Assembly: GCA_943788815.1 (NCBI GenBank)
Contig: CALSRS010000002.1
Location: forward strand, 369,062 to 433,061
Direction: 5' to 3'
Source of the DNA: an uncultured Gammaproteobacteria bacterium
GTDB lineage: Bacteria; Pseudomonadota; Gammaproteobacteria; Eutrophobiales; Eutrophobiaceae
DNA length: 64,000 bases
Shown here one piece after another: positions 1 through 64,000 of this stretch. Numbering within the stretch: the first letter of the stretch is position 1; each line of letters begins with the position of its first letter. A program made the translations under genes and the position numbers. The notes beneath the pieces are model-generated. The model was not told where the DNA came from and searched no databases. It was given only the letters and a program-made list of their open reading frames with translations.

Positions 1-821
1 CTGTGCATGACGGGCAGTTCCCGGCCTGAGGATTGCTCTGCAATCTGGATCCTCCGCTCAACGTCACGTACACCATCCAGGTACTCAGCAAGTTTTACCC
101 GATCGGCATGGCCTAGATCCTTTTCCAATGACCTGATCTCATTATTAATTATGTCCAGAATACTTCTGTCTTCCACAATGCGGCGTTGACGGACCTTGGG
201 ATCGGTGCTGTCCATTTCACCAAACAACCTTTCAAATACCTTACGAGGATTATTCTCCACAGGCAGCGGAACTGATTCGCTACGCCATGAAAAAGTATTC
301 AGATAGGCATCGCTGTCTGCGCCATCGGCGCCTGCCCCCATTTGACCTGAATCCAGAGACATTTCCAATGACGTTAGTTGGGTACCTTGTCCCATTTTTC
401 TGGCAGCAATTTGATCCACCGAGATCCCTGCCAAACCACCTGGTCTTGGATAGGTCCCCGTTAAAAATATCCCACTTGCGGTAGCATGGGGTCCGGCATC
501 GACACCCAATTCACTCCTAAGTAAATTACGATCTTCCATACTGGACAGACCAGTCAATATCAACAACTGGTCCTGATAAGGCTCCAGGGGTTTTAGGATG
601 GTTGGTAAGCCGGATAATTTCCCTTCATAATCAGGAGTCCATTCATTCATGATACGACCATTAGGGACAAACACGACTGAGAATCGGACTGCTGGTTTCG
701 CTGCATTAACAAGCGTATTCGCCAATGCCGGTACCATGGCATCCAGTAATGGTAATGCCAGTGACGTCCCAGCACCACGCAAAAAGGTACGGCGGTCCAG
801 GTATTTTTTAAATATCATCAT
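1..821 (-). CDS. DUF1552 domain protein, N-terminal 273 residues (runs off the window)
   Basis: The frame is open from an ATG pair at 821/818 down to base 1, so only the N-terminal part of a protein usually about 430-460 residues long is present. It begins with a twin-arginine-like signal (DRRTFLRGAGTSLALPLLDAM), followed by the typical DUF1552 stretches VVFVPNGRIMNEWTP, GVDAGPHATASGIFLTG and GISVDQIAA. DUF1552 proteins are exported, of unknown biochemical role, and are normally encoded beside DUF1587/1592/1588/1585 cytochrome proteins, as here. Its start overlaps the end of the upstream DUF1592 gene by 14 bases, which suggests translational coupling. The family is abundant in Planctomycetes and also found in marine gammaproteobacteria. 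The family call is firm; the function is unknown. Confidence 0.9.
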   Translation of the reverse strand, partial: MMIFKKYLDRRTFLRGAGTSLALPLLDAMVPALANTLVNAAKPAVRFSVVFVPNGRIMNEWTPDYEGKLSGLPTILKPLEPYQDQLLILTGLSSMEDRNLLRSELGVDAGPHATASGIFLTGTYPRPGGLAGISVDQIAARKMGQGTQLTSLEMSLDSGQMGAGADGADSDAYLNTFSWRSESVPLPVENNPRKVFERLFGEMDSTDPKVRQRRIVEDRSILDIINNEIRSLEKDLGHADRVKLAEYLDGVRDVERRIQIAEQSSGRELPVMH

Positions 822-3219
822 TTGTCGATCTCCTCATCTGGAAAGGCAAGCTGTTGACTATCCCCAATATAATTGATGACCAGCGATAATTTTCGCTGGC
901 AGAATCCTCGATTATCTTTCTAATCACTGACTGGTCACGATATTTCAGTCCGCGTCCAAGGGCATAAATGATCAGTTTCTCTGTGACGGTATGCAGAAAC
1001 TGTTCAGGACGCGAACCCAGAATTTGTGTCAACTCGGCCGGGCCAGCGAATGTTAAACCATCTGGTAATGCGCCTGTTGGATCGACAGGTGTGGTCCCTT
1101 CGTAATCCCGCCATGCACCGATGGCATTAAAATTATCCATAGCAAAACCTAATGGATCCATACGATTGTGGCAAACAGCACAAACCGTATTGGCCCGATG
1201 TATTTGCAATCGCTCTCGCATCGTTAAGACACGTCCGTTATCCTGATTTTCTGCCAATGTTGGCACATCCGGTGGCGGCTCAGGTGGCGGTGTCCCGAGG
1301 ATATTTTCTAATACCCATTTCCCTCGTAATGTAGGTGAGGTCCGGTTCGCATAGGAAGTCACCGTTAAAACACTGCCCTTACCTAGTAATCCTTTACGGT
1401 TGTTGTCTATTAAAGTTACACGGCGAAAGCCAGAGCCAAATATATTTGGGATACCGTAGTGCTGAGCCAGCCTTTCATTCACAAATGTATAATCTGCATT
1501 CAAGAACTCCAGTAAACTTCTATCTTCCCTGGCAATACTTTGGGCAAATAACTGGGTTTCCTTTTGCAATGCTTCACGTAAACTGTCGTCGAAATAAGGA
1601 AATACTTTTGGATCAGGAATAACGCCATCAAGCCTACGAATTCCCAACCATTGTTCTGTGAAATTTTGCACCAGTATATTTGAACGCTGATCAGACAACA
1701 GTCTTCTCACCTGTTCATTAAAAATTACTGGATCGCTTAATTTTCCCTGTTCAGCCAGAGTCAGTAATTCGTCATCTGGAATGCTACTCCAGATAAAAAA
1801 TGACAGACGTGATGCCAGATCCAGGTCGCTCAATTGATAAGGAGTGCCTGTGGGAATATTTTCAGGTTGGGATTCAATCCTGAATAAAAAGTGCGGACTG
1901 ACCAGGATACCTTGTATTCCCGTGCGAATGCCTTCTTCAAATCCGTCTTGATCATAGCCTACAGCGTAGAACTGTAATAATGTATCTACATCCGATTGTG
2001 CTAATGGTCTTCTATAGGCTTGTCGTGCCAATGCCGACAAGATCTCTTTTGCACATGCACTTTGCTGTGAATCAGAGTCTGGATAGCAGGAATAAATCTT
2101 TTGCCGGCTCGGCGTCTGACCCACACCACTCATCTTATAGGGCCCTGAAATACTAATAGAATCAACTGCCGGCTCACCACCCTTAAATGAGAATAATTCT
2201 GCGTAGGACTGTCTTGGCAGTAATTCTCCTTCGGGTTCAAAAATCTTTTTCAAAAATGCTACGCCAATTTTCCGGTTCCCTGCCTTCACGTTTAACCGAA
2301 TTTCAAGACCTTCGTCCGCTGAGAATTCATAATTTTCCTGTTCGGGGTCACCCACGTAGTCTTTATTGATAAATGAATAAAGCGTGCTGGATTTGCCGAC
2401 ATGCTCGCCACCAATTGTAAATGACTCTAGTAAGGAACCATCCAGTCGGATATCAAGTTGATGGGGTTCCCCAAGACCACGGATGTAGTTGTCATTATTT
2501 CGTTGCAAGCGTATTTTTATATTATATTCACCATCCAGAGGAAAATAGTGATCCACCGCTGTACCACCCCGGGTTCCAAATGGCAGATCTTCACCCATAC
2601 GATCACCCTGTAATAATTCACGGGAAATATTATATTCAGTGATATAGGGTTTAATTTCTTCATCCCCTATCGCCATTTGACTTATTTTTCTTGCTGTAGA
2701 CAAATAGACTTCTGTCAGAAGCGGAGATATAGATAATGCTTCTCCAACAGTGTCAAAACCAAACCCAGAATCATCATTGGGTAATAACAATTGCTCATCA
2801 AACTCAACCGCCAGCAAGTCGCGAACGGCATTACCATATTCAGTACGATTTAGACGACGAACAATCGGTTCCCCAGGATTTGGGTTATTTGCTGCATGCA
2901 CATCCAGTTGACTTTCCAGATAAGTGCTAATCTCATCCAAAGTAGATACATCTGGTCTTGGCATCCCCACGGGTGGCATTGAACCGGTACGTAATTTTCG
3001 GACCACTTTCTCCCAGAGCGCCCCATCTTCGCTCACATCATACAAATTTGCCTGGTCAAGCAACAGATTTGCAGTTTTTAATTGGGTATTATGACAGGTT
3101 ACACAATATTGACTCAGGATATGGCTATATTCAGTTATTTTATCTTGAGCAAATACTGAAGAGGAAATAACAATAGAAAAAAAGATTACTCGAATAAATT
3201 TGATATGACGAAATATCAT
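808..3219 (-). CDS. DUF1592/DUF1588-type exported cytochrome protein
   Basis: This 803-residue protein has a Sec signal peptide (residues 1-25, ending SSVFAQ). A planctomycete-type cytochrome c motif CVTCH follows at about residues 39-43. The middle holds the DUF1587 region (RRLNRTEYGNAVRDLL), DUF1595 and DUF1592 (ASRLSFFIWSSIPDDELL), and then DUF1588 with a second heme motif CAVCH near residue 680 (CAVCHNRMDPLGFAMDNFN). It ends in DUF1585 (LIIYALGRGLKYRDQ). These proteins are exported, probably bind c-type heme and are presumed to oxidise an unknown substrate together with the DUF1552 partner. The stop overlaps the start of the DUF1552 gene by 14 bases, so the two form an operon. Confidence 0.92.
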   Translation of the reverse strand: MIFRHIKFIRVIFFSIVISSSVFAQDKITEYSHILSQYCVTCHNTQLKTANLLLDQANLYDVSEDGALWEKVVRKLRTGSMPPVGMPRPDVSTLDEISTYLESQLDVHAANNPNPGEPIVRRLNRTEYGNAVRDLLAVEFDEQLLLPNDDSGFGFDTVGEALSISPLLTEVYLSTARKISQMAIGDEEIKPYITEYNISRELLQGDRMGEDLPFGTRGGTAVDHYFPLDGEYNIKIRLQRNNDNYIRGLGEPHQLDIRLDGSLLESFTIGGEHVGKSSTLYSFINKDYVGDPEQENYEFSADEGLEIRLNVKAGNRKIGVAFLKKIFEPEGELLPRQSYAELFSFKGGEPAVDSISISGPYKMSGVGQTPSRQKIYSCYPDSDSQQSACAKEILSALARQAYRRPLAQSDVDTLLQFYAVGYDQDGFEEGIRTGIQGILVSPHFLFRIESQPENIPTGTPYQLSDLDLASRLSFFIWSSIPDDELLTLAEQGKLSDPVIFNEQVRRLLSDQRSNILVQNFTEQWLGIRRLDGVIPDPKVFPYFDDSLREALQKETQLFAQSIAREDRSLLEFLNADYTFVNERLAQHYGIPNIFGSGFRRVTLIDNNRKGLLGKGSVLTVTSYANRTSPTLRGKWVLENILGTPPPEPPPDVPTLAENQDNGRVLTMRERLQIHRANTVCAVCHNRMDPLGFAMDNFNAIGAWRDYEGTTPVDPTGALPDGLTFAGPAELTQILGSRPEQFLHTVTEKLIIYALGRGLKYRDQSVIRKIIEDSASENYRWSSIILGIVNSLPFQMRRSTNDDI

Positions 3220-3331
3220 ATTATATAAATGTCTCCACCCCTTTAAATCCTGACTATAATGCTAGGGGATACTTGGTCTATTTGCAATTATTAACATTTT
3301 TGTGGCAACTAATTGAATTTATATTACTTTT

Positions 3332-3982
3332 TTGAATATGAACAAAGAATATATTACTGACGCAAATGAATTTGAACTGGTTGAATCCATTCTCTGGGAA
3401 TCGTGCTGTGGCTACTGGCTATTACCTCAACATCTAGACCGATTAAAAAGTTCTGCATCATCGTTGTCTATTCAATTTGATGAAAACCACCTAGATATGG
3501 AACTTGAATCGATTGTTAAGAAACTAGATAGTTCACCTCAGTTAATTCATGTCAAAGTGAATCAACAAGGAGAGCTTAACTTTACTACAGAACCTACAAT
3601 TGAAGACAGAACGCCTTACAAGGTCACATTGGCAAGTGTATGCATTAATAAAAATGACAACACCTTGTTTCACAACACGACTGACAGGAAGCTATATGAT
3701 AAAGCAATAGCTACACATCCTGAGTTTGATGATGTCATTTTATGGAATTCAGATAATGAAATAACAGAATCGTGTACTGGTAATATTGTCGTAGAAATTG
3801 ATGATGTCCACTTCACACCTCCCCTGGAGTGTGGCTTATTGGCTGGAACCTATCGGGCAGAATTACTAAAACAAGGCACGATACAGGAAAAAATTATTAA
3901 AACGGACCAATTAGCAAATTATACAAAAATATTTATCATTAACTCAGCTGTTGGTTGGCGAGAAGCCATACTTCACGAATAA
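3332..3982 (+). CDS. Aminotransferase class IV, aminodeoxychorismate-lyase-like; catalytic Lys apparently lost
   Basis: This 216-residue protein resembles the PabC-like C-terminal domain of PabB-PabC fusions: ESILWE near residue 19, QHLDRLKSSA, NEITESCTGNIVVEI and the C-terminal LECGLLAGTYRAELL...NSAVGWREA block. Class IV enzymes bind pyridoxal phosphate and release 4-aminobenzoate and pyruvate from aminodeoxychorismate. In this subgroup the PLP lysine lies in an H-K-T-T motif as I remember it; here the matching stretch reads FHNTTDRKLYDKA, with Asn (AAC) in place of Lys. The protein may therefore be inactive or do something else. It stands alone, without PabB, and converges on the GGDEF gene. 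The M3 start is also possible. Confidence 0.75.
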   Translation: MNMNKEYITDANEFELVESILWESCCGYWLLPQHLDRLKSSASSLSIQFDENHLDMELESIVKKLDSSPQLIHVKVNQQGELNFTTEPTIEDRTPYKVTLASVCINKNDNTLFHNTTDRKLYDKAIATHPEFDDVILWNSDNEITESCTGNIVVEIDDVHFTPPLECGLLAGTYRAELLKQGTIQEKIIKTDQLANYTKIFIINSAVGWREAILHE

Positions 3983-4018
3983 CAATCAGGCACATACCTG
4001 GTTTCTTCCTGATTGTTT
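3981..4018. terminator. Hairpin between convergent genes, probable bidirectional terminator
   Basis: Perfect 10-base arms AACAATCAGG (3981-3990) and CCTGATTGTT (4009-4018) are separated by 18 bases. The hairpin begins at the stop codon of the aminotransferase gene and overlaps the 3' end of the convergent GGDEF gene. The T tract is poor on both strands, so the terminator role rests mainly on the position. Confidence 0.5.
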
Positions 4019-5272
4019 CGCTTCATATAGTTTTTCATCAGCCAATGCCAATATCTCTTTGAAAGTATCTTCTGATGTTCTCTCGGCAAGCCCGATACTC
4101 AAGGTGATTTTCAAACCACTTGCTACATGTTCCCAGTCATAAGCAGCAACCATTTCCCGAAGACGATTGGCAAAGATTTTTGCACCTTGCAAATCTGTTT
4201 GCGGGAAAGAAATGGCAAATTCCTCACCACCATATCGTGCAAGCAAATCTATCTCTCTCAGATTGTCATTAATTATTCTGGCTATTTCCTTTAAAACAGA
4301 ATCACCCGTTGCGTGTGAAAAATTATCATTCACTCTCTTAAAAAAATCTATATCAGCCATGCCTAACGTAATGGGATGATTAAAACGTTTCGCCTGCGCA
4401 AATAATGTCGCTGCATGCTCATCAAATGCTCGTCGATTCAATAATCCTGTTAATTCATCATGGAGACTAAGTTCTTTTAATACATCGGCCTGTGCTACTA
4501 GCTTTTTCCTCGAATCCTCTAACTCATCATAGGCATCAGCCAGGTTTCTACTCATCTGGTTAAAAGCATTCGATAATTGACCAATTTCATCTTGTGAACG
4601 TACCTTAACGAGTTGACGCAATTCGCCGCCTTCCATGGCCCTGATCGCCTTTCTTAAATCCTTAATTGGGACAGAAAAGACATTTCCAAGAACAATGCCG
4701 ATTGAAATTGCCAATATCATGGCGATTAATAATGCATAGAGCCACGATAGCTCAATTGCTGCCAGGAAACGCTGCTCAATTTCCGTCATCTGTGGTCGTT
4801 CAAGGGCAACAGCAAGTCCAACTTCATTGCCTTTTGAATAGATGGGACGGTAGTACTCCATGGTCTCTTGAGGTATGACATCGCCAGCAGAAAAACCAGC
4901 CAGATCTATTAAAACTATTCCAGACCGATCTACCACCAGAAACGGTATGGGAGGACCAGTAGATCTTGGTGGCCGGCCACCTGGGGGGGGTGATCTTGGC
5001 CCATTACCTGATCCTGACTCACGGTTTAGTTCCCTGTTACGACTAAAATTAAACTCATGGAAACTGATGGATTCCTGGGCCGATTCCCATGATCCATGCG
5101 CTTCATAATAGTCTTTGGCTCCCGATATAAAATTTTCCAGTGCCCTGCCCACCACCAAATTATCGAACTGTGCCTGAACAATCCAACGGGCGGTTAATCC
5201 GACAACACCTATAACAAGAAAACTCATCATAATCAGGGCAAGAGTCAATTTTGCACGAAGAGATATCATCAT
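3986..5272 (-). CDS. Membrane-bound diguanylate cyclase (HAMP-GGDEF)
   Basis: From the ATG pair at 5272/5269 the protein starts MMISLRAKLTLALIMMSFLV, a natural N-terminal membrane anchor; an upstream TTG at 5326 would only add a hydrophobic lead. Order: transmembrane helix, periplasmic sensor of about 130 residues with a Pro/Gly-rich stretch (GPRSPPPGGRPPRSTGPP), second transmembrane helix (LYALLIAMILAISIGIVLG), HAMP linker, then a GGDEF domain with LHDELTGLLNRRAF, DIDFFKRVND and the active-site motif GGEEF (YGGEEFAISFP). It should make cyclic di-GMP in response to a periplasmic signal. No clear inhibitory RxxD site was noted. It is a single gene, divergent from the cupin gene and convergent with the aminotransferase gene. 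Confidence 0.92.
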   Translation of the reverse strand: MMISLRAKLTLALIMMSFLVIGVVGLTARWIVQAQFDNLVVGRALENFISGAKDYYEAHGSWESAQESISFHEFNFSRNRELNRESGSGNGPRSPPPGGRPPRSTGPPIPFLVVDRSGIVLIDLAGFSAGDVIPQETMEYYRPIYSKGNEVGLAVALERPQMTEIEQRFLAAIELSWLYALLIAMILAISIGIVLGNVFSVPIKDLRKAIRAMEGGELRQLVKVRSQDEIGQLSNAFNQMSRNLADAYDELEDSRKKLVAQADVLKELSLHDELTGLLNRRAFDEHAATLFAQAKRFNHPITLGMADIDFFKRVNDNFSHATGDSVLKEIARIINDNLREIDLLARYGGEEFAISFPQTDLQGAKIFANRLREMVAAYDWEHVASGLKITLSIGLAERTSEDTFKEILALADEKLYEAKQSGRNQVCA

Positions 5273-5454
5273 AAATTGAATAGATACAATAGTCGTTAGT
5301 ACAATTAATTCTAGTCTATAAATCAAATTTGCATATGTCGATTAATATTCGAAAAACTAATACTAATCTCACAGTTTTAATTTTATAGTCTGTATACTTT
5401 ATTGTTAATTAAAGTATATCAAGCTGGTTTCTAGTCTAAATTGGAGGGGGAATA

Positions 5455-6429
5455 ATGGGTCGCCATCTATCTAATTATATATATCTTCTATTTGTGCCAT
5501 TTATCCTTTTATCATCTCAATTACATGCTCAGGAACTCCTATTATCGTCTGAAACAATTCAGGTGAAAGATTATCAACTGGAGAATAATGGATCTGATAA
5601 TTTATCTAGCCAGGTTGGCAAAAAAAAACTTAAACAGATTGAAGCCACACTGCTTGAACTTGCTCCCGGAAAGCAGACTGAACCACATCATCACCTGGCG
5701 GAAGAATTGATCTACATCGTCTCTGGTGAAGGTTATACATTGATTTGGAATGAAGCTGGGGGAGACAAGATCCGTTATGACTGGTCTCAAGGTGATATGT
5801 TATCGCCTACCCTCAATAGTTGGCATCAACATGTGAATCTCTCAAACGATAAACCCGCCCGCTATTTATCTTTATCAAGTACACCTCTAACCCAAAATTT
5901 GTTTCGTGATTCGAAATATCTTCAAAGCAGTAATTATGTTTCCAGGGAACGCTGGCAATACAGCATCAACCAGAAACCAGAATATGAACCCATCGCAACA
6001 GAAGGAATGGGTGTAGTCAGAATGCGAATCGGCCATCAGATTAAAGACCTGCCCGGCAGGAAACTCCAGAACCGTCGGGAGAATGTCCTTGGGATTACGG
6101 TACGACCAGAGGGCGATATGGCCGGGAATGAGACCATGGAATGGGAAGTTCGAGAGTATCTAACACCGGAAGCAAGTTCCCCTGGCCACAGACACCCCTG
6201 GGAAGTGGTTTATCACATCATGAGCGGTGAAGGTTATGCCATATTACAAAGTAAAGATGGACCAAGACGGCGAGTCAACTGGAAACAAGGGGATGTTTTT
6301 TTCGTAGAAGCAGATGAATACCATCGTCTCATTCCGCTTGAAAACTCCAGTCCTAGAATCTGGCAGGTAAAAGCATCTGGTTACTTTCACAATATTGGTA
6401 ATTTTGGTATCTACGATGTAGATAAATAA
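5455..6429 (+). CDS. Exported double-cupin protein
   Basis: This 324-residue protein has a signal peptide (residues 1-26, ending SSQLHAQ) and two cupin barrels. The first (about 60-145) carries the metal motif PHHHLAEELIYIVSGEGY and a later WHQH; the second (about 215-310) carries PGHRHPWEVVYHIMSGEGYAIL and a later YHRL. The spaced histidines and glutamate of both barrels look intact, so it may bind two metal ions and act as a dioxygenase, isomerase or sensor; the substrate cannot be inferred. A good ribosome site (GGAGGGGG) precedes the ATG at 5455. It is monocistronic, between a divergent GGDEF gene and a convergent nucleoside hydrolase gene. Confidence 0.85.
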   Translation: MGRHLSNYIYLLFVPFILLSSQLHAQELLLSSETIQVKDYQLENNGSDNLSSQVGKKKLKQIEATLLELAPGKQTEPHHHLAEELIYIVSGEGYTLIWNEAGGDKIRYDWSQGDMLSPTLNSWHQHVNLSNDKPARYLSLSSTPLTQNLFRDSKYLQSSNYVSRERWQYSINQKPEYEPIATEGMGVVRMRIGHQIKDLPGRKLQNRRENVLGITVRPEGDMAGNETMEWEVREYLTPEASSPGHRHPWEVVYHIMSGEGYAILQSKDGPRRRVNWKQGDVFFVEADEYHRLIPLENSSPRIWQVKASGYFHNIGNFGIYDVDK

Positions 6430-6446
6430 CAGCATGTATGACTTTT

Positions 6447-7427
6447 TTAATTAGCAATATTTACAAAGTTTTGCATCATACGGTATTTAATTTCACTCTC
6501 GACATCGTAACAGTATTCCACCATTCTACTGGAACCCAATTCATTAGATACAACTAACCGGTCTCGTGATTTTACGAACAGGCTTGGCTTAGTCTCAATT
6601 TGCGCAGAAATATGTTCACATTTGAATAGTGATGAAAAAATAAGTGAACCTACTGCCAGGCTGTCAAATGGAAAAAACCCATCTCTGCGCATAGCAATTT
6701 TCCAGAACCGAAGCCAATCACGACTAACATCAGCTAGCCATTTTACCTGATTTATGCCCTGGCTTAGTTCATCCAGATCAGCAGTATTTATAGCCACCTT
6801 CTGTGCAAGCTCATAGGGAATTAACTTCAAAGGTATATTCGAAGCAAGTATGATTTTAAATGCAGCAATGTCCTTTCTAAAATTTATATCATGCATATGA
6901 AAAATATTTAGCTTGGTAGGGAAAAAAGCTCCCCCGGAATCAGGGCGTTGACCTGCGACAGCAATGATCTGTTTAATGTTTATTATTGATTCCGGATAGT
7001 CAACAATCAAAGAAGCAATATTGGTAAGTGGCCCCAGGGCGATAATCGTTAATGATTTTTCTTTTAAAACATTGGCTATAGCCTTACTTGCTTCATTGAC
7101 TACCGTAGAATTTGGTTCATAAGGATCACTTGCGCCACGATAAATAGTATTGATTGAATCTGTATCAACCTGCTGTTTTAATGTCTCTAGCGTTTTATAA
7201 CTAATGTCTCCCCTGACATTTCCAAATACCGTGCTAATTCCACGAATATCAATTGTTTTAGTGTTCAATGCGAATAATATTGCCCAACAGTCATCTACAT
7301 CTGTATTCCATTTGAAACCACAGGCTGGATCTGAATCTATCCAGACAGGTTGCTTTGCATGAGATGGCTCGAAAGCCATCAAAATAATACCAGCCAGGAC
7401 TAATGCAGGATTGAAACACCTAAACAT
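6447..7427 (-). CDS. Exported nucleoside hydrolase (IUNH family)
   Basis: The ATG at 7427 gives a signal peptide (MFRCFNPALVLAGIILMAFEPSHAK) followed at once by the calcium-binding aspartate cluster of inosine-uridine nucleoside hydrolases. The cluster is altered: DSDPACGFKWNTDVDDCWAI carries an insertion between the two aspartate groups compared with the usual DxDxGxDD. Further family marks are IIALGPLTNIASLI and DINFRKDIAAFKIIL. Such enzymes split the N-glycosidic bond of ribonucleosides; the signal peptide places this one in the periplasm. The start overlaps the stop of the methyltransferase gene by 8 bases, and it is the last gene of the MarR operon. A TTG at 7436 is a less likely start. 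Confidence 0.82.
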   Translation of the reverse strand: MFRCFNPALVLAGIILMAFEPSHAKQPVWIDSDPACGFKWNTDVDDCWAILFALNTKTIDIRGISTVFGNVRGDISYKTLETLKQQVDTDSINTIYRGASDPYEPNSTVVNEASKAIANVLKEKSLTIIALGPLTNIASLIVDYPESIINIKQIIAVAGQRPDSGGAFFPTKLNIFHMHDINFRKDIAAFKIILASNIPLKLIPYELAQKVAINTADLDELSQGINQVKWLADVSRDWLRFWKIAMRRDGFFPFDSLAVGSLIFSSLFKCEHISAQIETKPSLFVKSRDRLVVSNELGSSRMVEYCYDVESEIKYRMMQNFVNIAN

Positions 7428-8034
7428 TTTTTGCAAGCACGGATATGGCTGATACAGGTTCCATCTTCAATTCCTCTAACACATACTCAGTAAAGCCAGC
7501 CAATTTCAACTGCTTAATAATTTCATCTGCTTTATTTGAGGCATCAATTGATGTTGCGCCATAATGTCTAGGCATATAAGTTGTTGCAATCATTCCACCC
7601 TCAACCATAAGTGACCGTAAAATTTTAAAAGTGCTAACAGGATCCTTCCAGAACTGTACGACATTGGCAGACATTATTTTATTAAATAACCTACCCGTAA
7701 CAGGCAATGTTTCTACACTTCCGAGATATAAATTTATCTTGCCTTGTTGAATTCCAAGTTTATTGCGCCTACTAGCCTGCAACATCATGGTATTTGAATG
7801 ATCAATACCTATAATCAAGCCATCGTTTATCAGTTTTGACGCATTTTCAATCGCTAGTCCTGGTCCAAACCCCACTTCAAGTAAATGATCTCCAGGTTGA
7901 AGGTCGAGTAATTCCAGAGTCCACTGGTTTCGCCTGATATTCGATGGCCTGCTTGACATTGTGTATCCTGCCAATTCACCAAGCAGGCCATGGGGTCTTT
8001 TAAACTGAGAAACCAAATATTGCTGAATACTCAT
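7420..8034 (-). CDS. Class I SAM-dependent methyltransferase
   Basis: This 204-residue cytoplasmic protein has no signal peptide. Motif I is LLEVGFGPGLAIENA (about residues 51-65), followed by the acidic loop IIGIDHSNTMMLQAS, a motif-II-like FNKIMSANVVQFWKDP and LMVEGGMIATTYMP. These are typical of ubiE/type-11 methyltransferases. The substrate is unknown; a small molecule is likely. The ATG at 8034 follows AAGGATCC. It lies third in the operon marR - small membrane protein - methyltransferase - nucleoside hydrolase, 26 bases after the small membrane protein. Confidence 0.85.
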   Translation of the reverse strand: MSIQQYLVSQFKRPHGLLGELAGYTMSSRPSNIRRNQWTLELLDLQPGDHLLEVGFGPGLAIENASKLINDGLIIGIDHSNTMMLQASRRNKLGIQQGKINLYLGSVETLPVTGRLFNKIMSANVVQFWKDPVSTFKILRSLMVEGGMIATTYMPRHYGATSIDASNKADEIIKQLKLAGFTEYVLEELKMEPVSAISVLAKNV

Positions 8035-8060
8035 TATTGGATCCTTGTATTAATAAATAA

Positions 8061-8297
8061 TCAGTTAGCCTGATGATGTTGAAATAAACGATTTTCTATT
8101 CTCCCTGATTTCACCAAAAACCAGCGCCAGATAAACAAAAGCGAAAACATAGCCAGTGTATGTTTGAATTGGATATGTAGATCACCATGCAGTTCTCCCA
8201 AAGTCATCAACGACCAGTGACCTATTACCATCATGCTAACTGCAATTAATAATACAAACATACCCTGTGCAACTGGATTTAAGTTTTTTAGTTTCAT
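8061..8297 (-). CDS. Small two-helix inner membrane protein
   Basis: A 78-residue protein with two predicted membrane helices: MFVLLIAVSMMVIGHWSLMTL (about 13-33) and HTLAMFSLLFIWRWFLV (about 46-62), the second followed by basic residues. I do not recognise a family. It has a strong ribosome site (GGGAG) and its ATG overlaps the TGA of marR (ATGA), so the two are translationally coupled. Its place between a MarR repressor and a methyltransferase suggests that it is part of the regulated response. Confidence 0.75.
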   Translation of the reverse strand: MKLKNLNPVAQGMFVLLIAVSMMVIGHWSLMTLGELHGDLHIQFKHTLAMFSLLFIWRWFLVKSGRIENRLFQHHQAN

Positions 8298-8740
8298 TTA
8301 AGGCTCCCTTCTTTCAAGTTGTTTAACATTTTATTAATCGTATCTAAAGACTGTTTACAATCAGCTTGAGATACATTTTCAAAGAGTATTTGAACAGCGA
8401 ACCTGTCCTTTTGAGTTATCTCTTTAAATAACTGCCCACCTTGTTCAGTCAGGACGATTAGGTTTGATCGACGATGTCGAGGATTAATTTCCGTTTTCAC
8501 CAGATCTTTTTCAATCAGACTATTTACGTTCGTCTGGATATGCTGCCGACTTACATCAAACTTTGCGGCAATTTCAGGAACAGTTAGTTTCTCTTCAAGT
8601 AAAAACTCCATCACTGCTCGCTCAGGTGCTGTAATACTCAACTCTTCCAGATATTGGTTAGCATAAGAACCCATGGCTCGAAATAACCGGCGTATCTTCC
8701 ATATCAGCTGGTACTGTTCTGATTCTTTAAACGTATTCAC
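8294..8740 (-). CDS. MarR family transcriptional regulator
   Basis: The winged helix-turn-helix is clear: LTVPEIAAKFDVSRQHIQTNVNSLIEKDLV as the recognition region, then NPRHRRSNLIVLTEQGG as the wing. I place the start at GTG 8740 (VNTFKESEQYQ), because AAGGAG ends 7 bases upstream of it, whereas the TTG at 8746 would be almost on top of that site. This gives about 148 residues, normal for the family. It is the first gene of a four-gene operon and probably represses it through the overlapping palindromes at 8768-8794. MarR proteins usually respond to small phenolic or other aromatic ligands or to oxidation; the ligand here is not known. Confidence 0.9.
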   Translation of the reverse strand: MNTFKESEQYQLIWKIRRLFRAMGSYANQYLEELSITAPERAVMEFLLEEKLTVPEIAAKFDVSRQHIQTNVNSLIEKDLVKTEINPRHRRSNLIVLTEQGGQLFKEITQKDRFAVQILFENVSQADCKQSLDTINKMLNNLKEGSLK

Positions 8741-8766
8741 AAACAATCTCCTTTATTGATAACTGT

Positions 8767-8795
8767 ATTGTCATATATGACAAGTAACTTGTCAA
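8767..8795 (-). promoter_or_regulatory. MarR-operon promoter with two overlapping palindromic operators
   Basis: Two perfect palindromes overlap: TTGTCATATATGACAA (8768-8783) and TGACAAGTAACTTGTCA (8778-8794). On the minus strand a consensus -35 TTGACA lies at 8795-8790, then 17 bases, then a -10-like GACAAT at 8772-8767. The palindromes therefore fill the space between the two promoter boxes. A repressor bound here would block RNA polymerase. The marR ribosome site and GTG follow about 20-30 bases downstream, which fits autorepression by the encoded MarR protein. Confidence 0.7.
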
Positions 8796-8957
8796 TATGG
8801 ATGTCGTAAATATTTATTAAAATTAAATCATATATTTTTCAATAGGATAGAAGTGTGTATTGGATATACTGGTACAAAATATAAGTTAGTCCGTATAGGA
8901 AAGCATTAATGCAGCACCTATGAAAACTCCAGACTTGGCGGTGCCGTGGAATGTTTG

Positions 8958-11093
8958 TCAGAAAGATCCGCTAATAGTCAGTCCAACCTCAATACCATCC
9001 TTGCGGTGCTGAAGCTGTCTGAAATCTAAAAGTGATATATCCCTTTGGCCGGTAAAGCGGCTTCGTGTTCTTCTTTCAGTCATGTTGGTGACATTATGTA
9101 CATCTATTCGCGTTTTGATACCAAACCAACGGGTGGTCTCAATGAAGAGATTGATTAAGGGGTCTTTGTCCCGCAGGTCCAGTTCATCCACTTTAAATAC
9201 TGGTAGGTCTGCCTCCAGAGTCATGTCCCAGCCCCAGGCGACACGTATTTCTTCAAAGTCCTGCCTAAAGTCGATCACGGCAACATATTCATTATCTGTA
9301 TCAAATATACTTTGTGAAGATGCGGTTATAATTGTCGCGTTTAATACCCTATTCAATCCAGTGACGGGATCTACCACGGTAGAATCCTGCCATTTTAGGT
9401 TTATATCCAGTCGGCCATTGTGCAAGCCCATCCAGTCCAGCTCTGCCGTTCCTTCAAAACGGAGTCCCCATCGACGCGCATCACCAATATTACCGGGCGC
9501 CTCTGCTGTTGCTAGGGGGATCAGATCTTGCACATCATCTATCCAATGATGGAACAAGGTGATTTTAAAGACATTCTCTTGTCCAAAACGGCGCTCATAC
9601 CCCACTTCGGTTTTCCAGGTGGTTTCTGGTCTTAAGTTTGGATTTCCCAAAGCGACATCGTCATCAGAAAATAAACTGAAACTAATATAATCAGTAAAGC
9701 GCAATTGGGCGACTTCCCTGGCCACCCTGATGCGCGCGCGCATAGATTCATCTGGTGTATAGCTTAGCTCTGCATGGGGTTTGAGAAAGTTTAAATTTTG
9801 TTCGGTATCTTGATCACCTAATGTGGTCAATTTTGAGACTTCAAAACCCAATCCATAATCCAGCTCATAATCACCTAATGCCCAAATATCTTTTATCAAA
9901 AAATCACCACGGGTTTCTTTAATGGTGGTGTTTTCGCCAGGGACAAAAACCGTTACGGCTCCAGCGCCTGTATCGGTGGTTTGGTCCACCTTATTGGCCA
10001 CCTCGTTATAGGCGGCTTCCAGTGTAAAGCGCAAATTATGGGAATCGATAGCGGAATACTCAAATTCAGTCCTTAGGATGCCTTCTTTTTCAATTTGATT
10101 TGATACTCTCATTTTTTCTTCAGTGAGATTTTCATCAGGATCAAAACTACGCTCTGTCGCCGTTTCATCTTCGTTTTCACGCGTAGCAAAAACCAGAAAC
10201 GTGCCTTTTAAAAACTCGGACAGGTTACGCTCCGCAATCAGGCCGGCTTCAAACTGAATTTCACCGGTATCGGTAAATAAGACTTCACTGCGAGTACGTG
10301 ACCCGGGGATCTGCGGTGTACGTAATGACAAAAAGTCTTCGCCACCTTCTTGTATTCCAAACTGTGATGCCCAGGTATAAAGGGTTTCATCCACCCATTT
10401 GGATGCGGTTAGATCAAAATTTGCCTCAAACTCTCGTTCATTTCCATCTTCCAGCCGTTTTTCTGTCAATGCATTGTTAATATCTCGGATTTCTTCTCGA
10501 TTACGATCACTTTCTGCCACCCGAAATACATCCAGGCCTGCGTTATAATCAATACCGTTCCAATTATCGGCAATTGAAATATTAGTAAAGATGGGAACAG
10601 GTTCCATGTCAAAATTCTTATAGCCACTAAATGCCCATCGCACAGCCGCTGGTACATCCGTTTTTAATACCACGTTGGCGACCTCAGGCTCTCCTTGCAT
10701 TTCAATATTACGCACAGGACCTCTGATCAACTCGATTTTTTCTACCTGGTTTGCCGGGATACGGTCCAGTAAAGAAGGAACAGTTACCCGCTTGCTACTG
10801 GGCCTTCGTCCATTTACCAACACATTGCCGGTATCTGACCCATAACCTCGAAGTTCGCCACTAATGGACATCAAAAATCCTGGTAGCTGCTCCAACATAT
10901 CCAGGGCGGAATTGGGTTGAAAACGATTAAAGAAGGACGCCGTATAGGTAACGACATTTTCTTCTTCCATGACTCCTTCCATTGATCCGGTCTGATCTGA
11001 AGGAGGTGGGGTTTGTGAATAACTGGTATTGGAAAACGAAATAAGCATAACGATGAAGCAGATGTGAATCACGTAATTTGAATTTTGGTACAC
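8958..11093 (-). CDS. TonB-dependent outer membrane receptor (paralogue 1)
   Basis: A GTG at 11093 is 6 bases after GGAG and gives a clean signal peptide (ending NTSYSQ); the TTG at 11105 lies inside the ribosome site. A possible TonB box is ENVVTYTA, followed by a plug domain (ALDMLEQLPGF, VLVNGRRPSSK, RIPANQVEKIELIRGP) and a beta-barrel ending in the usual C-terminal Phe (LTISGSF). About 711 residues. It is clearly related to the receptor at 20414-22555, for example in FKITLFHHWIDDV and GNIGDARRWGLRFEG. The substrate is unknown. It would be energised by the TonB operon at 45-50 kb. Transcription is monocistronic and divergent from the GrlR-like gene. Confidence 0.93.
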   Translation of the reverse strand: MYQNSNYVIHICFIVMLISFSNTSYSQTPPPSDQTGSMEGVMEEENVVTYTASFFNRFQPNSALDMLEQLPGFLMSISGELRGYGSDTGNVLVNGRRPSSKRVTVPSLLDRIPANQVEKIELIRGPVRNIEMQGEPEVANVVLKTDVPAAVRWAFSGYKNFDMEPVPIFTNISIADNWNGIDYNAGLDVFRVAESDRNREEIRDINNALTEKRLEDGNEREFEANFDLTASKWVDETLYTWASQFGIQEGGEDFLSLRTPQIPGSRTRSEVLFTDTGEIQFEAGLIAERNLSEFLKGTFLVFATRENEDETATERSFDPDENLTEEKMRVSNQIEKEGILRTEFEYSAIDSHNLRFTLEAAYNEVANKVDQTTDTGAGAVTVFVPGENTTIKETRGDFLIKDIWALGDYELDYGLGFEVSKLTTLGDQDTEQNLNFLKPHAELSYTPDESMRARIRVAREVAQLRFTDYISFSLFSDDDVALGNPNLRPETTWKTEVGYERRFGQENVFKITLFHHWIDDVQDLIPLATAEAPGNIGDARRWGLRFEGTAELDWMGLHNGRLDINLKWQDSTVVDPVTGLNRVLNATIITASSQSIFDTDNEYVAVIDFRQDFEEIRVAWGWDMTLEADLPVFKVDELDLRDKDPLINLFIETTRWFGIKTRIDVHNVTNMTERRTRSRFTGQRDISLLDFRQLQHRKDGIEVGLTISGSF

Positions 11094-11303
11094 GTTGCTC
11101 TCCAATAAGGTACAGCTTGAAATTTCAGGTAATAATCAGTTATTTGCAGTATCAAGTCAAAGAAAATAATCGTGCCCATGCGCCTATAAATGAATGTGCA
11201 AAAATAAGTCAAATCACTAGATGAATTATTCTTTCCATATAAATTCTGCCAGTATCAAATTTCAGCTTCAGATGAAAATATTGCATAATTTTTTTCGCAA
11301 TTC

Positions 11304-11334
11304 TTGATTTGAATCAATTTAACCATGTGGTTAA
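11304..11334. promoter_or_regulatory. Two adjacent small palindromes upstream of the GrlR-like gene
   Basis: TTGATT-tg-AATCAA (11304-11317) and TTAACC-atgt-GGTTAA (11319-11334) lie side by side, 29 bases before the ATG at 11363 and in the divergent space to the TonB receptor gene. Six-base arms in AT-rich DNA can occur by chance, so an operator role is only a suggestion. Confidence 0.25.
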
Positions 11335-11362
11335 TTCGTTACTGTTCAATACAGGGGAGTAA

Positions 11363-11704
11363 ATGAATAATAATACACTCAATGGTATTTGGGCTGTCAC
11401 ATTTTCTAGTCATATCCTGGAATTCTCAGGCGTACTGGTTTTAGAAAATGGTCGTGCATTGGGAGGTGATGCAAATTACATCTACAGCGGTCAGTATAAA
11501 TTTCAAAACGGCAACATCGCCTCGAAAGTTAGGGTAAAAAAATATAATAAATCTCTCAAAACCATCCTGCCAATGGAATACATTGCCGATCTAAAAGGCA
11601 ACTATACTGATAACGAAATTAAATTGTCTGGCGTATCAGACAAAAATAGTGACCTGGTCATTAATGCCGTTTGTATAAAGCAGGGAGATTTAAATACAAA
11701 ATAA
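11363..11704 (+). CDS. GrlR-like small regulatory-family protein
   Basis: This 113-residue protein has no signal peptide. LNGIWAVTFSS..LEFSGVLVLENGRALGGDANYIYSG matches the opening of the GrlR family (a small lipocalin-like beta-barrel first described as a negative regulator of type III secretion), followed by the family-like NIASKVRVKKYN and a last strand region (IADLKGNYTDNEIKLSGV). GrlR homologues are widespread in bacteria without type III secretion, where their role is unknown. No secretion genes occur in this window. The ribosome site GGGGAG sits 5 bases before the ATG. It is a single gene divergent from a TonB receptor. Confidence 0.65.
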   Translation: MNNNTLNGIWAVTFSSHILEFSGVLVLENGRALGGDANYIYSGQYKFQNGNIASKVRVKKYNKSLKTILPMEYIADLKGNYTDNEIKLSGVSDKNSDLVINAVCIKQGDLNTK

Positions 11705-11802
11705 CCAGATTTAAGATCAGCTATCTTGTTAAATCATTTTACTACTGACAGAGACGTTGATTGAGATACCTTTCAAAAAAATATTATTTTTAATTAAACA
11801 TT

Positions 11803-13197
11803 TCATTCCCAGTCAACTGTAAAATCTGGACTCTGATAGGCCTTCTCACCACCGAGTATGGTCATAATCACTTTATTGTTACGAATTTCCCGATCCTCCC
11901 CTGAGAGAAAATCTTTGTCGATAACCATAAGGTCTGCATACTTACCGACTTCAATACTCCCTACCTTGGTATCAGCCAGCAAGAATTTGGATGATTGCTG
12001 CGTCATTAACTTAAGCGCGGTAACACGGTCTACACCCTCCTGGGCGCCGTACACAGTTCCGGTTTCACCAGCTTCATCAGGTGGCCAACCATCTTCTGCA
12101 ACTTCCCGGTTCACATAAGTATCAAGTATAGCAAAATAGGTTCCTGGAGATGGCTCGTAAATCTCAGCCTCCCCAACTACATTTACACCTTGTTCAATCA
12201 GACTCCGAACAGGTGCAAGAAATTTCATGCCCGGTTCACCATATCGTTGCAATATTAATTTTGGCGATATATCTAGCGATCGCCTGACGTTAACCGGGAC
12301 AAATAAATTATATTTCTTCAGATTTTCAATGATGTCCGGCTCGGTCCCCACCATATTTCCATGAGCAAACCCATGTCGGGCATTACGCACATACTCCAGT
12401 GTTAATAATCCTGGATTGCGTAGCATTTGTTCTTCCAATTTCTGTACAAATAACCTTAAGCCATGACTGCCAATGGCATGGATGCCTGCCCATCGCCAAC
12501 CAGAACGCAGGCCACGCATTAATGCGATCACAGTAGGCGATTCAAAGTCTGGACAATTTTCCAAAATCATCTTTACCTTTTGAAAATCGGCATGAGGTGC
12601 CGGCGCTAAATCATCACCAAGACAGGGTTGAGTTGGGCTGTCCCAATCTCCTTCACTACTCATTCCGTGTAACCATAGCCAGGGATTTGCTTCTATGGTT
12701 TGCCACATGGCACCAATATTTTCATACATGCCCAGTGATGCTTCTCGCGGTATCGCCTGCCGAGCGAGGTCAAAACTATATGCAAATCGCACGGGTAACT
12801 TACCTTCATTTCTTAGCAGCAAATTATAGGCAGTTACCTGTTGGTTGGTATTCAGTCTGGAACCAAAGGTAGTCATCCCGGAAGTAAGATAATAATCACG
12901 TGCCAAAACTTTAAAACCTTCTCCATATTGAACCGGTGAAGGTTGTTCTCGCAATAATTGCTGAAAATGTGCTCGTAATGGCGTGGGAACCAGGATACTC
13001 CTATCTCCGGGATTCTCGATACCGCGTGGTTGATTATCAACCTGCTCAACAAAGTCAGGCCACATTTCCATAAGTTCTTCCATAGCCCTTTGGTTAAACA
13101 AAATGACGCCATTGCTGGCCTGCGTCCAACCAAGTATCAAACAGAAGATAGAAACATTAAAAATGGTTTTAAATTTTAAATTAATTAAGGATGTCAT
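11803..13197 (-). CDS. Amidohydrolase, C-terminal half as a separate exported protein
   Basis: The protein starts at ATG 13197, where GAGG overlapping the previous stop codon (TGAGGA) serves as ribosome site, and has its own signal peptide (ending LILGWTQAS). About 464 residues correspond to the second half of YtcJ-like amidohydrolases: YYLTSGMTTFGS, the histidine motif GIHAIGSHGLRLF, ARHGFAHGNMVG, and the C-terminal VGSIEVGKYADLMVIDKDFL with MTILGGEKAYQSP. The N-terminal HxH motif is missing from this protein and is found in the next gene upstream. It therefore probably needs that partner to form a metal site. The frame is intact over its whole length. Confidence 0.85.
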   Translation of the reverse strand: MTSLINLKFKTIFNVSIFCLILGWTQASNGVILFNQRAMEELMEMWPDFVEQVDNQPRGIENPGDRSILVPTPLRAHFQQLLREQPSPVQYGEGFKVLARDYYLTSGMTTFGSRLNTNQQVTAYNLLLRNEGKLPVRFAYSFDLARQAIPREASLGMYENIGAMWQTIEANPWLWLHGMSSEGDWDSPTQPCLGDDLAPAPHADFQKVKMILENCPDFESPTVIALMRGLRSGWRWAGIHAIGSHGLRLFVQKLEEQMLRNPGLLTLEYVRNARHGFAHGNMVGTEPDIIENLKKYNLFVPVNVRRSLDISPKLILQRYGEPGMKFLAPVRSLIEQGVNVVGEAEIYEPSPGTYFAILDTYVNREVAEDGWPPDEAGETGTVYGAQEGVDRVTALKLMTQQSSKFLLADTKVGSIEVGKYADLMVIDKDFLSGEDREIRNNKVIMTILGGEKAYQSPDFTVDWE

Positions 13198-13207
13198 TGT
13201 TCGATCC

Positions 13208-14008
13208 TCATTCAGATATTTCAATTAATGGTGTGGATATCGGATCACCATGGGCATCCACTGTGATGTGATACCATACATTTTTTTGCTTTTCTGCCGC
13301 GCGGCTTTCTGGCGTCAGGCCTTCACCTGTTTTTCCAAAAATTTGCTCACCACTGGTCAGCATAAAAGGGTAATCAGGGACAATCTCGGTTATATCTGAC
13401 TTTGATATTCGCACATCGTCCATTTTTCTTGCACTCATCAGGGTTGCCACATCGGATGAAGAAGAAAAACCAAACTCAGGTACATTGACAAGTGAAATAC
13501 TAATCCAGTCATCTGGCCCAGGCTCTGCATTGGCCAACAAGAGTTCCATAGCCTGGGCTACCTTGGCCATGGTTTCATCGGGAGTGGCTGCCACATCCAT
13601 TCTGAGATCAAAACCGGTTGGCGTACTTCGAAGCCCGAACATTTGTCTGGCAATGCTTTCTGTTTTTCCCATGGGGTGGGTATGCGATTCTACGATGCCT
13701 GGCAAGACCATTTTACCTTGTAGATCGACAACATCCGTTTCAGGGCCAGCAAGTGACAGTATCTCCTGGTTCGTGCCCAGTGCAAAGATGACATTATCTT
13801 TAACTGCTAATGCTTCAACAATAGTGCCGGGGTCTGCATTTAAATCATGATTATCTAAAGTCACTATTACGGCATTCTTAAATATAGTGTCCGGATAATC
13901 GATTAATTGGGCAGGTATATTTTGGGCCGTCAATTCTAAGGTCTGCAAAAACAACAACCATATGAAAAAGATTTTGGTAAATCGAATTAATTTGACATCA
14001 CGCAACAT
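13208..14008 (-). CDS. Amidohydrolase, N-terminal half as a separate exported protein
   Basis: This 266-residue protein has a signal peptide (ending TLELTAQ) and the start of the amidohydrolase fold: a small beta-sandwich (FKNAVIVTLDNHDLNADPGT...VEALAVKDNVIFALGTNQEI) and the first barrel strand with the metal motif in LPGIVESHTHPMG. It stops around the middle of the barrel, where intact relatives in this window (16480-18291, 27362-29374) continue. Its TGA at 13208-13210 overlaps the ribosome site of the C-terminal half. Both halves carry signal peptides, so the enzyme may be assembled from two chains in the periplasm. GGAGG precedes the ATG at 14008. Confidence 0.85.
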   Translation of the reverse strand: MLRDVKLIRFTKIFFIWLLFLQTLELTAQNIPAQLIDYPDTIFKNAVIVTLDNHDLNADPGTIVEALAVKDNVIFALGTNQEILSLAGPETDVVDLQGKMVLPGIVESHTHPMGKTESIARQMFGLRSTPTGFDLRMDVAATPDETMAKVAQAMELLLANAEPGPDDWISISLVNVPEFGFSSSSDVATLMSARKMDDVRISKSDITEIVPDYPFMLTSGEQIFGKTGEGLTPESRAAEKQKNVWYHITVDAHGDPISTPLIEISE

Positions 14009-14020
14009 GATTTATCCTCC

Positions 14021-14065
14021 AAAAAAAACCGGAGTAACATGAGAATCTCTCTCTGCTAACTCCGG
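14021..14065 (-). terminator. Rho-independent terminator after the lipoprotein methyltransferase gene
   Basis: On the minus strand CCGGAGTTAGCA pairs with TGTTACTCCGG across a purine-rich loop and is followed by eight T residues (AAAAAAAA at 14021-14028 on the plus strand). It lies 20 bases after the methyltransferase stop and separates that gene from the split amidohydrolase operon. Confidence 0.85.
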
Positions 14066-14085
14066 CTCATATTAATTTGAATTGG

Positions 14086-14967
14086 TTATGGTTTTCTAAA
14101 TTTCAAAACAATTCGATTGGTCGCATCTCTTGGATTTTGTGTCCATCTAATAGTCACATCATCCTCTGGGTGGTTTGCATGAATACTACTCTCACCTTCA
14201 AGTACAAATCCTACCAATGTGACATCTGAGATTGTAATATCAGCAGGAATCCTGTGTATTGCATCACTAGCCTGACGACCTGCTCCAGGTGATGCAGCAT
14301 GATCGATGACTGCAAATATGCCGCCTGGTTTTAGTATCCTTAGAATATTTTCATAACGCGTAATGGAAATTGGCGGTGTGAATTCGCCGGATGCATCATC
14401 ATGATGCCAATGATGTATAGCGAGGCTGAGTAGTACAACATCAACCGAGTTATCTGGAAGAGAAATGTCTTCCGGGTTTTCGAAGTTTAATTCAACATTA
14501 TCATAGGTGGAATATTGCTCAGTATATATTGCCTTAAACTCATCAGAACTTCGGCGTCCACTGTTGTTGGCCACAACTGATCCATTACTCCCCACAACAC
14601 CTGAAAGAATTCGAGTGTAGTAACCATCTCCAGAACTTATATCTACCACACGTACTCCAGGTGCAACACCAAAAAATTTCAGGACCTCAATTGGTTTTCG
14701 GCCAGAATCTCTGCCTGTTTCTTCCATGGGTCGGCGCGAATCAGCCAATGCAGCTTCATAGATATCATTATTCACATCTGCCGGAATACTTTGTATGACA
14801 GTACGTCCAGAACTGGCAGAAGATGGTGTTGCTTGAGGCGCTGCTGGCTGTGGCATAGCACTTGACGATGAATTTTCGGCTGGCGCACCCGATTGTTCGC
14901 TACAACCACTTAGAATTAGCAAACATGTTGAAAAAAGAACTATATAAGTCCGTAAATTAACTTTCAT
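14086..14967 (-). CDS. Exported lipoprotein with a SAM-methyltransferase fold
   Basis: This 293-residue protein has a lipoprotein signal (LLILSGCSEQ; Cys at residue 22) and a Ser/Ala/Pro-rich linker to about residue 60. A class I methyltransferase domain like those of COG4798 follows: VLKFFGVAPGVRVVDISSGDGYYTRIL (motif I), a central SVDVVLLSLAIHHWHHDDASG and LKPGGIFAVIDHAA. An outer- or inner-membrane lipoprotein of this fold would face the periplasm, where S-adenosylmethionine is not normally found, so it may have another function. GGGGG precedes the ATG at 14967. It is monocistronic with its own terminator. Confidence 0.85.
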   Translation of the reverse strand: MKVNLRTYIVLFSTCLLILSGCSEQSGAPAENSSSSAMPQPAAPQATPSSASSGRTVIQSIPADVNNDIYEAALADSRRPMEETGRDSGRKPIEVLKFFGVAPGVRVVDISSGDGYYTRILSGVVGSNGSVVANNSGRRSSDEFKAIYTEQYSTYDNVELNFENPEDISLPDNSVDVVLLSLAIHHWHHDDASGEFTPPISITRYENILRILKPGGIFAVIDHAASPGAGRQASDAIHRIPADITISDVTLVGFVLEGESSIHANHPEDDVTIRWTQNPRDATNRIVLKFRKP

Positions 14968-15375
14968 GTAACCCCCTTTACCGTTACGACTAACTTTATT
15001 TTATTTGACATTCCATTTCTCGATTATGGTAACAAATTCCCATCAATCTGATATAGCAATATCCAATAATCCCTGAAATAATCATATTATTACTAACTTT
15101 TGAAAAATAATTTATACTATTCAATAAGTTAGGATTTTTTCGAAATAATCAAAATTCATTTATTGTGTTATTTCGCCAAGTATGAGAATTATCTATCTAC
15201 CAATCTCTCATGGACAATGCTTTACTTGGAACTGTGCATAATATCTTCACATAAGTATTGCCCGGATTATATATACAAATACTAGATTGATTTAATAATT
15301 TTATCGCTATTATTAAGGTACTGATTTTGATTACTGTTGATACTTTCAATCTATGATTTTATTTCTGGTATTTTA
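14968..15375. other. Intergenic region, AT-rich
   Basis: About 400 bases between the divergent methyltransferase and GGDEF genes. It is strongly AT-rich and must hold both promoters, but I see no convincing promoter pair, hairpin, RNA gene or small reading frame with a ribosome site. Confidence 0.5.
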
Positions 15376-16458
15376 ATGAACTCAAATAGTAAATTTGACA
15401 ACAAAAAAAAATTTGGATCCAGAGAATATAAAATCACGGAGCCACAGATAAAAAGGTTTGCTGGATTAATTCTTCTTATCTCTATAATTTTACTTATTGC
15501 ACGTCATTTTTTTGGTCATGTTGAAGATTCTTCAAATGTTCTCAGCTATTTTATTCTTTCACTCTTTCTATTCATTTATCTTTTTACGGGACCAGTAATT
15601 TCTGGCTTGACCGCAGCCTGGGCAATTGTTATTGGAACCTGGTTTACATTAACCTCACTTAGCTTGTTTGTAGGTGGGCTACAATTGCCTACAGTCGTTG
15701 TATTCCCCCTTGTGCCAATTATGGCCATGATGATGATAGACAACCGCGCTGCAAAAATTTTGAGTGGCCTCTCGATCTTATCAATTATTTTTTTAATAAT
15801 ATTTGAGCTGCTTGGTGTGGAATTCAAAACGATCAGCATGACAGAGACTAATACAAATGTAATGCGTGGTATGTGGCTGATATTTTTAATCGTGATAATG
15901 ACAATAATTAGCCGTTTATACACATCTAAACTTAAAGCTTTGACATCCTACCTTCAGGAACATGCCGATACAGACTATCTGACAGGTACTGCAAGTCATA
16001 AACTACTTCAAGATGCATTAGACCGGGAATTCTATCGTTCAAATATTAATAACAATGTCCTTTCGTTATTACTAATTGATATTGATAACTATAATAAAAT
16101 TAAAACGTCATCAGGAAAAATGCTGGCCGATGAATGCATGAAACTAACAGGGAATCACCTTTTAAAACTATTTAGTCAACCTTCTATCACTGTCGGCAGA
16201 TCAGGATGTGATGAATTTATTGTTGTGCTTCCAGATATCACTTACAAAGATACATTGCAATTTGCAGAAAAAATAAAAACTGCAATATCCGAATTAGACT
16301 TATTTATCGATGCTAAAAATAATGTCAAGCTTACCGTATCAATAAATTGTTTATCTATTCCTGAAAATATAAAAGGTGAAAAAGAGGAATCTATTAATAA
16401 ATTAAGATTTCGTAATGATGGAAAACAAAATTCGATAAATACAATTTCTCTTGATTGA
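15376..16458 (+). CDS. Membrane GGDEF-family protein with degenerate active site
   Basis: A polytopic N-terminal membrane domain of about five or six helices (for example FAGLILLISIILLIARHFF and VLSYFILSLFLFIYLFTG) is joined to a C-terminal GGDEF-like domain from about residue 195. The domain keeps DTDYLTGTASHKLLQDAL and LLLIDIDNYNKIK, but the signature reads SGCDEF (GRSGCDEFIVVLPD) instead of GGDEF, so the first glycine is Ser and the second is Cys. Cyclase activity is doubtful; it may be a receptor-type domain. I chose ATG 15376 (MNSNSKFDN), which leaves a normal cytoplasmic start; ATG 15337 is possible. Neither has a clear ribosome site. Confidence 0.8.
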   Translation: MNSNSKFDNKKKFGSREYKITEPQIKRFAGLILLISIILLIARHFFGHVEDSSNVLSYFILSLFLFIYLFTGPVISGLTAAWAIVIGTWFTLTSLSLFVGGLQLPTVVVFPLVPIMAMMMIDNRAAKILSGLSILSIIFLIIFELLGVEFKTISMTETNTNVMRGMWLIFLIVIMTIISRLYTSKLKALTSYLQEHADTDYLTGTASHKLLQDALDREFYRSNINNNVLSLLLIDIDNYNKIKTSSGKMLADECMKLTGNHLLKLFSQPSITVGRSGCDEFIVVLPDITYKDTLQFAEKIKTAISELDLFIDAKNNVKLTVSINCLSIPENIKGEKEESINKLRFRNDGKQNSINTISLD

Positions 16459-16479
16459 ATTCATTCGTCTAGATATTAC

Positions 16480-18291
16480 TTATAAACCAGATCGAGGAGA
16501 TTGATAAACCACCTTGCCTCCAAGCATAGTCATCAGGACCTGTATATCGGGGATTTCTTCAATCGGTATAGTTAAGTAATCTCGATCTATTACCACCAAA
16601 TCTGCCCATTTATTTTTTTCCAATGAGCCAATCTCTTGACCACGTAGTAAATTTAGTGCATTCCACCTTGTTGCTGTCCTCAACACATCTACGCGATCGA
16701 TCGTCTCGCTGGCATTCCATATTCTGCCGTCAAGATCCTTACGGGTTATCGCTGTTTGCATATATTTAAAAATCATAGCTCCACCCTGATCACCATCAGT
16801 ATGGAAGCCCGGTTTCAAACCGGCTTCTATCAATGACCGAAGAGGAACAACCCATTCGGATAATGCTTCTGAATCATAATTCTGCGCCGTGATGGGTGCA
16901 CGAATAATGTATTTAGGGCCACAGGTCCAGGTCACTCCTAAACCCTTAGCACGCTGAATCTGATCGTCCCGAGGATTCCCTGCACAATGGTCAAGTACAT
17001 GACGCTTGGCCTGGATATCCTCCTGTGACAGACCCCCTGCGGCGCTGGCCTGCTCTATCAAAAGTAAAATATGATCCGCAGCTAAATCACCATGCACATG
17101 AAATCCGGAGATTCTAAACCCACTTCTCACGGCGGGAAATAATGCATCCCATAATGCCCCACCTGGTTCCAGGTTACATTCCTCAAGATGCTTCTTTGGC
17201 GAATAGAGTGTCGTACAAATTACTGAGTCGGCAGATCCACCATAGATCCCCGCCATCCACAGATGTGGAGTGCCATAACCTTCATAATTTGGCATGTTAC
17301 GAGCGATAAATTCTGAACCGCCTGGATTCCTGAAGCTCTCAACATGATACGCCCAACGCACCGGCATTTCGCCATTTCGATCCAGTAATGTCAATGCGGC
17401 ATGATCTTCCGCACCCAGCTTGGAAGCGATGGTTGTAATCCCGTGCCGTCCCCAATGGTTCCTGAGTTCAGCACTGAATGATCTCGCTAACATTTTAATT
17501 CGTTGCATATATGGGAACTTGTCCTTGCCGGGGAAAAAGTCTCTTCTGGAATCGGGAATCACAGCAGATAAGATTCTGTTAGCACGTGGACCAAGACGCC
17601 CTGTTGGCTCACCTTTTTCATCCAGCTCTGGTTCAAGATCAACCATAGGAACTTTGTCCCTCAGGTATTCTAACCCGGCAGAATTCACCATCATGTTACC
17701 ATCAGCATCAACAAGCACAGGGCGTACCGGAGATAATTCATCCAGATCATATCGATCAAACTCGACAAAGAAATGATAATCCGCATCACCGGGCGCAGAT
17801 CGCATGAGGTAATACAACCATGAGTTATCTGCAGCTGGCTCCTCCAAATCTTTTTGCATTTGGACTTCCAGTTGTCCCAACATCACACGCAGGCTTTCCT
17901 GCATATTTACATTTAACCTGGGTCCTTCAATCATATGATAAGCAGCGATCTCGGGTGCCATCTCTGGTGCAGTTCTATACCCGGCGTACTGCTGTGGATG
18001 TGTATGGGTATCTATCAATCCTGGAAGCATTGTTTTACCTGCCAGATCAAACAGATTTGTATTTTGACCACGATATGCATTTATATTTGTATTACTACCA
18101 ACAGCAACAATAATGCCATCACGAATCGCTAATGCTTCTGCTATTGTAATATCGCCTTCATCGGTATCTACAGTCAGAATATTGCCATTAATAAAAATTG
18201 TATCAGCAATGACATCTTCCACCTGCTGGGCTGGCGATGACATATTTAGAAGTAACAAACATATTCCTGTATAAATATGCCCCTTATTCAT
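16480..18291 (-). CDS. Exported YtcJ-like amidohydrolase
   Basis: A strong ribosome site (AGGGGG) lies before ATG 18291 and the signal peptide ends NMSSPAQ. The roughly 603-residue protein has the beta-sandwich start (ADTIFINGNILTVDTDEGD), the metal motif in LPGLIDTHTHPQQ, a central FHVHGDLAADHILLL, RHVLDHCAGNPRDDQI, FHTDGDQGG and the C-terminal IGSLEKNKWADLVVIDRDYL. Members hydrolyse amide or ester bonds of unknown substrates using one or two zinc ions. It is a paralogue of the enzyme at 27362 and of the split enzyme at 11803-14008. All three have export signals, which points to periplasmic catabolism. It is monocistronic and convergent with the degenerate GGDEF gene. Confidence 0.9.
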   Translation of the reverse strand: MNKGHIYTGICLLLLNMSSPAQQVEDVIADTIFINGNILTVDTDEGDITIAEALAIRDGIIVAVGSNTNINAYRGQNTNLFDLAGKTMLPGLIDTHTHPQQYAGYRTAPEMAPEIAAYHMIEGPRLNVNMQESLRVMLGQLEVQMQKDLEEPAADNSWLYYLMRSAPGDADYHFFVEFDRYDLDELSPVRPVLVDADGNMMVNSAGLEYLRDKVPMVDLEPELDEKGEPTGRLGPRANRILSAVIPDSRRDFFPGKDKFPYMQRIKMLARSFSAELRNHWGRHGITTIASKLGAEDHAALTLLDRNGEMPVRWAYHVESFRNPGGSEFIARNMPNYEGYGTPHLWMAGIYGGSADSVICTTLYSPKKHLEECNLEPGGALWDALFPAVRSGFRISGFHVHGDLAADHILLLIEQASAAGGLSQEDIQAKRHVLDHCAGNPRDDQIQRAKGLGVTWTCGPKYIIRAPITAQNYDSEALSEWVVPLRSLIEAGLKPGFHTDGDQGGAMIFKYMQTAITRKDLDGRIWNASETIDRVDVLRTATRWNALNLLRGQEIGSLEKNKWADLVVIDRDYLTIPIEEIPDIQVLMTMLGGKVVYQSPRSGL

Positions 18292-18390
18292 CTTATCCCC
18301 CTTGTCTATTCGCACTGCAATTTCTGACCAGCCATTTTATAAAATGTAGCACAATGAAGCTGGAATAGCTGACGTCATTTTTCACAGGCA

Positions 18391-18420
18391 AAAAAAAACC
18401 GGAAATTTACTCCGGTTTTA
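18391..18420 (-). terminator. Rho-independent terminator after the orphan exbD
   Basis: AAAACCGGA (18395-18403) and TCCGGTTTT (18411-18419) are perfect 9-base arms around a 7-base loop. On the minus strand the hairpin is followed by eight T residues, 21 bases after the exbD stop. Confidence 0.9.
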
Positions 18421-18440
18421 TCAAATCTTATAAAGATTTC

Positions 18441-18854
18441 TTATTCTCTGGCTTCTGCCATCGCAATATTAATATTTCTATCAACCTGTCGTGCGGCATC
18501 CATAATATTCACCAACAATTCATTGGTGGATGCTTTTGCTGCCTGAATTACCACAGAGGCTTGAGGATTTTCTGCGTACATACGTTCAATGTTCGGGCGT
18601 ACTGAGCGAATATCAATACGCCTTGTACCGATCCATATCCCATTATTTGCATCAATGTTGATGAGAATATTCTTTTTATCATTATCCTGGTTCTGATTAA
18701 GCGGGATATCCGGTTTATTCACATCCAGTCCTGTTTCCTTTACAAATGTTGCCGTAACAATAAAAAAGATCAGCATGATAAAAACGATATCAATGAGCGG
18801 CGTAATGTCGATACTTGCCTCTTCGGACTCTGAGTGTTGTGCGATTCTGCGCAT
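18441..18854 (-). CDS. exbD: Orphan ExbD/TolR-family protein
   Basis: This 137-residue protein has a short cytoplasmic N-terminus, one membrane helix with the proton-path aspartate (SIDITPLIDIVFIMLIFFIV) and a periplasmic ExbD domain (LININANNG-like strand, SVRPNIERMYAENPQASVVIQ, TNELLVNIMDAARQV). It is close to the ExbD of the TonB operon at 47114-47518, with identical core membrane sequence. No ExbB or TonB gene is next to it, so it must borrow an ExbB partner, most likely from that operon. It has its own terminator and a good ribosome site (GGGGA) and is a single-gene unit. Confidence 0.92.
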   Translation of the reverse strand: MRRIAQHSESEEASIDITPLIDIVFIMLIFFIVTATFVKETGLDVNKPDIPLNQNQDNDKKNILINIDANNGIWIGTRRIDIRSVRPNIERMYAENPQASVVIQAAKASTNELLVNIMDAARQVDRNINIAMAEARE

Positions 18855-19103
18855 GAATAATCCCCTAAAAAATCAGGTGCTAAGGATAACAAATCATCCG
18901 GGGTAATGTCGATGTGTTTTAAGCTAAGTAACTACATTGTCCTGCTGAGTAGAAAATGCATAAAAACCCTTTAATTTTCAATGACTATTGCTTGTTTACC
19001 AGCTCTAACTTGAAATTGTATTGAAGAATTTACCTTCTATTTAATGCCACTGGATACACAAACTGCTTATTGATACTCTTTATTAAACTTGAGAGGACAA
19101 TAT

Positions 19104-19473
19104 ATGAAAAAATTGATAATAGTCTTAGCGCTATTGTTTAACTACTCGCCAACCTACGCAGTCGTGAATACCGGTGCAGACCTGATTGAAAAATGCGACT
19201 CTTATATTTCATATATGGGGAATAAAGACATTCCAGACAGTAATTTTGCCTATGCAATGGGGATCTGTATGGGATTTGTCGATGGTGTTGTCTTATACCC
19301 ATAGTGTTACCCGGACAGGGTCCCCCATCTGGTGCTTACCGAGCAATGTTAACATTGATGCTATAATTCGTGTGCTGGTCAACCATATTCGAGACAATCC
19401 AGACGCAATGCAGAAAAACCTTGGATCGGTGGTATTGGTTGCAATGGTGAATGCCTTTCCATGTGATGGGTAA
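19104..19473 (+). pseudogene. Rap1a/Tai-like exported protein, frameshifted
   Basis: From ATG 19104 (ribosome site GAGAGGA) the frame gives a signal peptide (ending SPTYA) and NTGADLIEKCDSYISYMG...YAMGICMGFVDGVVLYP, then a TAG at 19302. The next frame carries on exactly as expected: SVTRTGSPIWCLPSNVNIDAIIRVLVNHIRDNP...VVLVAMVNAFPC, ending at 19473. Removing one C from the CCC near 19298 joins the two parts. The joined protein (about 123 residues) matches the Rap1a/Tai immunity-like fold, with GxCMGFV, a central cysteine near CLP and C-terminal AFPC. This is a single-base insertion in a homopolymer: either a sequencing error or a recent pseudogene. Confidence 0.7.
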
Positions 19474-19516
19474 AGATTAACAAAACATATATAAATTGAG
19501 ACTGGGAATACGCCTA

Positions 19517-20404
19517 ATGCATAAAAGTAAATACCAAATAGTTATATTAAAATTAACGCTGTTTCTACTGTCATTTTTTCAATATTCATTTCTGAATGCT
19601 CAAACACCTGACCAATCTGGTATTGCGTCTGTTAACGGCACAAAGATCTATTATGAAATCGCAGGTCAGGGACATCCCCTGGTATTAATACATGGTGGTG
19701 CAGTTGACAACCGAGCCTTTGATGACCAATTTTACGTTTTTGCTCAACATTACAAAACAGTTCGGTTTGACCTCCGTGGTGCTGGGCAATCAGGCGATCG
19801 GGACAAAGCATTTTCAAATCCGGAAGATGTCTATCAATTATTAAAATATTTAAATATTGAGAATGCTTATTTATTGGGTATTTCCCGGGGTGGCGGTTTT
19901 GCCTTTGACGTTGCCATTGAGCATCCGGAAATGGTCGGTGCACTGATACTGGTCTCTGCCAACATGGGGGTTGAAGTACCTGCGTATCATGAAATGTTTG
20001 ACCGGGCCACTGAGGCCGGTAAACAAAAAGGTGCCCGTGCGGCCGCTGAAGTCTGGGGTTACGATCCTCACCAGGGACCAAGAAGGGAATCTGCAAGGGA
20101 AAAAGTCCTGAATATTATCGAAGATAATATGCCAAGGTTTCGTTATTTTGATGGGCATGAACCTGTTGAACAGTTTCGATCTTATGATGGACCAAGATCG
20201 GATCGACTAGATGATATTAAAGTGCCTACCTTAGTCCTCTCGGGTGCTCATGATAATGAGGTTTCAAGACAGAATTCCCTGAATTGGGCAGATGGTATTC
20301 CAAATGCCCGGCTGGTGTTGTTTGAAGAATCAGGACATCTGGTCAATATTGATCAGGTGGCATTATTTAACCAAACCGTCCTGGATTTTCTAGAAGGACT
20401 ATAA
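19517..20404 (+). CDS. Exported alpha/beta hydrolase
   Basis: The ATG at 19517 gives a signal peptide (ending YSFLNAQ); a TTG at 19496 is less likely. The protein of about 295 residues is a typical single-domain hydrolase: oxyanion region HGGAVDN, FDLRGAGQSG, nucleophile elbow GISRGGG, acid in VLSGAHDNEVS and the histidine in FEESGHLVNID. The complete triad suggests an active esterase, lactonase or related enzyme in the periplasm. It follows the frameshifted Rap1a-like gene by 43 bases and converges on a TonB receptor gene. Confidence 0.9.
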   Translation: MHKSKYQIVILKLTLFLLSFFQYSFLNAQTPDQSGIASVNGTKIYYEIAGQGHPLVLIHGGAVDNRAFDDQFYVFAQHYKTVRFDLRGAGQSGDRDKAFSNPEDVYQLLKYLNIENAYLLGISRGGGFAFDVAIEHPEMVGALILVSANMGVEVPAYHEMFDRATEAGKQKGARAAAEVWGYDPHQGPRRESAREKVLNIIEDNMPRFRYFDGHEPVEQFRSYDGPRSDRLDDIKVPTLVLSGAHDNEVSRQNSLNWADGIPNARLVLFEESGHLVNIDQVALFNQTVLDFLEGL

Positions 20405-20413
20405 AGCTCTGCT

Positions 20414-22555
20414 TTAAAAAGTACCGCTGATTTTAAACAACAACCTCGTGCCATTTCTACCTTCACGATGTTCACGTTGGTCTAGTGGTGACAGGTCCCG
20501 TTCTGCTACATAGATAAACCTATCACGGACCTGTATATTATTAAAAAGATTTTGCCCTTCCAAAGCAAGCTTTAAACCAAACCATTGGGTAGTTTCTATG
20601 AAAGCATGAAAATCAATACCTTCACTAAACAGATCTAATTCGTCGGCTTTAAATACCGGGCGATCAGCTCGTTCTATCATGCTCCATCCCCAGGAAACCC
20701 TTGCTGATTCTATGTCCTGGCGGAAATCAAACGAAATAGCATAGTCATTTTCATCTTCGAAGAGAACATCCTGACGATAACCACCCAGTGCAGACAGTAC
20801 CCGGTTATTCATGGTGACGGGATCGACAACCGTGGAATCCTGAAGTCGCAGCTTGAACTCCATACGTGCGCCTGACAGACCTGTCCAATCCAGTGGTGCC
20901 GTAGTCTCAAAGATTCCTCCCCATCTTCTGGCATCGCCAATATTTCCGGTGGCTTCAAATGTGGGAGTTAAGGGAAGAAAGTCCAGGGTATCGGTAATCC
21001 AGTGATGAAAGGCGGTGATTTTAACGACACCAATTGACCCATACCTGTACTCGTGACTAAGCTCTGCCACCCAGGTCCTGTCAGGGCGAAGGTCAGAATT
21101 ACCAAGCGTGGTACTATTATCTTCAAATATCGTCGCCGATACAAAATCACGAAAGTCCAATTGCGAGACTTCCTTTTCAAACCGAAAACGCGTCTGACTT
21201 CCCTGTTTCGGCGAATAGGTCAACACTATCCTGGGTTTAAAATAATTAAAACTGCGTTTCTGATCAGCATCACCGGTTTGAGAAATAGTAGAAAGCTCAT
21301 AGTTAATTCCATATTCAAGATTGAATTTGCCCATGCTCCAGGTGTCTCTGAAAAGAAAGTTCCAGCGAGCCTCGTCTACTTTGGTATTTCCACCTGGCAC
21401 ATCGATGACAACAGGTCCGGCACCGATATCATCGGTAAACACCAGTCTGTTATCCAGGATATTATCAGCCCGCTCAATATCAAACTGAATGGAATGCTTG
21501 TCCCATCTCGACCAGGCCAATTCAATACGGCTTATCAATTCTTTCTGAATTGTGTTTTCTTCTTCCAACTGGGCCCGTACCTGTTCATCATCTGCATTGA
21601 GGTCAATTTGTGAACCGGAGGGATCCCGACCAAGCCGTGAATACAACAGGATAGCCTTACCCTGTAAATCATCTAACAATGACCTTTCCGCATCAATACC
21701 CAACTCGAGCACGCTGAGGTCGCGTTTGGTATCGAAAATACGGGTCGTATTGTTATTGCCTGGGGGCTGAGGAATACGGGTTGAGGTCGTTACCAGTTGA
21801 CGAGGCAAGTTTGCTGCTCTGGAATTAAAGTTTACGAATGTTTTTCCCACCCAGGTCGATGCATTAAAATAGCCGTTGATGTCATATCCCCTGGCTCTAT
21901 CTGCATCATCACGAATTTCAAACAGTCTATCGTTTTCATCAAAGCGATGAATGACACCCGGATCACCATAACGTGTCCTGCGATAATCCATTCCCACGTT
22001 ATATTCAATTTCACCCCAACTATCTGACATGGAGATACTGCCAAAGGGCGTAATACCATAATCTGTATTGACCCTGACGTAAGTTTGCCAGCGAACTGCT
22101 GCTTCAGTATTTTCCTTTAAGATTATGTTAATAACCTCTGTTGAACCCAATAAGTCAATGTCCCTGACCTTGACACGGATTAATTCAATCCGATCTACCT
22201 GATCGGCAGGAATACGGCTTAAGATTGCCGAAGGTGAATCCTGTTTAGAACTGGGTCGCCGGTCATTAATCAAAATATTACCGGCCGCCCCACCATAACC
22301 CCGCACATCCGCACCAAAAACAGCGGTATCCCCACCATCATTCAGGTTAAATCCGGGCACCCTGGCCGCCATGTCAAATGCAGTATTTGGCTGATACCTA
22401 CGAAAAAATTCGGCATCATAGGTAACCACACCATCCTGCTCATTTTGATTACTTATTTGGGAAGGACTGCTACCCTGAGCCATAGTCTGGATATTTCCCA
22501 CTACGAGGCAAAAAATGAAACAGATAACATAAGTTGGTAAGGGTCGAAAATTCAT
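20414..22555 (-). CDS. TonB-dependent outer membrane receptor (paralogue 2)
   Basis: This 713-residue receptor starts with a signal peptide (ending IQTMAQ), then DGVVTYDAEFFRRYQPNTAFDMAARVPGF (TonB box and plug), ILINDRRPSSK and RIPADQVDRIELIRVKVRD, followed by a barrel that ends LFKISGTF. Most segments align with the receptor at 8958-11093, for example FHHWITDTLDFLPL and GNIGDARRWGGIFE, so the two are dispersed duplicates. The usual RGP motif of the plug is RVKV here. It is divergent from the cytochrome/Vgb-like gene and may supply its substrate, but that is inference. Confidence 0.93.
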   Translation of the reverse strand: MNFRPLPTYVICFIFCLVVGNIQTMAQGSSPSQISNQNEQDGVVTYDAEFFRRYQPNTAFDMAARVPGFNLNDGGDTAVFGADVRGYGGAAGNILINDRRPSSKQDSPSAILSRIPADQVDRIELIRVKVRDIDLLGSTEVINIILKENTEAAVRWQTYVRVNTDYGITPFGSISMSDSWGEIEYNVGMDYRRTRYGDPGVIHRFDENDRLFEIRDDADRARGYDINGYFNASTWVGKTFVNFNSRAANLPRQLVTTSTRIPQPPGNNNTTRIFDTKRDLSVLELGIDAERSLLDDLQGKAILLYSRLGRDPSGSQIDLNADDEQVRAQLEEENTIQKELISRIELAWSRWDKHSIQFDIERADNILDNRLVFTDDIGAGPVVIDVPGGNTKVDEARWNFLFRDTWSMGKFNLEYGINYELSTISQTGDADQKRSFNYFKPRIVLTYSPKQGSQTRFRFEKEVSQLDFRDFVSATIFEDNSTTLGNSDLRPDRTWVAELSHEYRYGSIGVVKITAFHHWITDTLDFLPLTPTFEATGNIGDARRWGGIFETTAPLDWTGLSGARMEFKLRLQDSTVVDPVTMNNRVLSALGGYRQDVLFEDENDYAISFDFRQDIESARVSWGWSMIERADRPVFKADELDLFSEGIDFHAFIETTQWFGLKLALEGQNLFNNIQVRDRFIYVAERDLSPLDQREHREGRNGTRLLFKISGTF

Positions 22556-22676
22556 TTAGTTTCCCGGGGTTTATTCTGGATTATTGAACTGTATCAATAA
22601 CCAACCAATATAATTATGAAATAAATAAGAATAGCCATTCTTCAAGGAATAATATTAATAAGTGTATCTATAGTAA

Positions 22677-22699
22677 ATTACATATTATATTTATGTAAT
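22677..22699. promoter_or_regulatory. Perfect inverted repeat between divergent genes
   Basis: ATTACATA (22677-22684) and TATGTAAT (22692-22699) are perfect 8-base arms with a 7-base AT spacer, 29 bases before the ATG of the cytochrome/Vgb gene and within the divergent promoter space to the TonB receptor. It could be an operator shared by both; AT richness weakens the case. Confidence 0.35.
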
Positions 22700-22728
22700 A
22701 AACTTGCAATTAACACCGGAGACCATGA

Positions 22729-23937
22729 ATGCGAACAGGAATACTCATTTCTTTAATCAGCCTACCACTGTTAATTATTACCCTTCCAGTTATTGCGCAA
22801 GATGGCAATTCAGGACTTCCAGAGGGTCAAGGAAAGCACCTTGTGGAGTTTGCCTGTGTGAAATGCCATGGCTTGAATCGCATAACGCGTTCACCCGGTT
22901 ATAACAGCCCCGAAGAATGGCGGGCACTGTTTAGCACCATGATCAAACTCGCCGACCCCCAGGCTGAAACTATTGCAAATTACCTTGCTGCAAATTTTCC
23001 AGAAAAACCTGGCCACCGTCCAACACTCATTCCTGGCGAACATATCATTGAAGTTGAAGAATGGATCATGCCTACCCTGGGACAACGTACCCGAGATCCC
23101 ATAGAAGGACCTGATGGTGACATCTGGTGGACCGGTATGTGGGCAAGCCTGATTGGCAGAATGGATAAAGACACTGGAGAAATGCAGGAATACATATTAC
23201 CACCTACTGCCCGTCCTCATAGTATAGTGCCGGGCCCGGACGGAAACATCTGGTATACCGGAAACAGTAACGGCACCATTGGTAAACTGGAACCAGATAC
23301 CGGAGTCATTGCAGAATACAAAACACAGGCTCGTGATCCCCACACCCCCATATTTCATCCAAATGGCAAGATGTATTTCACCTCTCAAAATTCCAACATG
23401 TTGGGCAGGCTGGATATCAACAGCGGTGAAATAAATGAGATAGATACACGTGCAAAACCCTATGGTATCCAGGTGGGCCCTGACAACAAACTTTATATCG
23501 CTTATAACGGCACCAATGCCATCGGTGCTATGGATCCCGATACAATGGAAGTCCGCTATTACGACCTTCCCAATGAACAGACCCGCGTCCGTCGATTAGG
23601 TCTGGATAGCAAGGGTATCGTCTGGTACGTCAACTCTACTCGGGGGAAACTCGGCCGGCTGGATCCTAATACCGGTGATATCAGGGAGTGGGATTCACCC
23701 AGTGGGAATGACTCTCATCCCTACGCACTGGTGGTGATTGATGACATAATTTGGTACAACGAATCAGCCATGCGTCCCGATGCATTAGTCCGTTTTGATC
23801 CAGAAACTGAGGTCTTTCAAAGCTGGGCCATGCCATCCGGTATTGGGATCAACCGCCGCATGTGGGTCACAAAAGACAAAAACATTCTGACCCAGCAGAC
23901 CAGTTCCAACCGCATAGGGATCGTCAGAATTGAATAA
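22729..23937 (+). CDS. Exported cytochrome c domain fused to a Vgb-like beta-propeller
   Basis: The 402-residue protein has a signal peptide (ending PVIAQ), a short c-type heme domain with CVKCH at residues 43-47 followed by a TIANYLAANFPEKPG helix, and then a propeller from about residue 110. The propeller repeats carry the streptogramin-lyase (Vgb) signature: EGPDGDIWWTG, PGPDGNIWYTGNSNGTIGKL, HPNGKMYFTSQNSNMLGRL, GPDNKLYIAYNG. Vgb enzymes open cyclic ester antibiotics, but many homologues have other roles. The heme domain suggests an electron-transfer function. GGAG lies 7 bases before the ATG at 22729. It stands alone, divergent from a TonB receptor. Confidence 0.87.
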   Translation: MRTGILISLISLPLLIITLPVIAQDGNSGLPEGQGKHLVEFACVKCHGLNRITRSPGYNSPEEWRALFSTMIKLADPQAETIANYLAANFPEKPGHRPTLIPGEHIIEVEEWIMPTLGQRTRDPIEGPDGDIWWTGMWASLIGRMDKDTGEMQEYILPPTARPHSIVPGPDGNIWYTGNSNGTIGKLEPDTGVIAEYKTQARDPHTPIFHPNGKMYFTSQNSNMLGRLDINSGEINEIDTRAKPYGIQVGPDNKLYIAYNGTNAIGAMDPDTMEVRYYDLPNEQTRVRRLGLDSKGIVWYVNSTRGKLGRLDPNTGDIREWDSPSGNDSHPYALVVIDDIIWYNESAMRPDALVRFDPETEVFQSWAMPSGIGINRRMWVTKDKNILTQQTSSNRIGIVRIE

Positions 23938-24010
23938 ATATGAAGTTAATCTAGATGTGGAGCGTGAAAATTTATACTGAGAACAATATTTATATGCTTG
24001 CTATATAAAA

Positions 24011-25483
24011 TTATTGAAGTTCTCTTTCAAAAAATTGCCCCACATCCTGGACGATACCAGGATGAATATCACGCATATGATGGGTCTGCGCATCACCAGG
24101 ATAAATTATAAGATCACTGTTTGGCATAGCACGATGAACCCTAAGGGTACTTTCGCTATTACGATGTTGTGTTGCAATGAGTAATGTGGAACTGGTGATA
24201 GTGGGTAAGACAGGATCCATGTCATCTTCATAGTAAACAGACAATAGTGCCATGGCCTTGATACGTTCTGGATTCAGGGCCGTTGCCAAGACCCCATTAC
24301 GGGCACCTCGGGCGCCGCCTAAAATACCGACTCTATCCGCATCAATACCCGCCTGAGACACCAGAAAATCAATACCCGCCAGCACATCAAGATAGTAAGG
24401 ACTCTCAGTGGGATCCTCTTCCCAGAATCTGGCAATCTCAGGATCATCAAAGGATTTTCCCATGGTACTTTGCCCACGTCCACGTTGTTCTACACTTACC
24501 ACGGCGATACCTCGTCGTACCAGATCTTCTTCAAAGCGAAAATATGAATCTCGATTCGAACGACCACCGGGCGCAATAACCACACCGGGAATTTTCGTAT
24601 TATCTTTTCCCAGGTCATCAGGGTAACGAAAATTTCCATGAATGATAAAGCCGTCTTTAGTGGTGACGGTGATTGCTCTGTTTCGACCTAATCCTTTTAC
24701 ATGGGTATCAAGCCAATCAATGGTAAATGCTGTGTGGGGAGATGTTTCATTAAGCAATCTCGCAGAATCATGATAACCATCATCATTGGGATGAGGTGTA
24801 AGGACATCGCTGTAGGCATTTTTAGAGTTCGCAAAGATATCAACCATATCTTTGAATATTTTCCGGTTGACCGTGTATGCGCCTGTTAAAACAGGAGTAT
24901 TAATTGACGCAAGATATTCTTTTGAATTATCACTGATATTGGTGCCACCGATGACTACCAGCGCTCGAACAGGGATTAAGGTTTCCTGCATAGCCTGGAT
25001 TGCATATTCACCACTGTATTCCATGGCAACAATACCGAGTCTAAGCCCATCTATACCTGGATAGTTTGCCATGAATTCCAACGCTCCCTTGATATCTAGG
25101 TAGGTGTTCTCGTTAGTTAGCGTGGAAAAATCATGGCGCTCATTCACGTCCGGTTGTCCCTTCCCCTGGCTCGCCCCCCTTCCCCTAAGATCAATATTTA
25201 ATGTGGCAATTCCTAACTCCGGTAACTTACGTGCCAGGCCCGGTTGACCTATGCCCACAAATTCAGACCGGTCATGTTCCTTTTCATGTAATAGTAATAT
25301 GGCGGAATAATGAATATTCCGATTGGCATCGGGAGGAAGACGTAGCGTACCGCTAATGCTCCAGCCATCATCGGTTTTATATTCTATTTCTTTTGTAGTA
25401 TAGGTTTCCTGTGCAAATAATAATTGGCACATTCCCAACACAAGGAACAACATATAAATGATTTTATATTGGAGATTTAACAT
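24011..25483 (-). CDS. Exported tandem alpha/beta-hydrolase protein with substituted nucleophile elbows
   Basis: After a signal peptide (ending CQLLFAQ) the 490-residue protein contains two dienelactone-hydrolase-like domains. The first (about 30-240) has LLLHEKEHDRSEF, NIDLRGRGASQG and, at the nucleophile elbow, GIVAMEYSGEYA. The second (about 270-490) has GVVIAPGGRSNRDS, SVEQRGRGQST and GILGGARGARN. In neither is the expected G-x-S-x-G present: the serine positions read Glu and Ala. The terminal histidine region (DAQTHHMRDIHPG) is kept. It may be a binding or structural protein, or use other residues. AAGGAA precedes the ATG at 25483. It is a single gene. Confidence 0.8.
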   Translation of the reverse strand: MLNLQYKIIYMLFLVLGMCQLLFAQETYTTKEIEYKTDDGWSISGTLRLPPDANRNIHYSAILLLHEKEHDRSEFVGIGQPGLARKLPELGIATLNIDLRGRGASQGKGQPDVNERHDFSTLTNENTYLDIKGALEFMANYPGIDGLRLGIVAMEYSGEYAIQAMQETLIPVRALVVIGGTNISDNSKEYLASINTPVLTGAYTVNRKIFKDMVDIFANSKNAYSDVLTPHPNDDGYHDSARLLNETSPHTAFTIDWLDTHVKGLGRNRAITVTTKDGFIIHGNFRYPDDLGKDNTKIPGVVIAPGGRSNRDSYFRFEEDLVRRGIAVVSVEQRGRGQSTMGKSFDDPEIARFWEEDPTESPYYLDVLAGIDFLVSQAGIDADRVGILGGARGARNGVLATALNPERIKAMALLSVYYEDDMDPVLPTITSSTLLIATQHRNSESTLRVHRAMPNSDLIIYPGDAQTHHMRDIHPGIVQDVGQFFERELQ

Positions 25484-25682
25484 AGCATTGATTCCTTCAG
25501 GCAGTATTGGATTGGAGTATTATAATTCATACTTCACTATCTCACTCTAGAAGAATATCGTATGTAAGACTGTAACAATTCTCATATATTAACAACATAT
25601 AAAAAGGTCAAAGACAACCAAGAGTAATTATTATACTGTTTTGTCTCCGTCCTATTACCCTTCTATCTTTCTTTAATCTTTA

Positions 25683-26600
25683 TCAATATTTTTTCGGCAC
25701 AAATGTCTGTTGATTCATCGGTCTACGTTTATATCCTCTACCTTTCTTGAGTGGAGGGATTTTCGGCACACCAGGCTTCAAATCCTTATAGGGGATCATG
25801 TTCAAAATATGTGAAATACAATTCAATCGTGCCCGTTTCTTGTCGTCTGAAGGAACAACAAACCAGGGGGCCTGTGGAATATCGGTATGAAAGAACATGT
25901 CATCCTTGCACTTGGAATATTGCATCCATCTTGATCTGGACTCCATGTCCATGGGGCTCAGTTTCCAGAATTTATGCCGCTCCAAAGCACGCGCCTGGAA
26001 ACGTCGCTCCTGCTCCACATTACTAACAGAGAACCAGTATTTAATCAAAATTGTTCCAGAGCGTACTAACGCACATTCAAATTCAGGACAGAAGCGTAAA
26101 AATTCCTGATATTCTTCCTCTGTACAGAAATCCATTACCTTTTCTACGCCAGCCCTGTTATACCAACTGCGATCAAGTAAAATTATCTCACCCGCAGCAG
26201 GCAATTGGGTTATATAGCGCTGAAAATACCACTGTGTTTTTTCTCTATTGGTGGGCGCAGGTAACGCAACTATTCTACAGATTCTAGGACTCATAAATTC
26301 AACCATACGTTTTATCACACCACCCTTTCCTGCGGCATCTCTACCCTCAAATATGATTACAACTTTTAGCCCTTTCTCCTGTACCCATTCTTGTAACTTG
26401 ACCAACTCGACCTGAAGCCGAAATAATTCCTTTTCATAATATTTTTCCGGAAGTTTCTTCTCTTTCTCTCCTCTCAATCTTGGATCACTCTCATGATAGG
26501 CATCCACAATTGGTTTATACTTATATCTCTCCTTACTTTTTGTTTTCTTGTTAACTTTTTTCTTAGCAATTGGATTCTTAGTTGTTTTTTTCTTATCCAT
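25683..26600 (-). CDS. ppk2: Polyphosphate kinase 2
   Basis: PPK2 transfers phosphate between polyphosphate and nucleoside diphosphates. The core is complete: Walker A GRDAAGKGG, the lid region LPAPTNREKTQWYFQRYI, Walker B EIILLDRSWYNRAGVEKVM and KYWFSVSNVEQERRFQ, followed by WKLSPMDMESRSRW. A Lys-rich N-terminal stretch (about 30 residues) is typical of some members. ATG 26600 (MDKKKTTKN) is chosen because GAGGG lies 6 bases upstream; a GTG at 26615 overlaps that site. About 305 residues, cytoplasmic, apparently monocistronic. Confidence 0.93.
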   Translation of the reverse strand: MDKKKTTKNPIAKKKVNKKTKSKERYKYKPIVDAYHESDPRLRGEKEKKLPEKYYEKELFRLQVELVKLQEWVQEKGLKVVIIFEGRDAAGKGGVIKRMVEFMSPRICRIVALPAPTNREKTQWYFQRYITQLPAAGEIILLDRSWYNRAGVEKVMDFCTEEEYQEFLRFCPEFECALVRSGTILIKYWFSVSNVEQERRFQARALERHKFWKLSPMDMESRSRWMQYSKCKDDMFFHTDIPQAPWFVVPSDDKKRARLNCISHILNMIPYKDLKPGVPKIPPLKKGRGYKRRPMNQQTFVPKKY

Positions 26601-26725
26601 GACATCCCTCTTCACTTACTATTAAAATCAATTGTTTTACCTCAGGCTTATTAATAATTCTAATATGCTTATGCCATCTGAATTAGTTAAAATTTCTTTA
26701 TACATATACTAATTTTAGTACAAAT

Positions 26726-27163
26726 TCATTCACTTTGTTTCACAATCACCACGCCATGCTCCTGCTCCGGATGCAAGGTGCATTTAAATGGGTACTCACC
26801 TGGGTCTAAAAATTCTGCGCCCCATTTCTCACCTTGTTGTATTACTGTAGAAACAAACTCCATCACCATTAAATTTTTAGGTGCCGGAAAAAATAACAGT
26901 CGATGGTTGGCGTTGTCCTGGTTATCGATAACAACAACAGTGCCTGATTGAACAATCAACTCTGTTTTTTGAAGTTGTCCATTTTTGATAGCAATGGTTT
27001 CCACTGGACGAAATAATTTGGTGGTTTTGATAGCAATTTCGCTTAAGAGCCCGCGTTCGTCTATGGGATGGGGAATGGTTTCGTCGACGGCATGGGAATT
27101 ATGCGAAATATTCAGTAGAAAGAATATGCTGATAATGCTTAGTCGGTATTTTAATTTTATCAT
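26726..27163 (-). CDS. Exported cupredoxin-like protein
   Basis: This 145-residue protein has a signal peptide (ending ISHNSHA) and a cupredoxin barrel with copper ligands in the expected places: His in DNANHRLLFF, then Cys and His in YPFKCTLHPEQEHGVVIV. The usual axial methionine after the second histidine is not evident; Gln or Glu may take its place. Such proteins carry electrons or copper in the periplasm. No redox partner gene is adjacent. No strong ribosome site was seen before ATG 27163. Confidence 0.75.
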   Translation of the reverse strand: MIKLKYRLSIISIFFLLNISHNSHAVDETIPHPIDERGLLSEIAIKTTKLFRPVETIAIKNGQLQKTELIVQSGTVVVIDNQDNANHRLLFFPAPKNLMVMEFVSTVIQQGEKWGAEFLDPGEYPFKCTLHPEQEHGVVIVKQSE

Positions 27164-27221
27164 TAGCGTTTTCTTATTACTTATTTACTGTACGTTAGCT
27201 TTTGCGAGGTTATAAACTACG

Positions 27222-27260
27222 TCTGGATTCCGGATATTTGCTTCGCAAATTCCGGAATGA
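27222..27260. repeat. Palindromic intergenic repeat (REP-like)
   Basis: ATTCCGGA-tat-TTTGC-ttc-GCAAA-t-TCCGGAAT forms a near-perfect stem starting after GTCTGG. The form TGGATTCCGG...CCGGAATGA is typical of the dispersed palindromic elements found between genes of many proteobacteria. Only this copy is visible in the window. It could also act as a terminator for the gene on either side. Confidence 0.5.
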
Positions 27261-27361
27261 AGATAGAAAACGATTTTAAAATTATTGCGTATCCTAAAAT
27301 ATTCTTGAGCCATTCATTACTACTCTCTTCTTACTTCTAACGCATAATTTCTCTTTAAATA

Positions 27362-29374
27362 TTAATTATTCTCCGCTGCTGCCTCAGCCTCCCAGATGGC
27401 AATATGCTCCATGGCAAACGTAGGCTGAACCCCAACAGGCAATGTTCCTAGTTCGTTTGCATAATTGGTGTCCAGGTAAACGGTATTACCGCCCACTACC
27501 GTCATTAATGGACGCACGGTCTTGATCATTGTGCTGGGTATTGAGAAGTAATCTTTATTAAGGATGAGGTAATCAGCATACTTACCGGGTTCCAAAGACC
27601 CAAGATCGTTTGTCCGCCCTACATATTCCGTTGCCCAAATAGTGGAGGCCTTGAGGGCTTCTACCCGGTCAATACGCTGTCGCGGCGCCCAGACATTTCC
27701 ATTGAGGTCTTCTCGGTTGACCATCAAATCTATATGCCAGAACAGACCTCGCACAATCGCCTGATCTATCTCCAGTACCGCTGTCACACCTGCATCGATT
27801 AAGCCTCGCATAGGCACACTCCAATCCAGGTATTCTTCGCCATAGTCCTCTAGGATCCGTGCTGAGATATTATGGATATACTTAGGGGCACAACTGGCAA
27901 TCATATTGTAGTATTTGAGTTCCTCAATCTGGTCCGGCCTTGGATTCATGGCGCAATGATCTATAGCATGACGCTTGCCACGGATCTCTTCCAATGTCAT
28001 CTCCCCTTTCAAAGAGGCCCTTTCCAGCGCTTCAAACACCATATCCAAAGCACCATCGCCAGCAACGTGTGTATTACTGAAACGGTTACCGCGGGACACA
28101 TAAAAATCAATGTTCTCCATCATGTCTCCGACATTTTCCATAGAGTATTCTCTATCCTTGATGACCTGTTCCACTTCAGGTTCTTGCAGTGACGTCAGCA
28201 TATGAGGATATGAAGAATCTGCTGCCTTGGAACCCGTCCCCACATACCACATCATGTCGGTACCGAAACGCAGGTCAACAGGGTTAAACCTCGCGCCCAT
28301 TTCTGCAAGGACTGATGGTAAAACTTGTGTTGCAGTACCGGCACTGGGACCATAGGCAAACCTGTTACCTAGTTCACCATTTGCTTCAAGGAGTCGGTAT
28401 GCGGCTACCTGCGAGAGGGAGCGGATGTTACTGGACCAGGTCGTAATACCCATTGCTGCGGTTAAGTAATTTTCCTGCTTGTACCATTTAACCTGATTCA
28501 TAAAAGGTTCAAATACTTCTCCAACCATGATTCGATTAAAAGAATTGGATGTCACTCCCGTTTGTTCTGTCTCGATGACACCGGGATCCATGATGGGGCC
28601 ATAATTAAGATTTTTAATATGTTCTATTACTTTTGTATTTCCAATACCATCCATGCGAAATCGAACATGTACATAATGGTCTGGCGCAATTTCATCCAGC
28701 TTGGCGCGGGAAAAGGGCTTTGCATTGAGCTCCTCTGGTGTCAGAACTTCATCATCAGCCAGGCTAAGGTCTATCGATTCACGAAGATAAATATCAGCAA
28801 GGATAAAATCCCCGTTAAAATCATATCCTGCACCGCGACCACCGGGTATTTGCAAGTATATACGTGTCCCTGGTGGCTGAATTTCAGCACGACGCTTGAC
28901 CTCAGCCAGGATTGCAGCAACCATTTGATCCCAGGTCTGATAGTTCTTATCTTCCATGAGATCCCAACCGCTATTTGATGGAAGTAAGCCATCGGGCTTT
29001 GGCCTTGATGGATGATCGGCATAATCAAACAGGTGTGAGTGGGTATCAATTATTCCGGGAATAACAGTGCGGCCCTTTAAATCAATCCGGTAAGTCTGTG
29101 GCCCCACCATTTGGTCAATTTCATTATTTGAACCTAGCGCTAACACTCGACCATCGCGTATTGCCATGGCTTCCACGAGAGTACCTGGGCTGGCATTAAG
29201 ACCATGATCATCAATAGTGACAATATTGCCATTGACCAAAACAGTATCAGGCCAGGCGATGACTTGTGGTGGAAGTGTATTTATGGACTGTCCATAAACG
29301 GGCACAAAAGAAAATTGAGATATACTAATCAGTATAAATGCTGCAGCAAGACCGTTGCGTATGAATCTGTTCAT
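27362..29374 (-). CDS. Exported YtcJ-like amidohydrolase, long form
   Basis: ATG 29374 follows GGGGG by 7 bases and gives a signal peptide (ending FVPVYGQ). About 670 residues: beta-sandwich PDTVLVNGNIVTIDDHGLNASPG, metal motif IPGIIDTHSHLFDY, an inserted region of about 80 residues (GRGAGYDFNGDF...), THVAGDGALDMVFEAL, RHAIDHCAMNPRPDQIEEL, and the C-terminal LGSLEPGKYADYLILNKDYF. It shares its first 60 mature residues most closely with the N-terminal half of the split enzyme at 13208-14008 (DHGLNASPGT against DHDLNADPGT). The substrate is unknown. It is monocistronic. Confidence 0.9.
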   Translation of the reverse strand: MNRFIRNGLAAAFILISISQFSFVPVYGQSINTLPPQVIAWPDTVLVNGNIVTIDDHGLNASPGTLVEAMAIRDGRVLALGSNNEIDQMVGPQTYRIDLKGRTVIPGIIDTHSHLFDYADHPSRPKPDGLLPSNSGWDLMEDKNYQTWDQMVAAILAEVKRRAEIQPPGTRIYLQIPGGRGAGYDFNGDFILADIYLRESIDLSLADDEVLTPEELNAKPFSRAKLDEIAPDHYVHVRFRMDGIGNTKVIEHIKNLNYGPIMDPGVIETEQTGVTSNSFNRIMVGEVFEPFMNQVKWYKQENYLTAAMGITTWSSNIRSLSQVAAYRLLEANGELGNRFAYGPSAGTATQVLPSVLAEMGARFNPVDLRFGTDMMWYVGTGSKAADSSYPHMLTSLQEPEVEQVIKDREYSMENVGDMMENIDFYVSRGNRFSNTHVAGDGALDMVFEALERASLKGEMTLEEIRGKRHAIDHCAMNPRPDQIEELKYYNMIASCAPKYIHNISARILEDYGEEYLDWSVPMRGLIDAGVTAVLEIDQAIVRGLFWHIDLMVNREDLNGNVWAPRQRIDRVEALKASTIWATEYVGRTNDLGSLEPGKYADYLILNKDYFSIPSTMIKTVRPLMTVVGGNTVYLDTNYANELGTLPVGVQPTFAMEHIAIWEAEAAAENN

Positions 29375-29652
29375 TATTTTTCCCCCATATTTCATACCTC
29401 AATCACAAATAGTATACATCCAGATACAGACTATTTTGTGCAAAAAGCAATAAATATCAAATGTAATTGAAGAGATTTATCTAACTTACTCATAAAGCTG
29501 AAGTTACTTACGTAATTATTGAACTATTCATTGAATTGGGATAAATAAAATTTAGCCTATAATTCATCGGCAGGAACCTTCTATAACCATAATAAATAGG
29601 CTGTATGCTATATTTATGACATCACCAGAGATTCCAAATTCAGGGAAACAAA

Positions 29653-31149
29653 ATGAAAATACAATTCCAACTGCTTGTCATTCTGGCTGCACTATCATTC
29701 ATGGGTTGCCAGCAGGATATGACTTCATCAAATGACGCTGATCAGATAGCAACACCCGCATCTCCAACCACATCCACCGAAATAACGACCAACATGACAC
29801 CTGAACAGAAAGTCAAAGCACTTTTAGATCAGGATGTGGAATTTTCGTATTTATCGGGGGGGGATTTTGAGGCACTTGGGTGGGACTTGCCAGATGGCGG
29901 TGAGAACGTAAAACAACTGGCTATGTCTGCCGGTGGCGGGGCCTTCAATCCCAGGGACCTGGAAAATCTTGCAGCTGATGAACTGGGGTATACCGCAAGC
30001 TGGCATGAATTTCGATTTGAAAAATATGGTCTTGAATGGGACATGACCGGCCTGTATTTACAACCCAATGATCCCATTCCAGGCTTACCAACCTTTGCTC
30101 AGATTCACGGAGGATCTGGCAACTGGTATCAGTTTTTTGTCACCCCATTAAATGAACCTGGCCTGGGGCAGTATCTGGCTCAAAAGATCCCGGTACTACT
30201 CATTACCATTCCAGGAAACTATAAACATGGTGGCTGGAACGCCCCCCCTGAAGAACGCAATCCTGAATACCTTTTGGACGAGACAATTAGTGATGCAGAG
30301 ATGCAGGTAAGAAATTCCGTGTTTACATTCTCTCTAATTGCCGACGGCGTAGAACAATTAGTCAACGCTACCACATCTGGACCTTTGATAATTTCAGGCC
30401 ATTCTACCGGTGGTGAAATTCAGTTTCTGTTAAAAGACCGATTGAGAGATAAAATGCAAGGGATGTCCTTCGGCTGGGGAACGGGCGGCCCTGCCAAGTT
30501 GCGTCGGGCCTGGGCTGATGCGTATGCAGCAACGCACAACCGTACAGGCGAAGTCAGATACCGACCAATTCCAGAAGTTCGGGCAAGAGGTGCACAAGGT
30601 ATGACTCATGGTTACATCGGTCCGTTTAATCCCTTTCTGGATGTGCAGTCCACCAATATCTATGACTGGTATTTCAGGGTCATAAGTGATCATAACCTGA
30701 TGTTGGACATAGCGAATAAATACTTTGCCAGTGAATCCACACGACGTCCCTATTTCAAGCAACACCTTCAGGACACAGAACATATTGGAGAACTCGAATC
30801 CCGTGAACGAATGATTGAAGACCTGCATCGTGTAGTTAATGCCAGTGGACTGGAAATCCCATCGGAAGATGTCGTAGTGGATTATTTTTCAACACTCAGA
30901 ACAGATATAACAGGATACGATAAGATGGTATGGACATCTTCTACACTGGATGAAGGTCACTGGGACATAGATCCGACAAAGGCCAGAGAACTTTTTATCG
31001 TTAATCAGTTTAGAAAAGAGAACCCTCAGGCAGAAATCAAAATGCTGGTGTATGATACCCTAATGACCCATATCGGTTATGCGGAGAAACCAAGGCAATT
31101 AGCAGGTGGCGCTCTGGCAACAATCAAGTGGTTATATGATATTGAGTGA
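29653..31149 (+). CDS. Lipoprotein alpha/beta hydrolase
   Basis: The 498-residue protein has a lipoprotein signal (LAALSFMGCQQD; Cys at residue 19) and a Thr/Ser-rich linker. Hydrolase features are FAQIHGGSGNWYQFF (oxyanion region), PVLLITIPGNYKHGGW, nucleophile elbow ISGHSTGGEIQ (about residue 254) and a C-terminal MLVYDTLMTHIGYAEKPRQLAGG with a candidate histidine. It keeps the G-x-S-x-G motif and is probably active on the outer membrane or in the periplasm. The specific substrate cannot be told. It is a single gene with no close partner. Confidence 0.8.
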   Translation: MKIQFQLLVILAALSFMGCQQDMTSSNDADQIATPASPTTSTEITTNMTPEQKVKALLDQDVEFSYLSGGDFEALGWDLPDGGENVKQLAMSAGGGAFNPRDLENLAADELGYTASWHEFRFEKYGLEWDMTGLYLQPNDPIPGLPTFAQIHGGSGNWYQFFVTPLNEPGLGQYLAQKIPVLLITIPGNYKHGGWNAPPEERNPEYLLDETISDAEMQVRNSVFTFSLIADGVEQLVNATTSGPLIISGHSTGGEIQFLLKDRLRDKMQGMSFGWGTGGPAKLRRAWADAYAATHNRTGEVRYRPIPEVRARGAQGMTHGYIGPFNPFLDVQSTNIYDWYFRVISDHNLMLDIANKYFASESTRRPYFKQHLQDTEHIGELESRERMIEDLHRVVNASGLEIPSEDVVVDYFSTLRTDITGYDKMVWTSSTLDEGHWDIDPTKARELFIVNQFRKENPQAEIKMLVYDTLMTHIGYAEKPRQLAGGALATIKWLYDIE

Positions 31150-31283
31150 TTAGGATTAATTTCTCTATTCAGGAAAAATCAACGTCATTTCTTGTTCATG
31201 ATATATTTATTTTCATGCGCGTGACTTTATACAAATGAGTTCTTATACTTTCAAAATATCTTAAGTATCAATTTTAGTTACCC

Positions 31284-32054
31284 ATGCAGGACATTGCCGA
31301 TAAATCCAGTCAGAACCCATCAGGTCAGAAGAAGAAAAGTCGTCCTATTGTTAAAATCGGCCTGTGGATCATCAAGCGAATTGAGAGAATTCTCATTCGA
31401 TATTCACAAATACCCGACACACCCTTTATCGATACAAGTGAATTCGCCTGGATAAAACAACTGGAAGACAACTGGGAAGCTATTAATAAAGAACTGGCTA
31501 GTGTTCTGACTCAACCAGAGCGCCTACCAAATTTCCAGGACATTTCAAAAGACCAGTCAAACATTTCCAAAGATGACAAATGGAAAACATTTTTTCTGTA
31601 TGGCTATGGATTCAAAATGCCAGAGAATTGTGAAAGATGTCCTGAGACCGCGAAGCTAGTTGAATCAATACCTAACATGATGACAGCGTTCTTCTCCATT
31701 CTTGCCCCAGGTAAGCATATTCCACCACATCGCGGTCCATACAAGGGGTTGATACGCTGTCATCTGGCTTTAAAAGTCCCGGAGCCAAAAGAAAATTGCT
31801 GGATTAAAGTGGGTGATGAAACCAGTCACTGGGAAGAAGGCAAATGCATCGTGTTCGATGATACCTATGTCCATCAGGTACAAAATAATACTGAAGGTCA
31901 ACGTGTCGTTTTATTTCTGGACATTGTCCGTCCTGTACGTTTCCCGGGTTCCTGGCTAAACAGATTTATCATTCAGCTAATACGATGGTCTCCCTATATA
32001 CAAGATGCGCGCAAAAACCAGAAGGCCTGGGAATACCGTATGGGTGACAATTAA
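31284..32054 (+). CDS. Aspartyl/asparaginyl beta-hydroxylase family protein
   Basis: This 256-residue protein is a non-heme iron/2-oxoglutarate dioxygenase of the Asp/Asn beta-hydroxylase (LpxO-like) family. The domain (about 90-230) has FFSILAPGKHIPPHRGPYKGLIRCHLAL (metal histidine and 2-oxoglutarate region), the Glu in SHWEEGKCIVFDDTYVHQVQNN with the second histidine, and RVVLFLDIVRP. LpxO relatives hydroxylate lipid A; others act on proteins or small molecules. It is cytoplasmic or peripheral, with a basic C-terminus. It is single and convergent with the AhpD-like gene. Confidence 0.9.
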   Translation: MQDIADKSSQNPSGQKKKSRPIVKIGLWIIKRIERILIRYSQIPDTPFIDTSEFAWIKQLEDNWEAINKELASVLTQPERLPNFQDISKDQSNISKDDKWKTFFLYGYGFKMPENCERCPETAKLVESIPNMMTAFFSILAPGKHIPPHRGPYKGLIRCHLALKVPEPKENCWIKVGDETSHWEEGKCIVFDDTYVHQVQNNTEGQRVVLFLDIVRPVRFPGSWLNRFIIQLIRWSPYIQDARKNQKAWEYRMGDN

Positions 32055-32069
32055 TCCGATCTGATTTCT

Positions 32070-32687
32070 TTACTCAGGAAAGCGCTTTAATTTTACGCCA
32101 TCTTCCGGTAACGGGTATTGCGCCATATTCATCTGCATGGCAAGCAAAGTGTAGTAACCATTAATCCCTGTCAAGTCAACAACGCCCTTGTAAGCAAATC
32201 TTTTCAAGGCCGCCTCGTATGTCGCATCACTCACCTGTTTATTTCTATGTAGCTCAATGGAAAAATCATACACAATGGATTCGTCTTCGCTCATGCCTGT
32301 AGGCCTGCGTCCATCGGCGATGGCGTCTGCAATATCTTTTTTAATACCTGCTTTTAATGCGATGGGATAATGCACGTACCATTCATAATCCTGGGTCCAT
32401 TCTCTGGCCGTAATTAGTATCGCCAGCTCACTCAATGTATTCCCAATCGCAGAGTTATAACGTAAATAATCCCCGAAGGCCCTGGCCTTGTTCATCACCT
32501 CAGGACTGTGCATTAGCGGCTCAAAGGGACCAAAAACCGTTCGATTACGGGCAGACTCAAATTCTTCTGCCGCGTCTTTTTGATCTTCGTTATAGTCTTG
32601 TGGATCGATAGTAGGTAATCGTGAATCGGCCATAGTCTTTGTAATAATGATCAGAAAAAAAGCCAGTATATACCCAAAATATTTCAT
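32070..32687 (-). CDS. Exported carboxymuconolactone decarboxylase (AhpD-like) family protein
   Basis: A signal peptide (ending ITKTMA) leads into a CMD-like helical domain with ELAILITAREWTQDYEWYVHYPIALKAGI, the usual E..H pattern. The CxxC of AhpD peroxidases is absent, so it is not a classic thiol peroxidase. The mature N-terminus SRLPTIDPQDYNEDQKDAAEEF resembles many uncharacterised CMD proteins of marine proteobacteria. GGGGAAG precedes the ATG at 32687. It may act on a lactone or act as an isomerase in the periplasm; the substrate is unknown. Confidence 0.85.
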   Translation of the reverse strand: MKYFGYILAFFLIIITKTMADSRLPTIDPQDYNEDQKDAAEEFESARNRTVFGPFEPLMHSPEVMNKARAFGDYLRYNSAIGNTLSELAILITAREWTQDYEWYVHYPIALKAGIKKDIADAIADGRRPTGMSEDESIVYDFSIELHRNKQVSDATYEAALKRFAYKGVVDLTGINGYYTLLAMQMNMAQYPLPEDGVKLKRFPE

Positions 32688-32930
32688 ATATCTTCCCCTG
32701 ATTTTTACATATATTAGAGAGTCTGCCTGAGGACATTGATAATAACAATATTTGAATATTTGATTGAACCTAAACAGGTTCAGGCATTAAACCTTGAACA
32801 AGATAATTGTCATGCTTGTTCCGATCTGAACAATCATTTTGCTTCTACAATATTTGATTAAGGTCAATAATTCAGACACCATGTTCCTTGTATTATTAAC
32901 ATATTGGCCCAAAACAACTGGATAACTATT

Positions 32931-33437
32931 ATGAAACCAATATTTTGCCTGTTTATGATCAGTATTTCCCTGTTTATGCCCTTGAATGCCAATTCACAGA
33001 TGCTCGATGACATAGTTAAGGAGACGACCGACCAGATCCTGGAGCAATTACAAAAGAACCGTGCACTACTGGAGGCCGATCCGGAATTGATACAACAGGT
33101 TGTCCATCAAATCATTGTGCCGCATTTTGATTTTGAACATATGTCAAAGCTGGTAATGGGAAATAACTGGCTATCTCTTGATAGCACGCAACAGCTTTGT
33201 TTTATTTCAGGATTCAGAAACCTCCTGGTAGAACGTTATGCCTATATCCTGTTAAGTTATAACAATCAGAATATTACCTATGAACCTGTAGAACAGGTCG
33301 GCAACGAAGGTTATATGATGGTCACTCAAACGGTATCGCGAGACGGGGCCACACCTCTGCCAATTCAATATGCTATGCACTGTAAGTCGTCAAAAGATTT
33401 GGGACAAAATAGCGTAAATGTTAAGAGAGACTTTTAA
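32931..33437 (+). pseudogene. mlaC: mlaC, 3' end removed by the IS element
   Basis: MlaC is the periplasmic phospholipid carrier of the Mla lipid-asymmetry pathway. From ATG 32931 there is a signal peptide (ending LNANSQ) and the family body (VVHQIIVPHFDFEHMSKLVMG, LVERYAYILLSYNNQ, VSRDGATPLPIQYAMHCKSSKD). After KD at 33399 the frame enters the IS left end and adds 13 foreign residues up to a TAA at 33435-33437. The normal C-terminal part (the W-x-V-Y-D and gVSL region, about 50 residues) is missing. No other mla gene is adjacent. The product is probably not functional. Confidence 0.8.
33400..33433 (+). repeat. IS terminal inverted repeat, left
   Basis: Begins TGGGACAAAATAG and ends with TAAGAGAGACTT, matching the complement of the right end with mismatches and one gap in the middle. 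It supplies the last codons and the stop of the truncated mlaC frame. Confidence 0.75.
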
Positions 33438-33453
33438 CTATTATAGTCTTGTT

Positions 33454-34440
33454 TCACTGATTTATATATATTCTTAAATTTTCCTTTCTCCTCTGTTGTA
33501 ATGTTTCGTATTTGATAATGGTTCTTCTATCCATAATTTCATGATAGCGGCCAAAATACATATCTGCCGGCGTAATATTATCAAGTGACTCATGGTAACG
33601 TTCATGATTGTAGTATTGTACAAATTGCCGGATAGCATGTTCGAGTTCCCACGGATAATAATAGTGCTCCAGCTTCACGACGTTCTTCATGGAGCGGTGA
33701 TATCGCTCTATCTTGCCTTGTGTCATGGGATGGTACGGTGCGCCACGGGTGTGTTGCATCTGATATTTACTCAGATAATCCTTCAATTCCGAGGAGATAT
33801 AACAAGGCCCGTTATCACTCAGTAAGCGAGGTCGGTGTTTGACCGTTATCTCGTTGACTCCCGTGGTCTCAATCGCCGCATCCAGCGTCTGCTTCACGTC
33901 ATCAGCTGCCATGCTGGTTGTTAACTTCCAGGCAATGATGTAGCGGGAGTAATCATCTAGAACAGTGGACAGGTAATACCACCCCCAACCAACAATACGA
34001 AAGTAGGTGAAGTCAGTCTGCCAAAGCTCGTTGACTCGTCGTGTTGGATTCTGAAACGAATCACCCGCTTGCATCAGGATATAAGCAGGACTGGTAATGA
34101 GATCGTACTGCTTTAACAGTCGATAAACGCTGGATTCCGAGATGAAGTAGTTGTGCTCATCGGTGATGGTCCAGGCAAGTTCCCGAGGCGATTTGTCAGG
34201 GTACTGTAACGCGAGCTCCAGACACTGCTCCTTCACCATCTCAGGTATCTTATTCCAGAACTGTCTCGGGGACCGATTATCTGGCTCCAGGCCCTCTGGA
34301 CCATCATCCAGGTATTGCCGATACCAACGATAGAAACTGCTGCGGCTCACACCTAACTCGGCCAGAGTGCGTTTCACGGGTAATTCCGACGCCTCTACCA
34401 AGCGGATCACTTCCAGCTTTTCAGCTGCTGAAAGACTCAT
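33454..34440 (-). CDS. IS3-family transposase OrfB (DDE integrase domain)
   Basis: This 328-residue protein starts with a helix-turn-helix (VKRTLAELGVSRSSFYRWY) followed by an HTH_21-type segment and an rve integrase core. The catalytic triad is present: Asp in ELWQTDFTYF, Asp in LLSDNGPCY and Glu in GKIERYHRSMK. The ATG overlaps the orfA stop (ATGA). A fusion OrfAB can also be made by -1 frameshifting at the A7G site in orfA. The frame is intact, so the element may be active. Confidence 0.95.
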   Translation of the reverse strand: MSLSAAEKLEVIRLVEASELPVKRTLAELGVSRSSFYRWYRQYLDDGPEGLEPDNRSPRQFWNKIPEMVKEQCLELALQYPDKSPRELAWTITDEHNYFISESSVYRLLKQYDLITSPAYILMQAGDSFQNPTRRVNELWQTDFTYFRIVGWGWYYLSTVLDDYSRYIIAWKLTTSMAADDVKQTLDAAIETTGVNEITVKHRPRLLSDNGPCYISSELKDYLSKYQMQHTRGAPYHPMTQGKIERYHRSMKNVVKLEHYYYPWELEHAIRQFVQYYNHERYHESLDNITPADMYFGRYHEIMDRRTIIKYETLQQRRKENLRIYINQ

Positions 34441-34796
34441 TCGTCTTCCCAGGTCGACTCCAAGCCAAGCACACTTTTTTTAAGTACCTCGTTCTTCAGC
34501 ATGATGTCAGCCACCAGGCGTTTGAGCTGGTCATTTTCTTTCTTCAGGTCGGTCACTTCAGTGGAGTTTGCTTCCCGTTTTATATCGCCCGCCAGACGCT
34601 GTTTACCCGCTTCCAGGAACTCCTTACTCCAGCGGTAATACACGTTTTGATTCAATCCTTCACGGCGACACAGCTCGGCAATGCTTTCTTCTCCACGCAT
34701 CCCTTCCAGTACAATTCGGATCTTTTCTTCAGAGGAATACTTCTTACGGGTACGACGACGTATATCTTTAACTAATTTCTCGCTATTATTGCTCAT
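34437..34796 (-). CDS. IS3-family transposase OrfA
   Basis: This 119-residue protein has the HTH of the transposase_8 type (YSSEEKIRIVLEGMRGEESIAELCRREGLNQNVYYRWSKEFL) and a coiled-coil leucine zipper (TDLKKENDQLKRLVADIMLKNEVLKK), which mediates multimerisation in IS3 elements. The slippery A7G sequence lies in its last codons. It overlaps orfB by four bases. Confidence 0.95.
   Translation of the reverse strand: MSNNSEKLVKDIRRRTRKKYSSEEKIRIVLEGMRGEESIAELCRREGLNQNVYYRWSKEFLEAGKQRLAGDIKREANSTEVTDLKKENDQLKRLVADIMLKNEVLKKSVLGLESTWEDE
34474..34481 (-). promoter_or_regulatory. A7G slippery site for -1 frameshifting (OrfAB)
   Basis: On the minus strand CTT-AAAAAAA-G occurs in the orfA frame near its end. 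Shifting back by one base here gives K-K-C-A-W-L-G-V-D-L-G-R-R-M-S-L, which runs without a stop into the OrfB frame. This is the standard IS3 mechanism for making the OrfAB transposase. Confidence 0.8.
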
Positions 34797-34830
34797 AATG
34801 AGACTCCTATTTATAAGTTTAACTTATCAG

Positions 34831-34865
34831 AAGTCTCTCTTAGAAATCAGCTCAATTCTGTCTCA
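34831..34865 (-). repeat. IS terminal inverted repeat, right
   Basis: Read on the minus strand from 34865 it begins TGAGACAGAATTG and ends TAAGAGAGACTT, the counterpart of the left end. It supplies the last codons (M-R-Q-N) and the TGA of the truncated SPOR-like frame. Confidence 0.75.
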
Positions 34866-35442
34866 TATGCTTTGACGGGATACAATACAGGCCTAATGAA
34901 ATTGCATTCTCAAGATCTCCACGGTTAATCAGTCGAAAATCTCCTATTCCCTTGCTTTCAATTTCCTCTATAAGCGCGAGTGCATTTTCTCGTGAGTTTT
35001 GAGGTGCTAAATAGATCCAAAATAACTGACTCCCTCTATCTTCAGTAAAGTGAATGTGTGCCTGCGCTTTACGCGATTGGAACCAGCCACGCAGCTCACC
35101 AACAATGTTTTCATCAGGTAATGGTCCATATCGATAACACTCCACACTTGCTATGAGGTCATCTGAGCCGCCCATTAATATGTCAGGTAAATCAGTTACT
35201 AATGCGTCACTGTCGACAATCGCTTCATCTATTTCTGAAATCATATCCGTTTCAATGATATTCGGCCTTACTCTTTGCTGAGGAGGTACCATAACCTCAG
35301 ATATTAATTGTAGCTTCGTCGCTGTGTCAGGAATGCTGATTGCGGACGGGCTATTACTAATTTTAATTCGTGTTCCCTTGTTAATCTCCCAACCTAAATA
35401 CAGGACATTTGTTAATAACAATGTGATGGCCAGCCATTTCAT
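34852..35442 (-). CDS. SPOR-like membrane protein, C-terminus cut by the IS
   Basis: The 196-residue frame has an N-terminal membrane anchor (MKWLAITLLLTNVLYLGWEI), a disordered middle and a SPOR-like domain (LFWIYLAPQNSRENALALIEEIESKGIGDFRLINRGDLENAISLGLY). In relatives the domain goes on for about 35 more residues after ISLG(L/V)(Y/F). Here only CIPSKH remains before the IS right end provides M-R-Q-N and a TGA. It is third in the birA-coaX-SPOR operon, as in Pseudomonas-type genomes, and its ATG overlaps the coaX stop (ATGA). Whether the truncated product still works is unknown. Confidence 0.8.
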   Translation of the reverse strand: MKWLAITLLLTNVLYLGWEINKGTRIKISNSPSAISIPDTATKLQLISEVMVPPQQRVRPNIIETDMISEIDEAIVDSDALVTDLPDILMGGSDDLIASVECYRYGPLPDENIVGELRGWFQSRKAQAHIHFTEDRGSQLFWIYLAPQNSRENALALIEEIESKGIGDFRLINRGDLENAISLGLYCIPSKHMRQN

Positions 35443-36176
35443 CTCATGCTTTCTTTAATAAGTCTCATACCCTCAAATACCAGCAGTGGTTCATATTCAT
35501 GAGATATTGAAAGATAAGCTAAATATTTTAGTGCTCCGCCACCTGTAATTAAACAACGATATTTACAATTTTTATTTAAAGTTTCATGCAAGTCGACTAT
35601 AAAACTCAGGGTAGCTCTAACTGTAGCATTTTCTATACATTCGGCCGTGTTGACACCAGGCTCTAAATTAATTTTTTCGTCCTCAAAATCTGATTGTATA
35701 TTTGTATTAACTGTCAGAGTTTTTTGCATTAAGTGTTCGCTGGGCAAGATATAACCACCAAGGTGCTTAGCTTCACTGTTAACTATGTCAATTGTCAATG
35801 CACTGCCAAAATCAATCACAATGACAGCATCTTTAACTTTATCCCAGGCTGCAATAATGGCCATCCATCGATCTGCACCTAGTTGATTGAAATCTTCATA
35901 AGCGTTTGACACACCTAAACATGACTTACTTGCAGTAAAATATTTTGGAGCAATATTCCATGTATCTAAACATAATTCTGAAAATTCATTTTGGACATGA
36001 TCTTCTGCGACACACACGCAGAAGATTTCTTCGGGAACAGAAATTTCTTTAACTTTTTCAGAGATCGAAGTCTTAAACAAGCTCTTGTCATATTTGATTG
36101 AATCAAGCTTTCCAAAACCTTTATCATATGAGACCAGTTTGATATTGCTGTTTCCTATATCTACAAAAATGCTCAA
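35439..36176 (-). CDS. coaX: Type III pantothenate kinase
   Basis: CoaX phosphorylates pantothenate in the first step of coenzyme A synthesis. The ASKHA-fold motifs are in order: FVDIGNSNIKL (phosphate 1), GADRWMAIIAA, VIVIDFGSALTIDIV, GGYILPS and the C-terminal ITGGGALKYL. 245 residues is normal for the family. It overlaps birA upstream and the SPOR-like gene downstream by four bases each (ATGA), so the three are tightly coupled. Confidence 0.95.
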   Translation of the reverse strand: MSIFVDIGNSNIKLVSYDKGFGKLDSIKYDKSLFKTSISEKVKEISVPEEIFCVCVAEDHVQNEFSELCLDTWNIAPKYFTASKSCLGVSNAYEDFNQLGADRWMAIIAAWDKVKDAVIVIDFGSALTIDIVNSEAKHLGGYILPSEHLMQKTLTVNTNIQSDFEDEKINLEPGVNTAECIENATVRATLSFIVDLHETLNKNCKYRCLITGGGALKYLAYLSISHEYEPLLVFEGMRLIKESMR

Positions 36177-37153
36177 TTTACCACCCTTAAACTAAGATCT
36201 CCGCTAGTAAACTTTTCATGCTTACCATCTACAGAAATGATAAGGTTGCCCTGCTCATCTACATCGACAACAGTACCTTCTATTATATTTCCTGCCATGT
36301 TTAGCCTCGCCATCTTGCCTCTGGATATATCTCTTACACGCCAATCTTGCAAATAATGAGCAAAACCACAATCTGGATACTCTGATAGCAAGTTAATTAT
36401 ATTTGAAATAACATTTGCAGCCAGATCATTTCTTGACGGAATATGTCCAAAAACCTCCTTAAGATCGATAATGTCCTGATTTACCTTCGATCTAATGTCA
36501 TCAAAAATGTTTACATTTAAACCTATGCCAATCACTGTATCCATCCTGCCTGCAAGCTGACCACGCGACTCAATTAAAATTCCACCCAGTTTTGAGCCTT
36601 CATAGATAAGATCATTCGGCCACTTTAATCCTATAGATTTTCCTGACAATTCTGATATGCAATTTGATATCACGGTGCCAACAGCCAATGATAATGCAGA
36701 GTATGATTTTGGCATTAATGCAAATTGCCACCCAATTGACAGATATATACCTGCACCTAATCCACTTTCCCAACGATTTATACCACGGCCTCTTCCTTGT
36801 TTCTGATGCTCTGTCAAAACCACCCTGGAGTGAATAGAACCATTTGATAACTGGTCTAGTAAGCACTGATTAGTTGAATCTATGGAATATAAAATATTTA
36901 TGGCATCGATGCTAACATCTGGTTTTAATGAAATACTTTTTAAAATTCTGTCAGCTTGTAGCAACTCTAAAGGTTCAGATAGCTGATACCCTCTTCCTTT
37001 TATTGCATGAACATCCAGCTGTTTTTCTCTTATTTTATTTAGTTGTTTCCAGATCGCCGTCCTACTGACATTTATACTGTCCGCCAGTTCCTGACCCGAA
37101 TGAAATTTTCCATCAGCGAGAATTTTTAATATTTCATATTCTCTGGATGTCAT
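36173..37153 (-). CDS. birA: Bifunctional biotin-protein ligase / biotin operon repressor
   Basis: This 326-residue protein starts with a winged helix (YEILKILADGKFHSGQELADSINVSRTAIWKQL), so it probably also represses biotin synthesis. The ligase core has GRGRGINRWESGLGAGIYLSIGW (biotinoyl-AMP loop) and IGLKWPNDLIYEGSKLGGILIE; the C-terminal SH3-like domain is also present. It is the first gene of the birA-coaX-SPOR operon and starts 93 bases after the VWA/FHA gene. Confidence 0.95.
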   Translation of the reverse strand: MTSREYEILKILADGKFHSGQELADSINVSRTAIWKQLNKIREKQLDVHAIKGRGYQLSEPLELLQADRILKSISLKPDVSIDAINILYSIDSTNQCLLDQLSNGSIHSRVVLTEHQKQGRGRGINRWESGLGAGIYLSIGWQFALMPKSYSALSLAVGTVISNCISELSGKSIGLKWPNDLIYEGSKLGGILIESRGQLAGRMDTVIGIGLNVNIFDDIRSKVNQDIIDLKEVFGHIPSRNDLAANVISNIINLLSEYPDCGFAHYLQDWRVRDISRGKMARLNMAGNIIEGTVVDVDEQGNLIISVDGKHEKFTSGDLSLRVVN

Positions 37154-37246
37154 AAATTAAGTAGTTATCCAGATAAATACTAAAAATAGAAAGGACACAA
37201 GAATATTCATAAATATATAATTGTGATTATTCTGTGAGTTAAAGAA

Positions 37247-38974
37247 TCAATCCTCCTTCGAGGAATCCTTATTTGGACGAATAGTATCATCTTCATCATC
37301 CATGAAGTCCATTGAACCCGGCATTAGCGTTTCATCATCATTAACAGTGGATTCAATTTCATCCTCGCCAGCTATCGCCAGATCAACGGCATCAACTGTG
37401 GGGTCTGAGGGCACCAAGGTTTCATCACTAGAACCTTGAGCTATCTGGTTTTCAATATCATGGCCGGGAAGCAATGTTTCATCATTCACGGGGACAGATT
37501 TCTCATTGTCTTGAGATTCAGGTTCAGAATCTCCAAAACCAAAATCTAGATCTAGTCCTCCACTGGAAATGCTTTCCTTTACCTCATCTATTTCTGGTGA
37601 ATCCAAAGATATTTCTTCTGGAACATCTTCTGCAAAGACGGTATTGGATATCTTGGTTTTTCCCGCCTCATCGAGTTCTGGAATACTGAATTCAAATTCC
37701 AACTTATGTAATCTTACAATATCTCCCTGTTTTAATCGTACTTCGCTGGTAACTGGAATGTTATTAACAAAAGTACCATTAATGCTGCCCTGATCGATGA
37801 TCCAATGTGCATAATCTTTATATTCAATTACTGCATGTCTTCTTCCTATGGTCGTCTCAGGAATTACAATATAGTCAAGGTTGTCTGTATCTTTACCCGC
37901 AACCCTGCCTAGCATGGTTGCTTTCTTTCCTAATTGATACATTTCATTGGATGTATAACCATGTATGTCCTTCAAAAAGGCTTCACTTATTTTGACATTT
38001 CCTGCCTCGGATATTTTTTTCATCCTAAAATATAAAAGTGCGATTAAGGCGCCCAGAGTAATGATTAGAATAAATGCTGAAATTATGATGATGATAGACC
38101 TTGTCTTCTCTTCATTACCCACTGGGTTTGAAACAATAGTCGTACTGGTATTAACCTGAGATTGGGTCTGCTGTACCTGAGGTAATGCTTGTCTTTGCAA
38201 CACATTCTCGTCAACAACAATTTTAACACTATTGTTTATTGGACTTTTCGGTAGTATAGAATCCACAGTCAGGTTAATTTCAGAAATATCCTGCACAAAA
38301 TATAAATTGGTGTTTTGAATCTGATTTAATTTTTGTGTCAGAAAATTTGTTTCCGTGTTACCAAAAGCAATTACATCAAGCCTTATTTTATGCTCGACTA
38401 TATCTGATAAAACGGTTGCTGAAAAAGCTGCTTCAATTGATTGGACATTGCTACTTTCGGGACTTGTTATTAGCATTATTTTCTTGGCGACATTACCTCG
38501 CCCATTATATTTAAGATCATAAATTGCGCGTTCTAATGCTCGCCCAAGGTCAAATATAGATCCATCAAAGTTTATAGATGATAAGGAAGCCATTAGTGAC
38601 TCCCTATTTATGCTCTGGCTATTAGTAAGTGGCAAAATCACAGAAACCTGATCATTAAATGCCATAAGACCTACATAAATACCATTTCCTTGCTCAATCA
38701 ATCTGCTGCTGAATATCTGCTGATCAAGTAAGCGCAAGCCAGACCTATTTTCAATCAGAATGACCATATCCATATTCTGTGCGAATTGCGTATCCTGCTG
38801 GGTATTTTCAGGGTTTGGACCAATTAAGCTTGGATTTTCTATAACAAGTTCTTCATCATTAGCGGAGATACCCGATTCAGATGAATTTATAATTAGGTTA
38901 TCCTGTGAAAATACAGGGAATGTCCATAGCAGGACAAATGATAAAATGAATGGATTACAGTAGATTGGTGACAT
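37247..38974 (-). CDS. Exported VWA domain - transmembrane - FHA protein with repeated D-E-T-L-x-P tail motifs
   Basis: The 575-residue protein has a signal peptide (ending TFPVFSQ) and a von Willebrand A domain (about 45-225: MDMVILIENRSGL, with a partly changed MIDAS). A Gln-rich linker, one membrane helix (SIIIIISAFILIITLGALIALLYF) and a cytoplasmic FHA domain (about 350-440: MLGRVAGKD, IGRRHAVIEY, DQGSINGTFVNN) follow. The acidic tail repeats a short motif four times: NDETLLPG, SDETLVPS, DDETLMPG and EDDTIRPN. FHA domains bind phosphothreonine, so these threonines may be ligands. A second FHA gene lies close by at 40350. It is upstream of birA and in the same direction. Confidence 0.85.
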   Translation of the reverse strand: MSPIYCNPFILSFVLLWTFPVFSQDNLIINSSESGISANDEELVIENPSLIGPNPENTQQDTQFAQNMDMVILIENRSGLRLLDQQIFSSRLIEQGNGIYVGLMAFNDQVSVILPLTNSQSINRESLMASLSSINFDGSIFDLGRALERAIYDLKYNGRGNVAKKIMLITSPESSNVQSIEAAFSATVLSDIVEHKIRLDVIAFGNTETNFLTQKLNQIQNTNLYFVQDISEINLTVDSILPKSPINNSVKIVVDENVLQRQALPQVQQTQSQVNTSTTIVSNPVGNEEKTRSIIIIISAFILIITLGALIALLYFRMKKISEAGNVKISEAFLKDIHGYTSNEMYQLGKKATMLGRVAGKDTDNLDYIVIPETTIGRRHAVIEYKDYAHWIIDQGSINGTFVNNIPVTSEVRLKQGDIVRLHKLEFEFSIPELDEAGKTKISNTVFAEDVPEEISLDSPEIDEVKESISSGGLDLDFGFGDSEPESQDNEKSVPVNDETLLPGHDIENQIAQGSSDETLVPSDPTVDAVDLAIAGEDEIESTVNDDETLMPGSMDFMDDEDDTIRPNKDSSKED

Positions 38975-39127
38975 TCTAATTTAATAGTTAATTTTTGCAT
39001 ATTATATGCTGAATCCAGAGAATTCTACATGTATATCCACAATAATTTGATATCAATTTTACCACTTAAGCCACATGAAGACACCGAATGAAAATAAAAG
39101 CCGTGCCTGGGTATTAAATCTGTCTCT

Positions 39128-40192
39128 ATGAACCTTTTGCGCCGGGTATTTATTTTTCTATTTTGCCTTACATCTTCGGGATGTTCATCGATTAATTATT
39201 ATATACAGTCGATATCAGGACAGATGGAAGTCCTTCTGAAAAGAGAAGACATGTTTGAGGTCATTTCTCATCCAGATACAGATGAAAAATTAAGGCAAAA
39301 ACTTGTAACGGCAAAATCTATACTTGAGTTTGCGCACCAGGAATTGTCTCTACCAGACAATGGTAGTTATCAACATTACACTGATCTCAAAAGACCTTAT
39401 CTTGTATGGAATGTGATCGCGACACCACAACTTTCCATGGAACCAAAACAATGGTGCTATATATTCCTGGGCTGTTTAAGTTATCGAGGTTTTTTCAAAG
39501 AAAGCACTGCTAAAGCATATGCAAAAACATTAGAGCAAGACGGACTTGAAGTCTACCTTGGTGGAGTCTCTGCATATTCGACACTTGGTTGGCTCAAAGA
39601 TCCAGTAATAAATACCATGCTGAACCGTGAGGATTGGGAACTGGCGAGGTTAATATTTCACGAACTTGCACATCAGCTTTTTTATGTCAGTGACGATACT
39701 GATTACAATGAAGCATTTGCGGATGCCGTGTCCAGAATTGGCCTGGAAAAATGGTTACAGGCTCAATCACCTGAAACAAGTGTAAACGTGCAAGAAATTA
39801 TCCATGAGGAAGATATGTTTATCAATATCATCATGGATTACAGGGAAAAACTGGTAAGTTTGTATGCCACTGGGAAATCAGAAAATGATATGACCGAAGA
39901 TAAAGCCCAAATTCTCAATTCGCTCAAATTGACCCTACAATCGATTATGCAAGACTGGAGTTCAAAATCCAGATATCAAACATGGCTGGATAAAGATATA
40001 ATTAATCCAAGACTAGCTATTGTTTCCACTTACCGTTCATTACTACCCGATTTCATGAGCTTATATGATGAAACAGGGAGAAATTTAATTGATTTTTACT
40101 CGATATCCAAAGAAGCATCAAAATGCAGTGCGGTACAAAGACGAGAATATTTAAGAGTGAAATCAAAAAAAATAAGCCCCTGTGGAGGCTAA
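39128..40192 (+). CDS. Predicted aminopeptidase lipoprotein (COG4324)
   Basis: The 354-residue protein has a lipoprotein signal (FLFCLTSSGCSSI; Cys at residue 19) and starts GCSSINYYIQSISGQMEVLLKRED, which is characteristic of this aminopeptidase family (Pfam Aminopep). The zinc motif HELAHQLFYVSDDTDYNEAFAD is near residue 178, and the substrate loop contains GGVSAYSTLGWLKDPV. Members are predicted metallopeptidases of the periplasm or outer membrane. It is divergent from the VWA/FHA gene and followed by the second FHA gene in the same direction. Confidence 0.9.
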   Translation: MNLLRRVFIFLFCLTSSGCSSINYYIQSISGQMEVLLKREDMFEVISHPDTDEKLRQKLVTAKSILEFAHQELSLPDNGSYQHYTDLKRPYLVWNVIATPQLSMEPKQWCYIFLGCLSYRGFFKESTAKAYAKTLEQDGLEVYLGGVSAYSTLGWLKDPVINTMLNREDWELARLIFHELAHQLFYVSDDTDYNEAFADAVSRIGLEKWLQAQSPETSVNVQEIIHEEDMFINIIMDYREKLVSLYATGKSENDMTEDKAQILNSLKLTLQSIMQDWSSKSRYQTWLDKDIINPRLAIVSTYRSLLPDFMSLYDETGRNLIDFYSISKEASKCSAVQRREYLRVKSKKISPCGG

Positions 40193-40349
40193 TTATCCTT
40201 AATATTGGTAATAAATGACCACATTATTTACAAATTCTCGTCTGGATAATTAATAATTTACTCGTATAATACCGGAATGGAAAAGCTCAGATCATCCTGT
40301 AATATTCTGATTGGCTCATTGATTTAAAGAACAATTCAACCAATAAATC

Positions 40350-41231
40350 ATGTTAAATAAATTTTTTACTAAACCTATAGAAATGCAGGTCGGGGAACAA
40401 CAACTCAAGTTTTGTTCTATTGCTGATTTTGAATTTTGTATGTCTGGAAGGACCTCAGTCCCATCTAAAAAAATTACCGATATGGTCAAATTTTCAACTG
40501 ACCAGCTTAAGAAAGAAGCAAAAACTATTAAGGAAATTGAAAAAAGATTTGTCGGTATTTTGTCAAGATCTATTGAGGACAGCAATAGCATAGACAGAGC
40601 AATGCGTGAACTGGACCCAGTGATATTTTCTCAAGATCACAGCTGGCGAGACATTATTTCGGGGCTAAATCAGGGTGATGATGAACTAAATCCATTTCGT
40701 CGTATCGCTTTGGTGAAATACATGCAATACCTATCTGCAAGACAGGAAATCAACAAATACATGTATTCAGAAAAGAAGCGTAGCTCAAATGATTCCACTG
40801 ATCTCGGAGAAGGAAGCGCGTTTAAAGATACGGTCATATTGGAAAATACTATTTTTGAACCCGTTGTAAATCCAAACACAGGCCCAAATGAGAAATTTGA
40901 GCGGCTCCCCAAAGGAGAATCTATTACCATTACCATGAAACCAGGGGAAGAAATCGACATCCTGCTATCCCGGTATGAATGTAAAATCTACTCCAAAGAC
41001 AACAAAATATTTTTTGAAGATAATGAAAAAAGAAGTTATGAGTTAGATAATGGCCGTTCAGTTATTGGTCGAGATTCAGTCAGTACTATCATGATGGAGC
41101 CTGGACTCAGAGATATTTCCAGAATGCATATCGTCATCGAAAAATTTGATGAATCTACCATCCAGGTAACCGATCTTTCATGCCATGGGACCTACATTCA
41201 GTCAAAATACCTCGTGTCGCATACTGGTTAA
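40350..41231 (+). CDS. FHA domain protein, cytoplasmic
   Basis: The 293-residue protein has no signal peptide. The first 130 residues are helical and unrecognised (QLKKEAKTIKEIEKRFVGIL); the C-terminal FHA domain (about 215-290) shows SVIGRDSVSTIMME, ISRMHIVIEKF and VTDLSCHGTYIQSKYLV. The linker contains a threonine stretch (DTVILENTIFEP). Together with the FHA domain of the VWA protein, this suggests phosphothreonine-based protein interactions, but no Ser/Thr kinase is in the window. It follows the aminopeptidase gene after 157 bases. Confidence 0.8.
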   Translation: MLNKFFTKPIEMQVGEQQLKFCSIADFEFCMSGRTSVPSKKITDMVKFSTDQLKKEAKTIKEIEKRFVGILSRSIEDSNSIDRAMRELDPVIFSQDHSWRDIISGLNQGDDELNPFRRIALVKYMQYLSARQEINKYMYSEKKRSSNDSTDLGEGSAFKDTVILENTIFEPVVNPNTGPNEKFERLPKGESITITMKPGEEIDILLSRYECKIYSKDNKIFFEDNEKRSYELDNGRSVIGRDSVSTIMMEPGLRDISRMHIVIEKFDESTIQVTDLSCHGTYIQSKYLVSHTG

Positions 41232-41264
41232 TTCATATTATAATTCTAACTATTACAAATATTA

Positions 41265-42272
<1,008 letters not shown>

Positions 42273-42499
42273 TTATTTAATTATAAATGATCATATAAAA
42301 ATCACTCAAAATATCAATATAAGGACATTACCGTGCTGTTTTGGCTAAATTAGCAAGACAGTCTGGTCAATATCCACCTTGAACTTGCACTATGGTGATA
42401 TTGAAATGAATGACCAATGTAAACCTGTAACAAATTAATTCAATCTACTTGCAAAACGATATCTGATTAATTGGATATAAAATAAAATAATCTAATAAT

Positions 42500-42727
42500 T
42501 CAAGCCGATTGATCTTGCCTGTAGTTTTCAACTAAAACCGCCATCTTATCCATCAGGTGTAATTTTTCTTTTTTTATGGTTCCAAGCCTTATGTCATCTA
42601 CATGCTGAGTTTTGTTGTAGGATTCTTCTAATTGCAGATCCAACATCCTGTGTTTATCAAACATACGCTTGAAATCCACATTATCCTTGAGCAAATTTTT
42701 TACAATACCCTGATCAAATTCGAACAT
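42500..42727 (-). CDS. DUF465 (YdcH-like) small protein
   Basis: A 75-residue all-helical protein with FKRMFDKHRMLDLQLEESYN and a central LGTIKKEKLHLMDKMAVLVENYR, the typical pattern of DUF465/YdcH proteins. The family is cytoplasmic and of unknown function. A ribosome site GGAGG precedes the ATG at 42727. Monocistronic. Confidence 0.9.
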   Translation of the reverse strand: MFEFDQGIVKNLLKDNVDFKRMFDKHRMLDLQLEESYNKTQHVDDIRLGTIKKEKLHLMDKMAVLVENYRQDQSA

Positions 42728-42907
42728 TGAGAACCTCCTGAATTTATAATTTTGACTTTATAACTGATGACGATGATAAAGGGGGAATACTGACTAGCAT
42801 TTGAATCCATGCCTTAAACGTAATATAAGAGACGCACTTGTGCAAGCGTTAACAATTAAGGAAAATTATTTCTATATAAATATCAATTTCTTACAAACTT
42901 ATTTCTA

Positions 42908-44164
42908 CTAAAACCGGTTAATATTATAAGGCATTGGATCGATATCGGATTGTTTATCTAGTATCTGGTCGGTAACTAGTCGGGATGAACCTACAGACAT
43001 AGTCCAACCCAGATGACCATGTCCGGTATTCAAATATAGATTTCCTATTTCACAATCACCAAGCACAGGAACACCATCACTACAATAAGGTCGCAATCCG
43101 CTCCAGGGTATTACATCAAGCCTTGATACTTCTTTAGAATATTGTGGATACAATTCCTTTAAAAAACCAACTAATGTATTTATTCTTTTCTTTGATATGC
43201 GTGTATTGTAGCCACAAAGTTCAGCCATTCCGGCAATACGAAATCTGTTTGAAAATGGTGTTATTGCAATATGCCTGGTCTCATCAATAACTGGCAGTTT
43301 TGGAATATCATCAGAACTTAAAACGCTGACTGTAGCTGAGTACCCTTTAACAGGTTCAATGGGAATTTTTAAGCCCACACTTTTTCCCAGGTATTTACTG
43401 TAACTACCTGCTGCAAGAACATAAATATCTGAAGAAACCAGACCTTTTGAGGTTTCAATACCAGTAATTTGGTCATTTTTCCGTACTAGTTGGATGACGT
43501 TTGTATTAAAACTAAATTCCACATCTGGGGTTAAATTACTATATATACTCTGGCAAAATTTATAAGCATCTCCGGATTCATCATCAGGAAAATAAATTCC
43601 TCCAAAAATATTATTAATGACATGTTCCAGTGCAGGTTCTAGTTTCAGAATTTCGTCTTGGTTGACAACATTATAATTAATTTCAGAATTGTGAAGTGAT
43701 TTACACAACTCTACTCCTTGCTTCATATCATTCAAGGATCTAAATATTTTCAGCGTACCTCGCTTTGCAAGATCATATTTCAAATTCAACTCTTCTCTGA
43801 GTGTTCTCAATTGTTGCTGGCTGTATTGTGCTAATAAATAATTTTTTTCCTGATTCAATGAGAAGTGCTTAATTGATGAATTTTTAATAAAATTTAGCAT
43901 CCATGGAAGTGATGAGAAAAATGCGGCGGGATGAATTTTTAACGGAGCATGATTGCTATAAAGAAGCTTAAACACATTTCGTAGCATTTCTGGATTATTC
44001 CAGGGAGCTGACTGACTTGGTGTCAGCATGCCTCCATTGGCAAAACTGGTCTCCAGACCAGGTCCATTTTGTCTGTCTATGACTAGCACACTATGACCTT
44101 GCTGTTTCAAAAAGTAAGCCGTGGTTAATCCCTGTAGACCCGCACCGACAACTATAATTTTCAT
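42908..44164 (-). CDS. D-amino acid dehydrogenase-like FAD oxidoreductase
   Basis: I choose ATG 44164, which puts the FAD-binding motif MKIIVVGAGLQGLTTAYFLKQQ at the N-terminus; the open frame runs 33 codons further upstream without a sensible domain. 418 residues is near the size of DadA. Other marks are VLVIDRQNGPGLETSFANGGMLTPSQSAPW, KPVKGYS-like VKGYSATVSV and the C-terminal WSGLRPYCSDGVPVLGD with NTGHGHLGWTMSVGS. The enzyme probably oxidises a D-amino acid and passes electrons to the quinone pool. It is divergent from tesB, with 86 bases between the starts. Confidence 0.88.
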   Translation of the reverse strand: MKIIVVGAGLQGLTTAYFLKQQGHSVLVIDRQNGPGLETSFANGGMLTPSQSAPWNNPEMLRNVFKLLYSNHAPLKIHPAAFFSSLPWMLNFIKNSSIKHFSLNQEKNYLLAQYSQQQLRTLREELNLKYDLAKRGTLKIFRSLNDMKQGVELCKSLHNSEINYNVVNQDEILKLEPALEHVINNIFGGIYFPDDESGDAYKFCQSIYSNLTPDVEFSFNTNVIQLVRKNDQITGIETSKGLVSSDIYVLAAGSYSKYLGKSVGLKIPIEPVKGYSATVSVLSSDDIPKLPVIDETRHIAITPFSNRFRIAGMAELCGYNTRISKKRINTLVGFLKELYPQYSKEVSRLDVIPWSGLRPYCSDGVPVLGDCEIGNLYLNTGHGHLGWTMSVGSSRLVTDQILDKQSDIDPMPYNINRF

Positions 44165-44250
44165 GAAATAATCGACCAAATACATTCGTGATACATTATC
44201 ATCTATATTAACATGACCATCCTTAATTACAGATAGAATCAGGCACCGCA

Positions 44251-45117
44251 ATGAAACAAGCATTGAATGACCTAATTAAATTAATCCAGGTAGAACAACT
44301 CGATGAAAAAACTTTTCAGGGAAATAGCCTGGATATTGGTACAGGAAGGGTTTACGGTGGTCAGGTACTAGCCCAGGCACTAAAAGCAGCACAGATAACC
44401 GTAGGTGAAAATAAATATATTCATTCTATGCATGCCTACTTCTTGCGTGAAGGAAATCACTCTATTCCTATTTCATATCAAGTAGACATAAGTCGAAATG
44501 GAAAAAGTTTTTCCACCAGAAGAGTAACGGCGTTTCAGAATAACCGCCCCATATTCATTACTGACTTATCATTTCAAATCCAGGAAACTGGACTTGAGTT
44601 TCAATCAAGTATACCTGGTGTTCCTCAACCTGAGTTGATTAGAAAAGAATTAGAAACCCACGGCAGAATAAAATTTCCTGACAGATTACAAAATCTGGTT
44701 AACCTAACTGCCCCGTTTGATTTAATGCCTGTCCTACCAACAGACAACAATAAGGAAACAGACAAAATACAATATGAAAAATCTGTTTGGATTAAAACTC
44801 AGCATGAGATTGATAATGACCCGGATATCCATCGGGCTCTATTGGCATATATATCTGATTACGGCTTAGTAACAACCTCGCTATTACCGCATAAGCTAGA
44901 ATATGACTCACCCGCTATGCAACTCGCCAGTATCGATCATGCCATGTGGTTTCACCGTACATTCAGGGTTGATGAATGGTTGTTGTATACTTGCGAACCC
45001 ATGTCCACCAGCAATGCCCGGGGTTTGGCCCAGGGCCGATTTTTTGATCGAGAAGGCAGGTTGGTTGCTTCCACAACCCAGGAAGGATTAATCAGGCAAA
45101 TAAAAAAAGGGGAGTAA
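44251..45117 (+). CDS. tesB: Acyl-CoA thioesterase II
   Basis: TesB cleaves medium- and long-chain acyl-CoA. The 288-residue protein has a double hotdog fold with the usual blocks: GRVYGGQVLAQALKAAQ, SMHAYFLREG, SFSTRRVTAFQNNRPIF and the C-terminal ASIDHAMWFHRTFRVDEWLLY and ARGLAQGRFFDREGRLVASTTQEGLIR. The catalytic Asp/Thr/Gln residues appear present (DHAMWF, ATTQEG-like STTQEG). A terminator hairpin overlaps its stop codon. Confidence 0.95.
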   Translation: MKQALNDLIKLIQVEQLDEKTFQGNSLDIGTGRVYGGQVLAQALKAAQITVGENKYIHSMHAYFLREGNHSIPISYQVDISRNGKSFSTRRVTAFQNNRPIFITDLSFQIQETGLEFQSSIPGVPQPELIRKELETHGRIKFPDRLQNLVNLTAPFDLMPVLPTDNNKETDKIQYEKSVWIKTQHEIDNDPDIHRALLAYISDYGLVTTSLLPHKLEYDSPAMQLASIDHAMWFHRTFRVDEWLLYTCEPMSTSNARGLAQGRFFDREGRLVASTTQEGLIRQIKKGE

Positions 45118-45129
45118 CTCTCCCCTTTT
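45102..45129. terminator. Bidirectional Rho-independent terminator (tesB / TonB operon)
   Basis: AAAAGGGGAG (45105-45114) and CTCCCCTTTT (45120-45129) are perfect arms around a 5-base loop that contains the tesB stop codon. The minus-strand side ends in seven T residues, so it also terminates the TonB-TPR operon, whose last stop is at 45153. Confidence 0.9.
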
Positions 45130-45152
45130 AAATTGAATTTAGATTATTAATC

Positions 45153-46460
45153 TTAGCCGCGACGGGCATTGAAGGAATTTTCAATCTGGAGCTTACGAGA
45201 TTGCTCACTTTCTACATATTTACGCCAGTCATCCGCTGCCTTTTTACTTCTTTCGTCCTTACCTGCATTTGCAAAAGCGTTCTTCGCAGCTTCAAATTTC
45301 AGAAGTTCAAACTGGGCCATTCCTAACATAAGATAGGCCTGATCCATACGGTCTATACCACCTTTCTTCAGGCCTTCTTCCAAAATTTTTGCAGCGTCTT
45401 CGTACCTATCAAGATTGATGTAGGATTGGGCTAAACGCACATGTAAGTTTCCGTCTTTGGCAATCTTAGTGGCTTTTACCAATGGCACCAGGGACTCTTC
45501 CATTTCCTGTGACTGCTGCCAGGATTGGGCCAATAACTGAAGATTACGCTCTTCTTCCTCAATCTTGCCATCCTTCATTCCTTTATCAATCAGAACAGCC
45601 GCCTTATGTGGTGCCTCATGCATCAGATAAAGGTTGGCAAGATTCATCTGGGAACGTCCATTTTCCAGATTACCAGATTCATAAAGCATCTCCAGTATAG
45701 CCATCTGCTTGTCATATTGTTCAAGCTCAGAGTAGGCAGCGGAGAGCGAACGCCAATGTTCAGCCTTAGGGAAAAGTACAACAAGCTCCCTTAAAATATT
45801 TATCATATTTGGATAATCATCCAATTGTAGATATATATTTTGTAACAGAAGTAACAGAATTTCTTTGGGTGTTTCATTCCTTGTTGCCAACATCTCTCGG
45901 GCATCAATTAATGGTGTCAGGGCTCCGCGATAATTCTCAAGCTGGTAGTAAGCCTGTCCTAGCAGCATATAGGCATTTAGCGAAGGCTCAGGTGCTGCTG
46001 CAAACCACTTATTGATGGTCTCAATCGCTTTAGGGTAGTTTTCTATAACAAAATACAATTGTGCGACAGTGTAAAGCGTATTTAATATCAGGCCCTCGGT
46101 AGTGTCTGGTTCGGCCAGCACCTTCTCATAGTAACGCAGAGCGTCCTGATACTTCTCCAGGGTGAAATATGTGTACGCCATGAAGTTGTACACCTGAGAT
46201 TTGCCATAACTACTGATCTTTGGCATTGATTCCATTTCACGCAAGATAGCCAGACCCTGCTCATATTGTTGAGCCTCAATGATCTCCTGGGCCTCCAGCA
46301 ATCTTTTGTATACTGCTTCGGACATGGTGGGCGTCTTTGTAGTCTTTCGCTCTTCGCGCTGGTTGTTTTCCTGCGCTGTACTAATGGAAGAGACAGAGAC
46401 CAGAACCAGACTGGTCATTAACACAGCAATAATTTTGGTCAATCCGGGTATATGAACCAT
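45153..46460 (-). CDS. TPR protein of the TonB2/TtpC-type operon
   Basis: The 435-residue exported protein (signal ending SSISTAQ) consists of tandem tetratricopeptide repeats, for example SQVYNFMAYTYFTLEKYQDALRYYEKVL and AYMLLGQAYYQLENYRGALTPL. In the TonB2-type operons of Vibrio and Shewanella a TPR protein follows tonB; it is thought to act in the periplasm in partner selection or stability of the complex. A good ribosome site (AGGAG) precedes the ATG at 46460. Last gene of the operon. Confidence 0.92.
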   Translation of the reverse strand: MVHIPGLTKIIAVLMTSLVLVSVSSISTAQENNQREERKTTKTPTMSEAVYKRLLEAQEIIEAQQYEQGLAILREMESMPKISSYGKSQVYNFMAYTYFTLEKYQDALRYYEKVLAEPDTTEGLILNTLYTVAQLYFVIENYPKAIETINKWFAAAPEPSLNAYMLLGQAYYQLENYRGALTPLIDAREMLATRNETPKEILLLLLQNIYLQLDDYPNMINILRELVVLFPKAEHWRSLSAAYSELEQYDKQMAILEMLYESGNLENGRSQMNLANLYLMHEAPHKAAVLIDKGMKDGKIEEEERNLQLLAQSWQQSQEMEESLVPLVKATKIAKDGNLHVRLAQSYINLDRYEDAAKILEEGLKKGGIDRMDQAYLMLGMAQFELLKFEAAKNAFANAGKDERSKKAADDWRKYVESEQSRKLQIENSFNARRG

Positions 46461-46476
46461 TATTATTTACTCCTGA

Positions 46477-47091
46477 TTAGTCTTCAATTTCGAATGTGAT
46501 TTTATTCTGGACACCTGGTACTTCAATTGGTTCACCATCAATCACTCTGGGCTTGTATTTAAATTTTGCAGCTGCCTGAGTTGCCGCACGGTCAAAAATA
46601 CGATTAGGCTGTGATTCTACAACGACCACGTCCCTTACAGTACCCTGACGAGTTACGGTAAATTCCACAATTACATAGCCTTCTATGCCTCGTGACAGAG
46701 CGCTATTGGGGTAAATGGGTCTAACCTTAACGATAGGAAGATACTCACCATCGTTGGCTAATTGAAACCCTCCAGCGTCCATATCAATTGCTGTATTAAC
46801 ATCCACCGAAGATACCGACATAGATTCAGCTGTTGGATCCAGGTTTTCCAGTTGTGGTGGTGGTGGTTCAGGGGGTGGCTCATCTGGAGGTGGCGGCTTT
46901 TTAGGAGGTTCTTTGGGCCGAATAACTTCAGGTTCAGGGACACGGACGAATTCCATTATCGTTCCAGCACTTTCTTCATCTAACGTCCGGTCTGCGTTTG
47001 CAATCAAAAACTGCATCATATAGAACAGGGTAAAAACAACCGCCCCGGCTGATACAAAGCTAATCGCATATCTTCCAATCACTTGTACCAC
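46477..47091 (-). CDS. tonB: TonB energy transducer
   Basis: TonB transmits proton-motive-force energy from ExbB/ExbD to outer membrane receptors. The 204-residue protein has an N-terminal membrane anchor (YAISFVSAGAVVFTLFYMMQFLI), a proline-rich spacer (about 55-85: PKEPPKKPPPPDEPPPEPPPP) and the C-terminal TonB domain with VKVRPIYPNSALSRGIEGYVIVEFTV and AAAKFKYKPRVIDGEP. The short proline-rich region is typical of TonB2. GTG start with AGGTGA upstream. It lies between exbD and the TPR gene and is the only TonB in the window. Confidence 0.95.
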   Translation of the reverse strand: MVQVIGRYAISFVSAGAVVFTLFYMMQFLIANADRTLDEESAGTIMEFVRVPEPEVIRPKEPPKKPPPPDEPPPEPPPPQLENLDPTAESMSVSSVDVNTAIDMDAGGFQLANDGEYLPIVKVRPIYPNSALSRGIEGYVIVEFTVTRQGTVRDVVVVESQPNRIFDRAATQAAAKFKYKPRVIDGEPIEVPGVQNKITFEIED

Positions 47092-47113
47092 AGTATCACC
47101 TCACCTCGTTATA

Positions 47114-47518
47114 TTATTCTTTCAGTGCAGAAATAGCCACATTACCAACACCGGCTTCTCTGGCTGCATCCATTACCAAAACCAGGACTTCATTTGTGGA
47201 ATTATTGTCTGCCTGGATAATCACAGAGCCTTGCGGGTTTTCTGATAACAGGCGTTCGATACTCGGCTTGATGGCCCTGGGGTCTATACGACGCCTGTCT
47301 ATCCAGACATTATCAACGGAATCTATCGCAATCAGGATATTCGCCTTTGCCTTGGATTCAGCCGTTAATGCAATGGGCTTATTAACAGTGGCACCCGGCT
47401 CCTTAATAAAGGTAGCGGTTACGATAAAAAAGATGAGCATGATGAAGACAATATCGATTAGCGGAGTAATGTCGATTGCGGTTTCTTCTTCAAGGCCCTG
47501 CTGAGAAATTTTACGCAT
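47114..47518 (-). CDS. exbD: ExbD of the TonB operon
   Basis: The 134-residue protein has one membrane helix with the proton-path Asp (AIDITPLIDIVFIMLIFFIVTATF) and a periplasmic domain (ANILIAIDSVDNVWIDRRRIDP, GSVIIQADNNSTNEVLVLVMDAAREAG). It is clearly a paralogue of the orphan ExbD at 18441-18854. It sits between exbB and tonB and completes the ExbB-ExbD motor. Confidence 0.95.
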   Translation of the reverse strand: MRKISQQGLEEETAIDITPLIDIVFIMLIFFIVTATFIKEPGATVNKPIALTAESKAKANILIAIDSVDNVWIDRRRIDPRAIKPSIERLLSENPQGSVIIQADNNSTNEVLVLVMDAAREAGVGNVAISALKE

Positions 47519-47541
47519 CTGTCACCTGTTCTATTATAATT

Positions 47542-48138
47542 TTAAGACTGGTCAATTCTGCTTTCCATGGTCATGTGTTCACCCAGAAGTTGAATCTCAA
47601 TCTGGGCCTTTCTTTGCAGCCAAAAACTGATGAATAAGCCAGAAAGGGCGGCGACCATTCCACACATAGTTGGCACGGTGGCCTTAGAAATCCCATCCGC
47701 CATGGCGCGGGCATTACCGGAACCCAGGATAGACATCACCTCAAATACGCCCACCATCCCAGTCACAGTACCCAGTAGTCCCAGGAGAGGACACAGGGCA
47801 ACACTTGCCTGTATCAAGCCCAAATACTGCTGAGCAATTAATCTGACCTCAGATATCATGGCCTCACGGATTCGATGTGCCTTCCAGGATTTACGATCAC
47901 TACGTGCATTCCACTCCGCCACAGTCTTTTTGACTACCTGTCTGTGATTGATAGCGAAGTACAACATCCGTTCTATGATCAGGATCCACATAAAAATCAT
48001 CAAGGCTCCGATGAGAAACAGGACATCACCACCCAGTTCCAAAAAATCCCGGATAGCCTCCCACATGTTGATAAATCCCTGTTCTGCCCCAATCACCGAG
48101 GTGATGGCACGCATCAGGTTATATATGAGTTCTACCAT
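47542..48138 (-). CDS. exbB: ExbB (MotA/TolQ/ExbB proton channel)
   Basis: The 198-residue protein has three membrane helices: GGDVLFLIGALMIFMWILIIE, then the MotA/ExbB pair SVALCPLLGLLGTVTGMVGVFEVM and KATVPTMCGMVAALSGLFISF. It forms the stator pentamer with ExbD. It is the shorter of the two ExbB-like proteins of this operon; the longer one (TtpC) lies immediately upstream. Confidence 0.95.
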   Translation of the reverse strand: MVELIYNLMRAITSVIGAEQGFINMWEAIRDFLELGGDVLFLIGALMIFMWILIIERMLYFAINHRQVVKKTVAEWNARSDRKSWKAHRIREAMISEVRLIAQQYLGLIQASVALCPLLGLLGTVTGMVGVFEVMSILGSGNARAMADGISKATVPTMCGMVAALSGLFISFWLQRKAQIEIQLLGEHMTMESRIDQS

Positions 48139-48160
48139 TATTTATTCCTGATTTAAGGAT

Positions 48161-49546
48161 TCAGGAAGCTTTATCAGCTTTTTCAGAGTACTCAGCCACC
48201 ATACCGGTCGCCTGCTCTTCCAGAACTTCAATCAATGATTTACTCCTACCTGCTACCAGGGTGTGTAGCATCACCATAGGAATTGCAACACAAAGACCAA
48301 GTACCGTTGTTACCAAGGCTGTAGAAATACCACCTGCCATCATCTTTGGATCACCCGCTCCAAACAAGGTAATGGCCTGGAAGGTTGTAATCATACCGGT
48401 AACCGTTCCCAGCAGTCCCAGTAATGGGGCCACAACAGCGATCACCTTCAGCATCATATTAAAACGCTGTAACTTGGGAGTTTCCTTCAGAACGGCCTCA
48501 CCGAGACGTAACTCCAGGGACTCAAGGTCGATTCCCTTGTTTTCTTGATAGACAGACAATACACGCCCCAGAGGGTTCTTCTTGCTAGCCTTACCTGGAT
48601 TTCGCTTTTGCGAAGCAACCTGGCCACTGACTACTAGTAACAGTATAAAACGCAAGATAGCAATGGTGGCACCTATCAGTCCGAGTGAAATGATTATGTA
48701 ACCAACTGTCCCGCCCTGATCGATACGTTCCCTTAAATTTGGGGTCTGTACCAACATGGACAATAACAAGCCACGGCTGGGGTCAATACCAAAACCAACG
48801 ATTCCAGATGATGAATTTTCCAATTCATTAACTGCATCTATGTACCTGGCCTGTGGTTGTCTTTGTAATTCTGAAACAATGCCTGTACCACCAGTACCCG
48901 GATCACTGTAATTCAGGTATTTACCGTCTGAAACCAGGTTAAAAACACCAATCCGGATTACATCCATTGTGGTCTCTTCACCCGAGGCAGACACTACATT
49001 GGTGCTAAATCGCTTCAACTTACCCTGCTCAGTCATTTCTCGCTGAAGTTCATACCAAAGCTGCTCGATCTCCTCCAGAGATGCCAGTTCCGTGGTGGAA
49101 CCCATTTTCTCGGAAAGAGTAGTAAGAAAAGCTGCTCGCTCCGGGAACTCGATATTGGTCATCGAACTTTCAAAATTTCCCCGTGCATCACCCGCGGCCG
49201 TTTGCAGAACACCAAACAGTTCCCGCAATGAACCCATCCGAACAGACAGTTGTTCACGAAGTTCGGCTAATGCAACCTCGTTTTCTTCAAATTCCCGTTC
49301 CATCCTGGCACTCTCATTCTCCAGGTTGGTTCGTTCCCTGTTGGCCTGCTGGAGCAATTCTTGCTGCCTGCCTCTGTTTTGAACAAATTCTTGCTCACGG
49401 GCTCGGTTCTGCTGATTTTCGCGAAAGGTTCCATCTTGAACCTGTTTCAACAAATCATCCAGACTGGACAAAGATCCCTGGGCACTGGCATTAAGCCCAG
49501 TCAAAGTCAGGGCAATAAATATAATTAATGTAGTTAGGCGGTTCAT
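48161..49546 (-). CDS. ttpC: TtpC-like long MotA/TolQ/ExbB protein
   Basis: The 461-residue protein has a signal peptide (ending LNASAQ), a long periplasmic coiled coil (about 30-130: QNRAREQEFVQNRGRQQELLQQANRERTN), a globular domain and a C-terminal ExbB unit with LRFILLLVVSG, VVAPLLGLLGTVTGMITTFQA and ALVTTVLGLCVAIPMVMLHTLV. TtpC is essential for TonB2-dependent uptake in Vibrio. Its ATG shares one base with the DUF3450 stop (TAATG), so translation is coupled. Confidence 0.92.
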   Translation of the reverse strand: MNRLTTLIIFIALTLTGLNASAQGSLSSLDDLLKQVQDGTFRENQQNRAREQEFVQNRGRQQELLQQANRERTNLENESARMEREFEENEVALAELREQLSVRMGSLRELFGVLQTAAGDARGNFESSMTNIEFPERAAFLTTLSEKMGSTTELASLEEIEQLWYELQREMTEQGKLKRFSTNVVSASGEETTMDVIRIGVFNLVSDGKYLNYSDPGTGGTGIVSELQRQPQARYIDAVNELENSSSGIVGFGIDPSRGLLLSMLVQTPNLRERIDQGGTVGYIIISLGLIGATIAILRFILLLVVSGQVASQKRNPGKASKKNPLGRVLSVYQENKGIDLESLELRLGEAVLKETPKLQRFNMMLKVIAVVAPLLGLLGTVTGMITTFQAITLFGAGDPKMMAGGISTALVTTVLGLCVAIPMVMLHTLVAGRSKSLIEVLEEQATGMVAEYSEKADKAS

Positions 49547-50334
49547 TATTCTATCTCCGATGCAACGATAGGAATCATGATCATGTCAGGAGCTACCTGC
49601 TCACGAGCGATCTGTAGTCCCTTCGCAATGTGATTTCTGAATGCTTCATCTGTAATCGCTTCCCAGGAACGGGTCGATTGATTCCACACACCGTTCATGG
49701 CTCGGTCTGCCGTCTGGTATATAAGGGCTATTCGACCAATCTTGAGCATACTCACTTCACGGTTTGCTCCATCAAGGTTGATAGTCGTGTTATATGCCTC
49801 AATGGTTCGGCCATAGTCACCTTCAATATTATAGGCCTCCAGAACTGCCCTGAATTTCTCAGCCGTAGTAATATCAGCACTTTGAACAGCAGCTCTAAGG
49901 CGTTGGATACGGTCATTTCTTTCATCGAGTAAGAAAGGCACATCTCGTTTTACAAATGCATCTAGAGATTCAAGCATTTTCATCATTGTAGGAGTTATTT
50001 GCCGTTCGATAATGGCAACTTCATCGATGGAGTTCCTAAGCTTACCCATGTCAGAAACCTGGGCATCTAATTGGTTCTGTAATAACTGGTTATATACTTT
50101 AAGCCCGTCTATGACTTTAAGTTGACGTTTGTATTCCGAAATCAGTTTGTCGATCTCGCCTTGCGTACTATCAATGCGTCCTTGTGATGCGGCAGCAGCC
50201 TGAGTACGGTCTACTCCATCATCCATGATTTGATCGATCTGTTGTTCTTGTGCAAATACATTTGTCATCAAAACAGAAAATGTCAAACCTAGACAGACCT
50301 GTTTTGCACGGTTAACTGATATTAAAGTTTCCAT
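49546..50334 (-). CDS. DUF3450 exported coiled-coil protein, first gene of the TonB operon
   Basis: The 262-residue protein has a signal peptide (ending TNVFAQ) and a long coiled coil (QAAAASQGRIDSTQGEIDKLISEYKRQLKVI...) followed by the DUF3450 core (MMKMLESLDAFVKRDVPFLLDERNDRIQRLRAAV, AYNIEGDYGRTIEAYNTTINL, YQTADRAMNGVWN). It always neighbours the TtpC/ExbB/ExbD/TonB genes and probably acts as a periplasmic adaptor. First gene of the operon 50334-45153. Confidence 0.93.
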   Translation of the reverse strand: METLISVNRAKQVCLGLTFSVLMTNVFAQEQQIDQIMDDGVDRTQAAAASQGRIDSTQGEIDKLISEYKRQLKVIDGLKVYNQLLQNQLDAQVSDMGKLRNSIDEVAIIERQITPTMMKMLESLDAFVKRDVPFLLDERNDRIQRLRAAVQSADITTAEKFRAVLEAYNIEGDYGRTIEAYNTTINLDGANREVSMLKIGRIALIYQTADRAMNGVWNQSTRSWEAITDEAFRNHIAKGLQIAREQVAPDMIMIPIVASEIE

Positions 50335-50882
50335 AAGTATTATGAACCTCCACCCACTCGAGTTTAATGATAAAAATCTTCAAAAAAAAAACATTAGATT
50401 ACAGAAGTATCTGCAATAAAAATATTATTATTTTTGGCGTTACGATATTAATAATTTGGTTATCTCAAATAACCAACGAATACCAACTGTGACCTACCCC
50501 TATTATTGATTTTATTCAAAATCGGCCTTAATCAGATTCTAAGGCTCAGTTTATTTTACTATGCATATTCATTCAAGCTTATTGATCGAAGTTTGATGAA
50601 TAGAAACGGCAGAAAAAACCTTTGAATTGTATCCCTGCAAATCGGTCATAATACGTTGACATGCAGGCAAGTGCAATCAGCTTATACATAAATATATAAA
50701 ACAAAGTTAGAGAATATTATGCTTTATTATTACATCATAATTATTCATTTACGATATACTGCGCCGCAACATTAAATGGCAATTTTGCATACCATCTAGA
50801 ATAATAGAAGTTTATACAATATTAATTTCTAATCTATTTTTAAGTTTATAGGATTATTAATAAGTTATATAAGGTTGTTGAT
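50335..50882. other. Intergenic region between TonB operon and speE
   Basis: About 550 AT-rich bases separate two divergent operons. A weak hairpin GCCTTA-atcagattc-TAAGGC (50525-50545) is followed by a T-rich stretch, and CCTGCA/TGCAGG form a loose inverted repeat near 50633-50666. A leader RNA or small RNA is possible but nothing specific supports it, and I see no reading frame with a ribosome site. Confidence 0.4.
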
Positions 50883-51743
50883 ATGAAAAATCAATTTGAA
50901 GAAACGCTATATGATGCACATGCTCAGACACTGAATATTGAAGAAGTCTATTTTGAAGACAAATCTGAGCACCAGCACATAATTATCTTTCATAATTCAA
51001 AGTTTGGGAGGGTCATGGCACTAGATGGCGTTGTCCAGACGACAGAAAAAGATGAGTTTATCTATCATGAGATGCTCACCCATGTTCCTATACTCGCCCA
51101 TGGTGCAGCAGAAAATATTCTAATAATTGGTGGCGGTGACGGTGGCATTTTAAGGGAAGCCTTAAGACACACAAAAATAAATAATATCACTATGGTCGAA
51201 ATTGATGAGGCAGTGGTCGATATGTGTGTTAAATATTTACCAAATCACTCCCAGGGGGCGTTTGATAACTCGAAACTAAACCTGGTCATTGCAGATGGCG
51301 CAAGATTTGTAGCTGAAACCAAAGATAAATTTGATGTCATCATTGTTGATTCAACAGATCCCATTGGGCCAGGAGAAGTCCTGTTCCAATTTGAGTTCTA
51401 CAAAAACTGCAAATCCCTTCTAAACAAAGATGGCATTATCGTGACCCAGAATGGCGTAGCATTCATGCAACCTGATGAAATAAAAAATACTCAAAAATGC
51501 TTTTCGAAGATATTTAAGGATAACTATTTCTATTTGGCATCTATTCCTACCTATTTTGGAGGTGATATGGCTTTTGGTTGGGGAACTGATAATGCCCAAC
51601 ATAGACATATTGATCTAGATACTCTTAAAGCAAGATTCAAAGATTCAGAGATAAAGACCAAATATTATAATCCTGAAATTCACCAGGGGAGCTTTGCTAT
51701 CCCCCAGTATATCCTCGAACTAATTAGTTCATCATCAACTTAA
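50883..51743 (+). CDS. speE: Spermidine synthase
   Basis: The 286-residue protein transfers aminopropyl groups from decarboxylated S-adenosylmethionine to putrescine. It has the N-terminal strand domain, GRVMALDGVVQTTEKDEFIYHEMLTH, the nucleotide motif ILIIGGGDGGILREALRH, VEIDEAVVDMC and the catalytic region VIIVDSTDPIGPGEVLF. Ends at 51743, 6 bases before the decarboxylase gene, so the two form an operon. Needs a source of decarboxylated SAM (speD), which is not in this window. Confidence 0.95.
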   Translation: MKNQFEETLYDAHAQTLNIEEVYFEDKSEHQHIIIFHNSKFGRVMALDGVVQTTEKDEFIYHEMLTHVPILAHGAAENILIIGGGDGGILREALRHTKINNITMVEIDEAVVDMCVKYLPNHSQGAFDNSKLNLVIADGARFVAETKDKFDVIIVDSTDPIGPGEVLFQFEFYKNCKSLLNKDGIIVTQNGVAFMQPDEIKNTQKCFSKIFKDNYFYLASIPTYFGGDMAFGWGTDNAQHRHIDLDTLKARFKDSEIKTKYYNPEIHQGSFAIPQYILELISSSST

Positions 51744-51749
51744 ACAATA

Positions 51750-52910
51750 ATGGAACATAATTCACCGGTAAAGGGTAGAGGCTGGCAGAATCTAGTTACA
51801 GAATTTGGGTCTCCGCTACTCGTACTCGACTGCAACGTATTACGACAACAATATAGAAAATTAAAAAATGCCCTCCCCAGCGTCGACCACTATTTTGCAA
51901 TAAAGGCATTACCAAATGAAATGGTTATTAATGTTCTCCACAAGGAAGGCTGCAATTTTGATATCGCCACGCAGGGAGAAGTAAAGCTACTGGAAAAAAA
52001 TCGAATCTCGGCAAAAAAAACAATTCATACTCATCCAATAAAAAGAGATATCGATATACGTTCAACGCTACGCTTTGGGTGCACTACATTTGTTGTTGAT
52101 AATGAATATGAACTTGAAAAGTTTGTCCGTTATAAAGAACGTGTAGGACTTTTACTAAGAATTAGCTTTCCTAATCCAAATGCCGTAGTCAATCTCTCTA
52201 AGAAGTTTGGTCTTGCCGTTAATAGTGTTCAGGAGTTTTTAACGAAAGCAGACAAGCTTGGAATTCATATTAAGGGCTTGAGTTTTCATGTTGGCTCTCA
52301 ATCTAAACTTCAACAATCTCATGTTGATGCAATTAACACATGTTTGGAAATCATTACTGAAAGTAGGACTAAACGCGATGTCCCAATGAGTGTGCTGGAT
52401 ATAGGCGGAGGATTTCCGATTAATTATGATGGTATAGGCATCGATATTGAAGAATTTTGCGAGCCTATTAATACGGTAATAAATGATCGGCCAAAAAATA
52501 TCCGCGTGATTGCTGAGCCTGGCAGATATATTGTTGCCCCAGCAATGACGTGCCTTACTTCTGTCATTGGTAAGGCAATCCGTGACGGCATACCGTGGTA
52601 CTACCTTGATGATGGTGTTTACAATTCCTTTAGTGGACAGATTTTTGACCACGCAATATATCCAAAAATTTCTGCTCGCAAGGGAGATACCCGGCCCAGT
52701 GTTCTTGCAGGACCAACCTGTGACAGTATTGATGTTATTTCAGAAAATATAGAACTACCAGAACTGGACATCGGAGATTTAATCATAGCCCCTATGATGG
52801 GTGCATATACAAGTGCAACGGCAACTGAATTCAATTCTCTACCCAGGACTTATATTATTGCGGTTAATGTTGCAGAACATAACGACAACGAAATCACCCA
52901 ACTTATTTAA
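51750..52910 (+). CDS. Fold-III PLP decarboxylase (ornithine decarboxylase-like)
   Basis: The 386-residue protein has the alanine-racemase-type fold: PLP lysine in YFAIKALPNEMV (about residue 48), NFDIATQGEVKLL, GLSFHVGSQS, the glycine-rich phosphate site VLDIGGGFPINYDG and the C-terminal AGPTCDSIDVI with the catalytic cysteine, and MMGAYTSA. This is the eukaryote-like ornithine/lysine/diaminopimelate group; the GPTCDS motif and the speE neighbour favour ornithine decarboxylase, making putrescine for spermidine synthase. The residue that would settle ornithine versus lysine was not examined. Confidence 0.88.
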   Translation: MEHNSPVKGRGWQNLVTEFGSPLLVLDCNVLRQQYRKLKNALPSVDHYFAIKALPNEMVINVLHKEGCNFDIATQGEVKLLEKNRISAKKTIHTHPIKRDIDIRSTLRFGCTTFVVDNEYELEKFVRYKERVGLLLRISFPNPNAVVNLSKKFGLAVNSVQEFLTKADKLGIHIKGLSFHVGSQSKLQQSHVDAINTCLEIITESRTKRDVPMSVLDIGGGFPINYDGIGIDIEEFCEPINTVINDRPKNIRVIAEPGRYIVAPAMTCLTSVIGKAIRDGIPWYYLDDGVYNSFSGQIFDHAIYPKISARKGDTRPSVLAGPTCDSIDVISENIELPELDIGDLIIAPMMGAYTSATATEFNSLPRTYIIAVNVAEHNDNEITQLI

Positions 52911-52932
52911 TACTATGTTCACAACATGAACT

Positions 52933-53967
52933 ATGAATAATACTTCACCTGAAGTCTCAGTACTTTTGCAGTATGGAATAAATAAGCCATCCATCCAGGC
53001 AATTGGAACTGGGCTAATCAACCAAACCTGGCTGATATCAAATAAGGATCAAAAATATATTCTGCAACAGGTCAACTCCATGTTCGATGAAGGGATTCAT
53101 GAAGATATACATAAGGTAATTTCATACCTTAATGATAGTGGAATTCAATTACCTGCTTTGATAAGAAACCAGGATAACAATCTATTTAGTTGCCATGAAA
53201 ATAAAGTATGGCGATTATATCAGTACATAGATGGCGTGACGTTTGACATTGTGACGAAAGGTAAAATTGCATATGAAGCGGGTCTAATGCTTGGGAATTT
53301 TCACAGGGTATTTAATACCCTGGATTATCAATTCAGTCGTATCCGTCCGGGCGTGCATGATACACAGAGGCATCTAAAGGTTCTCGAAGATGCACTAGAC
53401 AATCAACATAAGCACCCCAGATATAATGAGATCAAGCCGCTAGCAATTCAGATACTCGAAAAGGCAAATAAATTACCAAAATTACCACCGACTATCATGA
53501 GAAAAGTACATGGCGATCCAAAAATAAATAATTTCCTGTTCAATAAAGATACGCAAAGAGGTATCTGTATACTCGATTACGATACCTTGAGCGACATGCA
53601 AATCACATTAGAATTAGGTGATGCAATGCGGTCATGGTGTAATCCCTGCGGCGAGGATGAACCTGATTCATGTTTTTTACTGGAACATTACCAGGCAGGC
53701 ATGGAAGGCTACCAGCAAAGCTCAGATGGCTTATTATCTCAATCAGAATGGGAAGGTGTCTTGCCGGCGACACTAACCATATATATTGAACTTGCTGCCC
53801 GATTCTGCGCAGATGCCTTAAATGAAAATTATTTTTCATGGAACGACAAACGTTTTTCAAGTCACAGCGAACATAGTCAAATTAGAGCCATGAGCCAACT
53901 AAACGCGGGGAAGTCTTTATTAAGTCAATACAAGAACGCGAATAAAATCCTACTCCAGATTCAATGA
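52933..53967 (+). CDS. APH-family kinase (N-acetylhexosamine 1-kinase-like)
   Basis: The 344-residue protein belongs to the aminoglycoside phosphotransferase superfamily. GTGLINQTWLIS is the nucleotide-binding region, VHGDPKINNFLF the Brenner-type catalytic motif and ILDYDTLSDMQITLELGDAMRSWCNP the DFG-like metal site. The motif spelling resembles the NahK (sugar 1-kinase) branch, annotated as mucin desulfatase in older databases. It follows the decarboxylase after 22 bases. Its link to polyamines is unclear; it may simply share the operon. Confidence 0.85.
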   Translation: MNNTSPEVSVLLQYGINKPSIQAIGTGLINQTWLISNKDQKYILQQVNSMFDEGIHEDIHKVISYLNDSGIQLPALIRNQDNNLFSCHENKVWRLYQYIDGVTFDIVTKGKIAYEAGLMLGNFHRVFNTLDYQFSRIRPGVHDTQRHLKVLEDALDNQHKHPRYNEIKPLAIQILEKANKLPKLPPTIMRKVHGDPKINNFLFNKDTQRGICILDYDTLSDMQITLELGDAMRSWCNPCGEDEPDSCFLLEHYQAGMEGYQQSSDGLLSQSEWEGVLPATLTIYIELAARFCADALNENYFSWNDKRFSSHSEHSQIRAMSQLNAGKSLLSQYKNANKILLQIQ

Positions 53968-54005
53968 ACCTAATTAACTAAAACCACTCTCATTTGTTCT
54001 GAGAT

Positions 54006-54806
54006 ATGAAAAATGATTATTCGATGAAAACAAAACAGAATTGGCAATACGACTCAGACCTTATACCTTTCGACTCCAGCAAGACTATGAACTTAACAAC
54101 AATTTTATTCTACCTCTCCATTCTCAATCTTCTTGTAATAGTCGCAGCTCCATTAAGCAGGGTGTACTTTGATGCACCAGGTTTTCTAACATTTCGAATT
54201 ATGTTAATTGCAATTGTCATTGGTATGTTATTTGGAATTGTCATATTGATTCAGTCGACAATTTTATTTATTTCAAAATCACCTGTTATATGGCATCTGG
54301 CACTGTGTGTAATATTTCTTGGATTCATCCCCCCTGTTATTTCAATAATCATTATTGGTATTAATGGGATTAGCAAACCCTTGATTCATGATATTACTAC
54401 TGACATAAACGACCCTCCAGAATACGTAGAAGTAAAAAATCTCAGACAAGCCGGCGATAATACCGTTGAATATATAACTGAGGAAAACGCGACTAAGCAA
54501 AAAACTGCGTATCCTGATATTTCGCCGATAATGACAACGCTGAGCTTTGATGATGCTTTAATCGAAGCAACACAGACAGTGAAAGACCTTCAGTGGGAAT
54601 TCAGTAATATCGATTATGAAACAGGCATCATAGAAGCCTATGAATCATCAAACCTTTTTGGGTTTGTAGATGACATCGTCATTCGTGTGCGTCAGGATGG
54701 AGCGGGCAGCAGGATTGATATTCGTTCCTCATCCAGGGTGGGAAAAGGTGATTTAGGAAAAAATGCTGAACGCATCAGTACATTTATCAAGACATTTAAA
54801 TCATGA
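54006..54806 (+). CDS. DUF1499 membrane protein
   Basis: The 266-residue protein has three N-terminal membrane helices (for example TTILFYLSILNLLVIVAAPL and LIAIVIGMLFGIVILIQ) and a C-terminal DUF1499 domain (about 170-266: PIMTTLSFDDALIEATQTVKDLQWEF..., FVDDIVIRVRQDGAGSRIDIRSSSRVGKGDLGKNAERI). This domain is of unknown function. The SH3b gene follows after 30 bases, so the two may be co-transcribed; the start may be at codon 7 (MKTKQNW). Confidence 0.87.
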   Translation: MKNDYSMKTKQNWQYDSDLIPFDSSKTMNLTTILFYLSILNLLVIVAAPLSRVYFDAPGFLTFRIMLIAIVIGMLFGIVILIQSTILFISKSPVIWHLALCVIFLGFIPPVISIIIIGINGISKPLIHDITTDINDPPEYVEVKNLRQAGDNTVEYITEENATKQKTAYPDISPIMTTLSFDDALIEATQTVKDLQWEFSNIDYETGIIEAYESSNLFGFVDDIVIRVRQDGAGSRIDIRSSSRVGKGDLGKNAERISTFIKTFKS

Positions 54807-54836
54807 GCCAAGGGTCCTCTTTTATTTTCAATTACC

Positions 54837-55424
54837 ATGAATGACTCACTAATTAAAACTGCTTTTATCTTTATCGTATCGATTGAGTTATTGAGTTTCC
54901 TGCCCACAGCGTTTGCGGATAGAGGTGATACATTAATTATCACAGGCAATACTGTTAATTTACGTTCCCGACCTTCACCGTTAGCTGAGGTCATTAAACA
55001 ACTTGGGGGAAATAGTAAGGTAATTGAAATAAGTCGATTCGAGGAATGGGTTGAAGTTACTACCGACGAGAGTCGTCATGATTACGGATGGATACATCAG
55101 TCCTTACTGTCATCTATAGAAGGAATATCCCTCGCCTTTCCAGAAAACGGTCAATATGAACAATTTAAAGTCCAATATCTATTCCTACTTCGCGAATATG
55201 AAGATGACGCAGGAATTGAGCTATTCTCAGGGATAGATTTGGTGGATACAGGTACTCTGCAAATAATCGCCTCAGACGACTGGTTTGGTATTGAACAACA
55301 ACAAAGAGAGAGATATCTGTCAGAAGTATTTGATTTATGGAAACAATTTGTTGATACGGGCAAATCCGTTTCGGTGGAAATTATAGACTCTAGTGGAGAA
55401 CCACATATGATGATGTTCAAATAA
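54837..55424 (+). CDS. Exported SH3b domain protein
   Basis: The 195-residue protein has a signal peptide (ending LPTAFA) and a bacterial SH3 domain at about 30-90: DTLIITGNTVNLRSRPSPLAEVIKQLGGNSKVIEISRFEEWVEV...YGWIHQSLL. The rest (90-195) is unrecognised. SH3b domains often bind cell-wall peptides. It follows the DUF1499 gene closely and precedes the hydrolase triplet by 55 bases. Confidence 0.8.
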   Translation: MNDSLIKTAFIFIVSIELLSFLPTAFADRGDTLIITGNTVNLRSRPSPLAEVIKQLGGNSKVIEISRFEEWVEVTTDESRHDYGWIHQSLLSSIEGISLAFPENGQYEQFKVQYLFLLREYEDDAGIELFSGIDLVDTGTLQIIASDDWFGIEQQQRERYLSEVFDLWKQFVDTGKSVSVEIIDSSGEPHMMMFK

Positions 55425-55479
55425 AGGAAATAACCTAAACTATCACAAATAATAATTAGTAAACACGGGGAGGAGTAGC

Positions 55480-56820
55480 ATGCGCCACTTACGATTAGGT
55501 CCTGTTTTTGTTTCATTACTCACTATTTTTACTGCCTCGGTTTATGCCAATCAACCTCCTCCGCAATTTATACAGTTTGAACCCAGTGCCACTATGGGTG
55601 CGCTTTACATGCCGGACCCGGACAAGTTTCCAAACCCTCACGTAGCAACGCTGGCTATGCACCGCGATTCAAATTTCATGTCACATATCTCCACACAGGA
55701 AATGCCCAAGCGAGGAATAGTTGCCCTTGGCATGAACCCCCGTTGCCAGAATAACGAGGCACTATGCACTCCCTGGGAACATAATTCACTGGACGTGAAA
55801 CAGGGCGTAGAACTATTACGTAGTCTGCCGGGAATAGATACTGTAATTCTAATTGGTCATAGTGGTGGGGGTCCTACCATGGCCTTTTACCAGGCTATTG
55901 CTGAAAATGGCAACCAACTTTGCCAGGCGCCTGAACGTCTAACGAAATGCCCTGATTATATTCGCGATCTGCCACCTGCGGATGGAGTTATATTCTGGGA
56001 TGCTCATCTCGGGAACGGTATCAATGCCGTCCGGAGTCTTAACCCAGCTGTCATCAATGATGAAGAAATTCTCAATCAGGGTGCTGCTCCTCGACTAAAC
56101 CCACGATTGGACCCATTTAATCCTGAAAACGGATACAACGGTGCCAATACCAGTTATTCGGACGAATTCATAGAAAGCTACCTGGAAGCGCAATCAGCAA
56201 GAATGAATAAGCTAATTGATATCGCCCTTGATAGAAGAGAACAGGTTGAGGCCGGCACATATTCAAGTAAAGGTGATGCAGCGTTTATCATTCCCATGGC
56301 AGACATATCCCGATTAATGCGTATTGATCGTAGTATCGACCACAGTACTGTCAATCCACATAAGCTAATAAAAAATAATGGCTCGATTGAGGATTGCTGC
56401 AAGGTTGAAAGTGTCCGGCCATTTGACATAGACCCTGACGGTAGTGAGGAATTCTGGGAAGGTACGAGAATGCTGTCCCTGAAATCTTTTCTCAGTGTCC
56501 GCGCTATACGTTCAAAAAATTCTATGACGGATATCGATTACTGCTCCAGCAATAATTCAACTCTATGTATGGTGCAATTCATATCAGTACCGGTGCTGGT
56601 CAGTGCCATGACCGGGCATTATTTTGTCAGAAATAGTGAACTCATATACGACTTTACCGCAAGCAAGGACAAGGATTTCATTGCCGTAGAAGGCGCAACA
56701 CATGGAGGAAACCCATGTACCGCCTGTATGCCAGAAGGCGATGCCTATGATGGACGTTATGATAATGCGGTAAAAAATGATTTTGACTATCTGTCACAAT
56801 GGATTAATGAGCGGTTTTAG
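55480..56820 (+). CDS. Exported alpha/beta hydrolase, triplet member 1
   Basis: The 446-residue protein has a signal peptide (ending ASVYA). After QPPPQFIQFEPSATMGALYMPDP come LAMHRDSNFMSHIS, the nucleophile elbow ILIGHSGGGPTMAFYQA (Ser near residue 130), GVIFWDAHLGNGINAVRSLNPAV, an IEDCCKVESVRP double-cysteine site, GHYFVRNSELIYD and a final ATHGGNPCTACMPEGD. Six or more conserved cysteines suggest disulfides. Start: the ATG follows GGGGAGGAG. It is the first of three tandem paralogues. It is probably an active esterase-like enzyme; the substrate is unknown. Confidence 0.88.
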   Translation: MRHLRLGPVFVSLLTIFTASVYANQPPPQFIQFEPSATMGALYMPDPDKFPNPHVATLAMHRDSNFMSHISTQEMPKRGIVALGMNPRCQNNEALCTPWEHNSLDVKQGVELLRSLPGIDTVILIGHSGGGPTMAFYQAIAENGNQLCQAPERLTKCPDYIRDLPPADGVIFWDAHLGNGINAVRSLNPAVINDEEILNQGAAPRLNPRLDPFNPENGYNGANTSYSDEFIESYLEAQSARMNKLIDIALDRREQVEAGTYSSKGDAAFIIPMADISRLMRIDRSIDHSTVNPHKLIKNNGSIEDCCKVESVRPFDIDPDGSEEFWEGTRMLSLKSFLSVRAIRSKNSMTDIDYCSSNNSTLCMVQFISVPVLVSAMTGHYFVRNSELIYDFTASKDKDFIAVEGATHGGNPCTACMPEGDAYDGRYDNAVKNDFDYLSQWINERF

Positions 56821-56896
56821 ACCAAAATTATTATCCAGTAGTTTTCAGGGATTTTAATCGTCCCTTATTTTCATCACATTACAACCGGGAATACTC

Positions 56897-58234
56897 ATGA
56901 AATTTCAGCTGATTAAATTGATTTTGGTATTAGTTAACTTGCTCTTATTTGTAAATCTTAAAGCTGATACCCCGCCGCCAGAATTTATCCAGTTTTCTCC
57001 CAGTGCAGCAATGGGTGCCCTGTATCGCCCCGACCCAGATGTCTACCCTAGTCCGCATATTGCAACTCTTAATATGCACCGAACGGCAAATCGGCTCTCT
57101 CACATTTCTATGAGAAATATGGCACAAAGAGGTTTTTTAATTCTAGGCATGAACCCGGTATGCCACAATAATGAAGCACTTTGCACTCCCTGGGAAAATA
57201 ATGCCCTGGTTGTAAAACAGGGCATAGAATATTTAAGAACAATACCCGGTATCACCAAGGTCATCCTATTAGGTGGCAGTGGAGGTGGTCCCACCATGAG
57301 CTTTTATCAGGCCGTTGCTGAAAACGGCGTTGCCTTTTGTCAGCAAACTCAAAAATTAACCAAATGCTCAGATCAACTTGCCGACCTGCCAGCAGCAGAT
57401 GGGGTAGTATTTCGCGATGCACACCTTGGCAATGGCGCTAATGCATTACGGAGTCTGAATCCTGCAGTGATTAACGATGAAGAAATCATGAACGATAATG
57501 CTCCTCCCCGTTTTGATCCCAGGCTGGATCCTTTTAACCCCGATAATGGCTATAACCCCGATGGTGTCTCTGATTATTCAGATGATTTCAAGGAAACCTA
57601 TTTCCGGGCGCAATCTGAACGCATGAACAGGCTTATCGATATTGCCGAGGGAAGATTGCAACAAATCCAATCCGGTACTTATAAGTATCCTGATGATGAT
57701 GCATTCGTTATCCCAAATGGTGATGGCTCACGATTGATGCGCCTGGACCTGAATATAGATCACAGCACCCTAAAGCCGCGAAAATTTCTGAAAAATGACG
57801 GAACGATTGAGGACTGCTGTATAGTCAGCAGCGTTCGACCCGTAAGCTTAACCCCACAATCTAATCAACGGTTCTGGTCTGGTACACGCATGCTGACACT
57901 TAGGTCATTTCTCAGTACCCGAGCGATCCGCTCTACTCATGCCATGACAGAGATTAACTATTGTTCCAGTAACAATTCAACCGTTTGTAATGTACAAAAA
58001 ATCTCCGTGCCTGTGCTGATCACAGCAATGGGTGGCCATTACTTCCTCAGAAACAGTGAGATCTTCTATGAGGCTGCTGCAAGCAAAGACAAAGACTTTA
58101 TTGTTCTGGAAGGTGCAGTACATGGCATTACCCCATGTGAGGCGTGTGTGCCGGGAGGATATGACGGTCGATATGATAACTCTGTAAAAAATTATTATGA
58201 TTATGTTGCCAAATGGATTAACGAGAGGTTCTGA
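56897..58234 (+). CDS. Exported alpha/beta hydrolase, triplet member 2
   Basis: A 445-residue paralogue of the previous gene, with signal peptide (ending NLKA) and PPPEFIQFSPSAAMGALYRPDP. The elbow is LLGGSGGGPTMSFYQA (Gly for His before the serine), and the following segment is GVVFRDAHLGNG with Arg where the other two have Trp. The terminal motif is AVHGITPCEACVPGG instead of ATHGG. These changes suggest a shifted substrate or reduced activity. It lies 76 bases after member 1, and its stop overlaps the start of member 3 by one base. Confidence 0.88.
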   Translation: MKFQLIKLILVLVNLLLFVNLKADTPPPEFIQFSPSAAMGALYRPDPDVYPSPHIATLNMHRTANRLSHISMRNMAQRGFLILGMNPVCHNNEALCTPWENNALVVKQGIEYLRTIPGITKVILLGGSGGGPTMSFYQAVAENGVAFCQQTQKLTKCSDQLADLPAADGVVFRDAHLGNGANALRSLNPAVINDEEIMNDNAPPRFDPRLDPFNPDNGYNPDGVSDYSDDFKETYFRAQSERMNRLIDIAEGRLQQIQSGTYKYPDDDAFVIPNGDGSRLMRLDLNIDHSTLKPRKFLKNDGTIEDCCIVSSVRPVSLTPQSNQRFWSGTRMLTLRSFLSTRAIRSTHAMTEINYCSSNNSTVCNVQKISVPVLITAMGGHYFLRNSEIFYEAAASKDKDFIVLEGAVHGITPCEACVPGGYDGRYDNSVKNYYDYVAKWINERF

Positions 58235-59565
58235 TGAGTAAATTACTACTATTAACATTCATATTATTTTACTGGGGCAATGTTTTTGCTGATGCTCCAC
58301 CTCCTGAATATGTTCAGTTCAGACCTGAAGCCACCAAAGGTGCTTTATACAAACCTGACCCTGATTCCTTCCCCACTCCTAATATAGCCGTTATCCTCAT
58401 GCACAGGGACTCGAATTTCCTGTCGCATATTGCCACCGGAGAATTATCAAAAAGAGGATTTGTAGTTTTAGCAATGAATCCTCGTTGTGATAACAACGAG
58501 GCCCTTTGTGCTCCCTGGGAAAATAATGCCCTGGATGTCAAACAGGGCGTGGAATATCTAAGGGACATTCCAGGAATTAAATCAGTCGTACTATTTGGTC
58601 ATAGCGGAGGCGGTCCCACCATGAGCTTTTACCAGGCTGTGGCCGAGAAAGGGGTGGAATTTTGCCAGCAACCACACAAACTAATTAAGTGCTCCAATAC
58701 ACACTCCAATCTACCAACTGCTGATGGGCTTATCCTCTGGGATGCCCATCCTGGTAATGGTGTTAATGAGGTCAGGAGTATTGACCCTTCAGTGGTAAAT
58801 GATACAGAAATTATATTCAATAATGCCTTGCCGGAAATTGATCCCACGCTTGATCTATTTAACCCGGACAATGGTTATAACCCAGATGGTGAATCCCATT
58901 ATTCTGATAAATTTAAGAACAGGTATTTCAGGGCACAATCTGCACGATTAAATGGCTTGATAGACATTGCCTTAAATCAATTACAACAAATCGAATCTGG
59001 AAACCATCGTTACCCTGATGACGATGTTTTTATCGTCCCAAGAGGTAACGGTAGCCGTTTGTTCATTAATGACCTGAGTGTAGAGAACTCATCAGATGGC
59101 CCTGTAAAATTATTAAAAGATAACGGCACAATTGAAGATTGCTGCATAGTAAATAGTGTACGGGTTCACGGTCAGTCAGCAGAAAGCCGCAAGACATTCA
59201 ATTCAGGCACGCTTTACCTCAGTCTAAAATCCTTTCTAAGCGTTCGATCTGTACGCTCCACACATGCAATTGATGACATTGACTGGTGCTCTACAAATAA
59301 CTCTGCCCCCTGCGCTGTACAAAATATATCTGTACCACTGCTGGTTGTTACTATGGGGGGACATTATTTTATTCGGGACGGAGAAATAATTTACAACATG
59401 GCCACCACGTCAGACAAGGACTACATTGTAGTGGAGGGAGCCACCCACGGCGGAACGCCTTGTAAAAGTTGCGTGCCTGGTGGACAGAAGTACGATGGCA
59501 GGTATGATAATGCTGTTAAAAATAATTTTAATTATATCGCTGACTGGATAAATAAAAGGTATTAG
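58234..59565 (+). CDS. Exported alpha/beta hydrolase, triplet member 3
   Basis: 443 residues, signal peptide (ending NVFA) and PPPEYVQFRPEATKGALYKPDP. The elbow FGHSGGGPTMSFYQA, ILWDAHPGNGVNEVRSID, IEDCCIVNSVRV, GGHYFIRDGEIIYN and ATHGGTPCKSCVPGG follow the pattern of member 1. Its ATG overlaps the TGA of member 2 (TGATG), so these two are translationally coupled. Confidence 0.88.
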   Translation: MSKLLLLTFILFYWGNVFADAPPPEYVQFRPEATKGALYKPDPDSFPTPNIAVILMHRDSNFLSHIATGELSKRGFVVLAMNPRCDNNEALCAPWENNALDVKQGVEYLRDIPGIKSVVLFGHSGGGPTMSFYQAVAEKGVEFCQQPHKLIKCSNTHSNLPTADGLILWDAHPGNGVNEVRSIDPSVVNDTEIIFNNALPEIDPTLDLFNPDNGYNPDGESHYSDKFKNRYFRAQSARLNGLIDIALNQLQQIESGNHRYPDDDVFIVPRGNGSRLFINDLSVENSSDGPVKLLKDNGTIEDCCIVNSVRVHGQSAESRKTFNSGTLYLSLKSFLSVRSVRSTHAIDDIDWCSTNNSAPCAVQNISVPLLVVTMGGHYFIRDGEIIYNMATTSDKDYIVVEGATHGGTPCKSCVPGGQKYDGRYDNAVKNNFNYIADWINKRY

Positions 59566-59610
59566 GTATTTTTAAATAATAATAAATAGCCAACTAACTG
59601 GGAGAAAAAA

Positions 59611-60225
59611 ATGAAGAAGCTAATATTTATATTTTTTACATCAATGTTTTTTTTATCGCCATTGTACGCGCAGGATAATCCACTGGGTTTCTTTCTGACC
59701 AGCGTCGGTGTTGGCAATGGTGCTGATCTGGGCGGACTGGCTGGGGCTGATGCCCATTGCGAAATGCTGGCAGATAAAGTTGGCGCGGGCAACCGGGAAT
59801 GGCGCGCATATCTCAGCACTCAGGGTCCTAACGCAGTCAATGCTCGGGACCGTATTGGTAGCGGCCCCTGGTATAACGCCAATGGTAGACTTGTTGGACG
59901 TGATGTAGCTGAACTACATAGCTATGGAACCAGGATGAGTATGCGCGAAGCGTTAGCTGAAAATGGTGCGATCATTCCTGGCGGCGGATATGCACCTAAT
60001 CGCCACGATATTCTAACTGGCTCCAAACCGGACGGAACTGCCTACCCGACTGGTGAAGACATGACCTGTAATAACTGGACCAGTAGTGGTGAAGGTGCTG
60101 CAATGATGGGGCATCATGACCGTGCAGCCTGGAATTCTGCACATACATCAAGAGGTGGTTGTGGACAGGCGGCATTACGTGGTACTGGGGGTGATGGTTT
60201 GTTTTATTGCTTCGCCGCTGACTAA
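59611..60225 (+). CDS. Secreted lectin-like (C-type-lectin-fold) protein
   Basis: The 204-residue protein has a signal peptide (ending PLYAQ) and a single domain: GFFLTSVGVGNGADLGGLAGADAHCEMLA, EWRAYLSTQGPNAVNARDRIGSGPWYNANG, NRHDILTGSKPDGTAYP, CNNWTSSGEGAAMMGHHDR and RGTGGDGLFYCFAA. It matches secreted proteins annotated as lectins, with paired cysteines. A carbohydrate-binding role is plausible. GGGAG lies 7 bases before the ATG. It follows the hydrolase triplet by 45 bases and is ended by a terminator, so it may belong to the same transcript. Confidence 0.85.
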   Translation: MKKLIFIFFTSMFFLSPLYAQDNPLGFFLTSVGVGNGADLGGLAGADAHCEMLADKVGAGNREWRAYLSTQGPNAVNARDRIGSGPWYNANGRLVGRDVAELHSYGTRMSMREALAENGAIIPGGGYAPNRHDILTGSKPDGTAYPTGEDMTCNNWTSSGEGAAMMGHHDRAAWNSAHTSRGGCGQAALRGTGGDGLFYCFAAD

Positions 60226-60250
60226 CTCAAGATCTGTTCCAGGCTAATAT

Positions 60251-60278
60251 AGTCCTCGATCATTATCGGGGACTTTTT
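60251..60278 (+). terminator. Rho-independent terminator after the lectin-like gene
   Basis: AGTCCTCGAT (60251-60260) pairs with ATCGGGGACT (60264/60265-60273, one G-U pair) around a short loop and is followed by TTTTT. It lies 26 bases after the stop of the lectin-like gene. Confidence 0.85.
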
Positions 60279-60281
60279 AAT

Positions 60282-60333
60282 GTGAGAGGGAAGGTGTCAA
60301 AATAATTAATTACCGAGACACCCCACCTCTCAC
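60282..60333. repeat. Long inverted repeat in the convergent intergenic space
   Basis: GTGAGAGG-gaa-GGTGTC (60282-60298) faces GACACC-cca-CCTCTCAC (60317-60333). This forms 14 base pairs with a 3-by-3 internal loop and an 18-base AT-rich loop. It lies right after the lectin terminator and just beyond the stop of the convergent minus-strand gene (60344). It may be a second terminator, here for the minus strand, or an intergenic repeat. Confidence 0.6.
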
Positions 60334-60343
60334 AATTCACTAC

Positions 60344-60787
60344 TCACCGACTTTCCAGTCTTTCAATCAATTTTGGCAATACCGTATAAAAGGGTGCATC
60401 TGGGGTTTCGATACATCGTCTATACAGAAAATTCAGCATGCCGCCGTTACTGGCATTTTGTGCAACATTGATACTGTCATTCCCATGGAGATTAAATCCA
60501 GACAAATATCCTTGTACCCAGTGTATATAGTCTAGCGATGTGTATTCTGTTTCATGATGAGGTCCCTCATCACCGGTTTCGGTGTGATCATCGAGGGACG
60601 CAGGGTTATGTTCATACGTTGAGATAAATACATGACACTGTTGTGCCCCTATACCAAGAAATGCGCTCTCATCTGGCGTGTCTTCACCCTGAGCATAGAC
60701 TGATGTAGTCAATATCAATAACACAGATAACAACAGGCAATTCAATCTACCTGAAGATTCAGACAAATATATGAAATTAAACCCCAT
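60344..60787 (-). CDS. Exported small protein, HdeA/Rap1a-like pattern
   Basis: From ATG 60787 the protein has 147 residues and a signal peptide (CLLLSVLLILTTSVYAQ). The mature part has GAQQCHVFIS, a central YIHWVQGYLSGFNLHG and a C-terminal MLNFLYRRCIETPDAPFYTVLPKLIERL. The W-x-x-GY-x-(S/T)-G-x-N element and paired cysteines resemble small periplasmic Rap1a/HdeA-like proteins, but I do not make a family call. The open frame extends upstream to a TTG at 60826 inside the sugar dehydrogenase gene. No clear ribosome site. It follows that gene in the same direction. Confidence 0.65.
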   Translation of the reverse strand: MGFNFIYLSESSGRLNCLLLSVLLILTTSVYAQGEDTPDESAFLGIGAQQCHVFISTYEHNPASLDDHTETGDEGPHHETEYTSLDYIHWVQGYLSGFNLHGNDSINVAQNASNGGMLNFLYRRCIETPDAPFYTVLPKLIERLESR

Positions 60788-60803
60788 GTCATCTAGAGCT
60801 ATA

Positions 60804-61997
60804 TCAATCCATAGAGACAGGTTCAAGCCTGATTATGGGCGTCAAACTCCCGCCCTGGCGATCATCTATTGCTACATAGATAAACCCGTCCGGGCCTTGA
60901 CGAACGTCCCTGAAGCGACCAAATCCCTGTAATAAAGAGGGGCGCTCTGGTCTGCCTATTCTCCAGGCATTATCAACCTTATTTAAAGGTATCCGGTGTA
61001 GTTCAAGACCTGACAGGCCGCCAACAAACACATTTCCCTGCCATTCAGGAAAGGCATCGCCTGTATAAATCATTAGCCCAGATGGAGCAATAGACGGAGT
61101 CCAGAAATGTAATGGCTGCATCATTCCTTCACGCTCCCGGGACTTGTGTATGGGCTCACCCCCATACTGGGTACCATATCCAATTACCGGCCATCCGTAA
61201 TTTTGTCCAGGTAAGATATGGTTTAGTTCATCGCCACCCTGAGCTCCATGTTCAATAGTAAAAACATCTCCGGTGTCCTGCATGATCGTCAGACCCTGTA
61301 AATTTCTATGACCATAAGACCAAATCTCAGGCAGGGCATCGCTCTGCCCAACAAAGGGGTTGTCCCGGGGCACACTGCCATCATCGTTGATTCGAATGAC
61401 TTTACCCTGGTGCAACATCAGGTTCTGGGCTGGATGTTCCTCGCGGGGGACGGCTAGTGGATTAAACGCCCGGTCGCCTACAGTAATAAACAGGTGACCA
61501 TCGGGATGGAATGCCAGTCTGGAACCAAAATGACTGTTGGAATCACTCCACGCCTTAGCCTCGAAGATTTCCTCAACATTGTTTAAGCGCTTACCATCAA
61601 ACTTGCCACGAATAACCGCTGTGGTTCCTTCACCTGCTGAATTGGGTTTTGAATAACTTAAATACAACAAATTGTTAGTATCGTATTTGGGGTGGAGTAC
61701 GACATCCAATAAACCACCCTGCCCTTGATACCTAACCTCGGGTATCCCTGCGATGGGTTCTGGATCCAGTTTACCCTCGCGAACAATCCTTAGCCTGCCA
61801 GGACGTTCCGTAAATAACATGTCACCATTGGGTAGAAAAGTGATGGACCATGGGTCTTTAACGTCATTAACAACCGTAACTACTCGATAATCATAATCAT
61901 CTGCCTGATAAATCTGACCTTGAGATACAACAATTGTTGACCAGAATATCCCAGAAATAATTACGACATTGGAAATAATAGTGTTTAATTTATACAT
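60804..61997 (-). CDS. PQQ-dependent sugar dehydrogenase (soluble aldose type)
   Basis: The 397-residue protein has a signal peptide (ending TIVVSQ) and the six-bladed propeller of the GdhB/YliI family: VKDPWSITFLPNGDMLFTERPGRLRIV, EVRYQGQGGLLDVVLHPKYD, HFGSRLAFHPDGHLFITVGDRA, EIWSYGHRNLQGL, EHGAQGGDELNHILPGQNYGWP. These carry the PQQ and calcium sites (His, Arg and the HRN motif). It probably oxidises aldoses in the periplasm; PQQ synthesis genes are not present here. It is followed by the small exported protein gene. Confidence 0.9.
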   Translation of the reverse strand: MYKLNTIISNVVIISGIFWSTIVVSQGQIYQADDYDYRVVTVVNDVKDPWSITFLPNGDMLFTERPGRLRIVREGKLDPEPIAGIPEVRYQGQGGLLDVVLHPKYDTNNLLYLSYSKPNSAGEGTTAVIRGKFDGKRLNNVEEIFEAKAWSDSNSHFGSRLAFHPDGHLFITVGDRAFNPLAVPREEHPAQNLMLHQGKVIRINDDGSVPRDNPFVGQSDALPEIWSYGHRNLQGLTIMQDTGDVFTIEHGAQGGDELNHILPGQNYGWPVIGYGTQYGGEPIHKSREREGMMQPLHFWTPSIAPSGLMIYTGDAFPEWQGNVFVGGLSGLELHRIPLNKVDNAWRIGRPERPSLLQGFGRFRDVRQGPDGFIYVAIDDRQGGSLTPIIRLEPVSMD

Positions 61998-62047
61998 TGT
62001 AATCTCCGATTCCAGACTTGTTATTACTCAATATTCTCCACAAAAAA

Positions 62048-62072
62048 TTATGCCCCGATAACGGGGCATAAT
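62048..62072 (-). terminator. Rho-independent terminator after the peroxiredoxin gene
   Basis: TTATGCCCCG (62048-62057) and CGGGGCATAA (62062-62071) are perfect 10-base arms with a 4-base loop. On the minus strand it is followed by TTTTTTG, 20 bases after the peroxiredoxin stop. Confidence 0.92.
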
Positions 62073-62091
62073 TTAATAAATACAAACTCAT

Positions 62092-62613
62092 TTATCGCAT
62101 GGCGACATTTAATTCACCTAGCTGTGCTGCCATGTCTTCTGCTGAGGTTGCAGGATTAACCTCTGTGTCGATGGCAACAATAATTCCATTTTCATCGATA
62201 TAAAAAGTGTGGCGAGCAGCAACACCGCGATCATCCCTAAGCACGCCATAAGCCTTTGCTACTTCCTTGCTGGGGTCACTAAGCATTGGAAAATCTGCAC
62301 TGTGTTCGGCGGCGAATCCCTTGTTCTGTTCTAAGGGATCGACACTCGCCATGAAGTATGTTGCCTTGAATTTCTTTATCAAGTGCCCATTATCAGCTAG
62401 CGATTTACATTCAATAGTACACCCACGGGTAAAAGCCTTGGGGAACCATGCAATGACTATTGCCTCTTTCCCCTTAAATTGAGACAAGGTATAGGTGTTT
62501 CCGTCCGTTCCTTCAAGTTCGAATTCTGGCGCAGCATCACCGACTTCAAGTGAGAACACAACAGATGAAATACTAAACATAATAAAAACAAATAACACTT
62601 TGAGCTTAAACAT
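62092..62613 (-). CDS. Exported peroxiredoxin (AhpC/TSA, BCP-like)
   Basis: ATG 62613 follows GGGAGAGGG and gives a signal peptide (ending SSVVFS); the frame open further upstream is ignored. The mature protein of about 153 residues has VGDAAPEFELEGTDGNTYTLSQFKGKEAIVIAWFPKAFTRGCTIECKSL, in which the family PxxxTPGC(T) becomes AFTRGCTIEC. The peroxidatic Cys and a second Cys five residues later are present, the atypical two-cysteine pattern of BCP. It should reduce peroxides in the periplasm. Confidence 0.9.
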   Translation of the reverse strand: MFKLKVLFVFIMFSISSVVFSLEVGDAAPEFELEGTDGNTYTLSQFKGKEAIVIAWFPKAFTRGCTIECKSLADNGHLIKKFKATYFMASVDPLEQNKGFAAEHSADFPMLSDPSKEVAKAYGVLRDDRGVAARHTFYIDENGIIVAIDTEVNPATSAEDMAAQLGELNVAMR

Positions 62614-62852
62614 GATCCCTCTCCCTAAATTATAGTTTGGCAAAAGTATAAACCCCCTTTAAGGTGGATGCGACAGTAGATAATAATGATTCAATGAAAT
62701 TGCACATTACAAACCTAACTAACTGATAAATATATAAATTTACTTTCTTCAATTTATAAAAATAATCTTATCCAGACATGATCTTCATCATATTGTCTCC
62801 TCATTAATGACTGTAATGTTAAGATATCGGAACAGTAACCTGGAGATAAAAA

Positions 62853-63308
62853 ATGTACAAAAATATATTAATCGCCACAGACGGATCTGAATTTGCCCAG
62901 ACAGCATTTAATCATGGTATTGACCTGGCCCGTTCCATGAAAAGTGCGGTCACTGTTGTGACTGTTACCGAACTGTGGTCTGCACTGGAAATGGCACAAA
63001 AGGTTCGTAGTGGCAAAACTAATCCAACTGAAGAATATGAAAAACATGAAGATGAAATTGCTAATAATGTTCTGAGTAAATCTGAAGAAATAATCAAGAG
63101 TCATGGACTGGATTGTGAATTGATCCATATCAGAGACAAACATCCAGCTGATGGGATTATTGAAACAGCTGAAGAAAAGGGATGTGACCTGATTGTTATG
63201 GCTTCTCACGGAAGGCGGGCTATACAAAAAATTCTCCTGGGGAGCATCGCGTCTGAAGTCCTGGCACACAGCAAAGTCCCCGTACTGGTGGTTAAGAAAA
63301 ACAACTAA
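62853..63308 (+). CDS. Universal stress protein (UspA family)
   Basis: The 151-residue cytoplasmic protein has the USP fold with ATP-binding marks NILIATDGSEFAQTAFNHGI, DLIVMASHGRRAIQKILLGSIASEVLAHSKVPVLVV (the G-2x-G-9x-G(S/T) motif). It probably binds ATP. GGAGA precedes the ATG. Monocistronic and followed by a hairpin. Confidence 0.95.
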   Translation: MYKNILIATDGSEFAQTAFNHGIDLARSMKSAVTVVTVTELWSALEMAQKVRSGKTNPTEEYEKHEDEIANNVLSKSEEIIKSHGLDCELIHIRDKHPADGIIETAEEKGCDLIVMASHGRRAIQKILLGSIASEVLAHSKVPVLVVKKNN

Positions 63309-63313
63309 GGCGT

Positions 63314-63345
63314 GGGAGGTTCGATATATTGAACCTCCCATATTT
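63314..63345 (+). terminator. Hairpin after the universal stress gene, probable terminator
   Basis: GGGAGGTTC (63314-63322) and GAACCTCCC (63331-63339) are perfect 9-base arms, followed by the weak T run ATATTT. It lies 6 bases after the stop and may also serve the convergent gene that ends at 63363. Confidence 0.75.
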
Positions 63346-63362
63346 CATAAGAAATTTCTAGA

Positions 63363-64000
63363 CTAGGCAGTTAATGCCGCTTTTACCCGGTCTTGAGTAA
63401 AGGGCATATGAGATAGGCGTTTCCCAGTCAAATGAAAGAAGGCGTTCGCAATTGCTGATGCAATAGGTGGATTCCCTATTTCCCCTAATCCAGTGGGTTC
63501 TTTTTCATCAGAATCTACAAACTCAACGTGTAGTTCTTCTGGAGCATCAGACATGCGCATAACCTGGTAGTCATGATAATTTGATTGTTGAACAGCACCG
63601 TCTTTCACAGTGAGACGTTCATGTAATATGCTGGATATTCCATAAATAATTCCACTTTCCACATTGGCTTTTGCGGCATCAGGTTGTACTACAAGTCCTC
63701 CGTCGACTGCCATCCAGACTTTATGAACATTGATTTTTCCCAATGACTCATTTAAGGATATTTCAACCACAGCGGCTCCTAATGAACCGGACCTTTCAGT
63801 AATTGATATACCCAGTGCCCTGCCTTTGCCTGCTTGCTTTCTCCAATCAGACATCTCAATGACTTTCTCAAATACTCGCCTACCTTTGTGTGTAATATTC
63901 ATATTATTCATACGAAAATCGATTGGATCGACGCCTTGGGCCACTGCCATCCTGTCAATAAACTCTTCAATGGCAAATATGTTGAAGGGATGGGCAACTG
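63363..64000 (-). CDS. Molybdopterin-binding xanthine-dehydrogenase-family subunit, C-terminal part (runs off the window)
   Basis: The frame is open to base 64000 (VAHPFNIFAIEEFIDRMAVAQG at the edge), so the ATG at 63950 is internal. This is the C-terminal 212 residues of an aldehyde/isoquinoline oxidoreductase large subunit: GRALGISITERSGSLGAAVVEISL, HKVWMAVDGGLVVQPDAAKANVESGIIYG, and the active-site Glu in PTGLGEIGNPPIASAIANAFFHLTGKRL. These enzymes hydroxylate N-heterocycles or aldehydes with a molybdenum cofactor. The small [2Fe-2S] subunit should lie outside the window. Confidence 0.93.
   Translation of the reverse strand, partial: VAHPFNIFAIEEFIDRMAVAQGVDPIDFRMNNMNITHKGRRVFEKVIEMSDWRKQAGKGRALGISITERSGSLGAAVVEISLNESLGKINVHKVWMAVDGGLVVQPDAAKANVESGIIYGISSILHERLTVKDGAVQQSNYHDYQVMRMSDAPEELHVEFVDSDEKEPTGLGEIGNPPIASAIANAFFHLTGKRLSHMPFTQDRVKAALTA

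Follow-up and report, generated by a model that had tools for sequence, protein, structure and literature searches.

A conserved split of an amidohydrolase-like protein into two adjacent genes, each with a signal-peptide-like start, in one gammaproteobacterial genus

Do two adjacent genes that each carry one half of an amidohydrolase-like protein encode the two chains of one exported protein, or are they the pieces of a single broken gene? The question is raised by a gene pair in the window (the whole stretch of DNA analysed, 64,000 nucleotides of an uncultured gammaproteobacterium of the family Eutrophobiaceae). The N-half gene (13208..14008, minus strand) is an intact frame of 266 amino acids with an HTH motif at residues 109-111; it is taken here to comprise the first sandwich strands, barrel strand 1 with the HxH and the first part of the inserted region. 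The C-half frame, which begins at a TTG (13224) in the list of open reading frames, is also intact (11803-13224, minus strand, 473 amino acids); it presumably comprises the rest of the inserted region, the remaining barrel and the closing sandwich strands. The order at the junction is the N-half stop TGA, then GGATCGAACA, then the ATG of the C-half, which lies 10 nt past the stop. A Shine-Dalgarno-like GAGG spans this TGA (13206..13210, minus strand), in agreement with the earlier note, which had placed a ribosome site over the first stop. An ATG 10 nt past the N stop is common to the window and to loci L001 and L002; in L001, L002, L011, L059, L063 and one L012 pair, an ATG 10-11 nt past the stop stands behind a G-rich site. 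The other L012 pair has several candidate ATGs for its C-half, and the gap between the N and C genes is longer in lineage II (defined below). The real start of the C-half is probably the conserved ATG at 13197 (gene 11803..13197, minus strand) and not the TTG at 13224. With this start the N and C genes do not overlap: of the two overlapping, intact genes first described, the intactness holds, both frames being open, but the overlap does not. Translation of the N and C genes may be coupled in lineage I.

A signal-peptide-like start was found on both halves, as had been claimed. Signal-peptide-like refers to the best 11-residue hydropathy of a start, compared with 986 control segments from mature C-halves (maximum 2.09). 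In the window, the N-half start (about residues 1-28; 13925..14008, minus strand) has a value of 2.15 and the C-half start (27 residues, ending in WTQA; 13117..13197, minus strand) a value of 2.65; both ends were placed by eye. Among the 19 C genes found, the one cut by a contig end was left out; the complete C-half starts (2.44-3.55) are above every control in 18/18. N-half starts (2.15-3.0) are above every control in 12/13. The thirteenth N gene, L012:3139-3774, is interrupted by an in-frame stop shortly after the signal peptide. It is paired with an intact C gene, and 4 kb off there is an intact N gene of 91% identity; an interrupted N gene beside an intact C-half fits a sharing of N chains. 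The C-half signal peptide changes fast in sequence and keeps its hydrophobicity: between the window and L002, its identity is 28% over 29 codons (dN/dS 0.6). A hydrophobic stretch in all the C starts measured would also be found if the C-half signal stayed uncleaved and served as an inner-membrane anchor for the C chain, on which a soluble N chain would dock. However, most C starts end with a small residue, any residue and Ala directly before the conserved part, which looks cleavable, and such an anchor is considered very improbable.

The test set beforehand for the proposal was that the split be conserved together with both signal peptides, and this was found. All genomes of the genus (5/5) have a split N gene, and N and C genes lie next to each other in 4/5; in the fifth (G004), the contig ends 94 bp behind the N gene (L066). 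Together the five genomes contain 13 N-half genes and 19 C-half genes, and at 12 loci the two are neighbours: five in G000 (the genome of the window, whose split N-halves number 5 and C-halves 8), two in G001, three in G002 and two in G003. C pieces at two contig ends of G002 (C126, C79) are counted as one gene. Two loci from a pattern scan of contigs are contigs of G001 and G002 and are not counted as further genomes. The leftover C gene (G003, L064) starts 66 bp from a contig end. The split genes form two lineages that are about 40% identical: lineage I, which includes the window pair, and lineage II (L014, L058, L060, L065). An array of one N gene followed by four C genes is found in two species (L011, L059); the C genes of these two arrays match in order (90, 89, 90 and 85% identity, versus 60-69% off the diagonal).

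The nearest single-chain relatives (14 rows) come from the same genomes, are 33-41% identical to the split genes in the C part and have about 690-750 amino acids, except two with incomplete starts. Two paralogues in the window (16480, 27362), previously used to place the split, are intact as described, but with only 27-30% identity they were rejected as the best unsplit comparison; other parts of the genome encode the closest single-chain relatives. The two paralogues serve as outgroup rows in the C tree (see below). The N profile and then the C profile matched in all 14 single-chain rows. Unsplit homologues without any sequence between the halves, which the earlier note would have counted against the split, are not what was found: 53-65 residues separate the matched N and C stretches in these relatives. 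The N match ends at position 247-254 of 258 in 11/14 rows, so that nearly the whole linker is extra; it ends at 220 of 258 in L010, L013 and L082, where only about 20-25 residues are extra. No signal-peptide-like stretch was found by hydropathy in 13 of these linkers (0.99 at most). The split genes carry a stop and a signal-peptide-like stretch where the single-chain genes carry the linker. In the amidohydrolase superfamily, barrel strand 1 carries the HxH and the two ends of the chain form a composite sandwich; the joint would therefore lie in the inserted region, after strand 1 and before strand 2. In the larger single-chain subgroup, the linker is rich in His and Cys and ends with CSHR; most split C-halves, except those of the window type, open with (A/S/G)HR behind the signal peptide. 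The His/Cys-rich linker (e.g. HAHLxQGCxWxExxPHHxQHCSHR) is found in L015, L016, L017, L018, L080, L086, L088, L089 and L093; absent from the split members, it could be a metal-binding or disulfide loop.

A frameshift, an assembly error or a young pseudogene of one long gene would leave two neighbouring genes, N before C, that jointly cover one known family. The conservation speaks decisively against this origin, since several assemblies show the same split, as do two lineages that have diverged. A signal-peptide-like stretch that replaces an unmatched linker is not the expected product of an indel either; the argument that a simple frameshift would not create a second signal peptide is thus upheld. 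Low pN relative to pS also argues against it, and this origin was rejected, its probability being negligible. In all comparisons (13/13), pN is well below pS. In the 7 comparisons with a computable dS, dN/dS is 0.027-0.081; these values are rough because dS (1.8-2.3) is near saturation. Synonymous changes are saturated in the other 6/13, including all four comparisons of the window pair (pN 0.075-0.275). The split arrangement is old and selected.

Trees of the two halves were built with single-chain rows as outgroups. In the N tree (32 rows, without the single-chain rows L016 and L091, whose starts are incomplete), the N-halves of both split lineages form one clade (99/97). In the C tree (42 rows), the C-halves of both lineages form one clade (92/96, which misses the star threshold of the tool). 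Single-chain rows lie outside the clade in each tree, and both trees carry long-branch warnings. The 17 lineage-I rows of the C tree stand for 14 genes, with three of the rows being shortened copies; this tree omits the C gene of G002 that a contig end cuts. AU tests marginally reject the four alternatives in which one of the split lineages is joined to one of the single-chain groups (p 0.048, 0.040, 0.013 and 0.034). The simplest reading is a single fission before lineages I and II parted; the conserved split with two export signals is real and probably of single origin. The split may have been born by tandem copying of the full gene followed by complementary loss: one copy would have lost its C part, and the other its N part while retaining the signal peptide.

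By sequence, the pair is assigned to the Amidohydro_3 / YtcJ-like family through its C-half, which gives a clear match to Pfam Amidohydro_3 (82.4 bits, cut-off 29.7); the N-half alone reaches 25 bits, below this cut-off, over profile positions 1-25. Searches of NCBIfam gave matches far below cut-off only. A PDB sequence search with the joined N+C sequence as query found 6 short matches (E from 3e-5 to 0.009), and one with the C profile found 1; the single-chain profile reached 3icj and 3igh, which were used for mapping ligands by eye. Predicted models of the single halves, made from a five-row alignment, are poor (mean pLDDT 38.2 for C and 40.0 for N). The HxH motif (H109 and H111 of the N-half; 13676..13684, minus strand) is invariant in the 7 N-halves aligned among the 13 found. 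In the C-half (numbered from the TTG), the invariant residues are H249 (12478..12480, minus strand), H288 (12361..12363, minus strand) and E352 (12169..12171, minus strand), the last lying 2 residues before the usual position of the beta-8 Asp; their invariance refers to 9 aligned C-halves and also to 21 split rows, of which 18 are genes and 3 are shortened copies. With the HxH in the N-halves and the two His and the Glu in the C-halves, a metal site would need both chains.

Two usual ligands are absent. No split, single-chain or outgroup row has a Lys in the column of the bridging carboxylated Lys; compared with 3icj in an alignment read by eye, the split rows have Gly at this position, as do the single-chain rows and nearly all outgroup rows. 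The position of the beta-8 Asp is not conserved in the split rows and in the nearest single-chain rows, and the Glu is found 2 residues earlier. The loss of Lys and Asp predates the split. Thus the sharing out of the His motifs over the two halves, as proposed by the earlier note, was recovered, but a standard active site was not. With the usual Lys and beta-8 Asp missing, the chemistry is uncertain, and hydrolysis may not be what the pair does; the putative active site is non-standard, and its chemistry may differ from that of known family members.

This loss would also suit halves that have drifted apart into separate roles, the C-half alone being a binding protein or an altered enzyme and the N-half a regulator or a metal carrier; the excess of C genes over N genes (19 versus 13) points the same way. 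Against such roles, the aligned N-halves all keep the HxH and the C-halves all keep two His, all C genes except one at a contig end belong to operons led by an N gene, and pN is low in both halves. Separate roles are considered unlikely, though less so than the membrane anchor discussed above. The best explanation, rated as likely from the sequences, is a split exported protein whose halves assemble as a periplasmic heterodimer. A single-chain exported amidohydrolase-like protein of the genus would have been split once into two genes; both chains would be exported through the inner membrane and pair up in the periplasm as a heterodimer. This heterodimer would rebuild the barrel and the composite sandwich, and the metal site would exist only in the complex. 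Where four C genes follow one N gene, several diversified C chains would have the N chain as their common subunit.

A SurA-like gene lies directly downstream of the last C gene in 5/9 lineage-I C ends (L011, L012, L059, L063, L064); the lineage-I ends without such a neighbour are those of the window pair and three others. Pfam SurA_N_3 is over cut-off in 3/5 of these neighbours and a PPIC domain is found in 2/5; judged by eye, the proteins are exported. A profile made from the five proteins found none beside the window pair, none in the 4 lineage-II loci and, over 0.8-1.7 kb of sequence downstream, none beside single-chain relatives (13 loci from 12 distinct regions). Where present in a split operon, the SurA-like protein may aid folding or assembly. 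The split protein would then be a modular exported enzyme, with one N subunit carrying the HxH, up to four C subunits, a dedicated SurA-like helper and several specificities; this version of the heterodimer is possible but clearly more doubtful than the heterodimer itself. Another protein (228-250 amino acids, probably exported), similar by eye between loci, follows all four lineage-II split pairs (L014:410-1126, L058:3303-4028, L060:3309-3995, L065:431-1183); the L014 copy has no Pfam match.

YtcJ-like amidohydrolases (PF07969; solved relatives 3icj and 3igh) have in common with the split pair the family match, the HxH with two later His, and export. They differ as single chains with the Lys and the beta-8 Asp; the split pair has two chains, Gly at the Lys position and no conserved Asp. 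The metalloBSH of Bilophila wadsworthia is a YtcJ-like enzyme, compared here by its published residues; activity was lost on changing any one of H110, H112, H441, H474, K373 and D583 to Ala (PMC13081902). The LacL and LacM proteins correspond to parts of LacZ. In lactobacilli, the LacLM beta-galactosidase is encoded by two overlapping genes, for the large and the small subunits of a heterodimer, and other lactic acid bacteria have one lacZ (PMC6412629). The likeness lies in neighbouring genes whose products match the N and C parts of what is a single chain in homologues. LacLM belongs to family GH2 and hydrolyses lactose inside the cell (PMC6412629), whereas each half of the split pair has a signal-peptide-like start. 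Searches of the open-licence literature, which leaves most subscription papers outside, brought up engineered half-barrels and LacLM, but no natural amidohydrolase that is divided within its barrel and has both halves exported separately. Urease (alpha, beta and gamma) is an enzyme of the amidohydrolase superfamily made of several chains, which are fused in some bacteria; its barrel is not known to be divided between chains, nor the enzyme to be exported. It resembles the split pair in having several chains and differs in that the pair would divide the barrel and has a predicted export signal on each half. If the halves assemble in the periplasm, the pair is a natural test bed for the recognition of barrel pieces outside the cytoplasm, and also for the birth and upkeep of a fission and for one piece that serves several partners; the single-chain relatives in the same genomes are a ready comparison.

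At the thresholds used, matches in the sets searched were confined to the genus. In the family, 5/53 genomes have a match, all of the same genus; the search of the order returned the same 53. The only match in the class set (1/369, profile search at E<=1e-50) and in the phylum set (1/398, E<=1e-40) is the genome of the window; both sets are samples, with at most 4 candidates scored per genome where shown, so a wider presence is possible. An N-half search of 58 relatives (E<=0.001) gave matches in 20; among the N-half matches listed, those outside the genus are at 1.3e-12 or weaker and in frames of single-chain size.

TonB-dependent receptors are found near amidohydrolase genes in the window (8958-11105) and in L011 (8414-9847), both by Pfam; another one in the window (20414-22555) is recognized by eye only. 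The 3.2 Mb of G000 encode some 40 amidohydrolase-like proteins (41 matches for the C-half, 39 for the N-half). N-half matches number 17-32 in the four other genomes of the genus and 0-13 in 32 other genomes of the family. This abundance of amidohydrolase-like genes is a lineage-specific expansion.
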